Assembly: GCA_938049385.1 (NCBI GenBank) | Contig: CALIBQ010000043.1 | Coordinates: 1-64,000, forward strand | Source: an uncultured Anaerolineae bacterium | GTDB taxonomy: Bacteria; Chloroflexota; Anaerolineae; JACIWP01 | Length of the DNA: 64,000 bases | Reading direction: 5' to 3' | Part shown: positions 1-64,000 of the stretch, piece after piece | Position numbering within the stretch: the first letter of the stretch is position 1 | Layout: each line of letters begins with the position of its first letter | The notes under the pieces: generated by a model | Told to the model about the DNA's origin: nothing | Seen by the model: the letters and a program-made list of their open reading frames with translations, nothing else | The model's database searches: none | Made by a program: the position numbers and the translations under genes

Positions 1-747
1 CTGGACGTGATTGCGCGCGAGACGCCGGGGTTTGTGGGTGCGGACCTGGAGAACCTGGTGAACGAGGCGGCTATCCTGGCGGCGCGGCGCAACAAGAAGG
101 CCATTGGCATGGCGGAACTGCAGGAGGCCATCGAGCGCGTCCTCACCGGGCCGGAGCGCAAGAGCCGGCTGTTGAGCAAGCGCGATCGAGAGATCGTCGC
201 CTACCACGAGGCCGGCCACGCCGTAGTCATGCATCACCTGCCCCTGGCCGACCCGGTCCACAAGGTCAGCATCATCTCGCGCGGCATGGCGCTCGGCTAC
301 ACCATAGGGCTTCCGGAAGACGACCGTATTCTCATGCCCCGCTCCAAATTCCATGACGAGATCGCCGGCCTGCTGGGCGGCCGCGTGGCGGAGGAACTGG
401 TATTTGGCGATGTGACCACCGGCGCTAGCAACGACCTGGAGAGGGCCACCGAATTGGCGCGCAAGATGGTCAAGGAATACGGCATGAGCGAGAAGCTCGG
501 TCCCATGACCTTTGGTCAGAAAGAAGAGCTGGTTTTCCTGGGGCGCGAGATCGCCGAACAGCGCGATTACAGCGAAGAGATCGCCCAGGAAATTGACCAG
601 GAGATCCAGAACATCGTGCACAGCGCGTACCAACGGGCACGACAAATCCTGACGGAGAAGCGGGATAAGCTGGAAGCCCTGGCGCGCACACTGCTGGAGA
701 AAGAGACCATCGAGCGCGAGGAATTCCTGGCGCTGATGGCGGCGTGA
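1..747 (+). CDS. ftsH: ATP-dependent zinc metalloprotease FtsH, C-terminal part
   Basis: The frame is open from the first base, so the N-terminal membrane part and most of the AAA+ ATPase lie before the window. About 248 residues are visible: the end of the AAA lid ([17 protein letters not shown]), then the M41 peptidase with zinc motif HEAGH (visible residues about 69-73) and the third ligand Asp in [11 protein letters not shown]. FtsH degrades misassembled or regulated membrane and cytosolic proteins at the inner face of the membrane. It ends in a normal C-terminal helical tail (FLALMAA) and is followed at once by a hairpin terminator. Identification is secure; only the start is missing. 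Confidence 0.97.
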
Positions 748-765
748 TGGGTTGGGACCACGAGA

Positions 766-795
766 ACGGGCAGGGCATTTGTCCCTGCCCGTGTA
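766..795 (+). terminator. Hairpin terminator after ftsH
   Basis: A perfect 10-bp inverted repeat (766-775 with 783-792, 7-base loop) lies 19 bases after the ftsH stop. The T-rich tail is short (GTATCTTG), so termination may be partial. Confidence 0.6.
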
Positions 796-834
796 TCTTG
801 TGCGGCGGTGAACACTTGTGAGGAGAACGAGAGG

Positions 835-1425
835 ATGATCCTTGTCCTTGCCCTGTTCCTGGCGCTGTTGGCCGCCGTGCTGACCGGCGGGAAACTGCGC
901 CGGCTGGCGAACCTCCCTCTGCACGCCGCATGGCTGGCCCTGCTGGGCTTTGGCCTCCAGATATACATCATTTATGAGCCGGAGACCACGGCGCGCGGCT
1001 GGCTGAGCATCCACACCCTGGCCCTGATATTCTCGTACCTGCTCTTGCTGGCCTTCGTATGGCTGAACCGCCGGCTCCCCGGCATGCCCATCATTGCCCT
1101 GGGCCTGCTGATGAACCTGACGGTGATGCTGGCCAACGGCGGCTATATGCCTATCTCCCCGGAGGCGGTCCAGCGCGTCGGGCATGAGTACGAACTGCAG
1201 AGCACCGAACCCGGCGCGCGCTTGAAGTACACCAAGGACATCCTCCTGCCGCGCGAGCAGACGCGGCTCTGGTTCCTGTCGGATGTGTTCGTAATCCCGC
1301 CGCCTTTCCCCATCCCGACCGTATTCAGCCCGGGCGACGCTGTGCTGGCACTGGGCGTCTGGCTGTTGGTGCTGACGGCGAGCCACTCCGCCCGATGGGA
1401 TGCCCCGCCGGCGAAAGCGGCGTGA
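835..1425 (+). CDS. DUF5317 family membrane protein
   Basis: 196 residues with about five hydrophobic segments (starting MILVLALFLALLAAV), matching the small integral membrane proteins grouped as DUF5317, whose function is unknown. The frame is open from a GTG at 808, but the ATG at 835 has AGGAGAACGAGAGG directly upstream and starts on the first membrane helix, so I take 835. It lies between the ftsH terminator and truD. No catalytic motif is visible; a loop around residues 115-150 carries charged residues. Family assignment is from memory of the N-terminal and central pattern. Confidence 0.75.
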   Translation: MILVLALFLALLAAVLTGGKLRRLANLPLHAAWLALLGFGLQIYIIYEPETTARGWLSIHTLALIFSYLLLLAFVWLNRRLPGMPIIALGLLMNLTVMLANGGYMPISPEAVQRVGHEYELQSTEPGARLKYTKDILLPREQTRLWFLSDVFVIPPPFPIPTVFSPGDAVLALGVWLLVLTASHSARWDAPPAKAA

Positions 1426-1528
1426 CCCAGGAGCAGGCACACAACAGTCCCCTCCTTTGTAACTGTGGTTCAGCGGCGGTTTTTGTCTCTGGTTGGAACG
1501 CCAACTCTATCCTTGGGGGTACATCGGC

Positions 1529-2812
1529 ATGGCGAACGAGACGCCGGCCCCATCATTGTGGCTGACCCGGGATTTACCCGGCACGGGCGGCCGCATTAAA
1601 GTGGAATACGAGGACTTCCAGGTGACGGAAATCCCCCTGTACGATCCCTGCGGACAGGGGGAGCATACCTTTTTTGAGATTGAGAAGCGCGGCCTGCCAA
1701 CAATGCGGGCGGTGGAGGAGATCGCACGGGCACTGCGGGTGCGGCCGTTTCAGATCGGCTTCGCCGGCCTGAAAGATGCCCATGCCGTGACCCGGCAGGT
1801 GCTGTCGGTGGAGCGTGTGCCGCCGGAGCGCGTGCTGGCGCTGGAACTGCCCAGCATTCGCATCTTATGGGCCAAACGGCATACCAACAAGCTCAAGCAG
1901 GGGCACCTGGCCGGCAACCGTTTCGTCATCCGCATCCGGGATGTGCCGCCCGATGCCCTGGAGCGGGCGCGCCCCATCCTGGAAACGCTTCAGCGCCGCG
2001 GGGTGCCCAATTACTTCGGCGAACAGCGCTTCGGCCGGCGCAGGGACACCCATCTCCTGGGCCGCGCCATCCTGCGGGGGGATGCCGAGGCATTCCTGCA
2101 GGAATTCCTGGGCCGGCCTCAACCGGACGAACTGCCGGCCGTGCTGGAGGCGCGCCGGCTGTACGATGCCGGCCAGCTCCAGGCGGCTCTGCATGCCTGG
2201 CCGCCCCAGTTCCATGAGGAGCGCCGGGCGCTGGAAGTGCTCCTGCGGTCGCCGGCGGCCGAAGCGCCGGAACGCGCCCTGCATTCGGTTTCCAAGCGCC
2301 TGCGCCGTTTCTTTGTCTCCGCCTACCAGTCCTACCTATTCAACCGCGTCATGGCAGAACGCCTGGAGACGCTGGATATTTTGTTCGCCGGCGATGTGGC
2401 CTACAAGCATGACAGCGGCGGCGCCTTCCTGGTGGAGGACCCGGCCGCGGAACAGCCGCGCGCCGACCGCTTCGAGATCAGCCCCTCCGGGCCGCTGTAC
2501 GGCTACCGCATGCTGATGGCGGAGGGCCGGCAGGGAGAGCTGGAGCGCCGGGTGCTGGCCGAAGAGGGCCTGACGCTGGAGGACTTCAAACGCGCCGAGG
2601 GACTGCGGCTGAAAGGCGGCCGCCGGCCCCTGCGCTTCCCCATCCAGGACGTTGAAATATGGTATGATGAGGGCCTGATGCTGGCGTTCACCCTGCCGCC
2701 GGGCTGTTACGCCACCAACGTGCTGGCCGAAGTGATGAAAGGCTCTGGAGAGACAGGCGCAGAACAGGAGGAGATGGGGCCGGAGCTGTCGGAGGAAGAG
2801 GGCGAGATATGA
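1529..2812 (+). CDS. truD: tRNA pseudouridine(13) synthase TruD
   Basis: 427 residues. TruD isomerises uridine 13 of tRNA-Glu and others to pseudouridine. The family signature FAGLKDAHAVTRQ is present, with the catalytic Asp at about residue 83, as are NYFGEQRFG (about 157-165) and the TRUD insertion domain in the second half. The C-terminal LPPGCYATNVLAEVMK is typical. The open frame begins at a TTG (1493), but ATG 1529 gives a normal family N-terminus and follows a GGGGGT ribosome site. The stop overlaps the next start by 4 bases (ATGA), implying translational coupling with the Lon-domain gene. Confidence 0.93.
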   Translation: MANETPAPSLWLTRDLPGTGGRIKVEYEDFQVTEIPLYDPCGQGEHTFFEIEKRGLPTMRAVEEIARALRVRPFQIGFAGLKDAHAVTRQVLSVERVPPERVLALELPSIRILWAKRHTNKLKQGHLAGNRFVIRIRDVPPDALERARPILETLQRRGVPNYFGEQRFGRRRDTHLLGRAILRGDAEAFLQEFLGRPQPDELPAVLEARRLYDAGQLQAALHAWPPQFHEERRALEVLLRSPAAEAPERALHSVSKRLRRFFVSAYQSYLFNRVMAERLETLDILFAGDVAYKHDSGGAFLVEDPAAEQPRADRFEISPSGPLYGYRMLMAEGRQGELERRVLAEEGLTLEDFKRAEGLRLKGGRRPLRFPIQDVEIWYDEGLMLAFTLPPGCYATNVLAEVMKGSGETGAEQEEMGPELSEEEGEI

Positions 2813-3471
2813 CGACAGAGCTTCCCTTGTTCCCACTACACACGGTCTTTTTCCCGCGCATGCTGATGCCCCTGCATATCTTTGAGGACCGCTACAAAGT
2901 TATGGTGGAATACTGCATGCGCCATGGGCGGCCGTTCGGCATTGTCCTCATCCGCTCAGGCCATGAGGTGGGAGGGCCGGCGGAGCCGTTCGATATCGGC
3001 ACGCGGGCCAAAATCCTGCGGGTCATCGAGATGGAAGACCATACCAAGCATATTATCGTGCGCGGCCTGGACCGCTTCATCATCCGCGAAATCCGGGAAA
3101 CGGAGCCCTACCTGGTGGGTGAGGTGGATGAGTTCCCCCTGCTCACGGAAGGTGTGGACGAGGCTCTGCTAGCACGGGTGGAGATCCGCTTCTACCGCTA
3201 TCTGCGCCTGCTCAAAGAGGCGCAGGGGCTTTCCATCACGATCAGCAACCTGCCTGAGGACGCCGAAGGGGTGGCGTGGATGGTGGCCTGGGGACTGCAG
3301 GTGGACCTGGCCGAACGGCAGGCCCTGCTCAGCCTGCCGCGCTTGCAGGACATCCTGCTCAAGGAGGAGGCTCTCCTGCGCAAAGAGGTCGAAATCCTGC
3401 AGATGCTGACGCTGGAGCAGGTGAAGCGGCGCATGCCGCCGGCGGAAATGGGGTATCTATCGTTCAACTGA
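2809..3471 (+). CDS. Free-standing Lon N-terminal (substrate-binding) domain protein
   Basis: 220 residues matching the LON substrate-binding domain: LPLFPLHTVFFPRMLMPLHIFEDRY near the start (cited only in part as the family hallmark LPLFPL...LPLHIFE), followed by the helical segment usual before the AAA+ domain of Lon. There is no ATPase or protease domain, so this is the stand-alone bacterial type whose exact role is unsettled; protein quality control or adaptor function is a guess. It is coupled to truD by a 4-base overlap and is followed 29 bases later by cobO. Confidence 0.88.
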   Translation: MTTELPLFPLHTVFFPRMLMPLHIFEDRYKVMVEYCMRHGRPFGIVLIRSGHEVGGPAEPFDIGTRAKILRVIEMEDHTKHIIVRGLDRFIIREIRETEPYLVGEVDEFPLLTEGVDEALLARVEIRFYRYLRLLKEAQGLSITISNLPEDAEGVAWMVAWGLQVDLAERQALLSLPRLQDILLKEEALLRKEVEILQMLTLEQVKRRMPPAEMGYLSFN

Positions 3472-3500
3472 ACGCCTATATTTCCGAGAGGAAGCAGACC

Positions 3501-4028
3501 ATGCCGCTGGAACGGGGATTGGTGCAGGTGTATACTGGGGACGGCAAGGGCAAGACCACCGCGGCGCTGGGGCTGGCCCTGCGCGCCGCCGGCCACGGCC
3601 TGCGGGTGCACATCGTGCAGTTCATGAAAGGGTGGATGGAAGCCGGCGAGCACCAGGCGGTGGAATACCTGCCGACCATCACCCTGGCCCGTTTCGGGCA
3701 TCGCGGGTTCGTGCATCCCAAGCATCCCCGTCCTGAGGATTTTGCGCAGGCGCGGCTGGCGCTGGAGGAGGGCCGGCGGGCCATGCAAAGCGGCGAGGTG
3801 GATATCCTCATCCTGGACGAGGTCATCACTGCCCTGTCGTTCGGCCTGGTGTCACTGGAAGATGTCCTGAGACTGCTGGATGAGCGTCCTCCGCATATGG
3901 AGCTGGTGCTGACCGGCCGCGACGCGCCGGAGGAGCTGTGCCGGCGTGCCGACCTGGTCACCGAAATGTGTGCCCGCAAGCATCCCTTTGCGCAGGGCAT
4001 CCAGGCCCGGCGGGGCATTGAGTACTGA
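3501..4028 (+). CDS. cobO: Cob(I)yrinic acid a,c-diamide adenosyltransferase
   Basis: 175 residues, the usual CobO/BtuR length. The enzyme transfers adenosyl from ATP to the cobalt of corrinoids. The P-loop GDGKGKTTAA is at residues 13-22, HIVQFMKG at about 37-44, DEVITAL in the middle, and the family end TEMCARKHPFAQGIQARRGIEY is intact. The open frame runs upstream to 3276 within the previous gene; ATG 3501 with GAGAGGAAG in front is the natural start. No other cobalamin genes are nearby, so this is probably a salvage or housekeeping copy. Confidence 0.93.
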   Translation: MPLERGLVQVYTGDGKGKTTAALGLALRAAGHGLRVHIVQFMKGWMEAGEHQAVEYLPTITLARFGHRGFVHPKHPRPEDFAQARLALEEGRRAMQSGEVDILILDEVITALSFGLVSLEDVLRLLDERPPHMELVLTGRDAPEELCRRADLVTEMCARKHPFAQGIQARRGIEY

Positions 4029-4105
4029 GGATTCTGAGGCAACTGCTACCAGTATGGGTCGTGCACGGGGGCCGGCCTGGTTTCGCCGAAAGCCGCCCCT
4101 GATGG

Positions 4106-4111
4106 TATAAT
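4106..4111 (+). promoter_or_regulatory. -10 box of the yebC-ruvC promoter
   Basis: A perfect TATAAT lies 65 bases before yebC in a 147-base intergenic gap. I see no good -35 at the expected spacing (around 4083-4088), so the promoter call rests on the -10 and position. Confidence 0.5.
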
Positions 4112-4175
4112 ATCATTTGGAAAGCGAGGCCGATGGCGGCTTTCGAACGGGCGTTCATTATATGGAGGATACCCT

Positions 4176-4931
4176 ATGTCGGGACATTCTAAATGGTCTA
4201 CCATTAAGCGGAAGAAGGGCGCGCAGGATGCCAAGCGCGGGCAGTTGTTCACCAAGCTGGGGAAGGAGATCGAGATAGCCGCCCGCGAAGGGCCTGACCC
4301 CGAGTTTAACTTCAAACTGCGCATGGTGATTGAGAAGGCCAAGGCCGCCAACATGCCGCGCGAGAACATCGAGCGGGCCATCCGGCGCGGCGCCGGCCTG
4401 GAGAAGGGCGCGGCGGCCCTGGAAGAGCTGGTGTACGAGGGCTACGGTCCCAACGGGGTGGCCCTGATGATGAGTGTGGTTACCGACAACCGCAACCGGG
4501 CGGTGGCGGAAATCCGCCGGCTCCTCACCCGCAGCGGCGGAAGCTTGGGCGAGTCGGGCTGTGTGGCTTGGCTCTTCGACCAGAAGGGCCTCATCACCGT
4601 GCCGCTGGATGGCCAGGACCCCGACGAAGTGGCGATGATGGCCATTGACGCCGGCGCGGAGGACGTCAACATCAGCGACGACGTGGTGGAAGTCTATACC
4701 AAGCCCGATGAGCTTCACAAGGTGCGCGAGGCGCTGACATCCGCCGGCCTGCAGGTGGAGAACGCCCAGCTCCTGATGAAGCCCAAATCCACTGTTACGC
4801 TGGACGAAGAGGCCGCACTCAAGACCCTGCGCCTGATCGAGGCTCTCGAAGAGCTGGACGACGTGCAGGAAGTATATTCCAATCTGGAGCTGACGGACGA
4901 ACTGCTGGCCAAGTACGAGGAGCAGGGATAA
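4176..4931 (+). CDS. yebC: YebC/PmpR family (TACO1-like) protein
   Basis: 251 residues, full length. The N-terminus MSGHSKWSTIKRKKG and the segments RNRAVAEIR and SGCVAWLFDQKG are family hallmarks. Members were first described as DNA-binding regulators; recent work ties them to relief of ribosome stalling at proline stretches. The start has GGAGG 7 bases upstream. ruvC follows with its start codon immediately after the stop, the widespread yebC-ruvC arrangement. Confidence 0.95.
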   Translation: MSGHSKWSTIKRKKGAQDAKRGQLFTKLGKEIEIAAREGPDPEFNFKLRMVIEKAKAANMPRENIERAIRRGAGLEKGAAALEELVYEGYGPNGVALMMSVVTDNRNRAVAEIRRLLTRSGGSLGESGCVAWLFDQKGLITVPLDGQDPDEVAMMAIDAGAEDVNISDDVVEVYTKPDELHKVREALTSAGLQVENAQLLMKPKSTVTLDEEAALKTLRLIEALEELDDVQEVYSNLELTDELLAKYEEQG

Positions 4932-5441
4932 TTGCGGGTGCTGGGCATTGACCCGGGCACGGCCATCACCGGCTACGGCGTGGTGGAGGAAAGGGCCGGC
5001 GAGCTTTCTCTGGTGGAGTACGGGGTGATCCGTACTTCCCCGGAGGAAGAACTGCCGGCCCGGCTGGAAACGATTTATCAGGCTGTGCAAGGGTTGATTA
5101 CTCGGTTGGCGCCGGCGGCTGTGGCGGTCGAGGCGCTCTTCTTCAACACCAATGTGCGCACTGCGTTTGCTGTGGGGCAGGCACGGGGAGTCTGCCTGCT
5201 GGCGGCCGCGCAGGCGCACCTGCCGGTCTATGAGTATACACCCCTGCAGGTCAAGCAGGCCGTGGTCGGCTATGGGCGCGCCGAAAAACAGCAGATTCAA
5301 GAAATGGTGCGCCTGATACTGCACCTGGAAGATATCCCGCGCCCGGACGATGCGGCCGATGCCGTCGCCGTTGCTATCTGTCACCATCACATGTGGCGGA
5401 TGCAGGCGCTCACCGACACCGCACTGCACGAAATTGAGTAA
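4932..5441 (+). CDS. ruvC: Crossover junction endodeoxyribonuclease RuvC
   Basis: 169 residues. RuvC is the Holliday-junction resolvase. The start is TTG directly abutting the yebC stop. The RNase-H-fold acidic residues are visible: Asp in GIDPGTAITGYG (residue 6), Glu in VEALFF (about 66), and the pair in PDDAADAVAVA near 138-141. ruvA is two genes downstream, separated by a response regulator; ruvB is not in the window. Confidence 0.95.
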   Translation: MRVLGIDPGTAITGYGVVEERAGELSLVEYGVIRTSPEEELPARLETIYQAVQGLITRLAPAAVAVEALFFNTNVRTAFAVGQARGVCLLAAAQAHLPVYEYTPLQVKQAVVGYGRAEKQQIQEMVRLILHLEDIPRPDDAADAVAVAICHHHMWRMQALTDTALHEIE

Positions 5442-5450
5442 GGGGTCAGC

Positions 5451-6167
5451 ATGGCCGGCAAGTATCGCCTTCTGGTGGTGGAAGACGAGCGCCCACTGCG
5501 CAACCTGGTGGTGAATGCCCTGATCTCCGCCGGCTATGAGGTCTTCGGCGTCCCCGACGGCCTCCAGGCCATGGAGTTTTTCACCCAGAACCATGTGGAC
5601 ATGGTCATCCTCGATATCATCATGCCCCATGTGGACGGCATCCAGGTCTGCCACTGGATACGTCAGCGTTCGGACGTGCCCATCGTTATGCTGACGGCTC
5701 TGGACCGCACGGAGGATGTGGTGGCGGGGTTTGAGGCCGGCGCCGACGATTACATCACCAAACCTTTCACCTTCGAGGAACTGCGGGCGCGCATCGAGGC
5801 CATTTTCCGGCGCATGGAATGGATGGCGCGCCGGCGCCCTCGCAGTGTGCTTTCCTACGGGACACTGACCGTGGACCCCAACGCACACCGCGTGATGCTC
5901 GCCGGCGAGGAAGTGCATGTTACCCCGATGGAGTTCGAGCTGTTATATTATTTGATGGGCCGCGCCGGCGAGGCGGTCCCCAAGGAGACGCTCTTCCGCG
6001 AGGTGTGGGGCTACGAGTACGTGGAAGGCCTGAACCTGGTGGAGGTGGCGGTACGCCGGCTGAGGGAAAAGATCGAACCAGACCCTTCCCGCCCAGCATA
6101 TATTCAGACGGTGCGGGGCATCGGATACCGCTTTGTCCCGCCGGAAGCGCAGGGAGCGTCGTCATGA
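5451..6167 (+). CDS. OmpR/PhoB-family response regulator (orphan)
   Basis: 238 residues. The receiver domain covers about 5-120: acidic pocket VVEDE, phospho-acceptor Asp in MVILDIIMP (about residue 53), Thr in MLTA, Lys in ITKPF. The C-terminal winged helix covers about 135-235, ending IQTVRGIGYRF. No sensor kinase lies beside it. It sits 9 bases after ruvC and overlaps ruvA by 4 bases (ATGA), so it is translated as part of the Holliday-junction operon. Its signal and targets cannot be read from the sequence. Confidence 0.95.
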   Translation: MAGKYRLLVVEDERPLRNLVVNALISAGYEVFGVPDGLQAMEFFTQNHVDMVILDIIMPHVDGIQVCHWIRQRSDVPIVMLTALDRTEDVVAGFEAGADDYITKPFTFEELRARIEAIFRRMEWMARRRPRSVLSYGTLTVDPNAHRVMLAGEEVHVTPMEFELLYYLMGRAGEAVPKETLFREVWGYEYVEGLNLVEVAVRRLREKIEPDPSRPAYIQTVRGIGYRFVPPEAQGASS

Positions 6168-6745
6168 TTCACGCGATACGCGGCCGGCTCCGGGGTCGCG
6201 GCCGGCAGTACATGGTGGTGGACATTGGCCCGTTGGACCTGGTGGTGCACGTGCCGGCCTCCCTTCTGGAGGCGGAGTGGGACATCGGCGACGCCGTTGA
6301 GCTGTTCACCTACCTCCATGTGCGGGAGAACGAGTGGACGCTGTACGGCTTCGAGTCTCAGGAACAGCGCCGGCTGTTCGAGCTTCTGCTGGAAGTGAAC
6401 GGCATTGGTCCCCGCCTGGCCCTTTCCATCCTCTCGTCTTTCTCGCCGGAGGTGCTGGTCAGTGCCATTGCCCAGGGAAATGCGGATGTCATCGCCCGCG
6501 CCCCCGGCGTCGGGCATAAAGCGGCACAGCGGGTAGTCCTGCATCTGCAGGATAAGCTGGAGTTGGTAGGCATCGCCGGCGCGGAGCTGGCCGGCGGCGA
6601 AGCTGATGCCGAACTCGTGGAGGCCCTGCGCTCGCTGGGCTATAATGTGGTGGAAGCCCAGCGGGTGGTGCAGATGCTCCCCAAGGATGTCACCGATTTG
6701 GAAGAGCGTCTCCGGCTGGCATTGATGCAGTTGGGACGCTCCTGA
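6164..6745 (+). CDS. ruvA: Holliday junction DNA helicase subunit RuvA
   Basis: 193 residues. RuvA binds four-way junctions and loads RuvB. Visible are the N-terminal OB fold ([13 protein letters not shown]...), two helix-hairpin-helix motifs (LEVNGIGPRLAL near 82-93 and APGVGHKAAQRVV near 111-123) and the C-terminal domain (ELVEALRSLGYN). The ATG start overlaps the regulator stop. The same frame is open upstream inside the regulator gene, but that part is not family-like. It converges on mnmE with a 6-base gap. Confidence 0.95.
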   Translation: MIHAIRGRLRGRGRQYMVVDIGPLDLVVHVPASLLEAEWDIGDAVELFTYLHVRENEWTLYGFESQEQRRLFELLLEVNGIGPRLALSILSSFSPEVLVSAIAQGNADVIARAPGVGHKAAQRVVLHLQDKLELVGIAGAELAGGEADAELVEALRSLGYNVVEAQRVVQMLPKDVTDLEERLRLALMQLGRS

Positions 6746-6751
6746 GCCGAT

Positions 6752-8140
6752 TCACTTCCCGATGCAGAACTCGCTGAAAATGCGATCCAACAGTTCCTCG
6801 TCCGCTGTCTCCCCCGTGATCTGCCCTAACGCATCCAGCGCTTCCGACAGGTCAATACTGATGCAGTCTGCCGGCAGGCCCTGCACATAGGATGCGCGCG
6901 CGGCGCGCACGCTCTCCAATGCAGTGGACAGCGCCTGCTTGTGGCGCGGACTGCTGACCACGGCCTCGTTCTGCGGCATGACATGGCCGCCGAGCACCAT
7001 ATCCAGGATGCGCTCTTCCAGTTCGGGCAGGCCCTGGCCGGTGAGAGCGGAAATATGGACGCGCGGCCGACCAGCGGGCAGGGCACTTTCGTCCAGCGCT
7101 TGCGGTAGGTCGCATTTATTGATGACGATGAGCGCCGGCCGCTCCCCCAACAGCTCCAGGATAGCCTGGTCCTGGGGCTGGAGGGGCATACTGCCGTCCA
7201 CCACCGCCAGCACCAGGTCGGCCGTCTCCAGGGCGGCGCGACTGCGCTCCATGCCCAATTCCTCGATGGGATCGCGCGGGGCACGGTCCAGGCCGGCGGT
7301 GTCCACCAGCACCAGCGGGATGCCCTGCAGGTTCAATGTTTCTTCGACGGTGTCGCGTGTTGTGCCGGGGATGGGGGTAACGATGGCGCGGTTGGTGCGC
7401 AGGAGGGCGTTCAGCAGGCTGGATTTGCCCACGTTCGGCCGGCCGATGATGGCGGTGCGGATGCCCTGCCGGTAAATGATGCCGCGGTCGGCCGTTTCCA
7501 GGAGATGGACCAGCTCCCGCTCGATATGCCCCAGCTCTGTGCCTACATCTATCTGGGGTATCTCGTCTTCCGGGAAATCTATGCTGGCGACCACATGCGC
7601 TTGGACGCCCAGCAGACGCTGGCGCAGGGCGCGGACCCGTCCGGAAAGCGCGCCGCTGAGCTGTCCGACAGCCACCTGAAGGCCGGCGGAGGTCCTGGCC
7701 CGCACGATGTCCAACACGGCCTCGGCCTGGGCGAGGTCCATGCGGCCGTTGAGGAAGGCGCGCAGGGTGAATTCGCCAGGGCCGGCCAGCCGCGCGCCGG
7801 CCAGCAGACACAGCTCCAGCACCCTGCGGGTGGCCACAATCCCTCCGTGGCAGTTGATCTCGACGACGTCCTGCCGGGTGTAAGTATGGGGTGCCGGCAT
7901 GAAGCTGACCAGCACCTCGTCCACTTTCTGACCGCTGGCCGGGTCAATGATATGGCCGAGGATGAGCTGGCGCGGCGGCAGGTCGGCGTCGGCGCGTTTG
8001 CCGGCCGGCCTGAACAAGCGCCGCAGGATGCCGGCGCTCTCCGGGCCGCTCAGGCGCACGATGCCGATGCCCCCCTCGCCCAGTGGTGTGGAGATGGCAG
8101 CAATCGTATCATCCAGGCTGTAGGACAGGCCGCGAGCCAT
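6752..8140 (-). CDS. mnmE: tRNA modification GTPase MnmE
   Basis: 462 residues. With MnmG it installs the carboxymethylaminomethyl group on wobble U34 of tRNAs. The tetrahydrofolate-binding N-domain begins DDTIAAISTPLGEGGIG; the G domain has P-loop GRPNVGKSSL (about 229-238), switch region DTAGL and NKCD; the protein ends FCIGK, the C-terminal Cys motif needed for the reaction. ATG 8140 with GGGG upstream fits the family start; an upstream in-frame ATG (8251) would add 37 unrelated residues. mnmG is not in the window. Confidence 0.96.
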   Translation of the reverse strand: MARGLSYSLDDTIAAISTPLGEGGIGIVRLSGPESAGILRRLFRPAGKRADADLPPRQLILGHIIDPASGQKVDEVLVSFMPAPHTYTRQDVVEINCHGGIVATRRVLELCLLAGARLAGPGEFTLRAFLNGRMDLAQAEAVLDIVRARTSAGLQVAVGQLSGALSGRVRALRQRLLGVQAHVVASIDFPEDEIPQIDVGTELGHIERELVHLLETADRGIIYRQGIRTAIIGRPNVGKSSLLNALLRTNRAIVTPIPGTTRDTVEETLNLQGIPLVLVDTAGLDRAPRDPIEELGMERSRAALETADLVLAVVDGSMPLQPQDQAILELLGERPALIVINKCDLPQALDESALPAGRPRVHISALTGQGLPELEERILDMVLGGHVMPQNEAVVSSPRHKQALSTALESVRAARASYVQGLPADCISIDLSEALDALGQITGETADEELLDRIFSEFCIGK

Positions 8141-8204
8141 GATTATCCCCCCAATTGGTGTGGTGCACCCATGCAGGGTTGAAACCGATGACCCTATCCT
8201 CCGG

Positions 8205-8228
8205 CCCCTTCCCCGCATAAGGAAGGGG
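8205..8228. repeat. CCCCTTCC/GGAAGGGG hairpin, copy 1
   Basis: An 8-bp perfect inverted repeat (8205-8212 with 8221-8228) with loop CCGCATAA. A closely similar but longer hairpin occurs at 23862-23893, also in the 5' leader of a minus-strand gene. Confidence 0.6.
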
Positions 8229-8311
8229 AACGCCGGCGGGTGGAGATGCAAGCCTCCGCCAGACGGCTGTTACCAGCAGTCTCATGCTCCAAGCTCCGCT
8301 TCCTGCGAATC

Positions 8312-8317
8312 ATTATA
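8312..8317 (-). promoter_or_regulatory. -10 box for mnmE
   Basis: TATAAT on the minus strand, about 170 bases before the mnmE start; no convincing -35 at 17-bp spacing (TTCGGC at 8335-8340). If used, the mRNA has a leader carrying the hairpin at 8205-8228. Confidence 0.45.
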
Positions 8318-8404
8318 CCATTGGCCGGCGTTTCGCCGAAGCCCGCGCCTTGGCAACTGCCGCACGATGGAACTATGCGAGATTGATACATCACGTAGAA
8401 ATCA

Positions 8405-8433
8405 TTGACTTATCCATGATAATATGCTATAAT
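8405..8433 (+). promoter_or_regulatory. Sigma-70-type promoter for the TauE/SafE gene
   Basis: TTGACT (8405-8410), 17-bp spacer, TATAAT (8428-8433). Transcription would start near 8440, giving a leader of about 57 bases. Confidence 0.8.
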
Positions 8434-8496
8434 TGTGCCGGCATTCACATTCTGGGCGGCCGCTGTGTATCACCAACCAAAAGGAGCAAGAACATC

Positions 8497-9318
8497 ATGA
8501 GCAGTTCCCTCCCCACGCTGTTGGTCCTCACGTTGATCGGCCTGCTGTCCCAATTTATCGATGGCAGTCTGGGCATGGGATATGGCGTATTTTCCACCAC
8601 ACTGCTGGTCGCCGCCGGCCTCCTGCCGGCCGTTGCCAGCGCCTCGGTCCACACCGCCGAGGTCATCACCACCCTGGTCTCCGGCATCTCTCATCACAGC
8701 TTGGGCAACGTGGACTGGAAGCTAGCCCTGCCCTTGTCCATCAGCGGCATCATCGGGGGAGTGGCCGGCGCCGTACTGCTCTCGAACCTGCCCGGCAGTC
8801 AGATCAAACCGGTGGTCAGCGCCATTCTGATATGCATGGGCGTGTTGGTAGTGTGGCGCTTCGCGGTGAAGTACCGTGAGGATGCCCATGCGGAAGCGGA
8901 CCCGCCGGCGGTGGCTCTGGCGGTCAGCAAGCCGGCGGAGGAAGGTCTGCCTACCTGGCGCATTGTCCTGGTGGGGCTGGTTGCGGCGGCCTTCGATGCT
9001 TTCGGCGGCGGAGGATGGGGCCCCATCACTACCCCTACCCTCATCCTCACCCACAACGTCAAGCCGCACCGCGTCGTGGGTTCGGTCAATGCCTCGGAGT
9101 TCTTCGTCACTCTCGCCATCACCATTACCTTTATTATCTCGCTGGGGGCGGAGCAGTTCGATTGGATCGTGGTGGCCTGTCTGCTGGTGGGCGGGGTGAT
9201 TGCGGCGCCGCTGGCGGCCTGGCTGTGCAAAAAGATACCGCAGAAGTGGCTGGGCATCCTAATTGGGTTACTGCTGATCGGCACCAACCTGCGCACGCTG
9301 GTACTGTCGCTGAAATGA
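8497..9318 (+). CDS. TauE/SafE family sulfite/anion exporter
   Basis: 273 residues with about eight membrane segments in the two-fold repeat of the family: IDGSLGMGYGVFSTTLL (about 19-35) in the first half and DAFGGGGWGPITTPTLIL (about 167-184) in the second. Members export sulfite, sulfoacetate or similar anions; the substrate cannot be decided here. An upstream frame is open to 8284, but ATG 8497 has AAGGAG 10 bases before it. It is transcribed alone and converges on the next gene with a 7-base gap. Confidence 0.92.
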   Translation: MSSSLPTLLVLTLIGLLSQFIDGSLGMGYGVFSTTLLVAAGLLPAVASASVHTAEVITTLVSGISHHSLGNVDWKLALPLSISGIIGGVAGAVLLSNLPGSQIKPVVSAILICMGVLVVWRFAVKYREDAHAEADPPAVALAVSKPAEEGLPTWRIVLVGLVAAAFDAFGGGGWGPITTPTLILTHNVKPHRVVGSVNASEFFVTLAITITFIISLGAEQFDWIVVACLLVGGVIAAPLAAWLCKKIPQKWLGILIGLLLIGTNLRTLVLSLK

Positions 9319-9325
9319 GCGCCGG

Positions 9326-9814
9326 CTAGCGGCGTTCCGGCGCCGGCTGTCGGCGGCACGCTTCCCAGTAGGCGACGAGGTCCTCAATGGTGCGCTGCAT
9401 GCGGTCCCAATGGGTGCCCTGCCAGTAGACCCGCTGGCAGTCCGGGCAGAGGCGGAAGCGATCATGGCGCACAAAGACATACGGGGGCACCAGCCCCCAG
9501 GCCTCACTGCGCAACATGTCTTCCAGCGGGGTGTTGCATTCCAAGCAGCGGGTCAGGGGTGCCGGCGGTGGGAGGGGCAGTTCCCTCAACACTTGACGCA
9601 CCTGCTCCTCCCACTGCTGGCTGGTAATGTACAGCACCTGGAGATTGCGCCGGCGCAGGAGCGCCGTGTCCCGGGTCAGCAGTACCCGCCCCTCCGCCCG
9701 GGCAGTACGCACCAGCGCATCATCATCGAGAGATGGGTCGAACAGCGCATCATACCCCAGCGCCCTCAGCCACTGGGCCAGGGTCCCCAGCATTGCATCC
9801 ACGACAAAGCGCAT
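9326..9814 (-). CDS. Mut7-C RNase-domain (PIN-like) protein with zinc ribbon
   Basis: 162 residues. The N-terminal half is the Mut7-C/DUF82 PIN-like fold: VVDAMLGTLAQWLRALGYD at the start with the first acidic residue, then LLTRD. The C-terminal half has a zinc ribbon, CLEC about 95-98 and CPDC about 131-134, ending in YWQGTHWDRM, a family signature. Members are predicted ribonucleases; substrate unknown. ATG 9814 begins MRFVVDAM, preferred over an in-frame ATG 6 codons upstream because it follows GGGATAG. It is the last gene of the minus-strand block, 32 bases after the amidase. Confidence 0.85.
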   Translation of the reverse strand: MRFVVDAMLGTLAQWLRALGYDALFDPSLDDDALVRTARAEGRVLLTRDTALLRRRNLQVLYITSQQWEEQVRQVLRELPLPPPAPLTRCLECNTPLEDMLRSEAWGLVPPYVFVRHDRFRLCPDCQRVYWQGTHWDRMQRTIEDLVAYWEACRRQPAPERR

Positions 9815-9846
9815 TGTTACTATCCCATCCATTATCAGGCCCAATA

Positions 9847-11346
<1,500 letters not shown>

Positions 11347-11383
11347 GGCATCCTCCTTTTTGAACCTCGTCGTCTGGCGGACA

Positions 11384-12361
11384 TCAGCGTCGGATGGCCG
11401 GCGGCAGGATGTACGGGTAATGCCGGCCGGTCAGATGATGCAGTTCGCGGTCCACTGTACGAAAGGCCAGGTACAGCCGCCAGATCCAGGCGTCCTCCTG
11501 GTAATAGGAGCGGATCTCCTGCACCCTGAGAGGACTGAGCTGGAAGTCGGCGGCCTCGCCGGCCAGGAACTCATTGGCGGTCTCCACCAGCGCCGGCACC
11601 ATCTCCGGAAGCTGCTCCTTGTAGAAATTGGCGATGAGGTCAATGATGACCTTGCGGAAATCATAATACCGGGTCATCACATCCTGCAAGAAGAGCAACC
11701 GCAACAGCCACACCAGGAACGAAGGGGCACTGCGCAGGAACAGCTCGGGGTTCAACTGCTCCACGCCTTCGCGGGTGAGCAGGGGAGTAGTGGTATCTAG
11801 GTATACCAGGTGGTACGGGCCGGCAGGCCGGCCGGCGGCCTCGTCGAACGGCTGTACGGCCCAGTTGGATATCTGCCCATCAATGCCCAGTTCCAGCCGT
11901 CCGCGGTGCTCGCGATTGAAGGCAAAGACCTTCCGCAGTTCGCGCAGTACCGCCAGCACTAACTGCCGGCGCTCTTCCGCATCCAGCCGATGGATGATGG
12001 CGTTGCCGATGGCGCCGGCGGGGAAACGTTCCTGCACCAAGTACACCACCAAATGGCCGGCATGGGTGCGGGGCAGGTGCACCATTTCGCCGGCGGCCAC
12101 CCGCAAGCCGACGTCCTCCTGCAGGACCCGCACATATTCCTCATACAGCCGCGTGTACTGCACAATCTCTTCCTCATCGCGGAACATGGGCATGCGCTTG
12201 AAGGCCAGGTCCGCCTGTGCCGGGTGATCCATGGCGATGACCGTGCTGATCTCGCCGTAGCCCAGCACGCGGGCGGGGATGGCGCTTCGCTCCGGGCGGC
12301 GGGGGTCCAAGCCGGCTTCAAACTGCTGGAGCAGTGCAATATCTACGGCGATCTTTCCCAT
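11384..12361 (-). CDS. DUF6206-like protein of unknown function
   Basis: 325 residues, soluble, no signal peptide. The N-terminal VLGYGEISTVI, then FKRMPMF and, further on, a segment HLVVYLVQERFPAGAIGN and YLDTTTPLL, recall a degenerate protein-kinase-like fold (glycine-rich loop, Lys strand, hinge), but no catalytic HRD/DFG is evident. I recall such proteins as DUF6206, at low certainty. It lies between an aminotransferase (12 bases upstream) and an amidase (37 bases downstream), so it may act in the same unknown amine pathway. The function is not recognised. Confidence 0.7.
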   Translation of the reverse strand: MGKIAVDIALLQQFEAGLDPRRPERSAIPARVLGYGEISTVIAMDHPAQADLAFKRMPMFRDEEEIVQYTRLYEEYVRVLQEDVGLRVAAGEMVHLPRTHAGHLVVYLVQERFPAGAIGNAIIHRLDAEERRQLVLAVLRELRKVFAFNREHRGRLELGIDGQISNWAVQPFDEAAGRPAGPYHLVYLDTTTPLLTREGVEQLNPELFLRSAPSFLVWLLRLLFLQDVMTRYYDFRKVIIDLIANFYKEQLPEMVPALVETANEFLAGEAADFQLSPLRVQEIRSYYQEDAWIWRLYLAFRTVDRELHHLTGRHYPYILPPAIRR

Positions 12362-12373
12362 ACGCTTCCCTCC

Positions 12374-13654
12374 TCATGCCTGCTCGGCCAGCATGCGCTC
12401 GACCATTGTCAGGCTGGCGTCGACGCGCTCCAGGATTTCGCCGGCCAGCGCCTCGTCAATGATGAGCGGTGGGAGAAGCTGTGCCACGCGGGTATCGTTG
12501 TTGGCATAGACAGAGAGCAGGCCGTTGTCGTAGGCGGCCTTGCTGAAAAGCGGGCCGGCGTATGGGCTGGCCATCTCGATGCCCATCATCAGGCCCAACT
12601 GCCGCAGGCGCACCAGCACCTTCGGGTGACGCGCTTTCAGGCGCTGGAAGCCCTCGGCAAAGATGCCAGCTAGCTCCCGCACATGCTGGAGGAAGGCCGG
12701 CTGGAAGGAAATCTCCAGCACCTTCAGCGCTACCGGACAGCCGGCCTCTGCACCGCCGAAGGTCGAAATATGGATGAAGGGGTCGGGATGAAAGACCGAT
12801 TCCAGCTCTGCCCGGAAACAGGTGGCGGTGATGGGGTATATGCCGCCGGAGAGGCCCTTGCCGATGACCATGATGTCGGGCACAACGCCGTAGTGCTCGA
12901 TGCCCCACAGCCGGCCGGTACGCCCCAGGCCGGTCTGCACCTCGTCAGCGATGAAGAGCGCGCCGTACTGGTCGCACAGCTCGCGCACCTTGGGGAAGTA
13001 ATCGGGGTCCGGCACCGCGATGCCGTAGGTAGCCGGCACCGTTTCCATGATAACTGCCGCTGTGTCGGTATCCATCTCCTGGCGCAGGGCATCCACGTCG
13101 TTGAAAGGCACCTGGACGAAACCCGGCGCCGGCGGGCCGAAGGGCGCGCGGTACTTCTCATCGCCGGCGGCCAGTGCCAGGCCGGTATGCCCATGGTAGC
13201 CGCCGCGTGCCGAGATGATTTTCGTGCGGCGCGTGAAGCCGCGCGCCACCTTAATAGCCAGGTCAATGGCCTCGCCGCCGCTGACGCCGAACACGGTATA
13301 GCGCAGTGCACCGCCCGGGCTGAGCTCCGCCAGGCGCTGGGCCAGCAGGGCGCGCTGGCGGCTGATGAGATGATGGTTGCCGATATCCAGCGCCGCCAGG
13401 CTGTCCATCAAGGTCTGGATGATGGCGGGGTGGCGATGTCCCAGGTTGAAGACGCCGCCGTTGCAGTGGCAGTCAATGAGCCGCTTTTCGCCGGCCAGGT
13501 CCCAGAGGTACGGCCCCTCTCGCTTGCCCAGCACAAAGTCAATGCCGGCGGACTCGAAGAACGCCACCTTGCCGGAAGAGACATGCTGGGCAAACAGCTC
13601 TATGACGCGCGCCTTTTCCTCTGCGCCGGCACCGATGAGACCGGATGCTTCCAT
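12374..13654 (-). CDS. Class III PLP-dependent aminotransferase
   Basis: 426 residues. The fold-type I omega-aminotransferase pattern is complete: FGVSGGEAIDLAIK (cofactor phosphate site), RGGYHGHTGLA, the Asp of ADEVQTGLGRTG (about 227-238) binding the pyridine N, and the Schiff-base Lys in VIGKGLSGG (about 262-270). The substrate is not determinable; candidates are omega-amino acids, diamines or ornithine. It is not in an arg context. AGAAGG precedes the ATG. It heads a probable four-gene unit (aminotransferase, DUF6206-like, amidase, Mut7-C), starting 97 bases after purH. Confidence 0.9.
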   Translation of the reverse strand: MEASGLIGAGAEEKARVIELFAQHVSSGKVAFFESAGIDFVLGKREGPYLWDLAGEKRLIDCHCNGGVFNLGHRHPAIIQTLMDSLAALDIGNHHLISRQRALLAQRLAELSPGGALRYTVFGVSGGEAIDLAIKVARGFTRRTKIISARGGYHGHTGLALAAGDEKYRAPFGPPAPGFVQVPFNDVDALRQEMDTDTAAVIMETVPATYGIAVPDPDYFPKVRELCDQYGALFIADEVQTGLGRTGRLWGIEHYGVVPDIMVIGKGLSGGIYPITATCFRAELESVFHPDPFIHISTFGGAEAGCPVALKVLEISFQPAFLQHVRELAGIFAEGFQRLKARHPKVLVRLRQLGLMMGIEMASPYAGPLFSKAAYDNGLLSVYANNDTRVAQLLPPLIIDEALAGEILERVDASLTMVERMLAEQA

Positions 13655-13750
13655 CTTTTCCTTCTCTCCCTCAGGTGGATGAGCGGACCTTGCTCAAGAG
13701 AACACCCGGCCGGCGAAGGGGTGACAGGGATGCTGGGATGGGACGCGCGG

Positions 13751-15286
13751 TTAATGGCGGAAATGACGCCGGCCCGTGAACACCAATGCCATGCCCAGCT
13801 CGTCGGCGGCGGAAATCACCTCGTCATCGCGCACGGAGCCGCCCGGTTCAATGGCGGCGGTGGCGCCGGCCTCTGCGGCCAGCCGCAGGCCGTCGGCGAA
13901 GGGGAAGAAGGCATCGGAGGCTACCACACTGCCGCGGGCGCGCTCGCCGGCCTTGATGCTGGCGATGCGCACTGCATCCACCCGGCTCATCTGGCCGGCG
14001 CCGATGCCCACCGTGGCGCGCTCCTTGGCGAAGACGATGCTGTTGGATTTGACGTGCTTGGCGACCTTCCAGGCGAAGCGCAGGTCATCCCATTCCGCCG
14101 GCGTCGGTTCGCGCCGGCTGACCACGCGCCACTCCTCGCCCTCCCAGCCCTCATCGCGAGTCTGCACCAGCAGGCCGCCGCGCACCGCCCGCATCTCGAA
14201 GCGGTCCTCCACTGGCTGGGAGGGGTCCAGGGCGATCAGCCGGCAGTTGGGGCGTGCTCTCAGCAGTTCCAGGGCGGCCGGCGTAAAGGAGGGCGCAATC
14301 ACCGCTTCCACGAACAAATCGCCCATGGCATGCACGGTTTCCGCGTCCATAGGGCGGTTGACGGCGATGATGCCGCCGAAGGCCGAGACCGGGTCGCAGG
14401 CCAGCGCGGCGCGGAACGCCTCAGAGAGGGTCTTACCCACCGCCAGGCCGCAGGGGTTGGTGTGCTTGATGATGGCCGCGGCCGGCTCGTCAAAATCGCT
14501 CGCCGCGCGCCAGGCGGCGTCCAGGTCCAGGATGTTATTGTACGACAGCTCCTTGCCCTGAAGCTGTTGTCCGCCCAGCGGAAGGCTGTTCCCGCCGAGG
14601 CCGTACAGCGCGGCCGCCTGGTGTGGGTTCTCTCCATAGCGCAGGAGGCTGATGAGCCTGGCCGGCAGGGGGAACCGCTCGGGGAAAAGCTCCGGCGTGC
14701 CGAAGCGCTGGGCCAGGGTGCTGGCGATGGCGGCGTCGTAGCCGGCGGTATGGCGGAACGCCTTCAGTGCCAGGTGCTGACGCCGCTCCAGCGGGACTTC
14801 GCCGTACTGCTCCAGATCCGCCAGCACTGCCTCATAATCATCAGGGTCGCACACCACCGTCACGGACTCGTAGTTCTTGGCGCCGGCGCGCAGTAAGGCC
14901 ACCCCACCGATGTCAATCTGCTCCACCAGCTCTTCAAGGGGCACGCCGGCGCGCGCCGCTGTCGCCTCAAAGGGATACAGGTTCACGACGAGCACCTCAA
15001 TGGGCGCGATGCCCAGCGCCTGAAGCTCCGCCATGTGGCCCGGGTGCTGGCGGCGGGCCAGCAGGCCGCCGTGAATATGGGGATGCAGGGTTTTGACACG
15101 CCCGTCCAGGATTTCTGGAAAGCCCGTCACGGATTCGACGCTGATAACAGGCAGGCCGGCCTCCCGCAGTATCTGTGCCGTGCCCCCGGTGGATACCAGC
15201 TCGAAGCCGTGCGCCGCCAGCCCCTGGGCGAACGCCGGCAGGCCGCGCTTGTCCGACACGCTCAACAAGGCCCTTCGGGTGACCAT
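13751..15286 (-). CDS. purH: Bifunctional AICAR transformylase/IMP cyclohydrolase PurH
   Basis: 511 residues, usual length. It carries out the last two steps of IMP synthesis. The N-terminal MGS-fold cyclohydrolase has LVSTGGTAQ and GRVKTLHP; the C-terminal transformylase has LRYGENPHQ and IIKHTNPCG with the Lys-His catalytic pair. The start at 15286 gives MVTRRALLSVSDKRG with AGGAGGAAG upstream; an in-frame ATG 28 codons earlier adds non-family sequence. It follows hisIE by 38 bases at the end of the his operon, which makes sense because HisH/HisF release AICAR, its substrate. Confidence 0.97.
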   Translation of the reverse strand: MVTRRALLSVSDKRGLPAFAQGLAAHGFELVSTGGTAQILREAGLPVISVESVTGFPEILDGRVKTLHPHIHGGLLARRQHPGHMAELQALGIAPIEVLVVNLYPFEATAARAGVPLEELVEQIDIGGVALLRAGAKNYESVTVVCDPDDYEAVLADLEQYGEVPLERRQHLALKAFRHTAGYDAAIASTLAQRFGTPELFPERFPLPARLISLLRYGENPHQAAALYGLGGNSLPLGGQQLQGKELSYNNILDLDAAWRAASDFDEPAAAIIKHTNPCGLAVGKTLSEAFRAALACDPVSAFGGIIAVNRPMDAETVHAMGDLFVEAVIAPSFTPAALELLRARPNCRLIALDPSQPVEDRFEMRAVRGGLLVQTRDEGWEGEEWRVVSRREPTPAEWDDLRFAWKVAKHVKSNSIVFAKERATVGIGAGQMSRVDAVRIASIKAGERARGSVVASDAFFPFADGLRLAAEAGATAAIEPGGSVRDDEVISAADELGMALVFTGRRHFRH

Positions 15287-15324
15287 ACCGCTTCCTCCTC
15301 CACAATGCTGTCCGATTCGGTGGT

Positions 15325-15993
15325 TCAGGGATGATACCGCTCGCGCAGGGCCGCGTCTATCTCTTCCCATCCAATATCATATGCCAGCAGGGCGACATGG
15401 AGATGGTACAGCAGGTCAGCGGCCTCTGCGATAAGACGCTCACGGGGTTCGTTCTGGGCGGCGATGATGACCTCGACGGCCTCCTCGCCGACTTTCTGCA
15501 AGATGCGTGCGGTGCCGGCCTGGAACAGCCGGCTGGTGTAGGATGTCTCCCGAGGGTGGGCTTTGCGGCCGGCCAGCAAATCGCTCAGCCGCTGGCGGAA
15601 AGGCTTGGCTTCGGGGTCCTGCTCCCCGTCCAGCCGGCGGTAGAAGCAGGTGCGGCGGCCGGTATGACAGGCCGGGCCGGCGGGATCCACCAGCAAAAGA
15701 AGCGTGTCCCCATCGCAGTCTATGTGTACAGCGCGCACCCGCTGGACATTGCCGGAGCTTTCGCCCTTATGCCACAGCGCCTGCCGACTGCGGCTCCAGA
15801 AATGGGCCTCGCCAGTCTCCAGCGTGCGCTCCAGCGCCTCGCGGTTCATATAGGCCAGCATGAGCACCTGGCCGGTGAGGTCGTCCTGGACGATGGCCGG
15901 CACCAACCCCCGCTCGTCCCAGCGGATCTGCTCCATCAGGGAGGATGATGCGGTCTCCGGCACATCAGAGGATGAGGGGGTAGAAGGGGCCAT
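15325..15993 (-). CDS. hisI: Phosphoribosyl-AMP cyclohydrolase / phosphoribosyl-ATP pyrophosphatase HisIE
   Basis: 222 residues, a fusion doing steps 2 and 3 of histidine synthesis. HisI part, about 20-125: [26 protein letters not shown], and zinc-binding CHTGRRTCF. HisE part, about 130-222: [14 protein letters not shown] and [11 protein letters not shown]. The start at 15993 has GGAAAGG upstream and leaves a 7-base gap after hisF; a second ATG at 15936 (MEQIRW) would trim a Ser/Pro-rich leader of 19 residues and is a possible alternative. Confidence 0.96.
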
Positions 15994-16000
15994 ATTTGCA

Positions 16001-16783
16001 TCACCTTTCCGGGAGCGGTTCGGTCAGCCGGACCGGCACGCCGCGCTCCGCCAGATAGCGCTTCACCTGGCCAATGCTCAACGTGCGGTAGTGGAACAGG
16101 GAGGCGGCCAGCGCGGCGTCCGCCCCGCCGGCGGTGAGCACCTCGTGGAAATGCTCCAGCCGGCCAGCGCCCCCAGAAGCGATGACCGGGATGGACACCG
16201 CCTCAGCCACGGCGCGGGTCAGCGGGATATCATACCCATCCTGGGTCCCGTCGGTGTCCATGCTGGTCAGCAGTATCTCGCCGGCGCCCAAACGTTCCGC
16301 CTGCTGTGCCCAGGCTACGGCTTCCAGCTCGGTGCGCACCCGGCCGCCGTCAATATACACATCCCAGCCAGAGCCATCCGGCCGGCGCTTCCCGTCAATC
16401 GCCACAACAATGCACTGCGATCCGAAGCGCCGGGCGCCTTCCGTGATGACGGCGGGATTGCGCACGGCCGCGCTGTTGATGGAGATTTTATCGGCGCCGG
16501 CCATCAGGATGGCGCGCATATCCTCCACGGTGCGGATGCCGCCCCCGACCGTCAGGGGGATGAAGACCACATCGGCCACTCGGCGCACCACATCCACCAT
16601 GATATCGCGGCGCTCCGGCGAGGCGGTGATGTCGAGAAAGATCAGCTCGTCGGCCCCTTCCTGGTCGTAGACGACGGCCTGTTCCACCGGGTCGCCGGCA
16701 TCCCGTAACTGCAGGAAATTGACGCCCTTCACCACGCGCCCGTCGCGCACATCCAGGCAGGGGATGATGCGTTTGGCCAGCAT
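16001..16783 (-). CDS. hisF: Imidazole glycerol phosphate synthase subunit HisF
   Basis: 260 residues. This is the cyclase half of IGP synthase; it combines PRFAR with ammonia from HisH, giving IGP and AICAR. The (beta/alpha)8 barrel starts [21 protein letters not shown] with the first catalytic Asp in CLDV; the second acidic site is in VVAIDGKRR. It ends [10 protein letters not shown]. It is one base from hisA and 7 bases from hisIE. Confidence 0.97.
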
Positions 16784-16784
16784 G

Positions 16785-17537
16785 TCAGTCCTCCAGGCCT
16801 AGGCCCACACGGATAGCCTGGGTCAGGTCAATGGCGCCGGTGTACAGCGCGCTCCCGATGATGGCGCCCTCAATCCCATCCCCCTCGTGTTCGCGCAGGG
16901 CACGCAGGTCGTCCAGGGAGGAGATGCCGCCGGAGGCGATGACCTTGAGGCCGGTCTGGCGGGCCAATTCGGCGGTGGCTTCCACGTTGACGCCGGCCAT
17001 AGTCCCGTCGCGCGTCACATCGGTGTACAGACAGCGGATGACGCCCCGCTCCGCCATGCGTCGGCCCAGCTCCACCGGGCTGAAAGCCGAAGTCTTTTGC
17101 CAGCCGTGGGTTACCACCTTGCCCTCGCGGGCGTCCAGGCTGACCACGATGCGCTCCGCGCCGAACTCCCGCACAGCGCGCTCCACCAGCGCCGGCCGGC
17201 GCACCGCCGATGTGCCCAGCACCAGGCGGTCCACCCCCTTCTCGAACAGCAGTTCCATGTCTTCCAGCGAGCGGATGCCCCCGCCGAACTGCACCCACAC
17301 ATCCACGGCCTGCAGTATCTCCTCCAGGGCGCGCAGGTTCGGGGCATGGGCGGACCCCAGCCGGCTGGTCAGGGCGCCGTCCAGGTTCACTACATGGAGC
17401 CAGAAGGCGCCGGCCATCACCCAGCGGCGCGCCATCTCCGCCGGCTCGTCGCAGAACACCGTCTCCTTGCCCGGGTCCCCCTGGAAGAGGCGCACACAGC
17501 GGCCCTTCCGCAGGTCAATGGCGGGATATACGATCAT
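16785..17537 (-). CDS. hisA: ProFAR isomerase HisA
   Basis: 250 residues. It performs the Amadori rearrangement of ProFAR to PRFAR. The barrel has Asp in [14 protein letters not shown] (residue 8) and the C-terminal Asp in [10 protein letters not shown]. The start overlaps the hisH end by 23 bases. It contains the HisA-specific [10 protein letters not shown] motif rather than that of HisF. Confidence 0.97.
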
Positions 17538-18144
17538 CTTGCACCACCCACTCCACGAAATTGCGCAGGATGCGCAGTCCCACTGCCTGGCTCTTTTCCG
17601 GATGAAACTGCACCCCGAGCAGGTTCTCCCGCCCGACGATGGAAGCGTAAGAGATGCCGTAATCCGTGGTGGCGAGGATGTCGTCAGGGTCCGCCGGCTC
17701 CACGTAGTAGGAATGGACGAAATAGGCGTAGGCGCCGTCGGGGACGCCGGCCTGAAGCGGATTAGGCCGGCGCCAGAAAAGCTGGTTCCAGCCGATCTGC
17801 GGCACCTTTATACCGCCGGCGAAGCGCCGCACCCGTCCTCGCAGGAGGCCCAAGCCCCGGTGCAGGCCCATCTCTTCGCTTTCCTCGAACAGCAACTGCA
17901 TGCCCAGGCAGATGCCCAGCAGGGGCACGCCGGCCTCGATCGCCTGGCACAGTGGCTCCACAAATCCCAAGCTTTGCAGGTTGCGCATGCCGTCTCCGAA
18001 GGCGCCCACGCCCGGCAGGACGATGGCGCGGGCACCCTCCAGCTCCGCCGGCGAGGAAATCAGCCGCACCGGCGCGCCCACCTGCTCAAAGGCTTTCTGC
18101 ACACTGCGCAGGTTGCCGATGCCGTAATCCACGATGACGATCAT
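17515..18144 (-). CDS. hisH: Imidazole glycerol phosphate synthase subunit HisH
   Basis: 209 residues, class I glutamine amidotransferase feeding ammonia to HisF. The nucleophile Cys is in [13 protein letters not shown] (about 76-88) and the His/Glu pair in [10 protein letters not shown] near the end. GYGIGNLRS opens the protein. It overlaps hisB by 4 bases and hisA by 23. Confidence 0.97.
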
Positions 18145-18734
18145 AGCACCCCCTTGGTGGAGGGGACGCCGGCGCGCCGCGGGTCGGTTTCGACGGCCTG
18201 GCGCAGGGCGCGTCCCAGCGCCTTGAACAGCGCCTCCGCCCGGTGATGGTCATTGCTCCCGTACAGCACCCGGGCATGCAGGTTCATGCGGGCATGGAAG
18301 GCCAGTGTCTCCAGGAAGTGGGGGATCATGTCCGTACCCAACGCGCCGATGGCCGGCCGCGCGAACGCGGCGTCCACCACCGCATACGGCCGGCCGCTCA
18401 GGTCCACCGCGACGAAGGCCAGCGCCTCATCCATGGGAACATGGGCCTCACCCATGCGGCGGATGCCCTCCCGCCGGCCCAGCGCCTGGTCCAGCGCCTG
18501 CCCCAATACGATGGCGATATCTTCCACCGTGTGATGCTCGTCTATCTCCAGGTCTCCCTGGGCCTGCACCCGCAGGTCCAGCAGGCCGTGGACGGCTACG
18601 TGGGAGAGGAGATGGTCAAGAAATGGGATCCCAGAATGGATGTCGACCTCGCCGGCGCCGTCCAGGTTGAGCCATACTTCCACGTGGGTCTCGCGGGTCT
18701 GACGCTGGACATGGGCGGTACGCGCGCTAATCAT
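18141..18734 (-). CDS. hisB: Imidazoleglycerol-phosphate dehydratase HisB
   Basis: 197 residues, monofunctional (no phosphatase domain). The manganese-binding repeats are intact: [11 protein letters not shown] (about 67-77) and [11 protein letters not shown] near the C-terminus, plus [17 protein letters not shown] precedes the start. The histidinol-phosphatase step must come from another gene not seen here. Confidence 0.97.
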
Positions 18735-18746
18735 TCTCCGCCTCCA

Positions 18747-19826
18747 TTATAACCTTCGCAAGGCATCGAGCAAAATATCGGTGTGCTCCGGCCGGCCAAC
18801 GCTGAAGCGCACACAGTCGGACACGCCGGGCTTGTCGAAATGACGGATGAGGATGCCCTGCCGGCGCAGGGCCAGCTTGACCTCGACCGCCGGCCGGCCC
18901 AGCACCCGGCACAAGATGAAGTTGGCATGGCTGGGGAAGGGCTGGAGCCAAGGGATGGCGCGCAGGGCGGCCAGCATGCGCTCTCGCTCCTGAACCATGA
19001 TGCGCACAATGCGCAGTAATTCGTCAGCATGTTCCAGCGAAGCGATGGCGGCGGCCTGCGCGGCGGCACTAATGTTGTAGGGCTGTTTGATTTTCCACAG
19101 GTGCGGCATCAGCGCCTCAGGGAACACGCCGTAGCCAACGCGCAGGCCGGCCAGGCCAGCCCACTTGCTGAAGGTGCGCAGGACGATGAGGTTCTCGTGC
19201 GCCGGCACCATGTTGATGAAGCTTTCGCCGCGGAACTCCGCGTAGGCCTCGTCCAGCACCACCAGCACGGGGAGGGCCAGGAGCCGGCGCAGGGTTTCGG
19301 CGTCGAAGACGCTCCCGTCCGGATTGTTGGGGCAGGCCAGGAAGAGCAGTTTGGGATGATGTTCCGAGACAGCGCGCTCGATGCCGGCCAGGTCCAGGGA
19401 GAAGTCGGGCCGGCGCGGCACGGAAACCACCCGGGCACCGTGCAGGGCGGCGTCGAAGGCATACATGCCGAAGGTCGGCGGACAGTTCAGGATGCAGTCG
19501 CCCGGCCGGAGCACCAGCCGCATGATGAGGTCAATCAGCTCGTCAGAGCCGGCGCCGGCCAATATGATCTCGCGCGGCAGGCCCAGGAAGGCGGAGAGGG
19601 CATCGCGCAGGCGGTTCTGCATAGGGTCGGGGTATATGTGCAGGGCATCGCATTGAGCCAGGGCCTGGCGCACCGCCGGCAGGGGGCCGTAAGGGTTCTC
19701 GTTGGCATCCAGCTTGACCAGCTTCTCCATCGGGATGCCCAGCTCCTGGCTGAGCACGTCCAGCGGCACCACCGGCTGGTACTCTTCCATGTCGAGGATG
19801 TCCGGTCGGATAAGGGAGAGCGGCAT
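18747..19826 (-). CDS. hisC: Histidinol-phosphate aminotransferase HisC
   Basis: 359 residues, fold-type I aminotransferase. KLDANENPYGPLP opens the protein, the PLP Lys is in RTFSKWAGLAGLRVGYG (about 213), and the C-terminal Arg region is present. The start at 19826 has GGAAGG upstream and lies 1 base after the hisD stop; an earlier in-frame ATG falls inside hisD. It ends 12 bases before hisB. Confidence 0.95.
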   Translation of the reverse strand: MPLSLIRPDILDMEEYQPVVPLDVLSQELGIPMEKLVKLDANENPYGPLPAVRQALAQCDALHIYPDPMQNRLRDALSAFLGLPREIILAGAGSDELIDLIMRLVLRPGDCILNCPPTFGMYAFDAALHGARVVSVPRRPDFSLDLAGIERAVSEHHPKLLFLACPNNPDGSVFDAETLRRLLALPVLVVLDEAYAEFRGESFINMVPAHENLIVLRTFSKWAGLAGLRVGYGVFPEALMPHLWKIKQPYNISAAAQAAAIASLEHADELLRIVRIMVQERERMLAALRAIPWLQPFPSHANFILCRVLGRPAVEVKLALRRQGILIRHFDKPGVSDCVRFSVGRPEHTDILLDALRRL

Positions 19827-19827
19827 A

Positions 19828-21192
19828 TCAGCCTTCCGGTTCTGAGGATGAAGGGCTTGGCCGGCGCACATAGACCGCGTTGGCGTGGGCGGTCAGGCCC
19901 TCCGCCTCGGCGATGCGCGCCGCGGCCGGCCCCAATATATCCAGTTCCGAGCGCCCCAGCGCCACCAGGCTGGTAACCTTGACGAAGTCCATGATGTTGA
20001 GCGGCGAGGTGAAGCGCGCCGTGCCGCCGGTAGGCATGACATGCGAGGGGCCGGCCACGTAATCCCCCAGCACCTCGAAGGAGTTTTCCCCCACGAAGAT
20101 GCCGCCGGCATTGCGGATTTTCCCCACCCAAGCCCATGGCTCTCTCACCAGCAGGCAGAGATGCTCCGGCGCGTACTCGTTGGCCAGCTCGACAGCCTCA
20201 TCCAGGTCGCGCACCAGCACGATGCCGCTCCGGCTGGACAGGGAGCCGGCGATGGCCTCCTGGCGGGAAAGGCGTGCCGCCTGCCGGCGCACCTCTTCCT
20301 GCACGGCGCGCGCCAGCCGCTCCGAAGGAGTGAGCAGTACGGCGGATGCCAGCACGTCATGCTCCGCCTGGGCGAGCAGGTCAGCGGCGGCCACCGCCGG
20401 CACGGCGCCCTCGTCCGCGATGACCAGCGTCTCCGTCGGCCCATATATCCCGTCAATGCCCACCTGTCCGAAGACCATGCGCTTGGCCAGCGCCACGAAC
20501 AGGTTGCCCGGGCCGACGATTTTGTCCACACGGGGGATGGTCTCTGTGCCGTATGCCAGCGCGGCGATAGCCTGTGCCCCGCCGGCGCGGAAGACCCGGT
20601 CCACGCCGGCAATGGCGGCCGCCGCCAGGATCACCGGTGCGATCTCCCCCGTGCGGCGGTCGGGCGGAGAGACCACCACGATCTCCTGCACGCCGGCGGC
20701 GCGCGCCGGCACCGCCGCCATCAGCAGGGAGGAGGGCAGAGGAGCCGTGCCGGCCGGCACATATACCCCCACCCGTTGGAGCGGCCGCACGATCTGCCCC
20801 AGGATGCCGCCGGCGTCGAATGCTGTCCAGGAGCCCACATGTTGCCGCTGGTGAAAATCGGCGATGCGCTCCGCCGCCAGCTCCAGCGCCTGGCGCAGGG
20901 AAGGCTCCAGCGCGTCGCGCGCGGACAGCCAGGCTGCGCGCGGCACCTCCAGCGTGGGAAGTGCTGTGCCGTCAATGCGGCGCGTCCATTCTATCAGCGC
21001 GGCGTCCCCGAGCTCCCGCACGTCCCGTAGGATGATCTGTACCGCCTCTACCGGCGAAACGGGCCGGCCGAACAGGCGCTCCAGGGAAGCGACCAGAGCC
21101 GGCGGTACCTCCATCTCCTCCATATCCGTCCGCCGCAAAATGGTGCGACGCGCTTCTTCCACATCGGTGTATATCCGCATCACGTAATCCAT
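19828..21192 (-). CDS. hisD: Histidinol dehydrogenase HisD
   Basis: About 454 residues. It oxidises histidinol to histidine with NAD in two steps. Zinc ligands and catalytic residues are visible: [17 protein letters not shown] (Glu-His catalytic pair), [14 protein letters not shown]. The start is uncertain between ATG 21192 (MDYVMRIY) and ATG 21180 (MRIYTD); I chose 21192 because of GGGGAAG upstream. The open frame runs further upstream but overlaps hisG. Confidence 0.95.
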
Positions 21193-21215
21193 GATCCATT
21201 CTTCCCCAAACAGTG

Positions 21216-22238
21216 TCAGCCCCTGCCCAATGCTCTGTGCAAACGCTTGACGGCCTCTGATTCTGCGCCGAAGATATATTCCACGGGCGAGACGATGACC
21301 TCGGTACTGCCCAGCCGGCGGAACTCCTGGATGGCCTGATGGAGCTGTTCCTCCCACACCACGATGCTGACCGTTACCGCCACGCAGTCGCCGTTGGCGT
21401 CGTAGATGGGGAGGAATGATGGCCCGCGCAGGCCGGCAATGGCCGGCCTGCCGAGCATCTGCCGTGCCAGGGCGGCCGGCTCATGACAAGGGATGTTGGC
21501 CAAGATGGAGCGGTAGCGCCGGCCGCGGTGGTGCGCCTCGATGAACTCCAGCATCTGCTCCGCCACCGCCAGGGCCGGCCCGCCCCGCGCCAGCTTGCTC
21601 CGGTTGCCGATGAAGCAGGCCTCCGAGTGCAGGATGACGCCGTCGTCCAACTGCTTCAGGCGGTTCTCGCGCAGGGTCGTGCCGGTGGCGGTGATGTCGG
21701 CGATGAGGTCGGCATAGCCGATGGCCGGCGCGGCCTCGATGGCTCCCGATGCCTCCACCAATGTAAAATGATGGATGTCCTTGCGGTAGAGGAATTCCCG
21801 CACCAGGTTGGGGTACTTGGTGGCGATGCGCAGGGGCCGGCCCTGTTCCCACCATTCCAGCGCCAGGTCCGCTAAATCCGCCGCGCAGTTGACGTCCAGC
21901 CATCCCTCCGGCACCGCCAGCACCAAGTCGCACCCGCCGTATCCCAGGTTCTCATACAGCACCAGGATCTCATCCCCGTCCGAGCGGCCCTCCGCGACGA
22001 TGTCAAAGCCGGTGATGCCCAGGCAAACGTCGCCGTCGCGCACCTTGGCGAAGATATCCGCCGGCCGCTGGAAGAGCACCTCCACCTGGGGGAAGGCCGG
22101 CATGCGCGCCAGATACTGGCGCGGGTTGGTCTTGGAGACGCGCATGCCGCACCGCTCCAGGAAGGCCAGCGTCGGCTCTTCCAACTGCCCCTTGCTGGGC
22201 AGGGCCAGCCGCACCATCTCTCCCGTTCCTCTAACCAT
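21216..22238 (-). CDS. hisG: ATP phosphoribosyltransferase HisG, long form
   Basis: 340 residues, first and feedback-controlled enzyme of histidine synthesis. The catalytic half has [23 protein letters not shown] and the PRPP loop [16 protein letters not shown]. The last 75 or so residues ([12 protein letters not shown]... [16 protein letters not shown]) form the ACT-like regulatory domain of the long form HisG(L), which normally works without HisZ. Start 22238 has AAGGAG 7 bases upstream and overlaps the preceding stop by 8 bases; ATG 22217 is an alternative. The neighbour upstream is a HisZ-like protein, an unexpected pairing. Confidence 0.95.
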
Positions 22239-23796
22239 GGGGGGTCTCCTTCTCCCCGCCAGCCCGGCCCTGGCCCAGCAGTGCGTCCACCAGCTCCTGG
22301 GCATGCGAGAAGGACACGGACTGCCTCGGCGAGCTGAGAAGCATGAGATGATACTGCGGCGCTGTGGGTGTGCCGTCCACCACGATAAGATGAGCTAGGC
22401 CCTTTTTCATGGCGTAATCCATGTTGGCGCGCTGGGAGCGGTTCCGCAGGTCCAGCTCCACGCACAAGCCCTCCTGGCGCAGTCGGCGCATCAGCGCCAG
22501 GCTCTGGCCGTGGAGCGCCGGCGATGCCGCACACACCAGCGCCTGTGGCGCCTCGCTCTTCCACTGCTCTTTGGTGCAGGCGGCCAGACGCTGGATGCCG
22601 TAGGCCAGGCCGCACGCCGGCGTCCTCTGCCGGCCTCCCAGCGCGGCAATGAGGTCATCGTAGCGGCCGCCGCCGCAAAGTTGTTGCTCATCGCCCTGCG
22701 GCAGGGTGGGATATATCTCGAAAATCATGCCGGTGTAGTAATACAGCCCACGCCCCATGCCCAGGTTGACGATGATGCGCTCCTCGGGCAGGCCGGCGGC
22801 CTGCAACAGCTCGACGATGTCGGTCAGGTTGCGGAGCGGTTCCTGGCTGAGGTGGTGCCCTTCCAGCAGGGCGGCGGCCGCCGGCAGGGCTTTCTGGGGC
22901 GGGCCGGCAGCGCGGTGGAGCTGTTCCGCCAGGGCCAGCGCCTGGCGGATAAGCGGCACCTGGTCAGGGCGTGAAAGCTGATTCAGCACGCCGTCCACCA
23001 CCTCATCCACGGTGCGGCTTCCCAGGGCGGATTCGGCGTTCAGCCGGCCCAGCAGGGCGCTCAGCACGGCGCGCGCATCCTCCCGTCGGGTTCCGCTCAC
23101 CAACTGCTGGTGCGCGGCACTGCGTTCCGCCGGCGGGTACAGCTCCTGCAGGCGCTCCTCCACATAAGGCAGGCCCCGGTCGGGCCGGCCCAGGTTTTCC
23201 AGGTTGCTCAGCACGAAATTGCGCGCCCGCCGGTCCAGCTTCAGCCGCTTGAGCAGGTCCAGCATGGCGCCGATATGCCCCAGCACGATGCAGTAACTCG
23301 CGATCCCGACCGCCTCCAGCCCCTCACAGGCAGTCAGGATCAGCTCTGCGTCTGCCAGGGGGCTTTCTCCCCCGATGATTTCCAACCCGAACTGGGTGAA
23401 CTGGCGCCGGCGCCCTCGCTGGGGCTTCTCATAACGGAACACCGGGCCGTGATAGTACAAACGCTGGGGAAGCGGCTCGTCCTGCAGGCTCTCCACATAC
23501 AGCCGGCCGACCGAGGCGGTGAATTCTGGCCGGGCACAGATACTGCGGTTGTAGAAGGTGAAGGAATAGAGCTTGGGAGCCAGCACTTCCCCTGATTTGC
23601 GCAGGAACAGCTCAGTGTATTCGAACACCGGCACATCCACGGGACGGAACCCGTGGGATTCCGCGACCTGACTCAGCCGGCCGATGATGCCGCGCTGGCA
23701 TACCGCGGCAGAGGGGAGGACATCGTCCATGCCGCGCAGACGCTCGATGCGCCGGCTCCGGCCCAGCGGTGTTTCGGGCCGGCGTTCCTGTTCCAT
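22231..23796 (-). CDS. HisRS-family protein, HisZ-like paralogue with anticodon-binding domain
   Basis: 521 residues, first gene of the his operon. The class II core is clear: RGMDDVLP near the start, FEYTELFLRKSGE, motif 2 FRYEKPQRGRRRQF, GGGRYDDLIAALGG. A C-terminal anticodon-binding-like domain follows (SLALMRRLRQEGL...ANMDYAMKKG). Several histidine-site positions differ from true synthetases: RPEFT where HisRS has RPEGT, RGLYYYTG where HisRS has RGLDYYT, and the segment VLGHIGAMLDLL is HisZ-like. The catalytic Arg is kept. It could be a divergent histidyl-tRNA synthetase or an ATP-phosphoribosyltransferase regulatory subunit. ATG 23796 follows GGAGGAA; ATG 23829 is the alternative. Confidence 0.85.
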   Translation of the reverse strand: MEQERRPETPLGRSRRIERLRGMDDVLPSAAVCQRGIIGRLSQVAESHGFRPVDVPVFEYTELFLRKSGEVLAPKLYSFTFYNRSICARPEFTASVGRLYVESLQDEPLPQRLYYHGPVFRYEKPQRGRRRQFTQFGLEIIGGESPLADAELILTACEGLEAVGIASYCIVLGHIGAMLDLLKRLKLDRRARNFVLSNLENLGRPDRGLPYVEERLQELYPPAERSAAHQQLVSGTRREDARAVLSALLGRLNAESALGSRTVDEVVDGVLNQLSRPDQVPLIRQALALAEQLHRAAGPPQKALPAAAALLEGHHLSQEPLRNLTDIVELLQAAGLPEERIIVNLGMGRGLYYYTGMIFEIYPTLPQGDEQQLCGGGRYDDLIAALGGRQRTPACGLAYGIQRLAACTKEQWKSEAPQALVCAASPALHGQSLALMRRLRQEGLCVELDLRNRSQRANMDYAMKKGLAHLIVVDGTPTAPQYHLMLLSSPRQSVSFSHAQELVDALLGQGRAGGEKETPHG

Positions 23797-23861
23797 GCTC
23801 TGTTCTTCCTCCAATTCCTGCACCATCATTCCCTCGCTGTGTGCACCGGGGAGATATCCCC

Positions 23862-23893
23862 ATCCCCCTTCCCCGCGTGCGGGGAAGGGGGAT
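23862..23893. repeat. Long C/G hairpin, copy 2
   Basis: A perfect 15-bp inverted repeat (23862-23876 with 23879-23893) separated by 2 bases, core CCCCCTTCCCCGC. Related to the hairpin at 8205-8228. It lies in the 5' leader of the his operon, about 65 bases before the first start codon. Confidence 0.7.
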
Positions 23894-23934
23894 AAAATAA
23901 AGGTTGAATAACGACTTACCGGCGTTCCTGTGCC

Positions 23935-23965
23935 AATACTCTTGGCCGTCCCTGCGGATTGTCAA
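23935..23965 (-). promoter_or_regulatory. Candidate his operon promoter
   Basis: Minus-strand TTGACA at 23965-23960; the best -10 is only AGTATT (23940-23935, 19-bp spacing), so this is tentative. The -35 overlaps the opposite-strand -35 of the LysM gene. Confidence 0.4.
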
Positions 23966-23987
23966 GCGCGACAGAAAAGGTTATAAT
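23959..23987 (+). promoter_or_regulatory. Sigma-70-type promoter for the LysM gene
   Basis: TTGTCA (23959-23964), 17-bp spacer, TATAAT (23982-23987), giving a leader of about 28 bases. Confidence 0.8.
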
Positions 23988-24022
23988 GCCGCTGTAGGCA
24001 TCAGGATATTCGGGTTCGCCGC

Positions 24023-24754
24023 ATGAGCAAACGCCAGCTAGCACTGGTCATCCTCATCAACGCGCTGGTGGCGGCCGGCGTTAGCTTCGCCGTGGTGCAG
24101 ATCACCCTGCGGCAGTGGGAGCAAAGCCGGCCGGCCTATATGGCCCTGCCCTGGCCCAGCCCCACCCCGTCGGCCACACGGCCCCAGAGCGAGATACTGT
24201 ACGTGGTACAGCCCGGGGACAGCCTGACGTCCATCGCCCTGCGCTTCCGCGTGTCCTTGGAAGATTTGATGCGGGCCAACGGCATCACCGACCCGGATTA
24301 TATCAGTGTGGGGCAGAGACTGCTGATCCCCGCCGGCGCTTCCGCGGTCATCACGCGGGCGCTGGAACCCACGCATACGCCGGCCGCTCCGCCGACGCCG
24401 CTGTCCACCCGCACATTGGCCGAGCCTACGCCGTCCCCTGCCGGGTCGTCCCTGCGGATCGCCGCCGTCATCGGCGCCGGCGACGTCGAACAGGAAGCGC
24501 TCTTTCTCACCAATGCCGGCGCGGCCGCCTTGGAGCTGAAGGACTGGACGGTCAGCGACGGCCTCGGCCATGTATATCGTTTTCCGGCCGTGACGCTCAA
24601 GGGCCACGGCACGATCATCTTACATACCGGCGCTGGTCAGGATGATGAGGACGACCTCTATTGGGGGCTGGACGCTGCCCTATGGGAAGAAGGGACCACC
24701 GTGCTGATCAAGGACGCCGGCGGCCGCTGTGTCGTGCAGTACGAGGTGCAGTGA
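24023..24754 (+). CDS. Membrane-anchored LysM and lamin-tail domain protein
   Basis: 243 residues. The N-terminal signal anchor (LALVILINALVAAGVSFAVV) suggests export. A Pro/Ser/Thr linker leads to a LysM domain at about 58-104 (YVVQPGDSLTSIALRF...ISVGQRLLIP) that binds peptidoglycan or chitin-like glycans. After a second PT-rich linker, the last 95 residues resemble a lamin-tail domain (LFLTNAGAAALELKDWTVSD...). This layout is common in Chloroflexota envelope proteins. It is monocistronic from a strong promoter and convergent with the phosphatase gene. Confidence 0.88.
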   Translation: MSKRQLALVILINALVAAGVSFAVVQITLRQWEQSRPAYMALPWPSPTPSATRPQSEILYVVQPGDSLTSIALRFRVSLEDLMRANGITDPDYISVGQRLLIPAGASAVITRALEPTHTPAAPPTPLSTRTLAEPTPSPAGSSLRIAAVIGAGDVEQEALFLTNAGAAALELKDWTVSDGLGHVYRFPAVTLKGHGTIILHTGAGQDDEDDLYWGLDAALWEEGTTVLIKDAGGRCVVQYEVQ

Positions 24755-24778
24755 GCGGGAGAATGCTGGCCGGCGTCC

Positions 24779-25399
24779 CTAGCCCAGATGTGCCAGATGG
24801 TGGGTGTCGTTCAAGCGTTCGACCGTGAACCGATAGGCGGCTGGATCGTAGTGAAAGATGTTGATACAGCAGGTGTCCTGGCTGATGCGCCAGTAGGCAT
24901 CGGTGCCCAGGCCCAGCACCGCCGTTAACAACACCCGGTTGACCGCCTGGTGCGCGACCAGGCAGACCTTCTGCTCCGGGAACATTTCCGCTACCTTCAG
25001 GACGCCCTGTACGAAGCGAGCGCGTGCCCCTTCCAGGCTCTCGCCGCCCGGGAAATGCACCAGATGAGGAGCTTCCAGATAGCGGCGGTACAGTTCGGGA
25101 TAGGCCTTTTCCACTTCGGCGGGACTCATGCCCTGCCACTCGCCGAAGTCAATATCAATGAGGTCTGGCAGGGGGCGGGCGATAAGGCCGGCGGCCTGAG
25201 CGATCAGCTCTGCGGTGTTGAAGGCCCGCTTCAGTGGACTGGCAAATACCGCCGCCAGGCCCACATTGGCCAGCGCCTGTGCAGTGGCGCGGGCCTGCGC
25301 GAGGCCCGTTTCATCCAGCGGAAGGTCCGTGCGTCCACGGAAGCGGATGTCGCGGTTCCAGACGGTATTCCCATGGCGCACCAGGTAAAATGTGGTCAT
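24779..25399 (-). CDS. Histidine phosphatase family (phosphoglycerate mutase-like) protein
   Basis: 206 residues. The phosphohistidine loop LVRHGNTVWN (about 6-15) and the partner His in LVAHQAVNRVLL (about 149-160) are intact, with DFGEWQGMSPAEV in between. Members are broad phosphatases, e.g. of phosphoglycerate, alpha-ribazole phosphate or sugar phosphates; the substrate is undetermined. A 139-codon upstream extension of the open frame is discarded, since ATG 25399 gives the normal start after GGGAGG and a strong promoter lies just upstream. Confidence 0.93.
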   Translation of the reverse strand: MTTFYLVRHGNTVWNRDIRFRGRTDLPLDETGLAQARATAQALANVGLAAVFASPLKRAFNTAELIAQAAGLIARPLPDLIDIDFGEWQGMSPAEVEKAYPELYRRYLEAPHLVHFPGGESLEGARARFVQGVLKVAEMFPEQKVCLVAHQAVNRVLLTAVLGLGTDAYWRISQDTCCINIFHYDPAAYRFTVERLNDTHHLAHLG

Positions 25400-25703
25400 C
25401 TGCAGTGCCTCCCGCTTCGAGATAATACCATTGTACCCAAAGGGTAGGGAGATGTCAAACCTGTGAGAAATTTCGCAGGGTATTGGAAAGGTCTCGACAT
25501 GTCTTGGTTTGTTGGCGGCCTGGGGCCGCCCGGACATTCCACGTCCGGGCTGAACACGCGAAGCCCTGCGGGCTTTTATCTCGTCCTCGAAGGAGGGCTT
25601 TGCCCGCTGAGCCGGTGGTTCAGCGCTTGGCGGGGAGGGCAGACTGTACCAGCTCCAATGGGAGACTACCTGACGAAAATCAAATGCGCCGGCAGGAGAC
25701 TGA
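25400..25703. other. Structured intergenic region, possible leader or small RNA
   Basis: 304 bases between divergent genes. It holds the phosphatase promoter and, at 25528-25623, a row of hairpins: 25528-25535 with 25543-25550 (8 bp), 25561-25566 with 25570-25575 followed by TTATC (terminator-like), 25594-25604, and 25607-25613 with 25617-25623. I see no coding sequence and no clear plus-strand promoter. Confidence 0.55.
25430..25458 (-). promoter_or_regulatory. Sigma-70-type promoter for the phosphatase gene
   Basis: Minus strand TTGACA (25458-25453), 17-bp spacer, TACAAT (25435-25430); the leader is about 25 bases. Confidence 0.8.
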
Positions 25704-25958
25704 ATGAACCGTATGAATACAGACCAATCACGGGAACATGATACAACAGAGACTGGCTCTGAAGAGGAGCTTCTCGAGGAGGGCATCCGGAAAATCGTGA
25801 CCGGTCGGGAGCGCACGCCGCGCAGTCCTCAGTGGAACCGCGCCTGGTGGCGCACGCTGATGCGTTATACCTCGCGGCTTTCTGAACTGCGCCGGCAGGC
25901 ACCGGCCGCTGATAAACCTACTGACCAACCCGCACAGGAGGACGAACCCAACCGATGA
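25704..25958 (+). CDS. Small hydrophilic protein of unknown function
   Basis: 84 residues, very polar, acidic N-terminal half (GSEEELLEEGI) and a basic/aromatic middle (WNRAWWRTLMRYTSRL). No membrane segment or known motif. AGGAG lies 5 bases before the ATG, and the stop overlaps the dipeptidase start (ATGA at 25955-25958), so it is almost certainly translated and coupled to the next gene. Not recognised. Confidence 0.7.
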   Translation: MNRMNTDQSREHDTTETGSEEELLEEGIRKIVTGRERTPRSPQWNRAWWRTLMRYTSRLSELRRQAPAADKPTDQPAQEDEPNR

Positions 25959-26947
25959 ACATCGAAATCTCCGAACGCGCTCGGAACCTGCATGCATCCG
26001 CCATCGTCTTTGATGGGCACTGCGATACACTGCTCGATATCCTGGCCGGCGAACGCCCCTGGGACCGCTGCGAGGGCAAGGGCCAGGTGGACCTGCCGCG
26101 CCTGCAGGAGGGAGGCATCACGGCGCAGATTTTCGCCGCCTACGTCCGTCCCGAACTGCGCCATAAGGCCGCCTGGGAGACCCTGCGGCTGATTGAGACC
26201 ATGTACGAGATCGTCGAGGGATGGCCGGCGCAGGTGATGCTGGCCACGCGCGCCAAGCATGTGCGCCAGGCCAAACGCGAGGGCAAAATCGCCGGCATCC
26301 TGGGCCTGGAAGGCGCCGACGGCCTGCAGGGCGACCTGACCGTTCTGCGGGCCTTTTACCGGCTGGGCGTGCGCAACATCGGCCTGACCTGGAACCACCG
26401 CAACGAGGCGGCTGACGGCGTAGGAGAGGAGCGCACCGGCGGCGGGCTGACCGAGTTCGGCGTGCGGCTGGTGCAGGAGATGCGCAAGCTGGGCATCATG
26501 GTGGATATCGCCCATCTGGCGCCGGCCGGCGTGGCCCATGTCTTTGAAGTGTATGAGGGGCCGGTGGTCTGCTCTCACGGCAATGCCCGCGCCGTCTGCA
26601 ACCACCGCCGCAATCTTACGGATGCCCAGTTGGAGCAGATCGCCGCCAGCGGGGGCGTGGTCGGGGTGACGTTTGTGCCGGCCTTCATTGCCGAGAACCC
26701 GGACGAGGCTACTCTGGACAGGCTTATTGACCACATTGATCACATCGTGCACGTCGCCGGCATTGACCATGTCGGCCTCGGCTCCGATTGGGACGGCTTC
26801 TTCCAGCCGACGGCCGAATTTCCCCAGCACGTCGGCCACACACCCATGATCACCGAGGCGCTCCTGCGGCGCGGGTATTCCGAAGAGGCGGTGCGTAAAA
26901 TCCTGGGGGAAAACTGGCTGCGCGTCTTCGAGCAGGTGGCCGGCTGA
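25955..26947 (+). CDS. Membrane dipeptidase (M19 family)
   Basis: 330 residues, two-zinc amidohydrolase-fold peptidase. Metal ligands fit: FDGHCDTLLD (about 19-28), Glu in ILGLEGADG, His in VDIAHLAP and VCSHGNARAV, and Asp in HVGLGSDWDGF. M19 enzymes cleave dipeptides, often with a C-terminal D-residue; some act on other amide substrates. There is no signal peptide, so it acts in the cytoplasm. The next gene starts 1 base after its stop, placing it in a tight operon with the tRNA-editing domain and serine dehydratase. Confidence 0.94.
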   Translation: MNIEISERARNLHASAIVFDGHCDTLLDILAGERPWDRCEGKGQVDLPRLQEGGITAQIFAAYVRPELRHKAAWETLRLIETMYEIVEGWPAQVMLATRAKHVRQAKREGKIAGILGLEGADGLQGDLTVLRAFYRLGVRNIGLTWNHRNEAADGVGEERTGGGLTEFGVRLVQEMRKLGIMVDIAHLAPAGVAHVFEVYEGPVVCSHGNARAVCNHRRNLTDAQLEQIAASGGVVGVTFVPAFIAENPDEATLDRLIDHIDHIVHVAGIDHVGLGSDWDGFFQPTAEFPQHVGHTPMITEALLRRGYSEEAVRKILGENWLRVFEQVAG

Positions 26948-26948
26948 G

Positions 26949-27359
26949 ATGAAACTGCTGATGTTCACCGCGCGGCGCTTCTGGTACCGCACGTTCGAGA
27001 AGACACTGCCCGAGGCGCCGGACCATGACAAAGAAGAGGACCTGCGCGACGTCGTGCTGGCCTTTATCCATATGGAGCCGGCGGACGCCGAGGATTGGGC
27101 CGGCGTGCGTACCAAGCTGGTGAAAAATATCAAGTGGCTCGCCAACAAATGGGGGTTCCGCAAAGTACTCCTGCATTCTTTCACCCATCTGGCGGAGGAA
27201 AAGGCGGAGCCGGCGCTGGCCCAGCGAATGATTGAGGAAACAGCGGAGCGTCTGCGCGGCGCCGGCTATGAGGTATCCATCACGCCCTTCGGCTATCTGT
27301 GCGAGTGGGACCTGCACGTCTACGGAGAATCGCTGGGGCGGGTCTTCAAATCTTTGTAG
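26949..27359 (+). CDS. Free-standing threonyl-tRNA synthetase editing domain (archaeal type)
   Basis: 136 residues. It matches the N-terminal editing domain of archaeal ThrRS (tRNA-Thr_ED fold, related to D-aminoacyl-tRNA deacylase): MKLLMFTARRFWYRT at the start, the strand-turn KVLLHSFTHLAEEKAEPALA (about 73-92, with the His-rich turn), and the end YEVSITPFGYLCEWDLHVYGESLGRVF. In archaea this domain hydrolyses Ser-tRNA-Thr. No synthetase is attached here. It would act in trans on mischarged tRNA in the cytoplasm. The neighbours are M19 dipeptidase and serine dehydratase. Confidence 0.88.
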   Translation: MKLLMFTARRFWYRTFEKTLPEAPDHDKEEDLRDVVLAFIHMEPADAEDWAGVRTKLVKNIKWLANKWGFRKVLLHSFTHLAEEKAEPALAQRMIEETAERLRGAGYEVSITPFGYLCEWDLHVYGESLGRVFKSL

Positions 27360-27374
27360 GACAGGATAGACGGT

Positions 27375-28589
27375 ATGGAATCACTGCGGGAGCTGTTTCG
27401 CATCGGCACGGGGCCTTCCAGCAGTCATACCATGGGGCCGCACCGTGCGGCGCGCGCCTTTCGGCAGGAGTATCCTGCGGCGGCGCGCTATCGGGTCACG
27501 CTGTACGGCAGTCTGGCGGCCACAGGCAAAGGGCATCTGGCGGACCGTGCGGTGCATGAGGCGCTGGCGCCGGCCGCGGTGGAGATCGTCTGGAAGCCGG
27601 AAGAGTTTCTGCCGGCGCATCCCAACGGCATGCGGCTCGAAGCGCTGGACGACGCCGGCGGTGTCATCGGCGCCTGGCAGGTCTACAGCGTGGGCGGCGG
27701 TGCCCTGCGCGGCGACGGTTTCCCCCCAACGCCAGAGATGTATCCCCTCACTACTATGGAGGCTATTCTGAACGAGTACTGTGCGCGCGAGGGCCAGCCG
27801 CTGTGGGCTTATGTCGAAGCCTGCGAGGGGAAGGAAATCTGGGATTTCCTGGCGGAGGTGTGGAGGATGATGCGTGCCGCCATTGCCCGCGGTTTGGAGG
27901 CGGAAGGTGCTCTGCCGGGTGGGTTAGGGCTGATGCGGAAGGCCTGGTCCATCCACCGCAAGGCGATCACCGGCGGCCGGCACTTCCGGCGCACCGGCCT
28001 GCTGGTAGCCTACGCCCTGGCAGTGGCGGAGGAGAACGCCGCCGGCGGCATCATCGTTACCGCCCCGACCTGCGGCTCCGCCGGCGTCCTGCCGGCAGTC
28101 CTGCTCTACCTGCAGGAGGTCATCGAGCCATCCGAAAAGGCCATCCTGCGCGCCCTGGCCACCGCCGGCCTGGTCGGCAATCTCATCAAGGAAAACGCCT
28201 CCATATCAGGCGCCGAGGTGGGCTGTCAAGGCGAGATTGGGGCGGCCTGCGCCATGGCCGCCGCGGCCGCGGCACAACTGCTGGGCGGCACGGCGCGCCA
28301 GATTGAGTACGCCGCCGAGATGGGGCTGGAGCATCACCTGGGCCTGACCTGTGACCCGGTGGCCGGCCTGGTGCAGATTCCCTGCATCGAGCGCAACGCG
28401 CACGCCGCCACCCGCGCCCTCACCAGTGCGGATTATGCCCTTTTCTCGGACGGCACCCACCTTATACCGTTCGACGCTGTCGTGGCGGTCATGCGCGAGA
28501 CCGGGCACAACCTGCCCTCTTTATATCGGGAGACAGCCGGCGGGGGACTCGCGGCGGCATATACCCGCGAGCGGCGTGCCGGCGCCTGA
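27375..28589 (+). CDS. sdaA: L-serine dehydratase, iron-sulfur type, single chain
   Basis: 404 residues. It deaminates L-serine to pyruvate and ammonia using a [4Fe-4S] cluster. The beta part holds IGTGPSSSHTMGPHRAA; the alpha part holds the cluster cysteines in TAPTCGSAG, VGCQGEIGAACAM and TCDPVAGLVQIPCIERNA. Both parts are in one chain, as in SdaA of E. coli, though about 50 residues shorter. It starts 15 bases after the editing-domain gene, so both genes that limit damage from serine would be co-expressed. Confidence 0.94.
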   Translation: MESLRELFRIGTGPSSSHTMGPHRAARAFRQEYPAAARYRVTLYGSLAATGKGHLADRAVHEALAPAAVEIVWKPEEFLPAHPNGMRLEALDDAGGVIGAWQVYSVGGGALRGDGFPPTPEMYPLTTMEAILNEYCAREGQPLWAYVEACEGKEIWDFLAEVWRMMRAAIARGLEAEGALPGGLGLMRKAWSIHRKAITGGRHFRRTGLLVAYALAVAEENAAGGIIVTAPTCGSAGVLPAVLLYLQEVIEPSEKAILRALATAGLVGNLIKENASISGAEVGCQGEIGAACAMAAAAAAQLLGGTARQIEYAAEMGLEHHLGLTCDPVAGLVQIPCIERNAHAATRALTSADYALFSDGTHLIPFDAVVAVMRETGHNLPSLYRETAGGGLAAAYTRERRAGA

Positions 28590-28607
28590 AGCGGGGAAGC
28601 ATCACTC

Positions 28608-31493
28608 ATGGCCGGCGGCGTCACTGCATCCCATGCGGCCCGGCGCACTGCACCGGGACAAGCCGTACTGCTCTGTGCCATCATCCTGGCCGGCTTCTGC
28701 CTGCGGCTCGGCCGGCTGGGCGCGCAGAGCATCTGGTACGACGAGGGGGTCAGCCTGTACCTGGCCGGCCTGGACATCCCCGCCATGATCCGCCACACCG
28801 CCGGCGACATCCACCCGCCGCTGTACTATGCCCTTCTGCATTTCTGGATCGGGCTGGCCGGCGACGGGGAATTCGCCGCCAACTTCCTCTCGCTGATCTT
28901 CGGCGTCATGCTCATCCCTATGGTCTACCGCGCGGCGCGCGCCCTGGGGTACCGGCGCGCCGGCCTGTGGGCGGCCTTTCTGGCCGCCATCTCCCCGTAC
29001 CACATCTGGTACGCGCAGGAAGTGCGCATGTACACCCTGGGGGCCTGGCTGGGGCTGATGGCCGCCGGCGGCCTCTGGCTGGCCTTGAAATCGCCGCGGC
29101 GCCGGCTTCTGGGGTGGGCGGTATATATCCTGGCATCCGCGGCCGGCCTGTATACCCTCTACTACTTCGCCTTCCTGCTGATCGCGCTCAATATCTGGGC
29201 GCTGGCGGAGATATGGGCACAGGAGAGGGCACGCCGCTGGCCGGCGCTGGCGCGCTGGGGAACGGCCCAGGCCGGCGCCCTGCTCCTCTATGCCCCATGG
29301 CTGCCGGTGGCGTTCCGCCAGGCGGCGAACCCGCCGGTGCCCCCCTGGCGAGAATGGACACCGGTCGGAAAAGTACTGCTGGAAGCGCTGACCGCGCTGA
29401 GCTTCGGGCAATCGGTCGAGCCGGCGCAGGCCTGGCCCTTCCTGCTGGTGGTGCTCGCGCTGGCGCTGGCCGGCGCATGGAGCCTGGCGCGGCGCGGCTG
29501 GCGGCATCTTCTGCTGGTCAGCGGGTATTTCCTGATTCCCCTGGCGCTCATCGAACTGCTGTCTATCTGGTCACCCTTGTATCATGTGCGCTATCTGTTC
29601 ACCTGCGCGCCGGCCATCGCTGTCTTGCTGGGCATCGGCCTGGAGGAGGCCGGCCGGAGACGGCGGTCTGCCCCCTGGCTGGCCGGCATCCTCATCGCCC
29701 TGGTCAGCACCTTTTCCCTGGCGCAGTACCATTTCCTGCCGCGCTATGCCCCCGACGACCATCGGTCGGCGGTGCGTTTCCTGGCGGAGCACTGGCGCCC
29801 GGGCGATGCCGTGCTGGTGAACGCCGGCTATGCCTATCCGACCCTGCTCTATTACCTGGACATGCCGGTGGCCTGGCGCGGCCGGCTGAGCCAGTACGGC
29901 ACAGCGTTCCAGCGTGCCGATGACCCGCAGGGCCTGGTGCTGGTGCAGACCGGCACGGTGGACGGCCCGCCCTCCCTGGGATGGGGGGACCCCCGCTCTG
30001 ATTTTTACGCCATTTCGCGCGCTGAAACGGACGCGGCGCTCCGCCGGCTCTTTGCCGATTACGAGCGGGTATGGGTGTTCCGCATTTACGACACCGTCAC
30101 CGACCCGGGTGGGTATATCCGCGCCTGGCTGGATGCGCATGGGCACAAGTTCGAGGAGACGCCGGCCTTCGCCGGCCTGAGCAATATGCGGGTGCAGGGC
30201 TACCTCACCCATGCCGCGCCGGCCGCCCTGCCGGCAGACGCCTCGCCCGTGGGGGCGGCGTTCGCCGGCCGGCTGGAGCTGGCCGGTGTGGGGGCGTCGG
30301 CGGCCGAGGTCCACGGCGGCGTGCCGCTGGATGTCGTCCTGTGGTGGCGCCCGCTGGAGCACAATCTGCCGCGCCTGGCGGTCACTGTCCGGCTGGTGGA
30401 CGAGGCCGGCACCGTCTGGACGCAGAGCGACGAACAGCCGTTGGGGTCGCTGTACTTCACGGACGGGTGGCCGGCCGGCGGCCTGGTGCGCCATCCGATG
30501 CGGCTGTATCCTCCGCTGGGCTTGCCTCCAGGCACGTACCGCTTGATGGTGGGGGTGTATGAGGCGGGGGCCGGCGCGTCATGGCCGGCTGGCGATAGCC
30601 AGGCGCTGGTCAGCGCGGCGGCATTTAGCGCCCCGGGGGACCGAATGCCGGCGGAAATCCGGCCCCAGGCGGTGTTCGATGGCCGCATTGCCCTGTTGGG
30701 CGCCGAACTGGGGGGCCAGGAGGTGCCGGCCGGCCGCTACCTGCACTTGGCCACCACCTGGGGTGCTCTCCAGCCGCCGGCGTCTGAAGAGCTGGTGCTC
30801 TTCGTCCAGCTCCTGGACCATCATGGAAAGCTGATCGCCGCGCAGGAAGGCCCACCGGCCGGCGGCCTCTTCCCGACCTCTCGGTGGGTCGGCGGGCAGG
30901 CTGTGCGCGACATACGCTCCCTGCATGTGCCGGCCGACACGCCGGCCGGCCGCTATCGGCTCATCATTGGTTGGTACCGGGCGGCGGACGGCCGGCGCCT
31001 CACCGCGCGGCTATCGGGCTGGCTTGTCCGCACGCAGGATTACCTGGAGCTGGAACGCATCACGGTGACAACCCGTCAGCCCCAGCGCGCCATGCCCATC
31101 ACGCCGGCGGAACCCTCTGGCGCTCAGCCGGCGCCCGGCATTGAGCTGGCCGGCTTCACCCTTTCATCTCGCACGGTGCGCGCCGGCGAGGCGATGGAGC
31201 TGACCCTGGTGTGGCATCGCGTTGGCCCTATCCCGGGGGAATATCACGTCTTCTGTCACCTGGTGGACAGCGCCGGCACCATCTGGGGACAGGCCGATGG
31301 GGTGCCGGCGGGTGGGGAAATGCCCACATTATCCTGGATGGACGGGGAATATATCCTCGATGGCTACCGCATCCCGGTGCGGGACGATGCGCCGCCGAGG
31401 ACGTACCGTTTGCTGGTGGGGTTCTACGACCCGCAGACCGGTCTGCGGCCGGCGGAGCCGGCGGACCTGGGGGAAATCACCCTTCGGCCATAG
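28608..31493 (+). CDS. Large GT-C glycosyltransferase with three C-terminal beta-repeat domains
   Basis: 961 residues. The first half has about ten to twelve membrane helices and the GT-C signature: IWYDEGVSLYL (acidic motif after helix 1), DIHPPLYYALLHFW, and PYHIWYAQEVRMY, as in ArnT/PMT/GT39/GT83 enzymes that take sugars from polyprenyl phosphates. The second half carries three similar domains of about 100 residues, at about 547-652, 687-794 and 843-944, each ending in PPGTYRLMVGVY-like strands (AGRYRLIIGWY, PRTYRLLVGFY). The repeats probably form extracytoplasmic beta sandwiches. It starts 18 bases after sdaA and overlaps the convergent flavoprotein gene by 17 bases. Confidence 0.9.
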   Translation: MAGGVTASHAARRTAPGQAVLLCAIILAGFCLRLGRLGAQSIWYDEGVSLYLAGLDIPAMIRHTAGDIHPPLYYALLHFWIGLAGDGEFAANFLSLIFGVMLIPMVYRAARALGYRRAGLWAAFLAAISPYHIWYAQEVRMYTLGAWLGLMAAGGLWLALKSPRRRLLGWAVYILASAAGLYTLYYFAFLLIALNIWALAEIWAQERARRWPALARWGTAQAGALLLYAPWLPVAFRQAANPPVPPWREWTPVGKVLLEALTALSFGQSVEPAQAWPFLLVVLALALAGAWSLARRGWRHLLLVSGYFLIPLALIELLSIWSPLYHVRYLFTCAPAIAVLLGIGLEEAGRRRRSAPWLAGILIALVSTFSLAQYHFLPRYAPDDHRSAVRFLAEHWRPGDAVLVNAGYAYPTLLYYLDMPVAWRGRLSQYGTAFQRADDPQGLVLVQTGTVDGPPSLGWGDPRSDFYAISRAETDAALRRLFADYERVWVFRIYDTVTDPGGYIRAWLDAHGHKFEETPAFAGLSNMRVQGYLTHAAPAALPADASPVGAAFAGRLELAGVGASAAEVHGGVPLDVVLWWRPLEHNLPRLAVTVRLVDEAGTVWTQSDEQPLGSLYFTDGWPAGGLVRHPMRLYPPLGLPPGTYRLMVGVYEAGAGASWPAGDSQALVSAAAFSAPGDRMPAEIRPQAVFDGRIALLGAELGGQEVPAGRYLHLATTWGALQPPASEELVLFVQLLDHHGKLIAAQEGPPAGGLFPTSRWVGGQAVRDIRSLHVPADTPAGRYRLIIGWYRAADGRRLTARLSGWLVRTQDYLELERITVTTRQPQRAMPITPAEPSGAQPAPGIELAGFTLSSRTVRAGEAMELTLVWHRVGPIPGEYHVFCHLVDSAGTIWGQADGVPAGGEMPTLSWMDGEYILDGYRIPVRDDAPPRTYRLLVGFYDPQTGLRPAEPADLGEITLRP

Positions 31494-32742
31494 ACCGGGC
31501 GCGCTCTGCCGCCGCACCGCCGGCGGCGTAGCCGGTGGAAAAGGCCGCCTGCAGGTTGTAACCGCCGGTATCCGCATGCACGTCCAGCAGTTCCCCCACG
31601 ATGTACAGGCCCTTCACCAGCCGAGATTCCATGGTACGCGGGTCCACCTCGTTGAGGTCCACCCCGCCGGCAGTGACCATGGCCTCGCGGAACGAACGCG
31701 AGCCGGTGACCGTCAGGCGCAGGTCACGCAGGACGCCGGCCAGCCGCCGGCGCTCTGCGGCGGTGATCTGCCCGGCGACCTTATCCGGGGGGATGCCGGC
31801 CTGCTCCAGCACCGGTGGGATGAGCCGTTGGGGCAGGAGATTCTTGGCGATGGTCTTGATGGCCTGCCGGCCGTGTTCGGCCAGCTCCCGCTGGAGGCGC
31901 GCGTCCAGCTCCTCGTCGCGCAGGGCCGGCTTCAGGTCAATGGACAACTGCACGCGTCCCTCTGGCAGGGCATCTACCGCCAGTGTGCTCATGGAAAGAA
32001 TGATGGGGCCGGAGACGCCGAAATGGGTGAAAAGCATCTCCCCGAACTGGCTGTGCCGCTTCTGGTCATTCACCAGCAAGGTGACGCGCACATTGCGCAG
32101 GGTCAGGCCGGCCAGGGCATGGGACCAGGATTCCTGGGTTTCCAGCGGCACCAGCGCCGGCCGCAGAGGGTGGATGGTGTGCCCCAACGCTTTCAGCCAG
32201 GGATAGGCGTCGCCGGTGGAGCCGGTGCCGGGGTAGGACATGCCGCCGGCGGCCAGAATGACGGTCCGGCCGGCGATAGGGCCGGCGTCGGTCTGCACGC
32301 CGGCGATGGCATCATCCCGCAGGAGCAGGCCGCGCACCGGCGTGTTCAGGCGGATTTCCACCCGGTGCGCCTTCATGTAGCGCTCCAGGGCGATGACCAC
32401 ATCCACAGCCTGGTCGGAGAGGGGAAAGACACGCCCGCCGCGCTCCACTTTGGTCGGTGTGCCAAAGCGCTCCAGCAGGGCGCGCAGGTCCTCGGCGAAG
32501 AAGCGGCCGAAGGCGTTGTTGAGGAAGCGTCCCTGGGGACCAAAGTGGGAGATGAACACCTCTCGGCTGGCGATGTTGGTGAGGTTACAGCGGCCTTTGC
32601 CGGTGATGCGGACCTTGGTGCCCAGGCGGGGCATTTTCTCCAGCAGGAGGGTGCGGGCGCCGCACTCGCCGGCGCGGCCGGCGGCCATCATGCCGGCGGC
32701 GCCTCCTCCCACTACAATCACGTCGTATATCGGTTGGGACAT
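31477..32742 (-). CDS. NAD(P)/FAD-dependent oxidoreductase, HI0933/BaiN family
   Basis: 421 residues. The Rossmann FAD motif VIVVGGGAAGMMAAGRAG is at about 8-25, followed by LLEKMPRLGTKVRITGKGRCNLTN (family hallmark: GTKxxxTGxGRCNLTN), VLAAGGMSYPGTGSTGD in the middle, and a C-terminal GELLDVHADTGGYNLQAAFSTG. Family members include flavoproteins acting on unsaturated steroid or other ring substrates; the real substrate is unknown. Start 32742 has no clear ribosome site. Just upstream lies the SRP RNA gene on the same strand. Confidence 0.93.
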   Translation of the reverse strand: MSQPIYDVIVVGGGAAGMMAAGRAGECGARTLLLEKMPRLGTKVRITGKGRCNLTNIASREVFISHFGPQGRFLNNAFGRFFAEDLRALLERFGTPTKVERGGRVFPLSDQAVDVVIALERYMKAHRVEIRLNTPVRGLLLRDDAIAGVQTDAGPIAGRTVILAAGGMSYPGTGSTGDAYPWLKALGHTIHPLRPALVPLETQESWSHALAGLTLRNVRVTLLVNDQKRHSQFGEMLFTHFGVSGPIILSMSTLAVDALPEGRVQLSIDLKPALRDEELDARLQRELAEHGRQAIKTIAKNLLPQRLIPPVLEQAGIPPDKVAGQITAAERRRLAGVLRDLRLTVTGSRSFREAMVTAGGVDLNEVDPRTMESRLVKGLYIVGELLDVHADTGGYNLQAAFSTGYAAGGAAAERARSMAEG

Positions 32743-32785
32743 GGCAGGGTTCACTCGTGCAGAATGCCGGTTCGCCGGCAGAAAA

Positions 32786-33062
32786 ATGTGGTCGTGCACC
32801 CCTCTTCGAGCCATATCCCCTGACTTGCCGCAGGCACCCAGCTCAGACCAGGCTCCCCTGCGGCACCCGGAAGTGACCGCTTACCGTTGCTTCCTCTCGG
32901 ACCTGGCGGGGTTCACGGGCTTCCGCCGCGCAGGACCCAATCCTCAACGCCAGATGCCAGGGCAGTCTCAGAAGCATCTGGCCCTCGGAGGGGAATTCGA
33001 CCCCGCTGTAGCGGATTGCGGGTACAGGGCACCGCTAGCTCCCCGTCTAGCACGACCACATC
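32786..33062 (-). ncRNA. ffs: Signal recognition particle RNA, large bacterial type
   Basis: About 275 nt on the minus strand. The Alu-domain start, GTGCTAGACGGGGAGCTAGCGGTGCCCTGTACCCGC (positions 33054-33019, first and last bases only approximate), matches Bacillus scRNA closely. The S-domain hallmark is CCAGGTCCGAGAGGAAGCA (about 32910-32892), the symmetric-loop/GNRA-type tip that binds Ffh. The two ends pair perfectly over 12 bp (33062-33051 with 32797-32786), and a run of five T follows. A strong promoter precedes it. The exact 5' base is inferred from the promoter. Confidence 0.93.
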
Positions 33063-33066
33063 TTAT

Positions 33067-33094
33067 ATTATGCCCGCCGGCGCCGTTTTGTCAA
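33067..33094 (-). promoter_or_regulatory. Promoter of the SRP RNA gene
   Basis: Minus strand TTGACA (33094-33089), 16-bp spacer, CATAAT (33072-33067). The predicted start is near 33060, exactly at the 5' end of the terminal helix. Confidence 0.85.
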
Positions 33095-33193
33095 ACGGGG
33101 CGCCGGGACAAATGGCGCAGACGACATTCACCTTGCCGGCCTCCACGCACAGGGAGAGAACAGCACGTCGGTCCAATGTCGGACGAAAGCGGG

Positions 33194-33222
33194 TTGACCC
33201 CCGCCGGCCGGTGTGTTATAGT
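33194..33222 (+). promoter_or_regulatory. Promoter of the TIM-barrel protein gene
   Basis: TTGACC (33194-33199), 17-bp spacer, TATAGT (33217-33222); the leader is about 26 bases. It is divergent from the SRP RNA promoter. Confidence 0.8.
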
Positions 33223-33254
33223 GATGGCCGGGAATGTAAACTGGGAGGTGCGGC

Positions 33255-34403
33255 ATGCTTAAGCTGGGCTTTCACGTCAATCGCGTCAGCGAAGAGGTCT
33301 TTCAGGCCATCCTGAAAGTCCGCCCGCCGGTCATCAAGACCCTGGACCATGATGTGGGCTTCTGGCGCAGGGTGCGGGAGGCCTTTCCCGATGCGTTCAT
33401 CATCGGCCGGCTGTATGAGCCCAACCAGGTCTTCATGCCCGACCCGGAGGAGCGCGGCCGGGCCTTCGCCGAACGCGTGCTGAACATTGAAGCCAACCGC
33501 TACAAGCTTTTCAACGCCTGGGAATCCTTCAACGAATGCCTGGCCCACTCCAGCTCGCCGGCAGAGTACGACGCCTATGACCGCTTCCAGGTGGCTTTTG
33601 GGGAACGCATCCGGGCCGCCGGCATGGAACCCATCGCCATGAACTTCGGCACCGGCCAGTACCTGGGCGAGGACTGGCTCCGCTACTTCCCGCGCACCCT
33701 ACAGTTCTATAAATATCTCGGCTTTCATGAGTACGACTGGCCGACCATGTGGCGACTGCATCAGGAAGGCATGCAGGCCGGCAACGGCGGCATGTGGCTG
33801 GCCCTACGTTACCGCCGCATCATGGAACCTATCCGCCAGACCATGGGGAACAAGCACATCGCCATTATTACCGAATGCGGCCTGACCCAAGGGGTCTATC
33901 CCGGCCGGCCCGACGTGGGCTGGCGCACCGGTGTCAGCGAGGAGCAGTACTGGGAATCCCTGAAATGGTACAACGACGAGCTGGCAAAGGATGACTATGT
34001 GCTCGGCGCGGCCATCTTCGTCGTCGGCGCTGTCGCCCCCTGGCACTCCTTCGAGACGCTGGGCGGCATCATTGACCGCCTGGCGGCGCTGACGGTCAAA
34101 CCCACGTCTTACCGCAGTCACTACGTGCTCTTTCCGCAGGGAACGCCCTGGGCATGGTACGACGCCTGCCGGCATTACTTCCTGCGCTTCCGCTGTACCC
34201 GCGGCGAAAGCCCGGACGATGCCGCCAAGGTGCACGGCGACCTGGGCCACACCATCACCTGCATCAACCCCTCAGAGGAGGTGCTGGCCTATTTGCGCCG
34301 GCTCAATCCTACCGCCCAGATCGACCGCATTGACGTGCAGTCGGTGGCGGAGCTGTTCGCCATCATGAAGTGGCGCGCCGACAACAACCGCCGCTTCGGA
34401 TAA
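33255..34403 (+). CDS. TIM-barrel protein resembling clan-A glycoside hydrolases
   Basis: 382 residues, cytoplasmic (no signal peptide). The start MLKLGFHVNRVSEE and alternating strands and helices fit a (beta/alpha)8 barrel. NAWESFNECLAH (about 84-95) looks like the acid/base Asn-Glu of clan GH-A, and IAIITECGLTQG (about 198-209) like the nucleophile strand. I could not assign a GH family. GGGAGGTG precedes the ATG. It is a single-gene transcript, convergent with the M6 protease gene with a 3-base gap. A paralogous-looking barrel with appended beta domains occurs at 55110. Confidence 0.7.
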   Translation: MLKLGFHVNRVSEEVFQAILKVRPPVIKTLDHDVGFWRRVREAFPDAFIIGRLYEPNQVFMPDPEERGRAFAERVLNIEANRYKLFNAWESFNECLAHSSSPAEYDAYDRFQVAFGERIRAAGMEPIAMNFGTGQYLGEDWLRYFPRTLQFYKYLGFHEYDWPTMWRLHQEGMQAGNGGMWLALRYRRIMEPIRQTMGNKHIAIITECGLTQGVYPGRPDVGWRTGVSEEQYWESLKWYNDELAKDDYVLGAAIFVVGAVAPWHSFETLGGIIDRLAALTVKPTSYRSHYVLFPQGTPWAWYDACRHYFLRFRCTRGESPDDAAKVHGDLGHTITCINPSEEVLAYLRRLNPTAQIDRIDVQSVAELFAIMKWRADNNRRFG

Positions 34404-34406
34404 GGG

Positions 34407-36023
34407 TTACTGGCCGATCAGCCAGCGTGCCGCGGCGATAAAGCCGGCCGCTGTCTCCTCGGACACGCCCAGGATTGCCGCGATCTGGCGCGCTTCCGCG
34501 CCGGCCAGTGCCGCCAGGTCCGCAATGCCGGCCTCCGACAGCCGGCGCGCCCGCACGGCCCCGATCCCCGGCACCTCGGTCACGGAGCGTGCCGCGGCCG
34601 GCTCCTGAGGCGTCGGCGGCCCAGCCGGCACTGCCGCCTGCCGCACATCCACCAGCGCCGTCATGATGATGCCGGCGTCGCTGATCTCCCGCACCGATAC
34701 GAACGTCGGCGCTCCTGAATGGGCGCGGCTGGATGGATTCGATGAGTCGTCAAAGGTGCGGTTGCCGGTGGTGCCGGGATAGGGGTCGCCGGCGTCCCCG
34801 CTGTCTGCCTTCGTCTCCAGCTCCATCAGCCCATCCGCCTGCATCAGCGCGACCTTGTAGTGCGGCTCTTTGGCGTTAGAGCTTTGGGTCTCGTCCACGT
34901 GATAAATCAGCAGTCCCTCGCCGGGCAGGTAGGCGTCGAAACCGTGCCGAGCGCGGTTTTCCAGCAGGAAATACTCGGTCTGCGGCAGGCCGTCGGTCCA
35001 CAGCTTGTAGATGCGCTGGTACTCCGAGGCGCGGGGGATGGCGATGCGCTCCTGGCCGGTGATGACGGCGGTATCGGTCCAGCCCTGTGACATCCTGCAC
35101 CAGGCGGAGGGGAGCGCCGGCGTGCGGCCGCCGTTGTTCCAGCTCCCGCCAGCCATCAGGCACCAGTTGCCCAGCCCGGAGGAGGAGTAGTCAGTGTCGT
35201 ACAAATCGGGCCACTGGAAGAGCAGATGCCCCAGCTCATGCGCCCAGACACCCAGCCGGCCGTCCTCCGGCACGGTCAGGTAGGCGTACAGGTTGACGCC
35301 GTCGCGCGACTGCGCCCGGCTCAGCACCCATTTATGCGACCAAATATGGTGAATGCGGTCTGCGCTTGGGATGGATTCGGCACCCGGGCCAGCGTGCACA
35401 ATCACCAAAGCATCCACATAGCCGTCGCCGTTGGGGTCAAAACGGGAGAAGTCCACATCCGGGTCAATGATCTCCAGCGCGTCCTCAGCCATGCGCTGCG
35501 CGTTATGGGGGTATTCCCCCATGCCGGAGCGCTCGCCGGTGTAATAGCGGTAGGGGTTGGGCAGAGTATAGGGGCCGATGATCGTGCCGTCAATGAGCAC
35601 CTTGCCGTAGGAGGCCTGGGTGTAGTAATCCCGCAGACTGCCGGTCGGGAACGTGCCGCTGGAGAAAAGCAGGGAGCGGTAGTACGTTGGGTCCACGGAG
35701 AAGGATAGGTCGGGGAACTGCACCAGCGCCGCGAGGATGTTGACCACACCGCGCACCGGCCCGGGGCCCAGGGGCGCGCCGGCCGGCGCCGCCGGCGCCA
35801 AGCGCAGTACTCGCTCCGGCACTTCCCCGGGCGGATAAATCACACCATCGGAAAATCCCGGCCCGCGCGGCTCAAACTCGCCCAGCCGGATATGCGCCCG
35901 CAGGCTGAGCGGCGCGCTGTCCACCAGCGCGCGAAACTCCTCCCGCATGGCCTCCAGGACCTCCGGGCTGGGCGCCACCAGCGCCGGCCGCACCGCATCA
36001 TACACCCTGCCGCGTGTCTCCAT
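34407..36023 (-). CDS. M6-family metalloprotease fused to a helix-hairpin-helix domain
   Basis: 538 residues. The M6 (immune inhibitor A-like) catalytic region has the zinc motif WAHELGHLLFQWPDLYD (about 265-281) and the downstream GLGNWCLMAGGSWNN. After a Pro/Ala linker (about 460-480) the last 60 residues form a helix-hairpin-helix unit, TEVPGIGAVRARRLSEAGI, of the kind found in DNA-binding or DUF4332 proteins. I see no signal peptide at the chosen start (AAGGAGGGGG upstream), although M6 enzymes are normally secreted. It is the last gene of a minus-strand run after a 116-residue hypothetical (36-base gap). Confidence 0.87.
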   Translation of the reverse strand: METRGRVYDAVRPALVAPSPEVLEAMREEFRALVDSAPLSLRAHIRLGEFEPRGPGFSDGVIYPPGEVPERVLRLAPAAPAGAPLGPGPVRGVVNILAALVQFPDLSFSVDPTYYRSLLFSSGTFPTGSLRDYYTQASYGKVLIDGTIIGPYTLPNPYRYYTGERSGMGEYPHNAQRMAEDALEIIDPDVDFSRFDPNGDGYVDALVIVHAGPGAESIPSADRIHHIWSHKWVLSRAQSRDGVNLYAYLTVPEDGRLGVWAHELGHLLFQWPDLYDTDYSSSGLGNWCLMAGGSWNNGGRTPALPSAWCRMSQGWTDTAVITGQERIAIPRASEYQRIYKLWTDGLPQTEYFLLENRARHGFDAYLPGEGLLIYHVDETQSSNAKEPHYKVALMQADGLMELETKADSGDAGDPYPGTTGNRTFDDSSNPSSRAHSGAPTFVSVREISDAGIIMTALVDVRQAAVPAGPPTPQEPAAARSVTEVPGIGAVRARRLSEAGIADLAALAGAEARQIAAILGVSEETAAGFIAAARWLIGQ

Positions 36024-36059
36024 GCGCCCCCTCCTTGTTGGGTGCTGATTGGCCCACTG

Positions 36060-36410
36060 TCACATGCCTGCACAGGCGGACGATTCGCCTTCCGGCCCCA
36101 GGACTCGACATTCCCAGGCATTGGCAAAGAAGCCGCCGCCGAACTCGTCCCCCTCGAAGCGCACGGTGAGCTGGACGCGGTCGCCGGCGCGCAGGCCGGC
36201 CCTCCCGCCGCGGCGCAGTACGACCTCTACCTCTTTCCCCACCTCCGAGGCGACGAAGTTGGGCAGGTCGGGCAGGTCCTCGGCGCGCTCCACATGCAGG
36301 CGCAGGATCAAATCCTGCGCCCGCCGGGGATGCGCCGCCAGAGCATGAATATGGCCAGTGACTAGGCCGGCGTTGGGCATGGCCCGCACCGGTAAGAAAG
36401 GCCCTTCCAT
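36060..36410 (-). CDS. Hypothetical protein, 116 residues
   Basis: No family recognised. It is predicted beta-rich: GHIHALAAHPRR, DLILRLHVERAED, EVEVVLRRGGRAG and DRVQLTVRFEGDEFGGGFFA look like strands of a small barrel or Ig-like fold. No signal peptide or membrane segment. The frame is open to 36665, but AAGGAG 8 bases before ATG 36410 favours this start; ATG 36431 is a second choice. It is followed by the M6 protease after 36 bases and preceded by a 217-base gap with a T-box-like stretch. Confidence 0.6.
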   Translation of the reverse strand: MEGPFLPVRAMPNAGLVTGHIHALAAHPRRAQDLILRLHVERAEDLPDLPNFVASEVGKEVEVVLRRGGRAGLRAGDRVQLTVRFEGDEFGGGFFANAWECRVLGPEGESSACAGM

Positions 36411-36627
36411 AATCCCTGCTCCTTCGGGCATCCGCCCGCTGTTCTGGTACCACCCTGGTTCGCGCCGGAGGGTTAGGCCTGGACCGTGCCGCACCCGCAG
36501 GCTCTCCGTCGGGGCAGGCACTCGAATGGAGGAGATGGGATGAGAGTAGGGTATGGGGCTGTGGTCAAGGCCGGCGCCGCCGTCGGGCTTGTTGGGGCGC
36601 GCGTCCTCCGCCGGCGCGGCATTTCCC
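36411..36627 (-). other. Untranslated leader with T-box-like sequence (weak)
   Basis: 217 bases upstream of the 116-residue gene. On the minus strand, GGAGAGCC (about 36510-36503) and, about 55 bases later, AGGGTGGTACC (about 36459-36449) resemble T-box stem III and the tRNA-acceptor bulge. The downstream gene is not one usually controlled by a T-box and I could not find a specifier stem, so this is only a possibility. Confidence 0.25.
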
Positions 36628-36849
36628 TCACATGCGCTGGCGCAGTTTCGCGATCTGCTGAACAAGGGCTACTGCGGACATCAGCACCTTGAGGATGTCG
36701 CTGGGGGCCACCGCGCGCTGGCCGTGACCTCTGCCGGCCGGCCCCACCTCCACCCCCTCTTTCTCCTCCAGGATGATCCAGGCCGCCAGTGCCCCCAGCA
36801 GGGCCCCTACCAATCCGCCGATCAAGACGCCAGTCGTTCGGGTTCGCAC
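36628..36849 (-). CDS. Small membrane protein with glycine-zipper helix
   Basis: 73 residues, GTG start with GAGGAGGAAG upstream. The N-terminal helix VLIGGLVGALLGALAAWIIL is a Gly/Ala zipper, as in YtxH-like small membrane proteins, followed by a charged segment and a short amphipathic tail. Function unknown. It lies between the 99-residue membrane protein (52-base gap) and the 116-residue protein. Confidence 0.65.
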   Translation of the reverse strand: MRTRTTGVLIGGLVGALLGALAAWIILEEKEGVEVGPAGRGHGQRAVAPSDILKVLMSAVALVQQIAKLRQRM

Positions 36850-36901
36850 GTCTTCCTCCTCGATGGTATCTGTACCCGCGTAGGGATTTTGCCGCCGTTC
36901 C

Positions 36902-37201
36902 TCAGGAGAATAGGCCGCCGGCGAGCCATCTGCGCACGCCCCTCCACATGCCGCGCGCTTTCGCCAACGCCGATTCCACCGCAGTAATCGGTGTGATCAC
37001 GATGCGGCAGAACAGTTCAACGTAGCTGCGCGCCTGCTCCAGTATTTGGTGTGCCTGCCGCAGGTAGGCCGGCACAGCCTTCAGCACGGCGTTCATCCCC
37101 CGCACCAGGAAATAGGCGATGAGCAGTATGAGCGCCAGGAGTACCAGCGCTTCTAGGCTCAACACGAGTTCGGCGATGTAGCTCCATCCCCGCAGGTTCA
37201 C
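36902..37201 (-). CDS. Small single-pass membrane protein
   Basis: 99 residues, GTG start preceded by AGGAAAGGAG. One long hydrophobic segment (LVLSLEALVLLALILLIAYFLV, quoted in part) at about 12-34, then a basic amphipathic region that could lie along the membrane. No known family recognised. It starts 15 bases after the lipoprotein gene, so both are probably co-transcribed. Confidence 0.7.
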   Translation of the reverse strand: MNLRGWSYIAELVLSLEALVLLALILLIAYFLVRGMNAVLKAVPAYLRQAHQILEQARSYVELFCRIVITPITAVESALAKARGMWRGVRRWLAGGLFS

Positions 37202-37216
37202 GGCTGTGCTCCTTTC

Positions 37217-39262
37217 CTACTCCGCATAGGTCAGGACCTCCACGAGCAGCGCGCCGGCATCCGCACGGAAGAACAGCTTGGCGAAGCGGCCCGCGCCGGT
37301 GCGCACGGCCACCAGGGTATGGATCGGTGTGGAAGTGCCCGGGCGCGGTCCGACGGCAACCTGAGGAAGCCAGCCAGCAGTATTTCGCACATCCTGATAG
37401 CTCACTGCCTCGATGGCCGGCTGAATGCCCATCCCCGCCACCTGCGCGCCGTTCACGCCCTGCACAATCCAGCCATCCACCGCATCATAGATGTATCGGA
37501 TGTCCGCCGCCGGCCCGCATTCCCCGACAGCGGCATTCTCCAAGTCCAGACACCCCTCCCCGCTGACGCGCAGGTCGCGCACCCGCGCCAGCACCCGGAC
37601 CACCCGCACCTGCGCGGAAGGCAGTGCCCCTCCCTGGTCGGCCTGCACGCCGGCGTTGGAGCGGGCATTGGCACGGAACGTCAGACTGCCACCCACATCC
37701 GTCCGCACATCCCAACTGTGGGCGCACTGGCCGGCGCCCTGGCAGGGATAGGCGTGCACGGCATCCAGCTCCACATCGCCGATTCCTTCCCCCCACCACC
37801 AGATGGAGTTCAACCCGCCTTCGGCCTCACCGGAAACCGTGATGCGGAACGGTTCGCCCTGCCCGACAGTGTCCGGGAAGACGGTCATGCGCACGATGGG
37901 CACGCCAGCGCTCCCAGCGCGCACTGTCACCGTGACGCGCGCTTCCACCGTCCCCAGCTCATTGACTGCCACCAGCCGATAGGTCGTGGTCTGTGTAGGA
38001 GAGACCTCCATCTCGCCCGGGGCGACCACACCAGCCTCGCCGCCGGGGAAGATGCGTGCCTCGCGTGCCCCTTCGAGGTCCCAGCGCAGGAGCGCCTTCT
38101 GGCCGGCCAGGATTTCCGCCGGCTCTGCAGTAAAGTAATGGATGACCGGCAGGCCAGCGGCACAGTCCGGTGTCTGGAAGGTCACACTGGCGCTTGGTTC
38201 CGACTCGCCGGCCTGGTTGTAGGTTTTCACCACGAAGCGCACTGCCTGCCCGCAGGGCACATGCTGGATGCGGGCCTCGGTGATGTCCGGGGTCGGGATT
38301 TCGGCCAGGAGCGTGCGGCCTTCGTCGGTATAGATGCGCACACCCTGCTCGTTATCGGCCTGATCCACCCAGCGGAGCACCACAATATCGGGCGGTTCGA
38401 ATGCCGCCCGGAGCTGTGCCGGCGCGGCCGGCGGCGTCAGGCCGGCGGGGATGACGACGATGACAACCGTCGCTCGTTGTCCAAAGGGCTGGCCGTCCGG
38501 CCCCTGCATGCGCCATCGGCCGATGTAGCGGCCGGGCTGGGCCGGCGCCGTCATGCGCACAGCAATATCGGCATCCGCCCCAGGGACCGTCGGCGGGACG
38601 GCGACCGCACGCTGAGCGGTCATGGCATCGCCGGACTCGAACACCCAGGCGTAGCGGCTGTTCCAGGGACAGGTGCCGCTGTTGCGCATACGCCATATTT
38701 TCTCGAAGCTGTCACCGGGGCGGAAGGGGGTTTCATCAGGTATGGTGATATCAGCGACGAAGGTGGCGTTGTTCAGACAAAGCGCCGGCAGCGGTGTGGG
38801 GGTGGGCTGTTCTGCTGTGGAAGGGGACGTTGGGGTCGGTGTGGGGGTGGCCGGCATGCCGATAGCCTCTGCCGGCACTACATCCACCACGATGGCAAAG
38901 GGGGCGCTGGCTACGCCGGCGCGGTTCACCGCCTGCACCGCCAGTTGATGCCGGCCGGCCGCCGCCGGCGTCCACCGCAGGCTCACCTCCCAGGCAGTCG
39001 GCTCCTGGCCGGAGTCTGGCGATGCGCTCTGCACCCGCACCCCATCCACCCACAGCTCAATGTGGTCAATGCCCCGCGTGTCCAGCGCCACCGATCTGAC
39101 CTCGATCTCCTGGCCGGCGGTCAGGCGCTGGCCGTTCTGCGGGGCGAGGATGGTAACGGCCGGCCGAACGGGGCCGCGCCCCAGCGCGCATCCGCCGCTG
39201 ATGACCGCTGTGATGACCAGGCCGATGAGCGCCATGAACAGGCGGGGATGGCCACGGACCAT
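37217..39262 (-). CDS. Exported multidomain Ig/NBR1-like lipoprotein
   Basis: 681 residues. A signal peptide (LFMALIGLVITAVISGGC) ends in a plausible though weak lipobox at Cys 27-28. Domains in order: Ig-like (about 35-130, VTILAPQNGQRLTAG); a PTPTPTPTSP linker; an NBR1-type Ig domain (about 160-265, KIWRMRNSGTCPWNSRYAW); fibronectin III-like (about 275-365); a second Ig-like domain (about 370-450); a Cys-containing C-terminal part. Likely a surface scaffold or adhesin; no enzyme motif. ATG 39262 follows AGGAGG; the longer frame is rejected. It heads the 39.3 to 34.4 kb minus-strand run. Confidence 0.85.
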   Translation of the reverse strand: MVRGHPRLFMALIGLVITAVISGGCALGRGPVRPAVTILAPQNGQRLTAGQEIEVRSVALDTRGIDHIELWVDGVRVQSASPDSGQEPTAWEVSLRWTPAAAGRHQLAVQAVNRAGVASAPFAIVVDVVPAEAIGMPATPTPTPTSPSTAEQPTPTPLPALCLNNATFVADITIPDETPFRPGDSFEKIWRMRNSGTCPWNSRYAWVFESGDAMTAQRAVAVPPTVPGADADIAVRMTAPAQPGRYIGRWRMQGPDGQPFGQRATVVIVVIPAGLTPPAAPAQLRAAFEPPDIVVLRWVDQADNEQGVRIYTDEGRTLLAEIPTPDITEARIQHVPCGQAVRFVVKTYNQAGESEPSASVTFQTPDCAAGLPVIHYFTAEPAEILAGQKALLRWDLEGAREARIFPGGEAGVVAPGEMEVSPTQTTTYRLVAVNELGTVEARVTVTVRAGSAGVPIVRMTVFPDTVGQGEPFRITVSGEAEGGLNSIWWWGEGIGDVELDAVHAYPCQGAGQCAHSWDVRTDVGGSLTFRANARSNAGVQADQGGALPSAQVRVVRVLARVRDLRVSGEGCLDLENAAVGECGPAADIRYIYDAVDGWIVQGVNGAQVAGMGIQPAIEAVSYQDVRNTAGWLPQVAVGPRPGTSTPIHTLVAVRTGAGRFAKLFFRADAGALLVEVLTYAE

Positions 39263-39376
39263 GCGCTTTCCTCCTGAGCGGATAGCCCTCCATGCGCGCG
39301 TGTTCGCCGGTGCGACGGGTGCATTGTAACACAGGCCGGCGAGGCTGTCCAATCGCCGGCGAAAATAAGGGCGCAG

Positions 39377-39432
39377 CCTGGCGGCTGAAGCCGCGGCAAC
39401 AACTGCGAAGCCCTGCGAGGCTCAGCGCCAGG
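39377..39432. repeat. Dispersed palindromic repeat, copy 1 (truncated)
   Basis: Begins CCTGGCGGCTGAAGCCGCGG and ends GCGCCAGG, 56 bp. The left arm equals the reverse complement of the right arm of copy 4 (50920-51001); the other arm is shortened. Located between the fabF stop and the lipoprotein gene. Confidence 0.75.
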
Positions 39433-39441
39433 CGAGACGTT

Positions 39442-40680
39442 TCACTCCCATGCCTGTAAGGCCAGGCACCCGTTCTGGCCGCCGAAGCCGAAGGCGTTGA
39501 CCAGCACGCGGCGCAAGGCCGCCGGCCGGCCTCTGCGAGGGACATAATCCAGGTCGCATTCGGGGTCCGGGTTCTGCAGGTTGGCAGTGGGCGGAATGAT
39601 GCCGGCGTTGATAGCCTGCACGGCAATGACTGCTGAGAAGGCGCCGGCGGCCCCCAGCATATGCCCCACCTGCGCCTTGTTGGAGCTGACAGCCGTGCGG
39701 TAGGCGTGTTCACCAAGAGCCTGCTTGATGGCTTGCGTTTCGGCGGCGTCGTTCAGGGGGGTGCCGGTGCCGTGGGCGCAGATATAGTCCACCTGTGCCG
39801 GCTCCCAGCCGGCCTCTTGCAGGGCCAAGGCCATGGCGCGGCCTGCCTGTGCGCCTGTCGGCTCGGGCATTACCTGATGATACGCATCGCAGGTCAGGCC
39901 GTAGCCGACCACCTCGGCTAGGATGCGGGCACCGCGCTGTTGGGCATGCTCCAGCCTCTCCATGATCAGGATGGCCGCCCCTTCTCCCACCACTGTGCCA
40001 TCGCGCTGGGCGTCAAAGGGCTGACAGGCCAGCTCCGGCTGGTCGTTGCGGGTCGAAAGCGCGCCCAGCCGGCCGAAGCTCGCCAGGGCGATGGGGGAGA
40101 TGGCCGCTTCGGTGCCGCCGGCGATGACCACGTCCGCCTCGCCGCGCTGGAGCAGGCGCAAGGCGTCTCCGATGGCCACGATGCCGGTCGTGCAGGCCGC
40201 GGCCGGCGTCAGCACAGGCCCCGAGGCGCCGGCCTGAATGGCAAGCTGGCACGCCGGCATATTCACCAGCACCGCCGGCACGAATGTCGGGTTAATGCGG
40301 CGTGGACCCTGTGCATGAAGGATAACGGCCTGCTCCTCGATGATGGGCGTGCCGCCCAGCGCAGAGCCTATGGATACCGCCAGGCGCGCCGGGTCAGCCA
40401 GGGGGAAATCCAGGCCGGCCTGCCGGCGCGCCTCTTCGAACGCGGCCAGCGCGAACTGCGTTTGCCGGGCAGTGCGGCGCGCCTCCTTACTGCTCATGTA
40501 CTGGGTAGGGTCGAAATCGCGCACCCGGGCGGCCAGCCGGCAGGGGAAATCCTCCAGGTCTAGGTCCTCGATGGGAGAGATGCCGCATTGGCCGGCGAGC
40601 AGGGCATTCCATGTGTCGGGCAGGTTCAACCCCAGAGGGGATACGACACCAAGGCCGGTGATGACCACGCGGTACTGCAT
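39442..40680 (-). CDS. fabF: Beta-ketoacyl-ACP synthase II
   Basis: 412 residues, thiolase-fold condensing enzyme of fatty acid elongation. Catalytic Cys in TPAAACTTGIVAIGDA (about 163), first His in CAHGTGTPLNDAAET (about 305), second His in NKAQVGHMLGAAGAF (about 341). It starts MQYRVVITGLGVVSPLG. The active-site flanks (ACTTG rather than ACATG) are slightly unusual but within the family. It stands alone, with no other fab genes around, which leaves open a role in a specialised acyl chain rather than bulk fatty acid synthesis. Confidence 0.94.
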   Translation of the reverse strand: MQYRVVITGLGVVSPLGLNLPDTWNALLAGQCGISPIEDLDLEDFPCRLAARVRDFDPTQYMSSKEARRTARQTQFALAAFEEARRQAGLDFPLADPARLAVSIGSALGGTPIIEEQAVILHAQGPRRINPTFVPAVLVNMPACQLAIQAGASGPVLTPAAACTTGIVAIGDALRLLQRGEADVVIAGGTEAAISPIALASFGRLGALSTRNDQPELACQPFDAQRDGTVVGEGAAILIMERLEHAQQRGARILAEVVGYGLTCDAYHQVMPEPTGAQAGRAMALALQEAGWEPAQVDYICAHGTGTPLNDAAETQAIKQALGEHAYRTAVSSNKAQVGHMLGAAGAFSAVIAVQAINAGIIPPTANLQNPDPECDLDYVPRRGRPAALRRVLVNAFGFGGQNGCLALQAWE

Positions 40681-40723
40681 GGGCTAGCACTCCTAGGCGG
40701 AATGGATACCATGTACCTCTGCC

Positions 40724-40752
40724 ATTATACCTGTACACACCTTGCGGCCAAA
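40724..40752 (-). promoter_or_regulatory. Promoter for fabF
   Basis: Minus strand TTTGGC (40752-40747), 17-bp spacer, TATAAT (40729-40724); the leader is about 38 bases. Confidence 0.65.
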
Positions 40753-40794
40753 ATCCTATGCCAGTGGTGGCAATCCCGTTCAAGGGACAGTCTC

Positions 40795-41733
40795 CTAATC
40801 AATGAGCGGCGCTCCCATGCGCTGGAGGACCTCCCGCACGTGCCGGCGCTCCTCCTCGTTCAAGGTGCGCATCGGGCCTCGATCCGGGCCGCCGATAAAG
40901 CCGGTCAGCTCCGCCGCCCGCTTCACCAGGAAGGATTCCCCGCTGGAGATGTGGGTGCCGGCCCATACCCGCAGTGTTACCCACTGCCAGTACACCTGCG
41001 TATATTCCCGCAGGGCGCCGGTCAGGTCGCCCTGCTCCAGCATCTCCCAGAAGCGCACCTCATGCTCCGGCCAGACGTTGGCCAGGTGCGAGACATAGCC
41101 CGTGGCGCCCAGCAGGAAGCTCTGCACCGGTTGCCAGGCGTTGTCAATGATGGCCATGTGCGGTGCCAGGCGGACATAGGCATCCACATGCTGGAATTCG
41201 TTCACGCCCACCCATTTCAGCGCGCGTATGTTGGGGAAATCGCCGGCCAGCCGCTCGATCAAATTCACTTCCAGCGTGCACCCCAGCCAGGGCGTGTGAT
41301 ATACCATGACAGGGATATCCACACTGGTCGCCACGGCTTGGAAGAACTCGTATACCTGCTGAGGAAGGGGGGCGTAGTACCACGGGGGGCTGAGCTGAAC
41401 GGCCTGACAGCCGGCATCCTGGGCAAACTGCGCCAGCATGACCGCTTCACGGGTAGATGGGGACTGCGCACAGCCGATGACGACCACGCGGCCCTGGGCA
41501 ACCTCGCAGACGGCGCGCATGATTGCTTTGCGCTCGTCTGTGGTCAGCAGGGGGAAGTCTCCGCCGGCGCCGGCGGCCAGCAGGGTCCCCTTGCCGGCGA
41601 CCATGCCCCGCCGAATCTGCTGGTCCACGTTGGACTGGATGGCATCCAGGTCGACTTCACCGTCCTCCTTATAGACGGTGAGCACCGGGGCGACCGGTCC
41701 TCGCAGGAGGGATTTCACCTCTCCAATATCCAT
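40795..41733 (-). CDS. Dihydrodipicolinate synthase/N-acetylneuraminate lyase family aldolase
   Basis: 312 residues, class I aldolase barrel. The Schiff-base Lys is in IRALKWVG (about 170) and the Tyr in VMVYHTPW (about 142). The usual GTTGE motif near residue 45-50 is replaced by AAGAGGDFPL, so it is probably not DapA itself but a paralogue acting on another 2-keto acid. No dap or sugar-acid genes are adjacent. AAAAGGAG precedes the start. It ends 114 bases before fabF, which has its own promoter. Confidence 0.9.
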   Translation of the reverse strand: MDIGEVKSLLRGPVAPVLTVYKEDGEVDLDAIQSNVDQQIRRGMVAGKGTLLAAGAGGDFPLLTTDERKAIMRAVCEVAQGRVVVIGCAQSPSTREAVMLAQFAQDAGCQAVQLSPPWYYAPLPQQVYEFFQAVATSVDIPVMVYHTPWLGCTLEVNLIERLAGDFPNIRALKWVGVNEFQHVDAYVRLAPHMAIIDNAWQPVQSFLLGATGYVSHLANVWPEHEVRFWEMLEQGDLTGALREYTQVYWQWVTLRVWAGTHISSGESFLVKRAAELTGFIGGPDRGPMRTLNEEERRHVREVLQRMGAPLID

Positions 41734-41797
41734 GTTGGGCTCCTTTTGTGGGAAATGAATGCGGCAAGCCGGCTGTATGGTCAGACCATCATGCGAA

Positions 41798-41826
41798 AGT
41801 GTATGTCAGCCGGCGCGCTTTGTCAA
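41798..41826 (-). promoter_or_regulatory. Promoter for the DapA-family gene
   Basis: Minus strand TTGACA (41826-41821), 17-bp spacer, TACACT (41803-41798); the leader is about 60 bases. Confidence 0.82.
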
Positions 41827-41841
41827 TCCCAAGCGCACGCA

Positions 41842-41936
41842 GGTGTTGAAAAAGTCGGGACCCTCATTCGATTTGCGGATGCGGTTCATCGCCTGACAGT
41901 TTCTCTACCGAAGTATCTGTGAACTATTTCAACACC
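41842..41936. repeat. Dispersed repeat, copy 2, with 10-bp inverted ends
   Basis: 95 bp with perfect 10-bp terminal inverted repeats GGTGTTGAAA (41842-41851) and TTTCAACACC (41927-41936). The inner part shares TCATTCGATTTGCGGAT and CGCCTGACAGTT with copy 3 (45641-45858). Looks like a small non-autonomous element lying between two divergent promoters. Confidence 0.75.
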
Positions 41937-41952
41937 ATAGGAGTACGGCACT

Positions 41953-41979
41953 TTGAGAATCTGCCAATCCGGGTATAAT
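41953..41979 (+). promoter_or_regulatory. Promoter for hutU
   Basis: TATAAT at 41974-41979 with TTGAGA at 41953-41958 (15-bp spacer) or TTTGAG one base earlier (16-bp). The leader is about 48 bases. The -35 begins 16 bases after repeat copy 2. Confidence 0.65.
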
Positions 41980-42033
41980 ATGTTTGACTATGGCCTATCC
42001 CCAAGCAACAGAACCACACAAGGAGGTGAGAAG

Positions 42034-43686
<1,653 letters not shown>

Positions 43687-43689
43687 ACC

Positions 43690-44316
43690 ATGCCCAATGA
43701 CCACAGCCTATGGGACCTGGCGCACCGTCGGCGCTCCGTGCGCCAGGTCCTCCCGGTCGAAATTCCTGATGAGACCATTGAGCGCATCCTGGAGATCGCG
43801 CGCTGGACCCCATCCTCGTACAATTCACAGCCTTGGCACATTGTGGTGGTGCGGGAGCGGCTGGCGGAGCTGTGGGATGCTATCGAGGCCGCCGGCCGCC
43901 AGGCGCGCGCCGGCCGGCCGGTCGAACACTTCATCAACCGGCTCAACGGCTATCGGGGGGCCGGCGCGGTCTTTTTCGTCTTCCTGGATCGCGCCGTGGT
44001 GGAGGAGCAGGTGCGCACTACCAGCTACGCATCGGCTCAGCGCGTGGAGGGCTGGGCGCTGGAAGCCCTCGGCATGCTTCAGTTTGCGATCTGGCTGGCC
44101 GCGGTGGATGCCGGCCTGGCCGCCTCACTCCATCACTTTGATTCCGAAGAGGAAGCCATCTGTCGCTTTCTGGAAATCCCCTATCCCCGCTTCCGCCTGA
44201 TGGGCACTATGCCCGTCGGACTGCCGGCTCATGAGGTCGCGCCGCCGGGACGCCGGCCGCTGGAGGAAATCGCTTCGTTCGAGCGCTGGCAGCCGCCGGC
44301 GGAATCCACCCCGTGA
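43690..44316 (+). CDS. Nitroreductase family protein
   Basis: 208 residues, FMN-binding fold. RRSVRQV near residue 13-19 and ARWTPSSYNSQPWHIVVV (about 37-54) are the FMN phosphate and dimer motifs; GTMPVGLPAHE near the end is the usual second FMN contact. It starts 3 bases after hutU and overlaps the hutI region, so it is inside the histidine-degradation operon. The reaction there is unknown; nitroreductase-fold proteins also include dehydrogenases and reductive dehalogenases. Confidence 0.92.
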   Translation: MPNDHSLWDLAHRRRSVRQVLPVEIPDETIERILEIARWTPSSYNSQPWHIVVVRERLAELWDAIEAAGRQARAGRPVEHFINRLNGYRGAGAVFFVFLDRAVVEEQVRTTSYASAQRVEGWALEALGMLQFAIWLAAVDAGLAASLHHFDSEEEAICRFLEIPYPRFRLMGTMPVGLPAHEVAPPGRRPLEEIASFERWQPPAESTP

Positions 44317-44330
44317 CGCGGAGGAAGGCC

Positions 44331-45593
44331 ATGCACGCTGACCTGCTGATCCACAGTGCGGCCCAGCTTCTCACCCTGGCCTCGCCGGCCGGCCCCAAGC
44401 GCGGCCCCGCCATGCAGGACCTGGGCATCATCGAGGATGGCGCCGTGGCGGTCATGGATGGGGAAATCGTCGCAGTGGGCACCACGGCGGAACTGCGCGC
44501 GCAGGTCCAGGCGAAACGGGAGATTGACGCCGCCGGCCGCGTCGTGATGCCCGGCTTCGTGGACCCGCACACCCACCTGGTCTTCGCCGGCTCCCGGGAG
44601 GACGAGTTCGAGCTTCGGCTGAAGGGCGCTACCTACATGGAAATCATGGCCGCCGGCGGCGGCATCATGAGCACGGTGCGCCGCACGCGTGCCGCTTCGG
44701 AAGAGGAGCTTGCCGCCGAAGCCCTGCCGCGCCTGCGGCGCATGCTGGCCCACGGCACCACCACCGCTGAGGCCAAGAGCGGCTACGGCCTGACGACGGT
44801 GGATGAACTGAAGATGCTGCGCGCTGTTGATATGCTGGCTCAGCGCCAGCCGGTGGAGCTGGTGCCGACGTTCTTGGGAGCACATGCGGTGCCGGCGGAG
44901 TATGCCGGCCGCACCGATGCCTACGTTGATCTGGTGGTGGAGGAAATGCTGTCGGCAGTGGCCGCCTACTATCGCGAGCAAGGGCGCCCATTACCCTTCT
45001 GCGACGTGTTTTGCGAGGAAGGGGTCTTTTCCCTGGAGCAGAGCCGGCGCGTCCTGGAAGCCGCCCGGGACATGGGTTTCCCGCTGAAGATTCATGTAGA
45101 CGAGTTTCAGCCGTTGGGCGGCACGCGGCTGGCGGTGGAGCTGGACGCGGTCTCGGCGGACCATCTGGTGTGCACGCCGGCGGAGGAGGTCGCACTCCTG
45201 GCCCGCTCCGACACGGTTGCGGTGAGCCTGCCGGGCACGCCCTTCGGCCTGGCGCATCCCGCCTACACGCCGGCGCGCGCCATCATTGACCAGGGCGGTG
45301 CGCTGGCGCTGGCGACCGACCTGAACCCGGGCACCTGCTACTGCGAATCCATGCCCTTCATGCTGGCGCTGGCCTGCCGGTATATGAGGCTGTGGCCGGC
45401 AGAAGCTATTGCCGCCGCCACTATCAACGCCGCACATGCCATCCGTATGGGCCATCGGGTGGGGAGCATCGAAGTGGGGAAGCAGGCCGATATCATCATC
45501 CTGGACCTGCCGGATTACCGCCATCTCCCGTACCGCTTCGGCACCAACCCGGTCAAATTGGTTGTCAAGCGCGGGCAGGTGGTTGTGGAATAA
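44331..45593 (+). CDS. hutI: Imidazolonepropionase HutI
   Basis: 420 residues. Third step of histidine degradation: opens imidazolonepropionate to N-formimino-glutamate. Metal site HTHLVFAGSREDEF (about 79-92, metal-binding HxH), EAKSGYGL (about 150), HVDEFQPLGG (about 250-259) and Asp in LATDLNPGTCYCESMP. GGAGGAAGG lies directly before ATG 44331; the GTG at 44313 overlapping the nitroreductase is a less likely start. Last gene of the operon; a 313-base repeat-rich gap follows. Confidence 0.96.
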   Translation: MHADLLIHSAAQLLTLASPAGPKRGPAMQDLGIIEDGAVAVMDGEIVAVGTTAELRAQVQAKREIDAAGRVVMPGFVDPHTHLVFAGSREDEFELRLKGATYMEIMAAGGGIMSTVRRTRAASEEELAAEALPRLRRMLAHGTTTAEAKSGYGLTTVDELKMLRAVDMLAQRQPVELVPTFLGAHAVPAEYAGRTDAYVDLVVEEMLSAVAAYYREQGRPLPFCDVFCEEGVFSLEQSRRVLEAARDMGFPLKIHVDEFQPLGGTRLAVELDAVSADHLVCTPAEEVALLARSDTVAVSLPGTPFGLAHPAYTPARAIIDQGGALALATDLNPGTCYCESMPFMLALACRYMRLWPAEAIAAATINAAHAIRMGHRVGSIEVGKQADIIILDLPDYRHLPYRFGTNPVKLVVKRGQVVVE

Positions 45594-45906
45594 ACAACCG
45601 GTGACAGTCACTTTTATGGATGAAGCGCCCCGCAGGGGAGGGTGTGGAAAAAGTCAAGATTGTCATTCGATTTGCGGATATTGGCTCATTGCCTGGCAGT
45701 TGAAACTGCGGCTGTGCCTGCGAAGTCGGCCGGCGCCGACTTCGCGAAGCCTGCGCAGGCAGGCTTTGCAGTTGCTGTCGTGGCTTCAGCCGCCAGGCCG
45801 CGTGAGCCGGCGGCTTCCAAGCCGCCGGCAAACTTGCTGGCGAGTTTCAATTTGAAACGTAATCCAGCTAACTGTCAGCGATCCATTCCGCGTTCACCCT
45901 TCACGT
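45594..45906. other. Repeat-filled intergenic region after hutI
   Basis: 313 bases between convergent genes hutI and maoC. Nearly all of it is palindromic: the repeat copy at 45641-45858 plus a short GTGAC-A-GTCAC followed by TTTTAT at about 45600-45616, which may serve as a weak terminator for hutI. No gene seen. Confidence 0.6.
45641..45858. repeat. Dispersed palindromic repeat, copy 3 (longest)
   Basis: The left flank GGTGTGGAAAAAGTC matches copy 2; the core at 45692-45797 starts CCTGGCAGTTGAAACTGCGG and ends GGCTTCAGCCGCCAGG as in copy 4. It contains an 11-bp perfect stem (45720-45730 with 45735-45745, loop CGGC), a 10-bp stem (45807-45816 with 45819-45828) and a 7-bp palindrome (45844-45850 with 45852-45858). 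Confidence 0.8.
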
Positions 45907-46359
45907 TCACTCCCCGCTGGCAACCAGCACCTCCCACTCCCCCTTCTGGGCCACACTGCCGTCCTGCTTGAGGACCTGCACATCGAACACGACGATGCCG
46001 CCGCCCAACCGGGGCATGGCGCGCTTCGCCTTGACCGTGGCGCGCAGGCGCACGGTGTCCCCGATGAAAACCGGGGAGCGGAACTTCCACTCCAGGCCGA
46101 GGAAAGCCTTGACCGTCTCCTCCATAAAGCCGAGCCGCATGGCCAGCCCGGAGGCTACCGAGAGCACCAGCAAGCCGTGCGCCACGCGCTGGCCGAACAG
46201 GGTGTTCTTGGCGTACTCGGCGTCGGTGTGCATGGGGTTCCAGTCGCCGCTGAGCGCGGCGAAGGCGACGATGTCCGCCTCGGTGATAGTGCGGCCGGCG
46301 CTCTCAATCGTCTCGCCGATTTGAAACTGCTCAAACGTCAGGCCCTTCTGTCGTTCCAT
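45907..46359 (-). CDS. MaoC-like hot-dog dehydratase
   Basis: 150 residues, single hot-dog domain of R-specific enoyl-CoA hydratases. The catalytic Asp-His lie in ALSGDWNPMHTDAEYA (about 35-50), followed by VAHGLLVLSVASGL. It hydrates or dehydrates enoyl/3-hydroxyacyl-CoA. It overlaps the end of the MscS gene by 29 bases, so it is in the same transcript as the channel, AOR and ADH genes. Confidence 0.9.
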   Translation of the reverse strand: MERQKGLTFEQFQIGETIESAGRTITEADIVAFAALSGDWNPMHTDAEYAKNTLFGQRVAHGLLVLSVASGLAMRLGFMEETVKAFLGLEWKFRSPVFIGDTVRLRATVKAKRAMPRLGGGIVVFDVQVLKQDGSVAQKGEWEVLVASGE

Positions 46360-47239
46360 TTTTCGTCTCCGGCTGTTGGGATGGATGCGCTTCCCCCTTG
46401 TCGAAATATTGTGGGGTCAGGCTCAGCAAGACCGGCATGCCCAGCAGGATGCCCTGCCGGCGGAATTCCTCCACGATGCGCCGGCGCAGATCGGACGGGA
46501 CGGTGAACATGTCTGCCGGCCGCACGTAGCCGTACCACTGGAGCACCACCATCCCGTCGCGCACGCCCTCCACGTACAGGGACGGCGCCGGCTCCCTGAC
46601 CACGCGCTCATCGCGCTCCGCCAGCTCCGCCACCAGCGACATGGCGCGCTGGATATCACTTTCATGAAACACCGGAATGGTCAATCCCACGCGCCGCAGT
46701 TCCGCCACCGAGAAATTCGTGACCGGCGTGGTCGCTGCCAAGCTGTTGGGAATGAACACCGCCGGCCCATCAAATGTCTTGATGGTCGTGGTACGCAGGG
46801 CAATCTTCGTCACAGTGCCCGTGAATTCCCCAACTCTAATAATATCCCCCTCGACGAAGGGCCTGTCGAGCAGGACGAAGAGGCCGGAGATGAAATTAGC
46901 GGCCAGGTCCTTGATGGCGAAGCCGATGATGATGCCGGCGACGCCGGCGGCGGTCAGCGCGCTGTACAGCAGGGATGTCAGGTTCGCCAGAGCCAGGGTT
47001 ACCAGGATGCCGGCGGTGATCAGCGCGTACGTGACCAGTGTGCTCAACGGCTGTATCTGGCGCTCCGGGACGCCCCGCTTCTCGCTCAGCCGGCGCCGCA
47101 GGCGCGGCCGAAGCTGTCGGTTCACCATCCAAACGACCAGCCAGGTCAGCGCAATGCCGGCGCCCCGCAGGCCGATCTCCAGCCAGGGCCAGCCGGCCAG
47201 CGCATTCGTCAGGGATGCCAGTTGATTGCTCATCATCAT
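46331..47239 (-). CDS. Small-conductance mechanosensitive channel (MscS family)
   Basis: 302 residues. Two to three N-terminal membrane helices, then the pore helix ALTAAGVAGIIIGFAIKDLAANFISGLF (quoted in parts; about 92-119) and the MscS beta domain with RPFVEGDIIRVGEFTGTV. It lets solutes out on hypo-osmotic shock. GTGGAG precedes the start (ATG repeats at 47239-47231 make the exact codon ambiguous). It lies 27 bases after the AOR gene and overlaps maoC. Confidence 0.93.
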   Translation of the reverse strand: MMMSNQLASLTNALAGWPWLEIGLRGAGIALTWLVVWMVNRQLRPRLRRRLSEKRGVPERQIQPLSTLVTYALITAGILVTLALANLTSLLYSALTAAGVAGIIIGFAIKDLAANFISGLFVLLDRPFVEGDIIRVGEFTGTVTKIALRTTTIKTFDGPAVFIPNSLAATTPVTNFSVAELRRVGLTIPVFHESDIQRAMSLVAELAERDERVVREPAPSLYVEGVRDGMVVLQWYGYVRPADMFTVPSDLRRRIVEEFRRQGILLGMPVLLSLTPQYFDKGEAHPSQQPETKNGTTEGPDV

Positions 47240-47266
47240 ATCACTCCACTGTCGTGCGGACGTTCC

Positions 47267-49081
47267 TCACGGTATGTCTAATTCCATCCGCTTGGCCGGC
47301 GTAGGGCCGCCGGTGCTGGGGTCCCAACCGCGTGTCGCGTAATATGCCGGCAGGAGCAGTTCCATGTTCGGCACCACGCCAGCCGCGCCTCCTTCGGCCA
47401 GGGGCTGGAGGAGCAGTTTCGGCAGGCGGTCATGGGCCGGCGTCAGTCCCCAGCGCAGGTTCAGCAGACGCTTGAGGTTAAAGATGCGCTCGCCGCATAC
47501 GCGCAGTTCGCCGGCATCCATGTCCCAGCCGGCGGCCGTGTTCAGCATGGTCAGCACCAGCTCCAGCGGCGGATGCACCAGATGGCACTGGATGAGGGCG
47601 TTGGTCACACAGCGCCAATCCTGCCGCAGGGCTGCCATGCGGGCCTTTTCGGCGGACTGCTCGTCCCGTGCGCCGGCCGTCATGCCCCATTCGGGCAGTT
47701 CATCGCCGCTGTCCAGCATGTACATATCCCCCTGCATGTGACAGCCGGGCCGGGGCGAGGTGGCATAGGTCAGCGCCATGCCGGTATAGGCGCGCGGGTC
47801 GTGCATGGCCACTTCCATGCCGGCGACGTGCACGGCCAGCTCCGGCACGCCGAAATGCTCCGCTACAGCGCGCGAACCCTGGGCCAGGAGGCCGCCGATG
47901 CCCTGCCGGCGGGCCATCCATTCGGTCAAGGTGATAGCCGGCCCGATATCCCCCCAGTGGGGTTCCAGGCCGTCCAGGTCCTGGGCACTGACAACGCCCT
48001 GTTCGAACAAATAGTACACGAAGGCAATGGTATTGCCGGCGCTGATGGTATCCAGGCCATAGACGTTGCAGAGATGGCCGGCGTAGGCTACCCCTTCCAG
48101 GTCATCGGTCAGCAGTTGGGTGCCGTAGCTGGCGATGGTCTCGTACTCCGGCCCATCCGCCGCATCCACCCCAAAGCGGGGCAGGCGCGTCTCGCGACCG
48201 CAGGCCACCGCACACCCGAAGCAGGTGCGCGCCCGGCGCAGGATGGTGTCCGCCATGGCCGCGCCGCTGAGCCGCTCCGCGCCCTCAAACTGCCCCTGGG
48301 TATAGTACCGCGAGGGGACATCGCCCTCCAGCATGCCGATATCCACGTAGAAGGCGGTGCCGCCCAGATGGAGCATCTGGGAGGAGATGTCTTCCTGCAA
48401 GATGGCCAGTGCCTCCTTGGCCGCACGGTGAAAGCGATCTGCGTCGGCCAGGGGAACGCTCTGCCGGCCGCCCACGGCGATGGCCTTCAGCCTTTTCGAC
48501 CCCATCACAGCACCCATGCCGCCGCGGCCGGCGGTGCGCCCATGCGCGTTCACAATCACCGCCAAGGGAGAGAGCTTCTCGCCGGCCAGCCCGATGGCCG
48601 CCACCTTTAGCGAGCTGTCGCCCGCTTCTTGCTGAACAGCCTGCTGGACGGCATAGGTGTCCATGCCCCAGAGATGCGCCGCGTCGCGCAGTTCAGCCCG
48701 GCCTTCCCGCACCAGGAGATACACCGGCCGTTCGGAGGCGCCCTGGACGATAATGCCGTCGTAGCCGGCGAAGCGCAGGGCCGGCCCCCAGAAGCCGCCG
48801 GCGTTCCCCTCGCCCCAGAAGCCGGTCAGCGGCGAGCGGGCGCAGACCTCAAACCGGCCGCATGAAGGGGCACGCGTCCCCACCAGCGGCCCGGTCATGA
48901 AGATCAGGGGATTGGCCGGCCCCAGCGGGTCTGCATGTACATCCACCAGGTCATACAGGTAGCGCGCCGCCAGGCCGGACCCTCCCAGGTATTGGCGCGC
49001 GTATTCAGCCGACAGGGGGATATCCTCCAGCCGACCGGCGGTCAGGTCCACCAGCAGTATCCTGCCCATGTATCCGTACAT
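47267..49081 (-). CDS. Aldehyde:ferredoxin oxidoreductase family (tungsten/molybdopterin) enzyme
   Basis: 604 residues. The N-terminal domain starts GRILLVDLTAGRLEDIPL; GGFWGPALRFAGYDGIIVQG and GRTAGRGGMGAVMGSK are bis-molybdopterin contacts. Cluster cysteines: CFGCAVAC (about 288-295, CxxCxxxC) and a later one in NALIQCHLV. AOR enzymes oxidise aldehydes to acids with ferredoxin; some run in reverse. The iron alcohol dehydrogenase gene 17 bases upstream would interconvert the aldehyde with an alcohol. Oxygen-sensitive class, suggesting an anaerobic or microaerobic host. Confidence 0.94.
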   Translation of the reverse strand: MYGYMGRILLVDLTAGRLEDIPLSAEYARQYLGGSGLAARYLYDLVDVHADPLGPANPLIFMTGPLVGTRAPSCGRFEVCARSPLTGFWGEGNAGGFWGPALRFAGYDGIIVQGASERPVYLLVREGRAELRDAAHLWGMDTYAVQQAVQQEAGDSSLKVAAIGLAGEKLSPLAVIVNAHGRTAGRGGMGAVMGSKRLKAIAVGGRQSVPLADADRFHRAAKEALAILQEDISSQMLHLGGTAFYVDIGMLEGDVPSRYYTQGQFEGAERLSGAAMADTILRRARTCFGCAVACGRETRLPRFGVDAADGPEYETIASYGTQLLTDDLEGVAYAGHLCNVYGLDTISAGNTIAFVYYLFEQGVVSAQDLDGLEPHWGDIGPAITLTEWMARRQGIGGLLAQGSRAVAEHFGVPELAVHVAGMEVAMHDPRAYTGMALTYATSPRPGCHMQGDMYMLDSGDELPEWGMTAGARDEQSAEKARMAALRQDWRCVTNALIQCHLVHPPLELVLTMLNTAAGWDMDAGELRVCGERIFNLKRLLNLRWGLTPAHDRLPKLLLQPLAEGGAAGVVPNMELLLPAYYATRGWDPSTGGPTPAKRMELDIP

Positions 49082-49098
49082 TGGAGCATTCTCCGCGG

Positions 49099-50262
49099 CT
49101 AAAAGTCAATGGGACGTCCTTCGTAGGCATAGGTGAAGAGACGCGCAAACTCACCGCGATCGGGGACACGCGGGCTGGTCACCGTCTGCGAATCGCTCTC
49201 GGCCCGGTCCACCAGCGCCTCCAATTGGGCATCAAAATCGGCGCGGGCGATGCTCAGCGCGGCGATGGACTGCGGCTGGTCAATATCATGCAGTAACTGC
49301 CGGACCCGCGCGGAGAGTGCCCAGGCGGCGGTTTCCTCGTCGTCCGCCGGCAGTCCCAGGAAGCGGGCGATATCGGCGTAGCGCGCCGCGCCCGAAGGTG
49401 CCGAGTACTCGATGGTGTAGGGCAGGAAAAGCCCCACGGCGCGCCCATGCGGGATGTGGAATAGGGCGCCCAGGGAATGACCCAGGCTGTGGGCCAGGGC
49501 AAAGAGGGAGTTACTGCACGCCAGGCCGGCGATGGTGGCGGCATTGTGCATATGCTCCCGCGCTTCCATGTCCTTCCCATTGTGGTAGGCACGCGGGAGA
49601 TAGGTGAAGATAAGCTTGATGGCTTGCAGTGCCAGCCCGTCGCTGAAATCGTTATGCCAGGTGTTGATATAGGCCTCGAAAGCATGGGTGAGGGCGTCCA
49701 TGCCGGTATCGGCGGTCAGGCGCGCCGGCATGCCCTGGACAAAGTACGGGTCTACGATGGCCAGGTCCGCCACACACTCGCGCGTGCCCAGCCCCAACTT
49801 GCGCTGTTCGGCCGTATCGGTCAGCACGATGGCCCAGGTGACTTCCGAGCCTGTGCCGCTGGTGGTCGGGATGGTGATGAGCCGCGCCTTCTGCCGCAGA
49901 TGATAGGTGTCGAAGGGGTTGATGGAATCCGGTGCCACATCCGGGCGCTCATAGAGGATCCACATGGCCTTGGCGGCATCCAGACATGACCCGCCCCCCA
50001 GCCCGACGATCCAGTCGGGTTCAAAGGCCCGCATGGCCTCGGCGCCGCGCAGGGCGGTCCGCAGGGATGGCTCGGGTTCCACCTCGCTGAAGACGGCGAC
50101 CTCCAGGCCGGCGCTTTGCAGGCGCCGGCGCACCTCGTCCACAAACCCCAACTGCACCATAGTGGGGTCGGTGACGATGAAGGCGCGCCGGCCTTCCACC
50201 GTCTCCAGCACACAGCGTGCGTCCTCCCCATAGACGATATGGGGGCTGTCGAAATACCACAT
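49099..50262 (-). CDS. Iron-containing alcohol dehydrogenase
   Basis: 387 residues, group III dehydrogenase. NAD-binding GGGSCLDAAKAMWIL (about 93-107); iron ligands Asp/His in DTGMDALTHAFEAY (about 194-207), and His residues in AHSLGHSLGALFHIPHG (about 262-278). It reduces aldehydes or oxidises primary alcohols; specificity unknown. AGGAGG precedes the ATG. It lies between the SCP2 gene (51-base gap) and the AOR gene (17-base gap). Confidence 0.94.
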   Translation of the reverse strand: MWYFDSPHIVYGEDARCVLETVEGRRAFIVTDPTMVQLGFVDEVRRRLQSAGLEVAVFSEVEPEPSLRTALRGAEAMRAFEPDWIVGLGGGSCLDAAKAMWILYERPDVAPDSINPFDTYHLRQKARLITIPTTSGTGSEVTWAIVLTDTAEQRKLGLGTRECVADLAIVDPYFVQGMPARLTADTGMDALTHAFEAYINTWHNDFSDGLALQAIKLIFTYLPRAYHNGKDMEAREHMHNAATIAGLACSNSLFALAHSLGHSLGALFHIPHGRAVGLFLPYTIEYSAPSGAARYADIARFLGLPADDEETAAWALSARVRQLLHDIDQPQSIAALSIARADFDAQLEALVDRAESDSQTVTSPRVPDRGEFARLFTYAYEGRPIDF

Positions 50263-50313
50263 AGGCGCCTCCTTTGGCGTGGTAGGTTGGGTGGCTGAGT
50301 GTGCCCGAGCGGC

Positions 50314-50724
50314 TCAGGCGGGGAACTCCGTTTCCACCTTGGTACAGCAGGCGACCAGCTCCTTGGCGGCCTGCGGCGCACGCATGATCTTGTTCATGTT
50401 GCCCTTGAGCTTCAGCCGGCGCGAGATAAGCCCCTTGATCGGGTCCAGCTCACCCAGCACCACTTTTTTCCAGTCCGCGTAGGATGCGGACATGACGAAT
50501 TCGGGGGATTTGCTGGCGGGGTCGGTGACCTCGAAGGCCTCGCGGCACTTGCCGTGCCACAGGTCCATGTACAGCCATACGTCTTTCTCCAGCGGGCCGC
50601 CGGCCTCAACGATGAAGTAAAAATCGCCCTCCCAGTTCTTGGCCGCGTTGGCGTAGGCTTCGCTGGCATTCAGCTCGGCACATAAGGCCTTGATCCACGC
50701 ATCTGAGGGGAAACGATGAGCCAT
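50314..50724 (-). CDS. SCP2 sterol-transfer family protein
   Basis: 136 residues. A single SCP2-like lipid-binding domain, with YFIVEAGGPLEK, VWLYMDLWHGKC and GLISRRLKLKGNMNKIM in the usual order. Such proteins carry fatty acyl-CoA or other lipids. AGGAGG lies before ATG 50724; the open frame upstream is discarded. It is the first gene of the probable SCP2-ADH-AOR-MscS-MaoC operon, with a promoter about 85 bases upstream. Confidence 0.88.
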   Translation of the reverse strand: MAHRFPSDAWIKALCAELNASEAYANAAKNWEGDFYFIVEAGGPLEKDVWLYMDLWHGKCREAFEVTDPASKSPEFVMSASYADWKKVVLGELDPIKGLISRRLKLKGNMNKIMRAPQAAKELVACCTKVETEFPA

Positions 50725-50806
50725 CTGCAACCTCCTGTGCTGGAACTTGTGAGACGACGATGGCGCCGGCCCAACGGAGCATGGGCAGTGCCGGTAGTAC
50801 GGCCCC

Positions 50807-50836
50807 ATTATATGCGATGGGCGGGATTCTCCGCAA
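50807..50836 (-). promoter_or_regulatory. Promoter of the SCP2-ADH-AOR operon
   Basis: Minus strand TTGCGG (50836-50831), 18-bp spacer, TATAAT (50812-50807); the leader is about 75 bases. Confidence 0.65.
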
Positions 50837-50906
50837 CCTGACAGGGGTAGTAAGGTTGCCTCACTCCTTGGCTTCATCTGGGTGATAGTCTCCTCATTGA
50901 GCAGAG

Positions 50907-51007
50907 GGCGTTGAAAAAGCCTGGCAGTTGAAACTGCGGCTGCGCCTGCGAAGTCGGCCTGCGCAGGCTTCGCAGTAGTTGCCGCGGCTTCAGCCGCCAG
51001 GCGTTGA
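50907..51007. repeat. Dispersed palindromic repeat, copy 4
   Basis: Imperfect 82-bp palindrome (50920-51001) from CCTGGCAGTTGAAACTGCGG to GGCTTCAGCCGCCAGG, with inner stem 50946-50953 / 50968-50975. It is bracketed by direct repeats GGCGTTGA at 50907-50914 and 51000-51007, which could be a target-site duplication or part of the element. Its right end touches the -35 of the next promoter. Confidence 0.8.
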
Positions 51008-51032
51008 CACCCCATCCCTAACGTGCTATACT
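51004..51032 (+). promoter_or_regulatory. Promoter for the CPBP protease - GH57 genes
   Basis: TTGACA (51004-51009), 17-bp spacer, TATACT (51027-51032). The -35 overlaps the right boundary of repeat copy 4. Confidence 0.85.
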
Positions 51033-51075
51033 CTGGACGTCCGCGTTACCAGGCTTGAGGGGGAATTTCCACGCG

Positions 51076-51993
51076 ATGAAAGATGAGCACCTGCGCTGGT
51101 TCGCCTGGCAACCCAGATGGGAGGCCTGGTTCCCACCATTATTTGCCCTGCTGGTCATTGGCGCGATTTGGCTGGGGGGACGCCGGCTTTCTCTAGCGGA
51201 TCTGCAGGCCCTGTTCTGGCTGATGGCGGCGCTGTGCATCCTTCTGCCGGGCGTGCACGCGTGGTGGGTTAAGCGCCGGCCGCCGGAGTTCTTGGGCATC
51301 AGCGAGCAAAACTGGCCCCAGGCGCTGGGCGCCGGCCTGGTGCTGGGGATTCTGCTGGGTGCCGCCCAGGTCTACTACGGCCTTTTCGCCCGACACGAGC
51401 TGTTCATCCCCGAGCTGAACCTGGAGCTGGTGGTGATGATGCTGGCACTGCTCCTGGTCGCCGCCGGCGAGGAGATGCTCTTTCGCGCCTGGTTTCAGCG
51501 CCTGTGCGAGCCGGCCTGGGGCCTGGTGCCAACTTTCTTCCTGGCCTCCCTGGCATATTCCGCCCTCCTGCTGGTGTTCTGGGACAGCAAAGTGACGCCA
51601 CTGCCCATCCTCTATCTGCCGGCCGGCCACGTGCCAGGCCTGCCCTTCCTCACCAACCTGGGCATTGTCTTCTGTGTGGCGCTGGCGCTGAACGTGCTCT
51701 ATCGAGTAACTCACAGCCTGTGGACCAGCATCTTGGCGAACGTGCTGGGCCGGTTAGCTCTCCTGTTGGTCTGGCCGTATCAGACGCTGGTAGTGGTGCC
51801 GCCGGCGCTGATGGCGGCAGTGGTCTGCGCGCTGTGGGCTGTGACCATCGTGTTCCTGATGCGCTGGCGGGCGAGCTTCGCGGCCCCGCCGGCACCGGCT
51901 CCCACGCCGGCGCCGCCAGCGCGCGCCAAACCAATGCCGGCCCCCCACCATCCTGCCACGACCAAACGCTCTAGAGGAGGAAAGCGCAAATGA
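51076..51993 (+). CDS. CPBP-family intramembrane metalloprotease
   Basis: 305 residues with about seven or eight membrane helices. The glutamate pair VAAGEEMLFRAWFQRL (about 134-149) is CPBP motif 1 (EExxxR); later His residues occur in the helices around 215-225 (YRVTHSLWTSI). The C-terminus is a Pro/Ala-rich and basic cytoplasmic tail. Relatives process prenylated or bacteriocin-type peptides; the substrate is unknown. ATG 51076 (GAGGGGGA upstream) is preferred over TTG 51055. The stop overlaps the GH57 start (ATGA). Confidence 0.87.
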   Translation: MKDEHLRWFAWQPRWEAWFPPLFALLVIGAIWLGGRRLSLADLQALFWLMAALCILLPGVHAWWVKRRPPEFLGISEQNWPQALGAGLVLGILLGAAQVYYGLFARHELFIPELNLELVVMMLALLLVAAGEEMLFRAWFQRLCEPAWGLVPTFFLASLAYSALLLVFWDSKVTPLPILYLPAGHVPGLPFLTNLGIVFCVALALNVLYRVTHSLWTSILANVLGRLALLLVWPYQTLVVVPPALMAAVVCALWAVTIVFLMRWRASFAAPPAPAPTPAPPARAKPMPAPHHPATTKRSRGGKRK

Positions 51994-53696
51994 CCAACTC
52001 ACACAAGGTAGGTGCCTTTACTTTCGTCCTGCACTCCCATATCCCGTACTGCCGGCGCGCCGGCCGCTGGCCGCACGGAGAAGAATGGCTCCATGAGGCC
52101 GTCACCGAAACCTACATCCCCCTGCTGAACGCGCTGTATGACCTGCAGGAAGAGGGCGTTCCCTTTCACCTGACCATCGGCCTGACGCCCATCCTGTGCG
52201 AGCAGTTGGCGGACCCACTGGTGTTGGAACACCTGCGCGCGTACCTCCAGGAGAAGCAGGAGGCGGCGGAAGCGGACCTGCGCCGCTTTGATCCGGTGAG
52301 CGAGCGGCAGTTGCACTTCCTCGCCGGCTTTTACGCGCAGTGGTATGCGCATATCCGCGCCAGCCTGGACGAACGCTACGGCGGCGACATCATCGGGGCA
52401 TTCCGCCGACTGCAGGACGCCGGCTGTATCGAAATCCTCACCTCGGCCGCCACGCACGGCTATCTGCCCCTGCTGGCGCGCGATTCCTCCATCCACGGAC
52501 AGCTTGCCACCGGCGTGCGGAGCTACATGCGCCACTTCGGCCGCCGGCCGCGCGCCATCTGGCTGCCGGAATGCGCCTATCGGCCGGCGTACTATGTGGA
52601 CGCGCCTGGGGGACGATGGCGCAAACCCGGCCTGGAGGAATTCCTGGCGGAACAGCGCCTGGGCCTGTTCTTCTGCGAGACCCATGCCATCGAGGGCGGC
52701 ACCCCTATCGGCAAGGCACGCGAGGGTGTCATCGGGCCGTATGGGGAGGTGCCTAAGCGCTACCTCGTGCCCATCGCCGGCTATACCGAGCCGACCCGGC
52801 GCACCACGTACCGCCCCTACTATGTCGCCGGCACCGAAGTGGCGGTCATGGGCCGCAACAACCATACCAGCATGCAGGTCTGGTCCGCCGATTGGGGATA
52901 CCCCGGCGACGGCGACTACCGCGAGTTCCATAAGAAGGACGGCGTATCGGGCATGCAGTACTGGCGCGTTACCGGCCCCCGGCTGGACCTGGGCCAGAAA
53001 GACCTGTACCATCCCGATTGGGCCGAATACAAGGCGTATCAACACGCCCGGCATTTCGCCGGCCTGGTGGAGCAACTGCTGAACGAATATGCCCGCGAGA
53101 ATCAAGGCGATTTCGGCATTATTGTCTCCATGTACGATACTGAGCTGTTCGGCCACTGGTGGTTCGAGGGAGTGCTGTGGATACGGGAGGTCCTGCGCAA
53201 CCTGGCGGCCTCGGGGACAGTCGAGCTGACCACTGCCTCCGATTATCTGACGGCGCATCCGCCGGAGGATGTGCTGGCCCTGCCGGAATCCTCCTGGGGC
53301 GCCGGCGGCAACCACTTCACCTGGGACAACCCCGACACCCATTGGATGTGGGAGCCTATCCATCAGGCAGAACTGCGCATGGAGGCGCTGGTGGCGCGCT
53401 ATCCGGAGGCGGAAGGGCCGGCGCGGGAGATCCTTGAGCAAGCGGCGCGGGAACTGCTCCTCCTGCAGGCAAGCGACTGGCCGTTCCTGGTAACCACCGG
53501 TCAAGCGCGCGCCTATGCCATCGAGCGCTTCCAGGGGCACCTGGAGCGGTTCGAGGAGCTGGCGCGAGCGCTGGAGGCCGGCACGGCGGAGGCGCTGGCC
53601 GCCGGCGCGGAGCTGGCCGGCCGCTACCAGGCCCTCGACAACCCCTTCCCGGATGTGGACTATCGGGATTTTACAGAACGAGAAAGGCGCATATAA
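51990..53696 (+). CDS. GH57 family alpha-glucan enzyme (branching-enzyme type)
   Basis: 568 residues. N-terminal [26 protein letters not shown] is motif 1 (His-x-His); the nucleophile Glu is in [10 protein letters not shown] (about 190-199) and the acid Asp in [15 protein letters not shown] (about 379-393). This combination fits 1,4-alpha-glucan branching enzymes of GH57 (formerly DUF1957), which build glycogen-like polymers. GAGGAGGAAAG lies before the start, overlapping the protease stop. An ino1 promoter sits in its last codons. Confidence 0.92.
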
Positions 53697-53697
53697 T
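53670..53697 (+). promoter_or_regulatory. Internal promoter for the inositol-phosphate synthase gene
   Basis: TTTACA (53670-53675), 16-bp spacer, TATAAT (53692-53697), within the final codons of the GH57 gene; the leader is about 37 bases. Confidence 0.75.
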
Positions 53698-53739
53698 GTC
53701 GCCATTGTAAGCCCATCACATTGGCATGGAGGACCATCT

Positions 53740-54834
53740 ATGACCGCTGAGAGCAAGAAGGTGCGTGTCGCCATCATCGGCGTCGGCAACTGCGCATCCG
53801 CCTTTGTCCAGGGCGTGCAGTATTACAAAGATGCCCCAGAGGACCAGGAAGTACCCGGCCTGATGCACGTCAACCTGGGCGGCTATCACATCCGCGATAT
53901 CGAATTCACTGCCGCCTTCGACGTGGTGGATACCAAAGTGGGTCTGGACCTTTCGGAAGCCATCTTCGCCCATCCCAACAACACCATCAAATTCGCCGAC
54001 GTGCCCAAGCTGGGCGTCAAGGTGTATCGCGGTATGACCCACGATGGGCTGGGAAGATACCTCAAGAACGTCGTGCGCAAGGCCCCCGGTTCCACAGACG
54101 ACATCGTGCGAATTTTGAAGGAGACACGCACCGATGTGGTGGTGAACTACCTGCCGGTGGGATCAGAGATGGCCACCAAGTGGTACGTGGAGCAGGTGCT
54201 GGACGCCGGCTGTGCCTTCGTCAACTGCATCCCCGTTTTCATCGCCAGCCAGGAATATTGGGATCGGCGCTTCCGCGAGCGCGGCCTGCCGGTCATCGGC
54301 GATGATATCAAAAGCCAGGTCGGCGCCACCATCACCCACCGCGTGCTGACCAAGCTGTTCCATGACCGTGGTGTGCGCCTGGACCGCACCTACCAGTTGA
54401 ACTTCGGCGGCAACATGGACTTCTACAACATGCTGGAGCGTGAGCGTCTGGAATCCAAGAAGATTTCCAAGACCGGCGCGGTGACCAGCCAGCTCCCGTA
54501 TGAGCTGGAAGAGGGGAACATCCATGTTGGCCCCAGCGACTACGTGCCCTGGCTGACGGACCGCAAATGGTGCTATATCCGCATGGAAGGGCGCGCCTTC
54601 GGGGATGTGCCGCTCAACCTGGAGCTGAAGCTGGAGGTCTGGGATTCGCCCAACTCCGCCGGCGTGGTCATTGACGCCGTGCGCTGTGCCAAGCTGGCGC
54701 TGGACCGCGGCATCGCCGGCGCCCTCAAGGCCCCTTCCGCCTATTTCATGAAGACGCCGCCCATCCAGTTCAGCGACGATGAGGCGCACCGCTTGACCGA
54801 AGCGTTCATCGCCGGCGAAATCGAGGACGTATAA
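53740..54834 (+). CDS. Inositol-1-phosphate synthase
   Basis: 364 residues, the short actinobacterial/archaeal type. It converts glucose-6-phosphate to 1L-myo-inositol-1-phosphate with internal NAD redox. NAD motif [14 protein letters not shown] (about 11-24); [23 protein letters not shown] (about 188-200); [18 protein letters not shown] near the end. GGAGGA precedes ATG 53740; the upstream extension is inside GH57. The product may feed inositol lipids or compatible solutes such as di-inositol phosphate. A strong terminator follows. Confidence 0.95.
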
Positions 54835-54856
54835 CGCTTCCGCATGCCGGTACATG

Positions 54857-54888
54857 AGGGGCGGGGGCCAGACCCTGCCCCTTTTTTG
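54857..54888 (+). terminator. Intrinsic terminator after the inositol-phosphate synthase gene
   Basis: 10-bp stem (54857-54866 with 54873-54882, one G-T pair), 6-base loop, then TTTTTT at 54882-54887. Confidence 0.88.
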
Positions 54889-54917
54889 TTTCCCCACCCC
54901 GCCGGCAGCGCAGTAAG

Positions 54918-54946
54918 TTGCGGTCGGGACAGAGGACAGGTATAAT
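54918..54946 (+). promoter_or_regulatory. Promoter of the 736-residue protein gene
   Basis: TTGCGG (54918-54923), 17-bp spacer, TATAAT (54941-54946). Transcription would start near 54953 and give a leader of about 157 bases. Confidence 0.7.
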
Positions 54947-54987
54947 CAAAATGTAGGGCTGTTGCAGGTAACGGAGGTTTGCCAGGC

Positions 54988-55031
54988 GCGGAAGCCCCTA
55001 GCTGGGGGGCAAAGCCCATCGGGGCTTCCGC
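54988..55031 (+). other. Structured leader hairpin
   Basis: Perfect 11-bp stem (54988-54998 with 55021-55031, GCGGAAGCCCC / GGGGCTTCCGC) whose 22-base loop contains a second small stem GGGC-AAA-GCCC (55007-55017). No T-run follows, so it is not a terminator. I do not recognise a known riboswitch. Confidence 0.6.
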
Positions 55032-55109
55032 CCCGTCCGCGCGGATCATCCCTTCCCTAGTATTTATGGGGGTTGGGTTCGGGACAGGCGCGTATAAGGA
55101 GCAGAGGGC

Positions 55110-57320
55110 GTGGACCTGCATGAGTTTCCCCGGCCAGAAGGGGATACCGGCATCGGCATACACTGGTCATTCGGTGAGCCGGCGGCGACCGGCCTGCGCC
55201 GCCTGCGTCAGCGCTGGCTCCCCCTGCTGAAACTGCTGGGCGTCAAATGGGTGCGCTTCCGGCATGCCGGCGGCGAGGCGCTGGCAGAACTCCTGCTGGA
55301 AAATGACATCATGCCCATCGTCCAGCTCCGACGCTTCGCGCCGTACCCGGGCCGGCCGGCGGAGGGCCTGGAGGAAGTGATACGCGGCTACATCGCGCTG
55401 GGCGTGCGCTACTTCGAGCTGGGGGAACGCCTCGACGACCCGCACGCCTGGCAGGAAGCGCATATCCCCAGCGATGCGGTTTCCCTGCTGGTGGAGCCGC
55501 TACGCGCCGACCTGGAGATAGTGCTGGAGGCCGGCGGCCTGCCGGGCCTGCCGGCGTGCCTGCAGATGAACGAACAGTGGGACATGGTCGGGGCGCTGTG
55601 CAGGGCCGGCCATGCCGAACTGCTGCGCGCCGGCGTATGGCAGGCCTATTATATGCACGTAGGCAACCTGCCCCTGGAGTATCCTGATGACCCGGTGAAC
55701 CTGATGGGGCAGGCACTCTCGGCGTATGAGTACGAGGAGGCTCTGGCGGAGGAATGGCCGGGCCATACCTGGGGCGGCCTGCGCCGGCAGGAGGTGAACC
55801 AGGAGCGCCAGCGCCGGCGGGACCCCGACGCCACAGTGGTGAGCATCTCCGCTGGCTGGCGGCGCTATGAGGCGCTGGACCTGCGCATCCGCCGGCATCT
55901 CGGCCGCTCCATCCCCATCCTGGGCACCTCGGGCGGCCCGCGCGTCGGGGACCATTTCGACCCCCGCTATCCGGCGATCAGCCCACGACGTCATGCCGAG
56001 CAGGTGCTGGCCATGGCACAGGCGCTCATGGGTACCAGCGGAGAGCATCGGCCGGCGCCCGGCTATCTTTTCTGCGCGGCCTTCTCCGTCCTTGGCAATT
56101 ACGCGCTGGGCCATTTTGAGCCAGCCTTTGAGGAATGGGCATGGGTCAGCCCCCGCTGGGAGCGCGGCCGTCTGCCGGTAGTGGAAGCCCTGGGCGCCGA
56201 GCCAAAGCGCGCCCGCCTGCTCGCGGAACCCATCGGCCCGGCTTCTGCGGAAGAAGCCGCCGCGGTGATGAGCGGCGTGGCCGTAAGCGCCGGCGGTTCC
56301 CGGACGGACGACTTCGTGGAGCCGGAGGTAGGCCGGCCGTTGTACGAGCTTTTACGTCCGCTCGGCGATGCAGAAGAGGAGAACTACGTCATCCCGCCCA
56401 CCTTTGCCCCGGAGCCGTTCGCCTTCTGGCCGCCGGCCAGCCTGCAAGGTAAGCTGAAAGGCGGCGCCGGCCGCAAGGTGCTCTTATCCCTGGCCCGCGA
56501 TGGAAGCTGGCAGGAATTTGTGGTGGGCCAGGACGAATCCTTTGCCTTCCGCAATCTGCGCCCGGGGGTATATGCTCTGCGCGTTGACGGCACCAACCTG
56601 GAAATATCCCGCATCACCTTGGCCTCGGGGGATGAGAAATATCTGGAACTGGAGATGCCGGCCTGGCGCTGGCACATCACCCGGCGGCCGGCCAACCTGG
56701 GCTTCGCCATGGTGCTCTGCTCTGTGGAAGGCAGGGCGGGTTTGCCCGTGCGCATCTGGAACGACGTATGGGAAGGTATGGAGCGGCTGACAGGGTCCAA
56801 ACCGGCCCTCGGGCCGTACTACTGCGAGCTGGCACCGCTGGCCGCCGGCCGTTACTGGCTCCAGCCGCGCGGCATCACGCCGGCGGTGGAGCTGGAGCTG
56901 GAGACGGATGCCGTCTTCGAGGTGGTTTTCACCCCCATTTGTCGGGAGGAGCCACTGCCGGCCGCGTCCGAGGCTTCGGTGCCGGCCGGCGAGGCGGAAC
57001 CCGCTCCCTCCACCGCCGGGCTGGACCTCTATCTCCTGCTGGCCCGCCCGCTGGCCAGCAAGGAGGAGCTGTCCGCCGTCCTGCGCTTCCTTCAGCGCCA
57101 TACGCCGGCGTGCGGCTTTTCCGTGGAGGAGGCCAGTTGGGCCAGGCGAGTGCTCATCGTCGGCGGCGCCAACCTGCGCGTTACCGAGGATGATGAGCAG
57201 TTCCTGCGCCAGAGGGGGTGTCAGGTGCGGCGGGTGACGGAGCGCGTGGCGGAGACCCTGGCCTTTCTGGCGCGTCAGGGAGATCCAATGAGCGATGTCA
57301 CAGTGGATATCACAGCCTGA
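55110..57320 (+). CDS. Unrecognised 736-residue protein, TIM-barrel-like with beta domains
   Basis: GTG start with AAGGAG 8 bases upstream; no signal peptide. The first 400 or so residues alternate strands and helices like a (beta/alpha)8 barrel (GVKWVRFRHAGGEA, IMPIVQLRRFAP, GVRYFELGERLDDP, IPILGTSGGPRVGDH). From about 440 to 620 are beta-rich segments resembling carboxypeptidase-regulatory or Ig-like domains (ESFAFRNLRPGVYALRVDG, APLAAGRYWLQPRG). The last 100 residues look like an alpha/beta domain (RVLIVGGANLRV). I cannot name a family. It has its own promoter and structured leader; nadK follows 64 bases later. Confidence 0.75.
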   Translation: MDLHEFPRPEGDTGIGIHWSFGEPAATGLRRLRQRWLPLLKLLGVKWVRFRHAGGEALAELLLENDIMPIVQLRRFAPYPGRPAEGLEEVIRGYIALGVRYFELGERLDDPHAWQEAHIPSDAVSLLVEPLRADLEIVLEAGGLPGLPACLQMNEQWDMVGALCRAGHAELLRAGVWQAYYMHVGNLPLEYPDDPVNLMGQALSAYEYEEALAEEWPGHTWGGLRRQEVNQERQRRRDPDATVVSISAGWRRYEALDLRIRRHLGRSIPILGTSGGPRVGDHFDPRYPAISPRRHAEQVLAMAQALMGTSGEHRPAPGYLFCAAFSVLGNYALGHFEPAFEEWAWVSPRWERGRLPVVEALGAEPKRARLLAEPIGPASAEEAAAVMSGVAVSAGGSRTDDFVEPEVGRPLYELLRPLGDAEEENYVIPPTFAPEPFAFWPPASLQGKLKGGAGRKVLLSLARDGSWQEFVVGQDESFAFRNLRPGVYALRVDGTNLEISRITLASGDEKYLELEMPAWRWHITRRPANLGFAMVLCSVEGRAGLPVRIWNDVWEGMERLTGSKPALGPYYCELAPLAAGRYWLQPRGITPAVELELETDAVFEVVFTPICREEPLPAASEASVPAGEAEPAPSTAGLDLYLLLARPLASKEELSAVLRFLQRHTPACGFSVEEASWARRVLIVGGANLRVTEDDEQFLRQRGCQVRRVTERVAETLAFLARQGDPMSDVTVDITA

Positions 57321-57384
57321 GGTGCAGGGGACATCGGTAGGGCTGACGTCCTCTGCACTCGATGAGCATCGGGGAGCGCTTTCG

Positions 57385-58215
57385 GTGAAGCATATCGGCA
57401 TTCTGCATCATCCGCGCCTGCCGGCGGCGCGCCTCCTGGCGGAGGAGATTGCCGCATGGCTGGCAGAGCGCGGTATTACCTCGCGCATTGACTCGGCGCT
57501 GGAAGAGGGCGAGAAGCTCGCCCATCTGAATCACCAGGATATGGTGATTACCCTGGGCGGCGACGGCACCATCCTGCGCGCTGCCAGGCTGAGCGCCGTG
57601 TACAACGTCCCGCTCCTGGGCATTAACATGGGACGGGTGGGCTTTCTGACGGAATTTACCCCGCAGGACTGGCGCGAGCGCCTGCCGGCAGTTCTGGAAG
57701 GGAAATACTGGGTGGAGGAGCGCATCATGCTCCGGGCTTCCGCCAGCCGGCAGACACAGCCGCTGGGCACCTTCGACGCCCTCAACGACGTAGTGGTGGG
57801 GCGCGGGGAGCTGGCGCGCGTCCTGCATGTGGAGGCGGCCGTGAACGGCACGCCGCTGACCACCTATGTGGCGGATGGAGTCATCGTCGCCACGCCGACC
57901 GGCTCGACCGCCTACGCGCTTTCCGCCGGCGGCCCCATCCTCGCGCCGGACCTGGAGATAATGCTCGTCATACCGGTGGCGCCGCATTTGGCCTTTAACC
58001 GCGCCCTGGTCCTGCCGGCTGATTCCCAACTGACCTTTACCGTCCATACCTACCATCACGCCCAGCTTATCCTGGACGGCCAGGGCGAGGCGCGGCTGGT
58101 GGATGGCGATGTGGTGCAGGTGGGCATCAGCCCGTACCGCTGTCGCTTTGTGCGCACACAGCCGCGCACCTATTTTTACGAGAGTTTGGTGGAGAAGCTT
58201 CATTGGCGGACATGA
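57385..58215 (+). CDS. nadK: NAD kinase
   Basis: 276 residues. It phosphorylates NAD to NADP. The catalytic motif VITLGGDGTILRAA (about 53-66), ALNDVVVGRG (about 133-142) and the glycine-rich VIVATPTGSTAYALSAGGP (about 174-192) are all present. The frame is open from 57295, inside the previous gene; the GTG at 57385 (GGGGAG 8 bases upstream) gives VKHIGILHHP, the usual family start. Its end overlaps the next gene by 13 bases. Confidence 0.93.
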   Translation: MKHIGILHHPRLPAARLLAEEIAAWLAERGITSRIDSALEEGEKLAHLNHQDMVITLGGDGTILRAARLSAVYNVPLLGINMGRVGFLTEFTPQDWRERLPAVLEGKYWVEERIMLRASASRQTQPLGTFDALNDVVVGRGELARVLHVEAAVNGTPLTTYVADGVIVATPTGSTAYALSAGGPILAPDLEIMLVIPVAPHLAFNRALVLPADSQLTFTVHTYHHAQLILDGQGEARLVDGDVVQVGISPYRCRFVRTQPRTYFYESLVEKLHWRT

Positions 58216-58970
58216 ACACAGGGGTGGATGAGCTGATCCGTCAGGGGGTGGCCGCCGCCCGGGTCGGGGAAAAGGAGGAGGCCCGCCGGCATTTTGAAGA
58301 GGCTCTGCGCCGCGATCCCGATGCAGTGGCCGCCTGGTTGGGATTGAGCGGCGTGGTGGATTCGCCCGAGGAGAAACGGCGCTGTTTCCAGAGAGTGCTG
58401 GAGCTGGAGCCGGAGAATGCCGAGGCGTTGGCCGGCCTGGCCTGGCTGGACCGTCAGCAGACGCCGGCACCGCCGGCGGAAGTGCTGTACTGCGCCAATC
58501 ACCCGAACGTCGAGACCGTACTGCGCTGTAATCGCTGTAACAAACCCATCTGTGTGAAGTGCGCCGTCCAGACGCCGGTGGGCTACCGGTGTAAGGAGTG
58601 CGTGGCAGAGCTTCAGGCCCATTTCTTCAACGCCCAACCCTGGGACTATCCCATCGCCGCCGCGGTGACATTGTTCCTCAGCATCTTCGTCGGCGCGTTC
58701 CTGCCCTGGCTGGTGTCCATGTTGCCCTATGGCTGGCTGTTCATGTTCTTCCTGACGCCGCCTATCAGCGGGAGCATCGCGGAGGCGGCACGCCGTGCCG
58801 TAGGGCGCCGGCGGGGCAGATACACATGGCTGGTTGCCAGCGCCGCGGGCGTCTTTGGCGGAATGTTGGGGCTGGTCATCCTCTGGTGGCAGATCGGGGT
58901 TCTGCCCTGGCTGACATTTCTGATTTTCATCGTCCTGCATGCCAGCACATTGTCCATGCGGCTGAGGTGA
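58203..58970 (+). CDS. TPR and B-box-type zinc-finger membrane protein
   Basis: 255 residues. About 5-85 form two TPR-like helical repeats (ARRHFEEALRRDPDAVAAW, CFQRVLELEPENAEAL). About 97-137 form a B-box-like zinc finger: CANHPNVETVLRCNRCNKPIC then CAVQ and CKEC (cysteines and His spaced as CxxH...CxxC...CxxC). The rest has four membrane segments. Such proteins are frequent in Chloroflexota; function unknown. TTG 58203 has GGAGAAG 6 bases upstream; ATG 58212 is the alternative. recN follows 15 bases later. Confidence 0.8.
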   Translation: MADMNTGVDELIRQGVAAARVGEKEEARRHFEEALRRDPDAVAAWLGLSGVVDSPEEKRRCFQRVLELEPENAEALAGLAWLDRQQTPAPPAEVLYCANHPNVETVLRCNRCNKPICVKCAVQTPVGYRCKECVAELQAHFFNAQPWDYPIAAAVTLFLSIFVGAFLPWLVSMLPYGWLFMFFLTPPISGSIAEAARRAVGRRRGRYTWLVASAAGVFGGMLGLVILWWQIGVLPWLTFLIFIVLHASTLSMRLR

Positions 58971-58985
58971 GCGGCAGAGGAGACC

Positions 58986-60716
58986 GTGTTAGTTGAGCTG
59001 ACGATCGAGAACTTCGCCATTATTGAGCATCTGCAGGTCAGTTTCCACGAGGGCTTTAACGTCCTGACCGGCGAGACCGGTGCCGGCAAGTCCATTATCG
59101 TGGACGCCGTGGCCGCGGCACTGGGCGGCCGGCTGGAACAGGACCAGATTCGCGCCGGCGCACCGCAGGCCAGCGTCGAAGCGGTGTTCGAGGTATCCGG
59201 CCCGGCCGGCCGGCGCATCCTGCCCATCCTGCAGGAGCATGACCTCCTGGATGAGGCCCCCGCCGGCGACCGCTTCACCCTCATCCTGCGGCGGGACCTG
59301 CGCCTGGGCGGCCGCTCCGTCTGCCGGGTCAACGGCCGCGCCGTGCCCCTTTCCCTCCTGCAGGAGATCGGCCAATATCTGGTGGATATCCACGGCCAGG
59401 GGGATAACACCCTGCTGTTGCGCCGGCAGGAGCAGTTGGGCTTCCTGGACCGCTACGGCGGCCTGGTCGAACTGCGCGAACAGGTCTCCGCCCTGGTGCG
59501 GGAACTGCGCCGCGTGCGCCAGGAGCTGGAGGCCCTGCGGCAGGACGAGCGGGAGATTGCCCGCCGCGTGGACCGCCTGCAGTACGAGCTGCAGGAGATT
59601 GAGGCTGCCAAGCTCTACCCGGGCGAGGAGGAAGAGCTGAAGGTCGAGCGCGACCGTCTGGCCAATGCCGAACGCTTGGCGGAGCTGGCCGACGGCGTTT
59701 GTAAGGCGCTATACGAGAGCGAGGGGTTGGAGACCCTGCCGGCGGTGGACCTGCTCGCGCGAGCACTGGAACATCTTGCTGATATCGTGCGCTTCGACGC
59801 CAGCATGGAAGAGCCGCGCCGTCTGCTGGAGACCGCGCTCTACCAGATAGAGGATATTGCCCGCACCATGCGGGAATATCGCGACAGCATCGAATTCAAC
59901 CCCCGCCGGCTGGAACAGATCGAACAGCGCCTTTCCCTGATTTATTCCCTGCGGCGCAAGTACGGCGATACCATCCCGGATATCCTGGCCTACGCAGAGC
60001 GCGCCCGCCAGGAGCTGTCGCGCATCGAACACGCCGGCGAGCACATCGAGGCGCTGGAGGCCAGGGAGCTGGAGCTTCTGCGCGAGATTGGCCGGGCAGC
60101 CGGCGAGCTTTCCGAACGCCGGCGCGCCGCGGCGGCGACCTTATGCCACGCCGTGGAGCAGGAGCTGGCCGAACTGCGCATGGAGAAGGCGCGCTTCGCC
60201 ATCAGCCTGACCCAGCAGGAGGACCCGGCCGGCGCCTTCGTTGGGGATAAGCGCCTGCGCTTCGACGCGACTGGCGTGGACCAGGTCGAGTTCCTGATCT
60301 CTGCTAACCCCGGCGAACCCCTGCGGCCGCTGGCACTGGTGGCTTCCGGCGGCGAGACATCGCGGCTCATGTTGGCCCTCAAAAACGCCCTGAACCAAGT
60401 GGATGAGGTGCCCACCCTGATATTCGATGAGATTGACACAGGCATCGGCGGTGCGGTGGCCACACTGGTGGGGCAGAAACTGCGCCGGCTGACCGGCTTC
60501 CATCAGGTGCTGTGCGTGACCCACCTGCCGCAGTTGGCGGCCGCCGGCGATGTCCAGTACCTCGTGACCAAGGCGGAGCGCGCCGGCAGGACCGTTACCT
60601 TCATCCGCCCCCTCACCGATGCGGAACGGCTGGAGACGTTGGCCGGCATGCTCGGAGCGGTCAGTGCCGCCACGCTCCAGAGCGCACAGGAAATGCTCGA
60701 GCGGGCGCGCACGTAG
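58986..60716 (+). CDS. recN: DNA repair protein RecN
   Basis: 576 residues, SMC-like ATPase of double-strand break repair. Walker A GETGAGKSIIVDA (about 30-42), long coiled coils in the middle (about 165-380), signature VASGGETSRLMLALKN (about 450-466), and Walker B LIFDEIDTGIGG (about 477-488). GTG start with AGAGGAG upstream. Full length for the family. Confidence 0.96.
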   Translation: MLVELTIENFAIIEHLQVSFHEGFNVLTGETGAGKSIIVDAVAAALGGRLEQDQIRAGAPQASVEAVFEVSGPAGRRILPILQEHDLLDEAPAGDRFTLILRRDLRLGGRSVCRVNGRAVPLSLLQEIGQYLVDIHGQGDNTLLLRRQEQLGFLDRYGGLVELREQVSALVRELRRVRQELEALRQDEREIARRVDRLQYELQEIEAAKLYPGEEEELKVERDRLANAERLAELADGVCKALYESEGLETLPAVDLLARALEHLADIVRFDASMEEPRRLLETALYQIEDIARTMREYRDSIEFNPRRLEQIEQRLSLIYSLRRKYGDTIPDILAYAERARQELSRIEHAGEHIEALEARELELLREIGRAAGELSERRRAAAATLCHAVEQELAELRMEKARFAISLTQQEDPAGAFVGDKRLRFDATGVDQVEFLISANPGEPLRPLALVASGGETSRLMLALKNALNQVDEVPTLIFDEIDTGIGGAVATLVGQKLRRLTGFHQVLCVTHLPQLAAAGDVQYLVTKAERAGRTVTFIRPLTDAERLETLAGMLGAVSAATLQSAQEMLERART

Positions 60717-60761
60717 TCTGCTTTTTTCGACTGGCCGTCATCCTCTCCTCAGGAGCTGAAA

Positions 60762-61868
60762 ATGTCCCATTCTCACCCTACATCGGTGAACCCTGACCGC
60801 CTGCTGGAAACTTTCCTTGCCTTGCTAGGTATTGACAGCCCATCCGGCGAGGAATCCGCCGTGATACAGGAGCTGGCACGCCGCCTGGAGGCGCTGGGAC
60901 TGGAGACAGAGGTGGACAGCGCCGGCAATCTGATCGGCCGGCTGGAAGGGGCCGGCGAACCCCTCCTGCTGTGTGCCCACGTGGACCATGTGGACCCCTG
61001 CCGCGGCATCCGACCAGTGGTGCAGGATGGGGTGGTGCGCAGTGACGGCACCACCATCCTGGGCGCCGATGACACCTCCGGCGTGGCGATCATCCTGGAA
61101 CTGCTGGCAATCGCACGGGAGCGCGCCCACCGGGGGCAGGAGGTGCCGGCGCTGGATGTAGTCTTCACCGTCAGCGAAGAAACCGGCTTGAAAGGCTCGA
61201 AAGGGCTGGACATCTCCCGTCTGCGCGCCCGGCACGGCATTGTCCTCGATATGGGCGGCCCGCGCGGCTATATCACCGTCCAAGGTCCCTCCCATGACCA
61301 TCTGGAGATCGTGATTCACGGCAAGAAGTCGCATGCCGCCTGCGCGCCGGAGGAAGGCGTCAACGCCATCCGGGTGGCGGCGGAGGCCATCGCTGCCATG
61401 CCTCTGGGGCGTATTGACGAGGCGACCACAGCCAATATCGGGGTCATCCAGGGCGGGACAGCCACCAATGTGGTGCCGGACCGGGTGGAGCTGAAAGGCG
61501 AGGCGCGCAGTCTGGAGGAAGAGCGCCTGCGCCGGCAGGTGGATGCCATGCTCCGCTGTCTGGAGGAGGCCGCCGGCCGGCACGGCGCGCGCATCGAAGC
61601 CCACGTCCAGCGCAAATACGACGCCTTCCGCGTGCCGGAGGATGCTCCCATCGTGCAGATGCTGTGCAGGAGCCTGCGGGAGTTGGGGGTGGAACCAACC
61701 TTGATCCCGACCGTGGGCGGCAGTGATTCCAATATTTTCAACGCGCGTGGGGTGCAAACGGTAAACATCAGCACTGGCATGGAACACGTCCATTCCACCG
61801 ATGAGTACATCGCGCTGGATGATATGGTCTTCTGTGCTTCGGTGATCGCGCATATGCTCAAGCTGTGA
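60762..61868 (+). CDS. M20 family metallopeptidase (peptidase T-like)
   Basis: 368 residues. Two-zinc aminopeptidase fold: CAHVDHVDP (about 72-80), GADDTSGVAIILE (about 106-118), the Glu pair in VSEETGLKGSKGLD (about 137-150), and the dimerisation lid around HGKKSHAACAPEEGVNA. C-terminal metal His in EHVHSTDEY. Likely a tripeptidase or related amidohydrolase. AGGAG precedes ATG 60762; 45 bases after recN. Confidence 0.93.
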   Translation: MSHSHPTSVNPDRLLETFLALLGIDSPSGEESAVIQELARRLEALGLETEVDSAGNLIGRLEGAGEPLLLCAHVDHVDPCRGIRPVVQDGVVRSDGTTILGADDTSGVAIILELLAIARERAHRGQEVPALDVVFTVSEETGLKGSKGLDISRLRARHGIVLDMGGPRGYITVQGPSHDHLEIVIHGKKSHAACAPEEGVNAIRVAAEAIAAMPLGRIDEATTANIGVIQGGTATNVVPDRVELKGEARSLEEERLRRQVDAMLRCLEEAAGRHGARIEAHVQRKYDAFRVPEDAPIVQMLCRSLRELGVEPTLIPTVGGSDSNIFNARGVQTVNISTGMEHVHSTDEYIALDDMVFCASVIAHMLKL

Positions 61869-61898
61869 GCAAGCACGCCGGCGGGAGGTGATAAGACG

Positions 61899-62834
61899 AT
61901 GCAGTCCTGGCTTCTTTCACTGACGGACTGGGGAACAGGGGTGCTCCTCTGGATTCAGAGGCTTCGCGCGCCCTGGCTCGATGTGCTCTTCCAGGGATTG
62001 AGCGGCCTGGGCACCACGTATGCCTATCTGGTGCTCCTCCCGCTGGTCTACTGGTGCTTTGACCGGCTGGCCGGCATCGGCCTGGCATACGTCGTCCTGC
62101 TGTCGGGCTGGCTGAACGCCGGCCTGAAGGCCCTCTTCGCCATCCCGCGCCCTTCCGACCCCCGCATTGTGCGCCTGGAAGAGGTCTCCGACCCCTCATT
62201 CCCCAGCGGCCATGCGCAGAACGCCGCGGCGGTTTGGGGCTATCTGGCCGGCAGAGCACGTCGCGCCGGCTTTTGGCTCCTGGCGGTGCTCCTCATCCTC
62301 GGCATCGGCTTCTCGCGGCTTTATCTGGGAGTGCATTATCCCCAAGATGTGCTGGCCGGCTACCTGGTAGGCGCCGCCTTTTTGCTCATCTTCGCCGCCG
62401 CCGAAAGGTACCTGACGCGCCTGGCTGGCCCGCTGACGATGGGGGCGCAGTTGGTGCTAGCTTTGATAGTGCCGGCCCTGCTGTGGCTCGGCTCGTGGGC
62501 GCTGGGGATGCCGGAAGGGCAGGGGGATGTCAGCCCAGCCGTGGTGGCCGGCGCGCTGTTCGGGTTGAACCTGGGGATCGCGCTGGAACGGCGCTTCGTG
62601 CGCTTCTCGCCGGCCGGGCCAGTGCCTCAGCGCGCTGCCCGCTTCCTGTTGGGCCTGGTGCTCGTGTTCGCCTTTTACCTCGTCCCGCGCTGGGCCGCCC
62701 AGCAGGTTTTGCCGGCGGGCTATGAGAGCGCGCCGGTGCGCCTGCTGCGCTACTTCTTGGTGGCGCTGGTGGTGAGCTGGATCGGGCCGTGGCTGTTCGT
62801 GAAGGTCGGGCTGGCCCGCTGGCAGTCCCGCTGA
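61899..62834 (+). CDS. PAP2-family membrane phosphatase
   Basis: 311 residues with about seven to eight membrane helices. The three phosphatase motifs are present: KALFAIPRP (about 70-78), PSGHAQ (about 104-109) and SRLYLGVHYPQDVLAG (about 143-158). Relatives dephosphorylate undecaprenyl pyrophosphate or phosphatidic acid; about 100 further residues after the usual domain add more helices. GGGAGGTGAT precedes the start. A 12-bp terminator hairpin follows. Confidence 0.92.
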   Translation: MQSWLLSLTDWGTGVLLWIQRLRAPWLDVLFQGLSGLGTTYAYLVLLPLVYWCFDRLAGIGLAYVVLLSGWLNAGLKALFAIPRPSDPRIVRLEEVSDPSFPSGHAQNAAAVWGYLAGRARRAGFWLLAVLLILGIGFSRLYLGVHYPQDVLAGYLVGAAFLLIFAAAERYLTRLAGPLTMGAQLVLALIVPALLWLGSWALGMPEGQGDVSPAVVAGALFGLNLGIALERRFVRFSPAGPVPQRAARFLLGLVLVFAFYLVPRWAAQQVLPAGYESAPVRLLRYFLVALVVSWIGPWLFVKVGLARWQSR

Positions 62835-62840
62835 CGCGAA

Positions 62841-62869
62841 AGCCCCCGCTGTGCTGGACAGCGGGGGCT
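62841..62869. terminator. Bidirectional terminator hairpin
   Basis: Perfect 12-bp inverted repeat (62841-62852 with 62858-62869), 5-base loop, between two convergent genes. Short T-rich stretches on both sides, so it can serve either strand, probably imperfectly. Confidence 0.7.
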
Positions 62870-62892
62870 GTTCATGTGCATCTGCTTCAAGA

Positions 62893-63738
62893 TCACTGCA
62901 GTTCGAAGGTCACCTGAATCTGGTAGGAAATCTCGAGTTCGCCGGGGGAGATGGGGCCGGCACCGCCGCCCATTTCTGCCGCGGCCGCTCTGACGGCAGA
63001 GGGCATAGGGTAATATCCTCCGCCGGTTCCGATGACTTCGGATATCTGCACCACCCCACCGACCTTCACGCCGGCCAGTTTGGCCAGCTCTTCCGCACGC
63101 AGACGGGCATTCTCTACCGCCTTGGCGCGCGCTTTCGCTTCCAGCTCCGTCCGGTCCTCCAGGTCAAAGTTCACGCCCCAGAGACTGTTGGCGCCGGCTG
63201 TCACCGCCGCGTCGATCAGCTCACCTACCTGGTCCAGCTTACGGATTTTCACCGTGACCATGTTGGACACCCGGTACACGCCGGCCGGCGTTTCGCCCGT
63301 GCCTTCTGTGCCCTTGGACACTGCCGGCATCTCGTAGCGCGGCGGCTCTTCGTAATAGATGCTGTAGTTGCTGGTGGTGATATCCTTGTCGGAGATGTTC
63401 AGCTTCTTCAGCGCCGCCATGATCTTATCCATGCGGTTCGAGGCGTCTTCCATGGCCTGCTCCACCGTCGCGGCGGAGACATTGACGCCCAGCACGACCG
63501 CGGCGATATCTGGCGCGGCGGAGATACTGCCCTGCCCGACTACCGTGATAGTCCGGGGCAGGCCCGAGGCCGCCGGCTGGGTCTGGGCAGATGTGGTCAC
63601 AGGTAGCGGCGTCGGCGTGGCCGCGGCGGCTTCGGCTTCCGGCATATTGAAACTGCCGGCGAACTGCGTGCCGAACATGGCAACAGCCGTCAGCACCACC
63701 ACCGTGATAATCAGCGCGAGCATGTTATTCTTCGACAT
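62893..63738 (-). CDS. SIMPL-domain (DUF541) exported protein
   Basis: 281 residues. An N-terminal signal/anchor (MLALIITVVVLTAVAMFGT), an Ala/Thr/Pro linker, then a SIMPL domain starting ITVVGQGSISAAPDIAAVVLGV (about 79-100) with SNRMDKIMAALKKLNI and the C-terminal half AKARAKAVENARLRAEELA. Such proteins are envelope proteins of poorly known role. Start 63738 (GAGGAGG upstream) is preferred to ATG 63756 or 63795. Confidence 0.9.
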   Translation of the reverse strand: MSKNNMLALIITVVVLTAVAMFGTQFAGSFNMPEAEAAAATPTPLPVTTSAQTQPAASGLPRTITVVGQGSISAAPDIAAVVLGVNVSAATVEQAMEDASNRMDKIMAALKKLNISDKDITTSNYSIYYEEPPRYEMPAVSKGTEGTGETPAGVYRVSNMVTVKIRKLDQVGELIDAAVTAGANSLWGVNFDLEDRTELEAKARAKAVENARLRAEELAKLAGVKVGGVVQISEVIGTGGGYYPMPSAVRAAAAEMGGGAGPISPGELEISYQIQVTFELQ

Positions 63739-63858
63739 CCGGCACAACCTCCTCATGCGTGAAATGGCTTGTTTCCCGCGGCTAGGACCGCTCACTCACG
63801 CCTATTAGACGCCCTGGACGCGTGGATGGTTCCCCAGGATGCGTACAGATGCAGTTCC

Positions 63859-63887
63859 AGTGTAGCATATTCCGGACGGCGCGAACA
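63859..63887 (-). promoter_or_regulatory. Possible promoter for the SIMPL gene
   Basis: Minus strand TACACT (63864-63859) with TGTTCG (63887-63882) at 17-bp spacing; the -35 is poor. Confidence 0.35.
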
Positions 63888-63931
63888 GGGGTCATGGGCG
63901 GTCTCTTTGGGATTTCAGGTTAAAGCTGTGG

Positions 63932-64000
63932 CTATTTCACCACCTGCACGACGGTCTGGCAGGGTGGGGGGAAATTACCGGTCTGGTCCACGACGACCAG
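63932..64000 (-). CDS. C-terminal end of a gene continuing beyond the window
   Basis: On the minus strand the last 22 codons read LVVVDQTGNFPPP then CQTVVQVVK and a TAG stop at 63934-63932. Too little is visible for a family call; the Cys and Pro-rich end would suit an exported beta protein. It is separated from the SIMPL start by 193 bases. Confidence 0.5.
   Translation of the reverse strand: MVVVDQTGNFPPPCQTVVQVVK

Follow-up and report, generated by a model that had tools for sequence, protein, structure and literature searches.

A HisZ-like HisRS paralogue encoded next to a plant-type long-form HisG: a probable regulatory subunit of ATP phosphoribosyltransferase in Chloroflexota

The DNA analyzed here, referred to as the window, is a stretch of 64,000 nucleotides from an uncultured Anaerolineae bacterium. 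Its minus strand carries a complete histidine operon in the order HisRS-family gene, hisG, hisD, hisC, hisB, hisH, hisA, hisF, hisIE, followed by purH. The first gene (22231–23796) encodes a HisRS-family, HisZ-like protein, as judged from its open reading frame, Pfam and NCBIfam matches, trees, ribosome-binding site and an AlphaFold2 model. The open frame extends from 23829 to 22231 (532 aa), and a GGAGGA ribosome-binding site makes the start at 23796 (521 aa) more likely than the start at 23829. The second gene, hisG (21216–22238), encodes a protein of 340 aa that was assigned to the long, plant-type form by Pfam, its nearest solved relative and an AlphaFold2 model. The hisG start overlaps the stop of the upstream gene by 8 nt (ATGGTTAG) and is preceded by an AAGGAG ribosome-binding site. 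An earlier note on this DNA had already placed a HisRS-family gene at the head of the operon, adjoining a long-form hisG, and both genes are indeed found there.

Further along the minus strand lie hisD (19828–21192; Pfam Histidinol_dh, 519 bits; start inferred inside the open frame 19828–21357) and a hisC-like aminotransferase gene (18747–19826; Pfam Aminotran_1_2 and operon position; start inferred). The remaining his genes (15325–18734) were identified by inspection of their translations: hisB (18734–18141), hisH (18144–17515), hisA (17537–16785), hisF (16783–16001) and hisIE (15993–15325). A purH-like gene, identified from its translation alone, sits close behind hisIE at 13751–15370. The leader of the operon contains a perfect 15 bp hairpin with a 2-nt spacer (23862–23893, minus strand) and folds better than shuffled sequences (z −3.55). 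This hairpin is a possible regulatory element of the operon; Rfam returned no match to a T-box or any other known leader RNA in the leader. Elsewhere, the minus strand of the window encodes a large bacterial signal recognition particle RNA (32792–33055, 206 bits) and tRNA-Cys (GCA; 50068–50151), the sole tRNA found in the window.

The HisRS-family protein matches the Pfam domain tRNA-synt_His with 181.8 bits. It falls just under the cut-offs of both relevant NCBIfam models, scoring 285.1 bits on the hisS model (TIGR00442, cut-off 286.75) and 265.3 bits on the hisZ model (TIGR00443, cut-off 271.65); among its orthologues, the best match to TIGR00443 reaches an E-value of 5.1e-123. A Foldseek search ranks HisRS structures above HisZ. 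The anticodon-binding-like C-terminus mentioned in the earlier note (residues 429–525, encoded at 22255–22545) scores 18.4 bits on HGTP_anticodon, which is below the cut-off of 21, and is modeled by AlphaFold2 as an alpha/beta domain with a mean pLDDT of 89.3, mostly above 90.

To read the active site, we take E83, T85, E131, R259 and Y264 of E. coli HisRS to be histidine-binding residues, and R113, R121, Q127 and the motif-3 arginine to belong to the ATP site. The segment RPEFT (23518–23532) contains the equivalents of E83 and T85 and is unchanged in 53 of 53 orthologues; residue alignment places the equivalents of R259 and Y264 in RGLYYYTG (22729–22752). Both segments had been thought to mark an altered histidine site. 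This idea does not hold: genuine HisRSs from the same class carry LRPEFTA, which rules out RPEFT as the sign of a broken site, and the residue before YYTG varies among HisRSs too. Two other observations of the same note are borne out. Motif 2 (FRYEKPQRGRRRQF; 23398–23439) is intact in this protein, with its ATP-site arginines gone in many orthologues, and the LGHIG segment (23269–23283) is shared with classical HisZ. Since the window protein retains all scored residues, including motif 2, Q127 and the motif-3 arginine, this particular member may still activate histidine.

HisG from the window matches Pfam HisG (PF01634) with 131.9 bits and HisG_C (PF08029) with 23.8 bits, slightly above the cut-off of 23.5. 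Its best solved relative is the enzyme from Medicago truncatula (6czl, 240 bits). The AlphaFold2 model (mean pLDDT 94.5) contains a complete ACT fold and superimposes on the Medicago structures 6czl and 6czm over the full length with a TM-score of about 0.86. From the HisG_C match, the modeled fold and this full-length similarity we conclude that the long form is real. The ACT domain (21279–21518, minus strand), defined by Pfam, alignment and model, is not missing from this HisG, and the paradox of a long HisG next to a HisZ-like protein therefore stands.

We then considered whether the HisRS-family protein is simply the histidyl-tRNA synthetase of this organism. The source genome (98% complete, 85 contigs) contains one other HisRS-family gene. 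This gene lies elsewhere in the genome (G000:C36) and codes for a canonical HisS of 452 aa with 385.6 bits on the hisS model and a clear anticodon domain. Two HisS types that differ deeply, RYDLT and RPEFT, occur in the class of the window (L001:1126-2484 and L074, L079–L083), and the HisS of the window's own genome is of the RYDLT type. In all trees, the window protein falls outside catalytic HisRS. Its clade unites eight of eight sequences at 100/98 in a class-level tree of 48 rows, 35 of 35 in a tree of 96 rows (99 SH-aLRT) and 12 of 12 in a reduced tree of 43 rows (100/99). Classical HisZ, including the solved protein from B. halodurans, forms a separate clade in the 96-row tree. By these comparisons the window family is a well-supported clade of its own, neither catalytic HisRS nor classical HisZ. 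The deeper order differs between trees: the 48-row tree joins the clade with classical HisZ against HisS (95/90), and the 96-row and 43-row trees put it nearer to bacterial HisRS than to HisZ. An AU test on 43 sequences did not reject a union with classical HisZ (p-AU 0.075), and we therefore do not claim a recruitment separate from classical HisZ as proven.

The distribution of the protein was mapped in 120 genomes of the window's class and in a wider set of 301 Chloroflexota genomes. The class genomes display three states: a short HisG beside classical HisZ, a long plant-type HisG without partner, or a long HisG accompanied by the new protein (in families f1, f22, f44 and f19). In the wider set, 85 of the 301 genomes (about a quarter) encode the new protein, a call that rests on a score gap between 191 and 137 bits. 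Thermosporothrix hazakensis and a Thermomicrobiales MAG are among the carriers. Linkage was counted in the 57 of these 85 genomes for which PF08029 mapped the ACT domain of HisG among the matches listed. In 48 of the 57, hisG lies at most 2.5 kb downstream of the new gene and on its strand; in the rest, the ACT-bearing HisG is encoded on another contig (seven genomes), far away (one) or on the opposite strand (one). Overlap of the two genes is frequent among carriers. In a lineage that we presume to be Chloroflexus-like, a creatininase-family gene stands between the HisRS-like gene and hisG (L287:1652-2455, L288:1781-2458).

Marine filamentous cyanobacteria (Coleofasciculus, Okeania, Trichodesmium, Hydrocoleum) also carry the protein. 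Nine marine cyanobacterial genomes have no HisG other than a plant-type one encoded close to the new protein, and a separate HisS was seen in most of the nine, though not in all. One further record, JAHHHY010000001.1, is titled Pleurocapsa minor, a cyanobacterium, but shares its HisZ-like and HisG proteins, as well as the length of the contig, with a genome from the window's class (G049); it looks mislabeled.

Residue conservation across the family separates the two halves of the old active site. All 53 orthologues have the histidine-pocket equivalents of E83, T85, E131 and Y264, and 52 of them have that of R259. The adenylation residues, all kept in the window protein, are not conserved family-wide: of the 53 proteins, 37 retain R113, 29 R121, 25 Q127 and 34 the motif-3 arginine. 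R113, R121 and R259 are each found in 44 of 44 HisRS controls. A further order (n = 19) shows R121 in a single protein and the motif-3 arginine in none; in the same 19 proteins E83 is kept in 18, and T85, Q127, E131 and Y264 in all. This pattern of a preserved pocket and eroded adenylation residues suits a histidine sensor for which adenylation is no longer needed. The anticodon-like domain was detected in 35 of the 53 orthologues with E-values down to 1.6e-20; entire branches that retain the linkage to HisG have a shortened version or none that was detected.

The positions that contact histidine are known from M. tuberculosis HisG, and matching residues in the C. glutamicum enzyme have been tested by mutation (PMC3896937). 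Aligned to the M. tuberculosis protein, the window HisG retains two of the contact positions (N248 and L270) and differs at two others, with S274 in place of Thr238 and E313 in place of Ala273. Most HisGs with a HisRS-like partner likewise preserve several contacts: the D218 position is N in 28 of 32, L234 is L in 28 of 32 and T238 is T in 29 of 32. The A273 position, by contrast, is mostly D, Q, E, H, S or N in partnered HisGs versus glycine, in a strict GGSG loop, in 12 of 12 partner-less plant-type HisGs including that from Medicago. The identity to Medicago in the ACT domain relative to the catalytic domain is 1.14 for partner-less and 0.80 for partnered HisGs (Mann–Whitney p about 1e-6, ignoring relatedness), the partner-less set being one clade with Medicago itself inside. 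The HisGs of Thermosporothrix and its relatives (f61) no longer have the GL.GPT segment.

Complete loss of the domain was found in the order of genome G298, where 7 of 23 HisGs examined (234–273 aa) have no ACT, each of them beside the new protein. Frameshifts as the cause were ruled out where checked: tblastn detected no ACT remnant, and hisD follows close behind in some cases. On the tree the ACT pattern takes six changes, at least four of which are forced by strongly supported branches, so that ACT was lost about six times and no fewer than four; of the genus mates G463 and G325, one has ACT and the other does not. The partner-less HisGs of the order (G426, G430 and G462, from MAGs that are 75–89% complete) all keep ACT and are without the GGSG loop. 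The association between ACT loss and partner presence is by itself not significant (Fisher p 0.34, approximate table), because partners are common in this order. In a tree of the HisG catalytic domain, whose root depends on long outgroup branches, the partner-less clade that includes Medicago nests within the partnered HisGs (99/97). Its nearest neighbor is the window HisG, with modest support (89/83; 97/83 in a second tree). This topology suggests that the lineage leading to the plant enzyme lost the HisRS-like partner. Judged from these sequences, partner and ACT look interchangeable, because ACT has diverged or been lost beside the partner, while partner-less HisGs, that of Medicago included, retain ACT.

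We propose, with a probability of roughly 0.8, that the window protein serves ATP phosphoribosyltransferase (ATP-PRT) as a HisZ-like regulatory subunit: a HisRS paralogue probably retired from tRNA charging and paired with a plant-type long HisG. This reading draws on the separate clade, the separate HisS, the coupling to hisG, the near-invariant pocket and the loss of adenylation residues in many members. At the level of sequence, the family is a separate orthologous group with a canonical HisS alongside, a gene coupled to hisG, a retained pocket and adenylation residues lost in several branches. Classical HisZ provides the precedent for a regulatory role (PMC10795190, PMC9437257). By analogy, the HisRS-like protein would bind its HisG, accommodate free histidine in what was once the aminoacylation pocket, and pass on activation and feedback inhibition to the catalytic subunit. 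In the partnered HisG, ACT probably still serves structure or assembly, or else regulation in a secondary and weaker way, since its histidine site has diverged and the whole domain can be lost. For the window itself, the arrangement is most likely an extra histidine switch beside a weakened ACT. Several observations count against a HisZ-like subunit: the window protein has kept its adenylation residues, the anticodon-like domain present in 35 of 53 orthologues would be superfluous for a pure ATP-PRT subunit, a number of genomes (family f66 and others) do not have the new gene linked to hisG, and the co-occurrence of ACT loss with a partner is by itself not significant.

The earlier note had offered three readings, a mixed complex of long HisG and HisZ with double control, a tRNA-sensing regulator and a divergent synthetase, and the mixed system is the one best supported here. 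Its double-control part, in which the HisRS-like subunit and ACT would each bind histidine and jointly control one HisG, is a sub-case of the HisZ-like subunit that we hold to be a serious possibility, at somewhat less than even odds. The intact ACT fold in the HisG model and the contacts preserved in most partnered HisGs speak for such a dual system. The charged, polar or bulky residue at the A273 position of most partnered HisGs (Glu in the window, together with the Thr238 to Ser change), the stronger divergence of ACT relative to the catalytic domain, and the partnered HisGs that lack the site or the entire domain speak against it. A diverged ACT that is missing from seven partnered HisGs fits a transfer of control to the HisRS-like subunit at least as well.

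An uncharged tRNA-His bound through the anticodon-like domain might instead tune histidine synthesis to tRNA charging. The frequency of this domain among orthologues agrees with such a sensor, as do the motif-2 loop residues close to the tRNA acceptor site, which the window protein retains. However, the window protein gives a weak match to the domain, and in many orthologues, including whole branches still linked to HisG, it is shortened or was not detected. We therefore do not regard tRNA sensing as the core role of the family and consider it unlikely. It is very improbable that the protein is a divergent yet working histidyl-tRNA synthetase that entered the his operon by chance. The higher score on the hisS than on the hisZ model, the Foldseek ranking and the complete set of catalytic residues would be expected of a synthetase; the canonical hisS elsewhere in the genome, the position of the clade outside HisRS and the loss of motif-2 and motif-3 arginines among orthologues would not, and for the family as a whole this reading is poorly supported.

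Taking the protein as a HisZ-like subunit, we can sketch a tentative history, to which we give rather less than an even chance. Plant-type ATP-PRT may have begun as a two-subunit enzyme with a HisRS-derived sensor recruited apart from classical HisZ. The branch leading to the plant enzyme would have lost the partner and come to depend on ACT; in other branches the partner would have persisted and ACT disappeared several times, thereby reinventing the architecture of the short HisG–HisZ enzyme. The natural series of HisGs with partner and ACT, with partner and eroded ACT, with partner and no ACT, and with ACT and no partner offers ready pairs for studying how one allosteric sensor is swapped for another in a catalytic enzyme. 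The system may also bear on the origin of histidine regulation in plants.

According to an assumption stated in the literature, HisZ should be absent where HisG is long, and HisG should not be long where HisZ is present (PMC8305728). This assumed exclusion is contradicted by 85 of the 301 Chloroflexota genomes sampled and by several marine cyanobacteria. Our search, which covered a library of open-access papers, found no published description of a HisRS-like partner paired with a long HisG. Like classical HisZ (TIGR00443), the new protein is a HisRS paralogue encoded beside hisG, with a kept histidine pocket and an LGHIG-like segment, and is not a duplicate HisS. In contrast to classical HisZ, it forms its own clade, is typically longer, often retains the anticodon-like domain and normally has a long, plant-type HisG as partner; the window HisG has ACT, and only seven of the orthologous systems examined are without it. 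With HisRS (TIGR00442) it shares the fold and, in many members, motif 2 and the C-terminal domain, but it is not the HisS of its genome, has lost catalytic arginines in several branches and is encoded with hisG. The long HisG of Medicago truncatula (6czl/6czm) is 36–37% identical to the window HisG, with the TM-score of about 0.86 including ACT; the plant enzyme belongs to the partner-less clade, whose GGSG loop is missing from the partnered HisG of the window. The short HisG–HisZ ATP-PRTs from L. lactis (1z7m), P. arcticus (5m8h) and A. baumannii (8oy0) follow the same two-gene logic of a catalytic and a HisRS-like subunit. The new system differs from them in that its HisG has an ACT domain, save in the seven genomes that resemble an independent approach to the short form.
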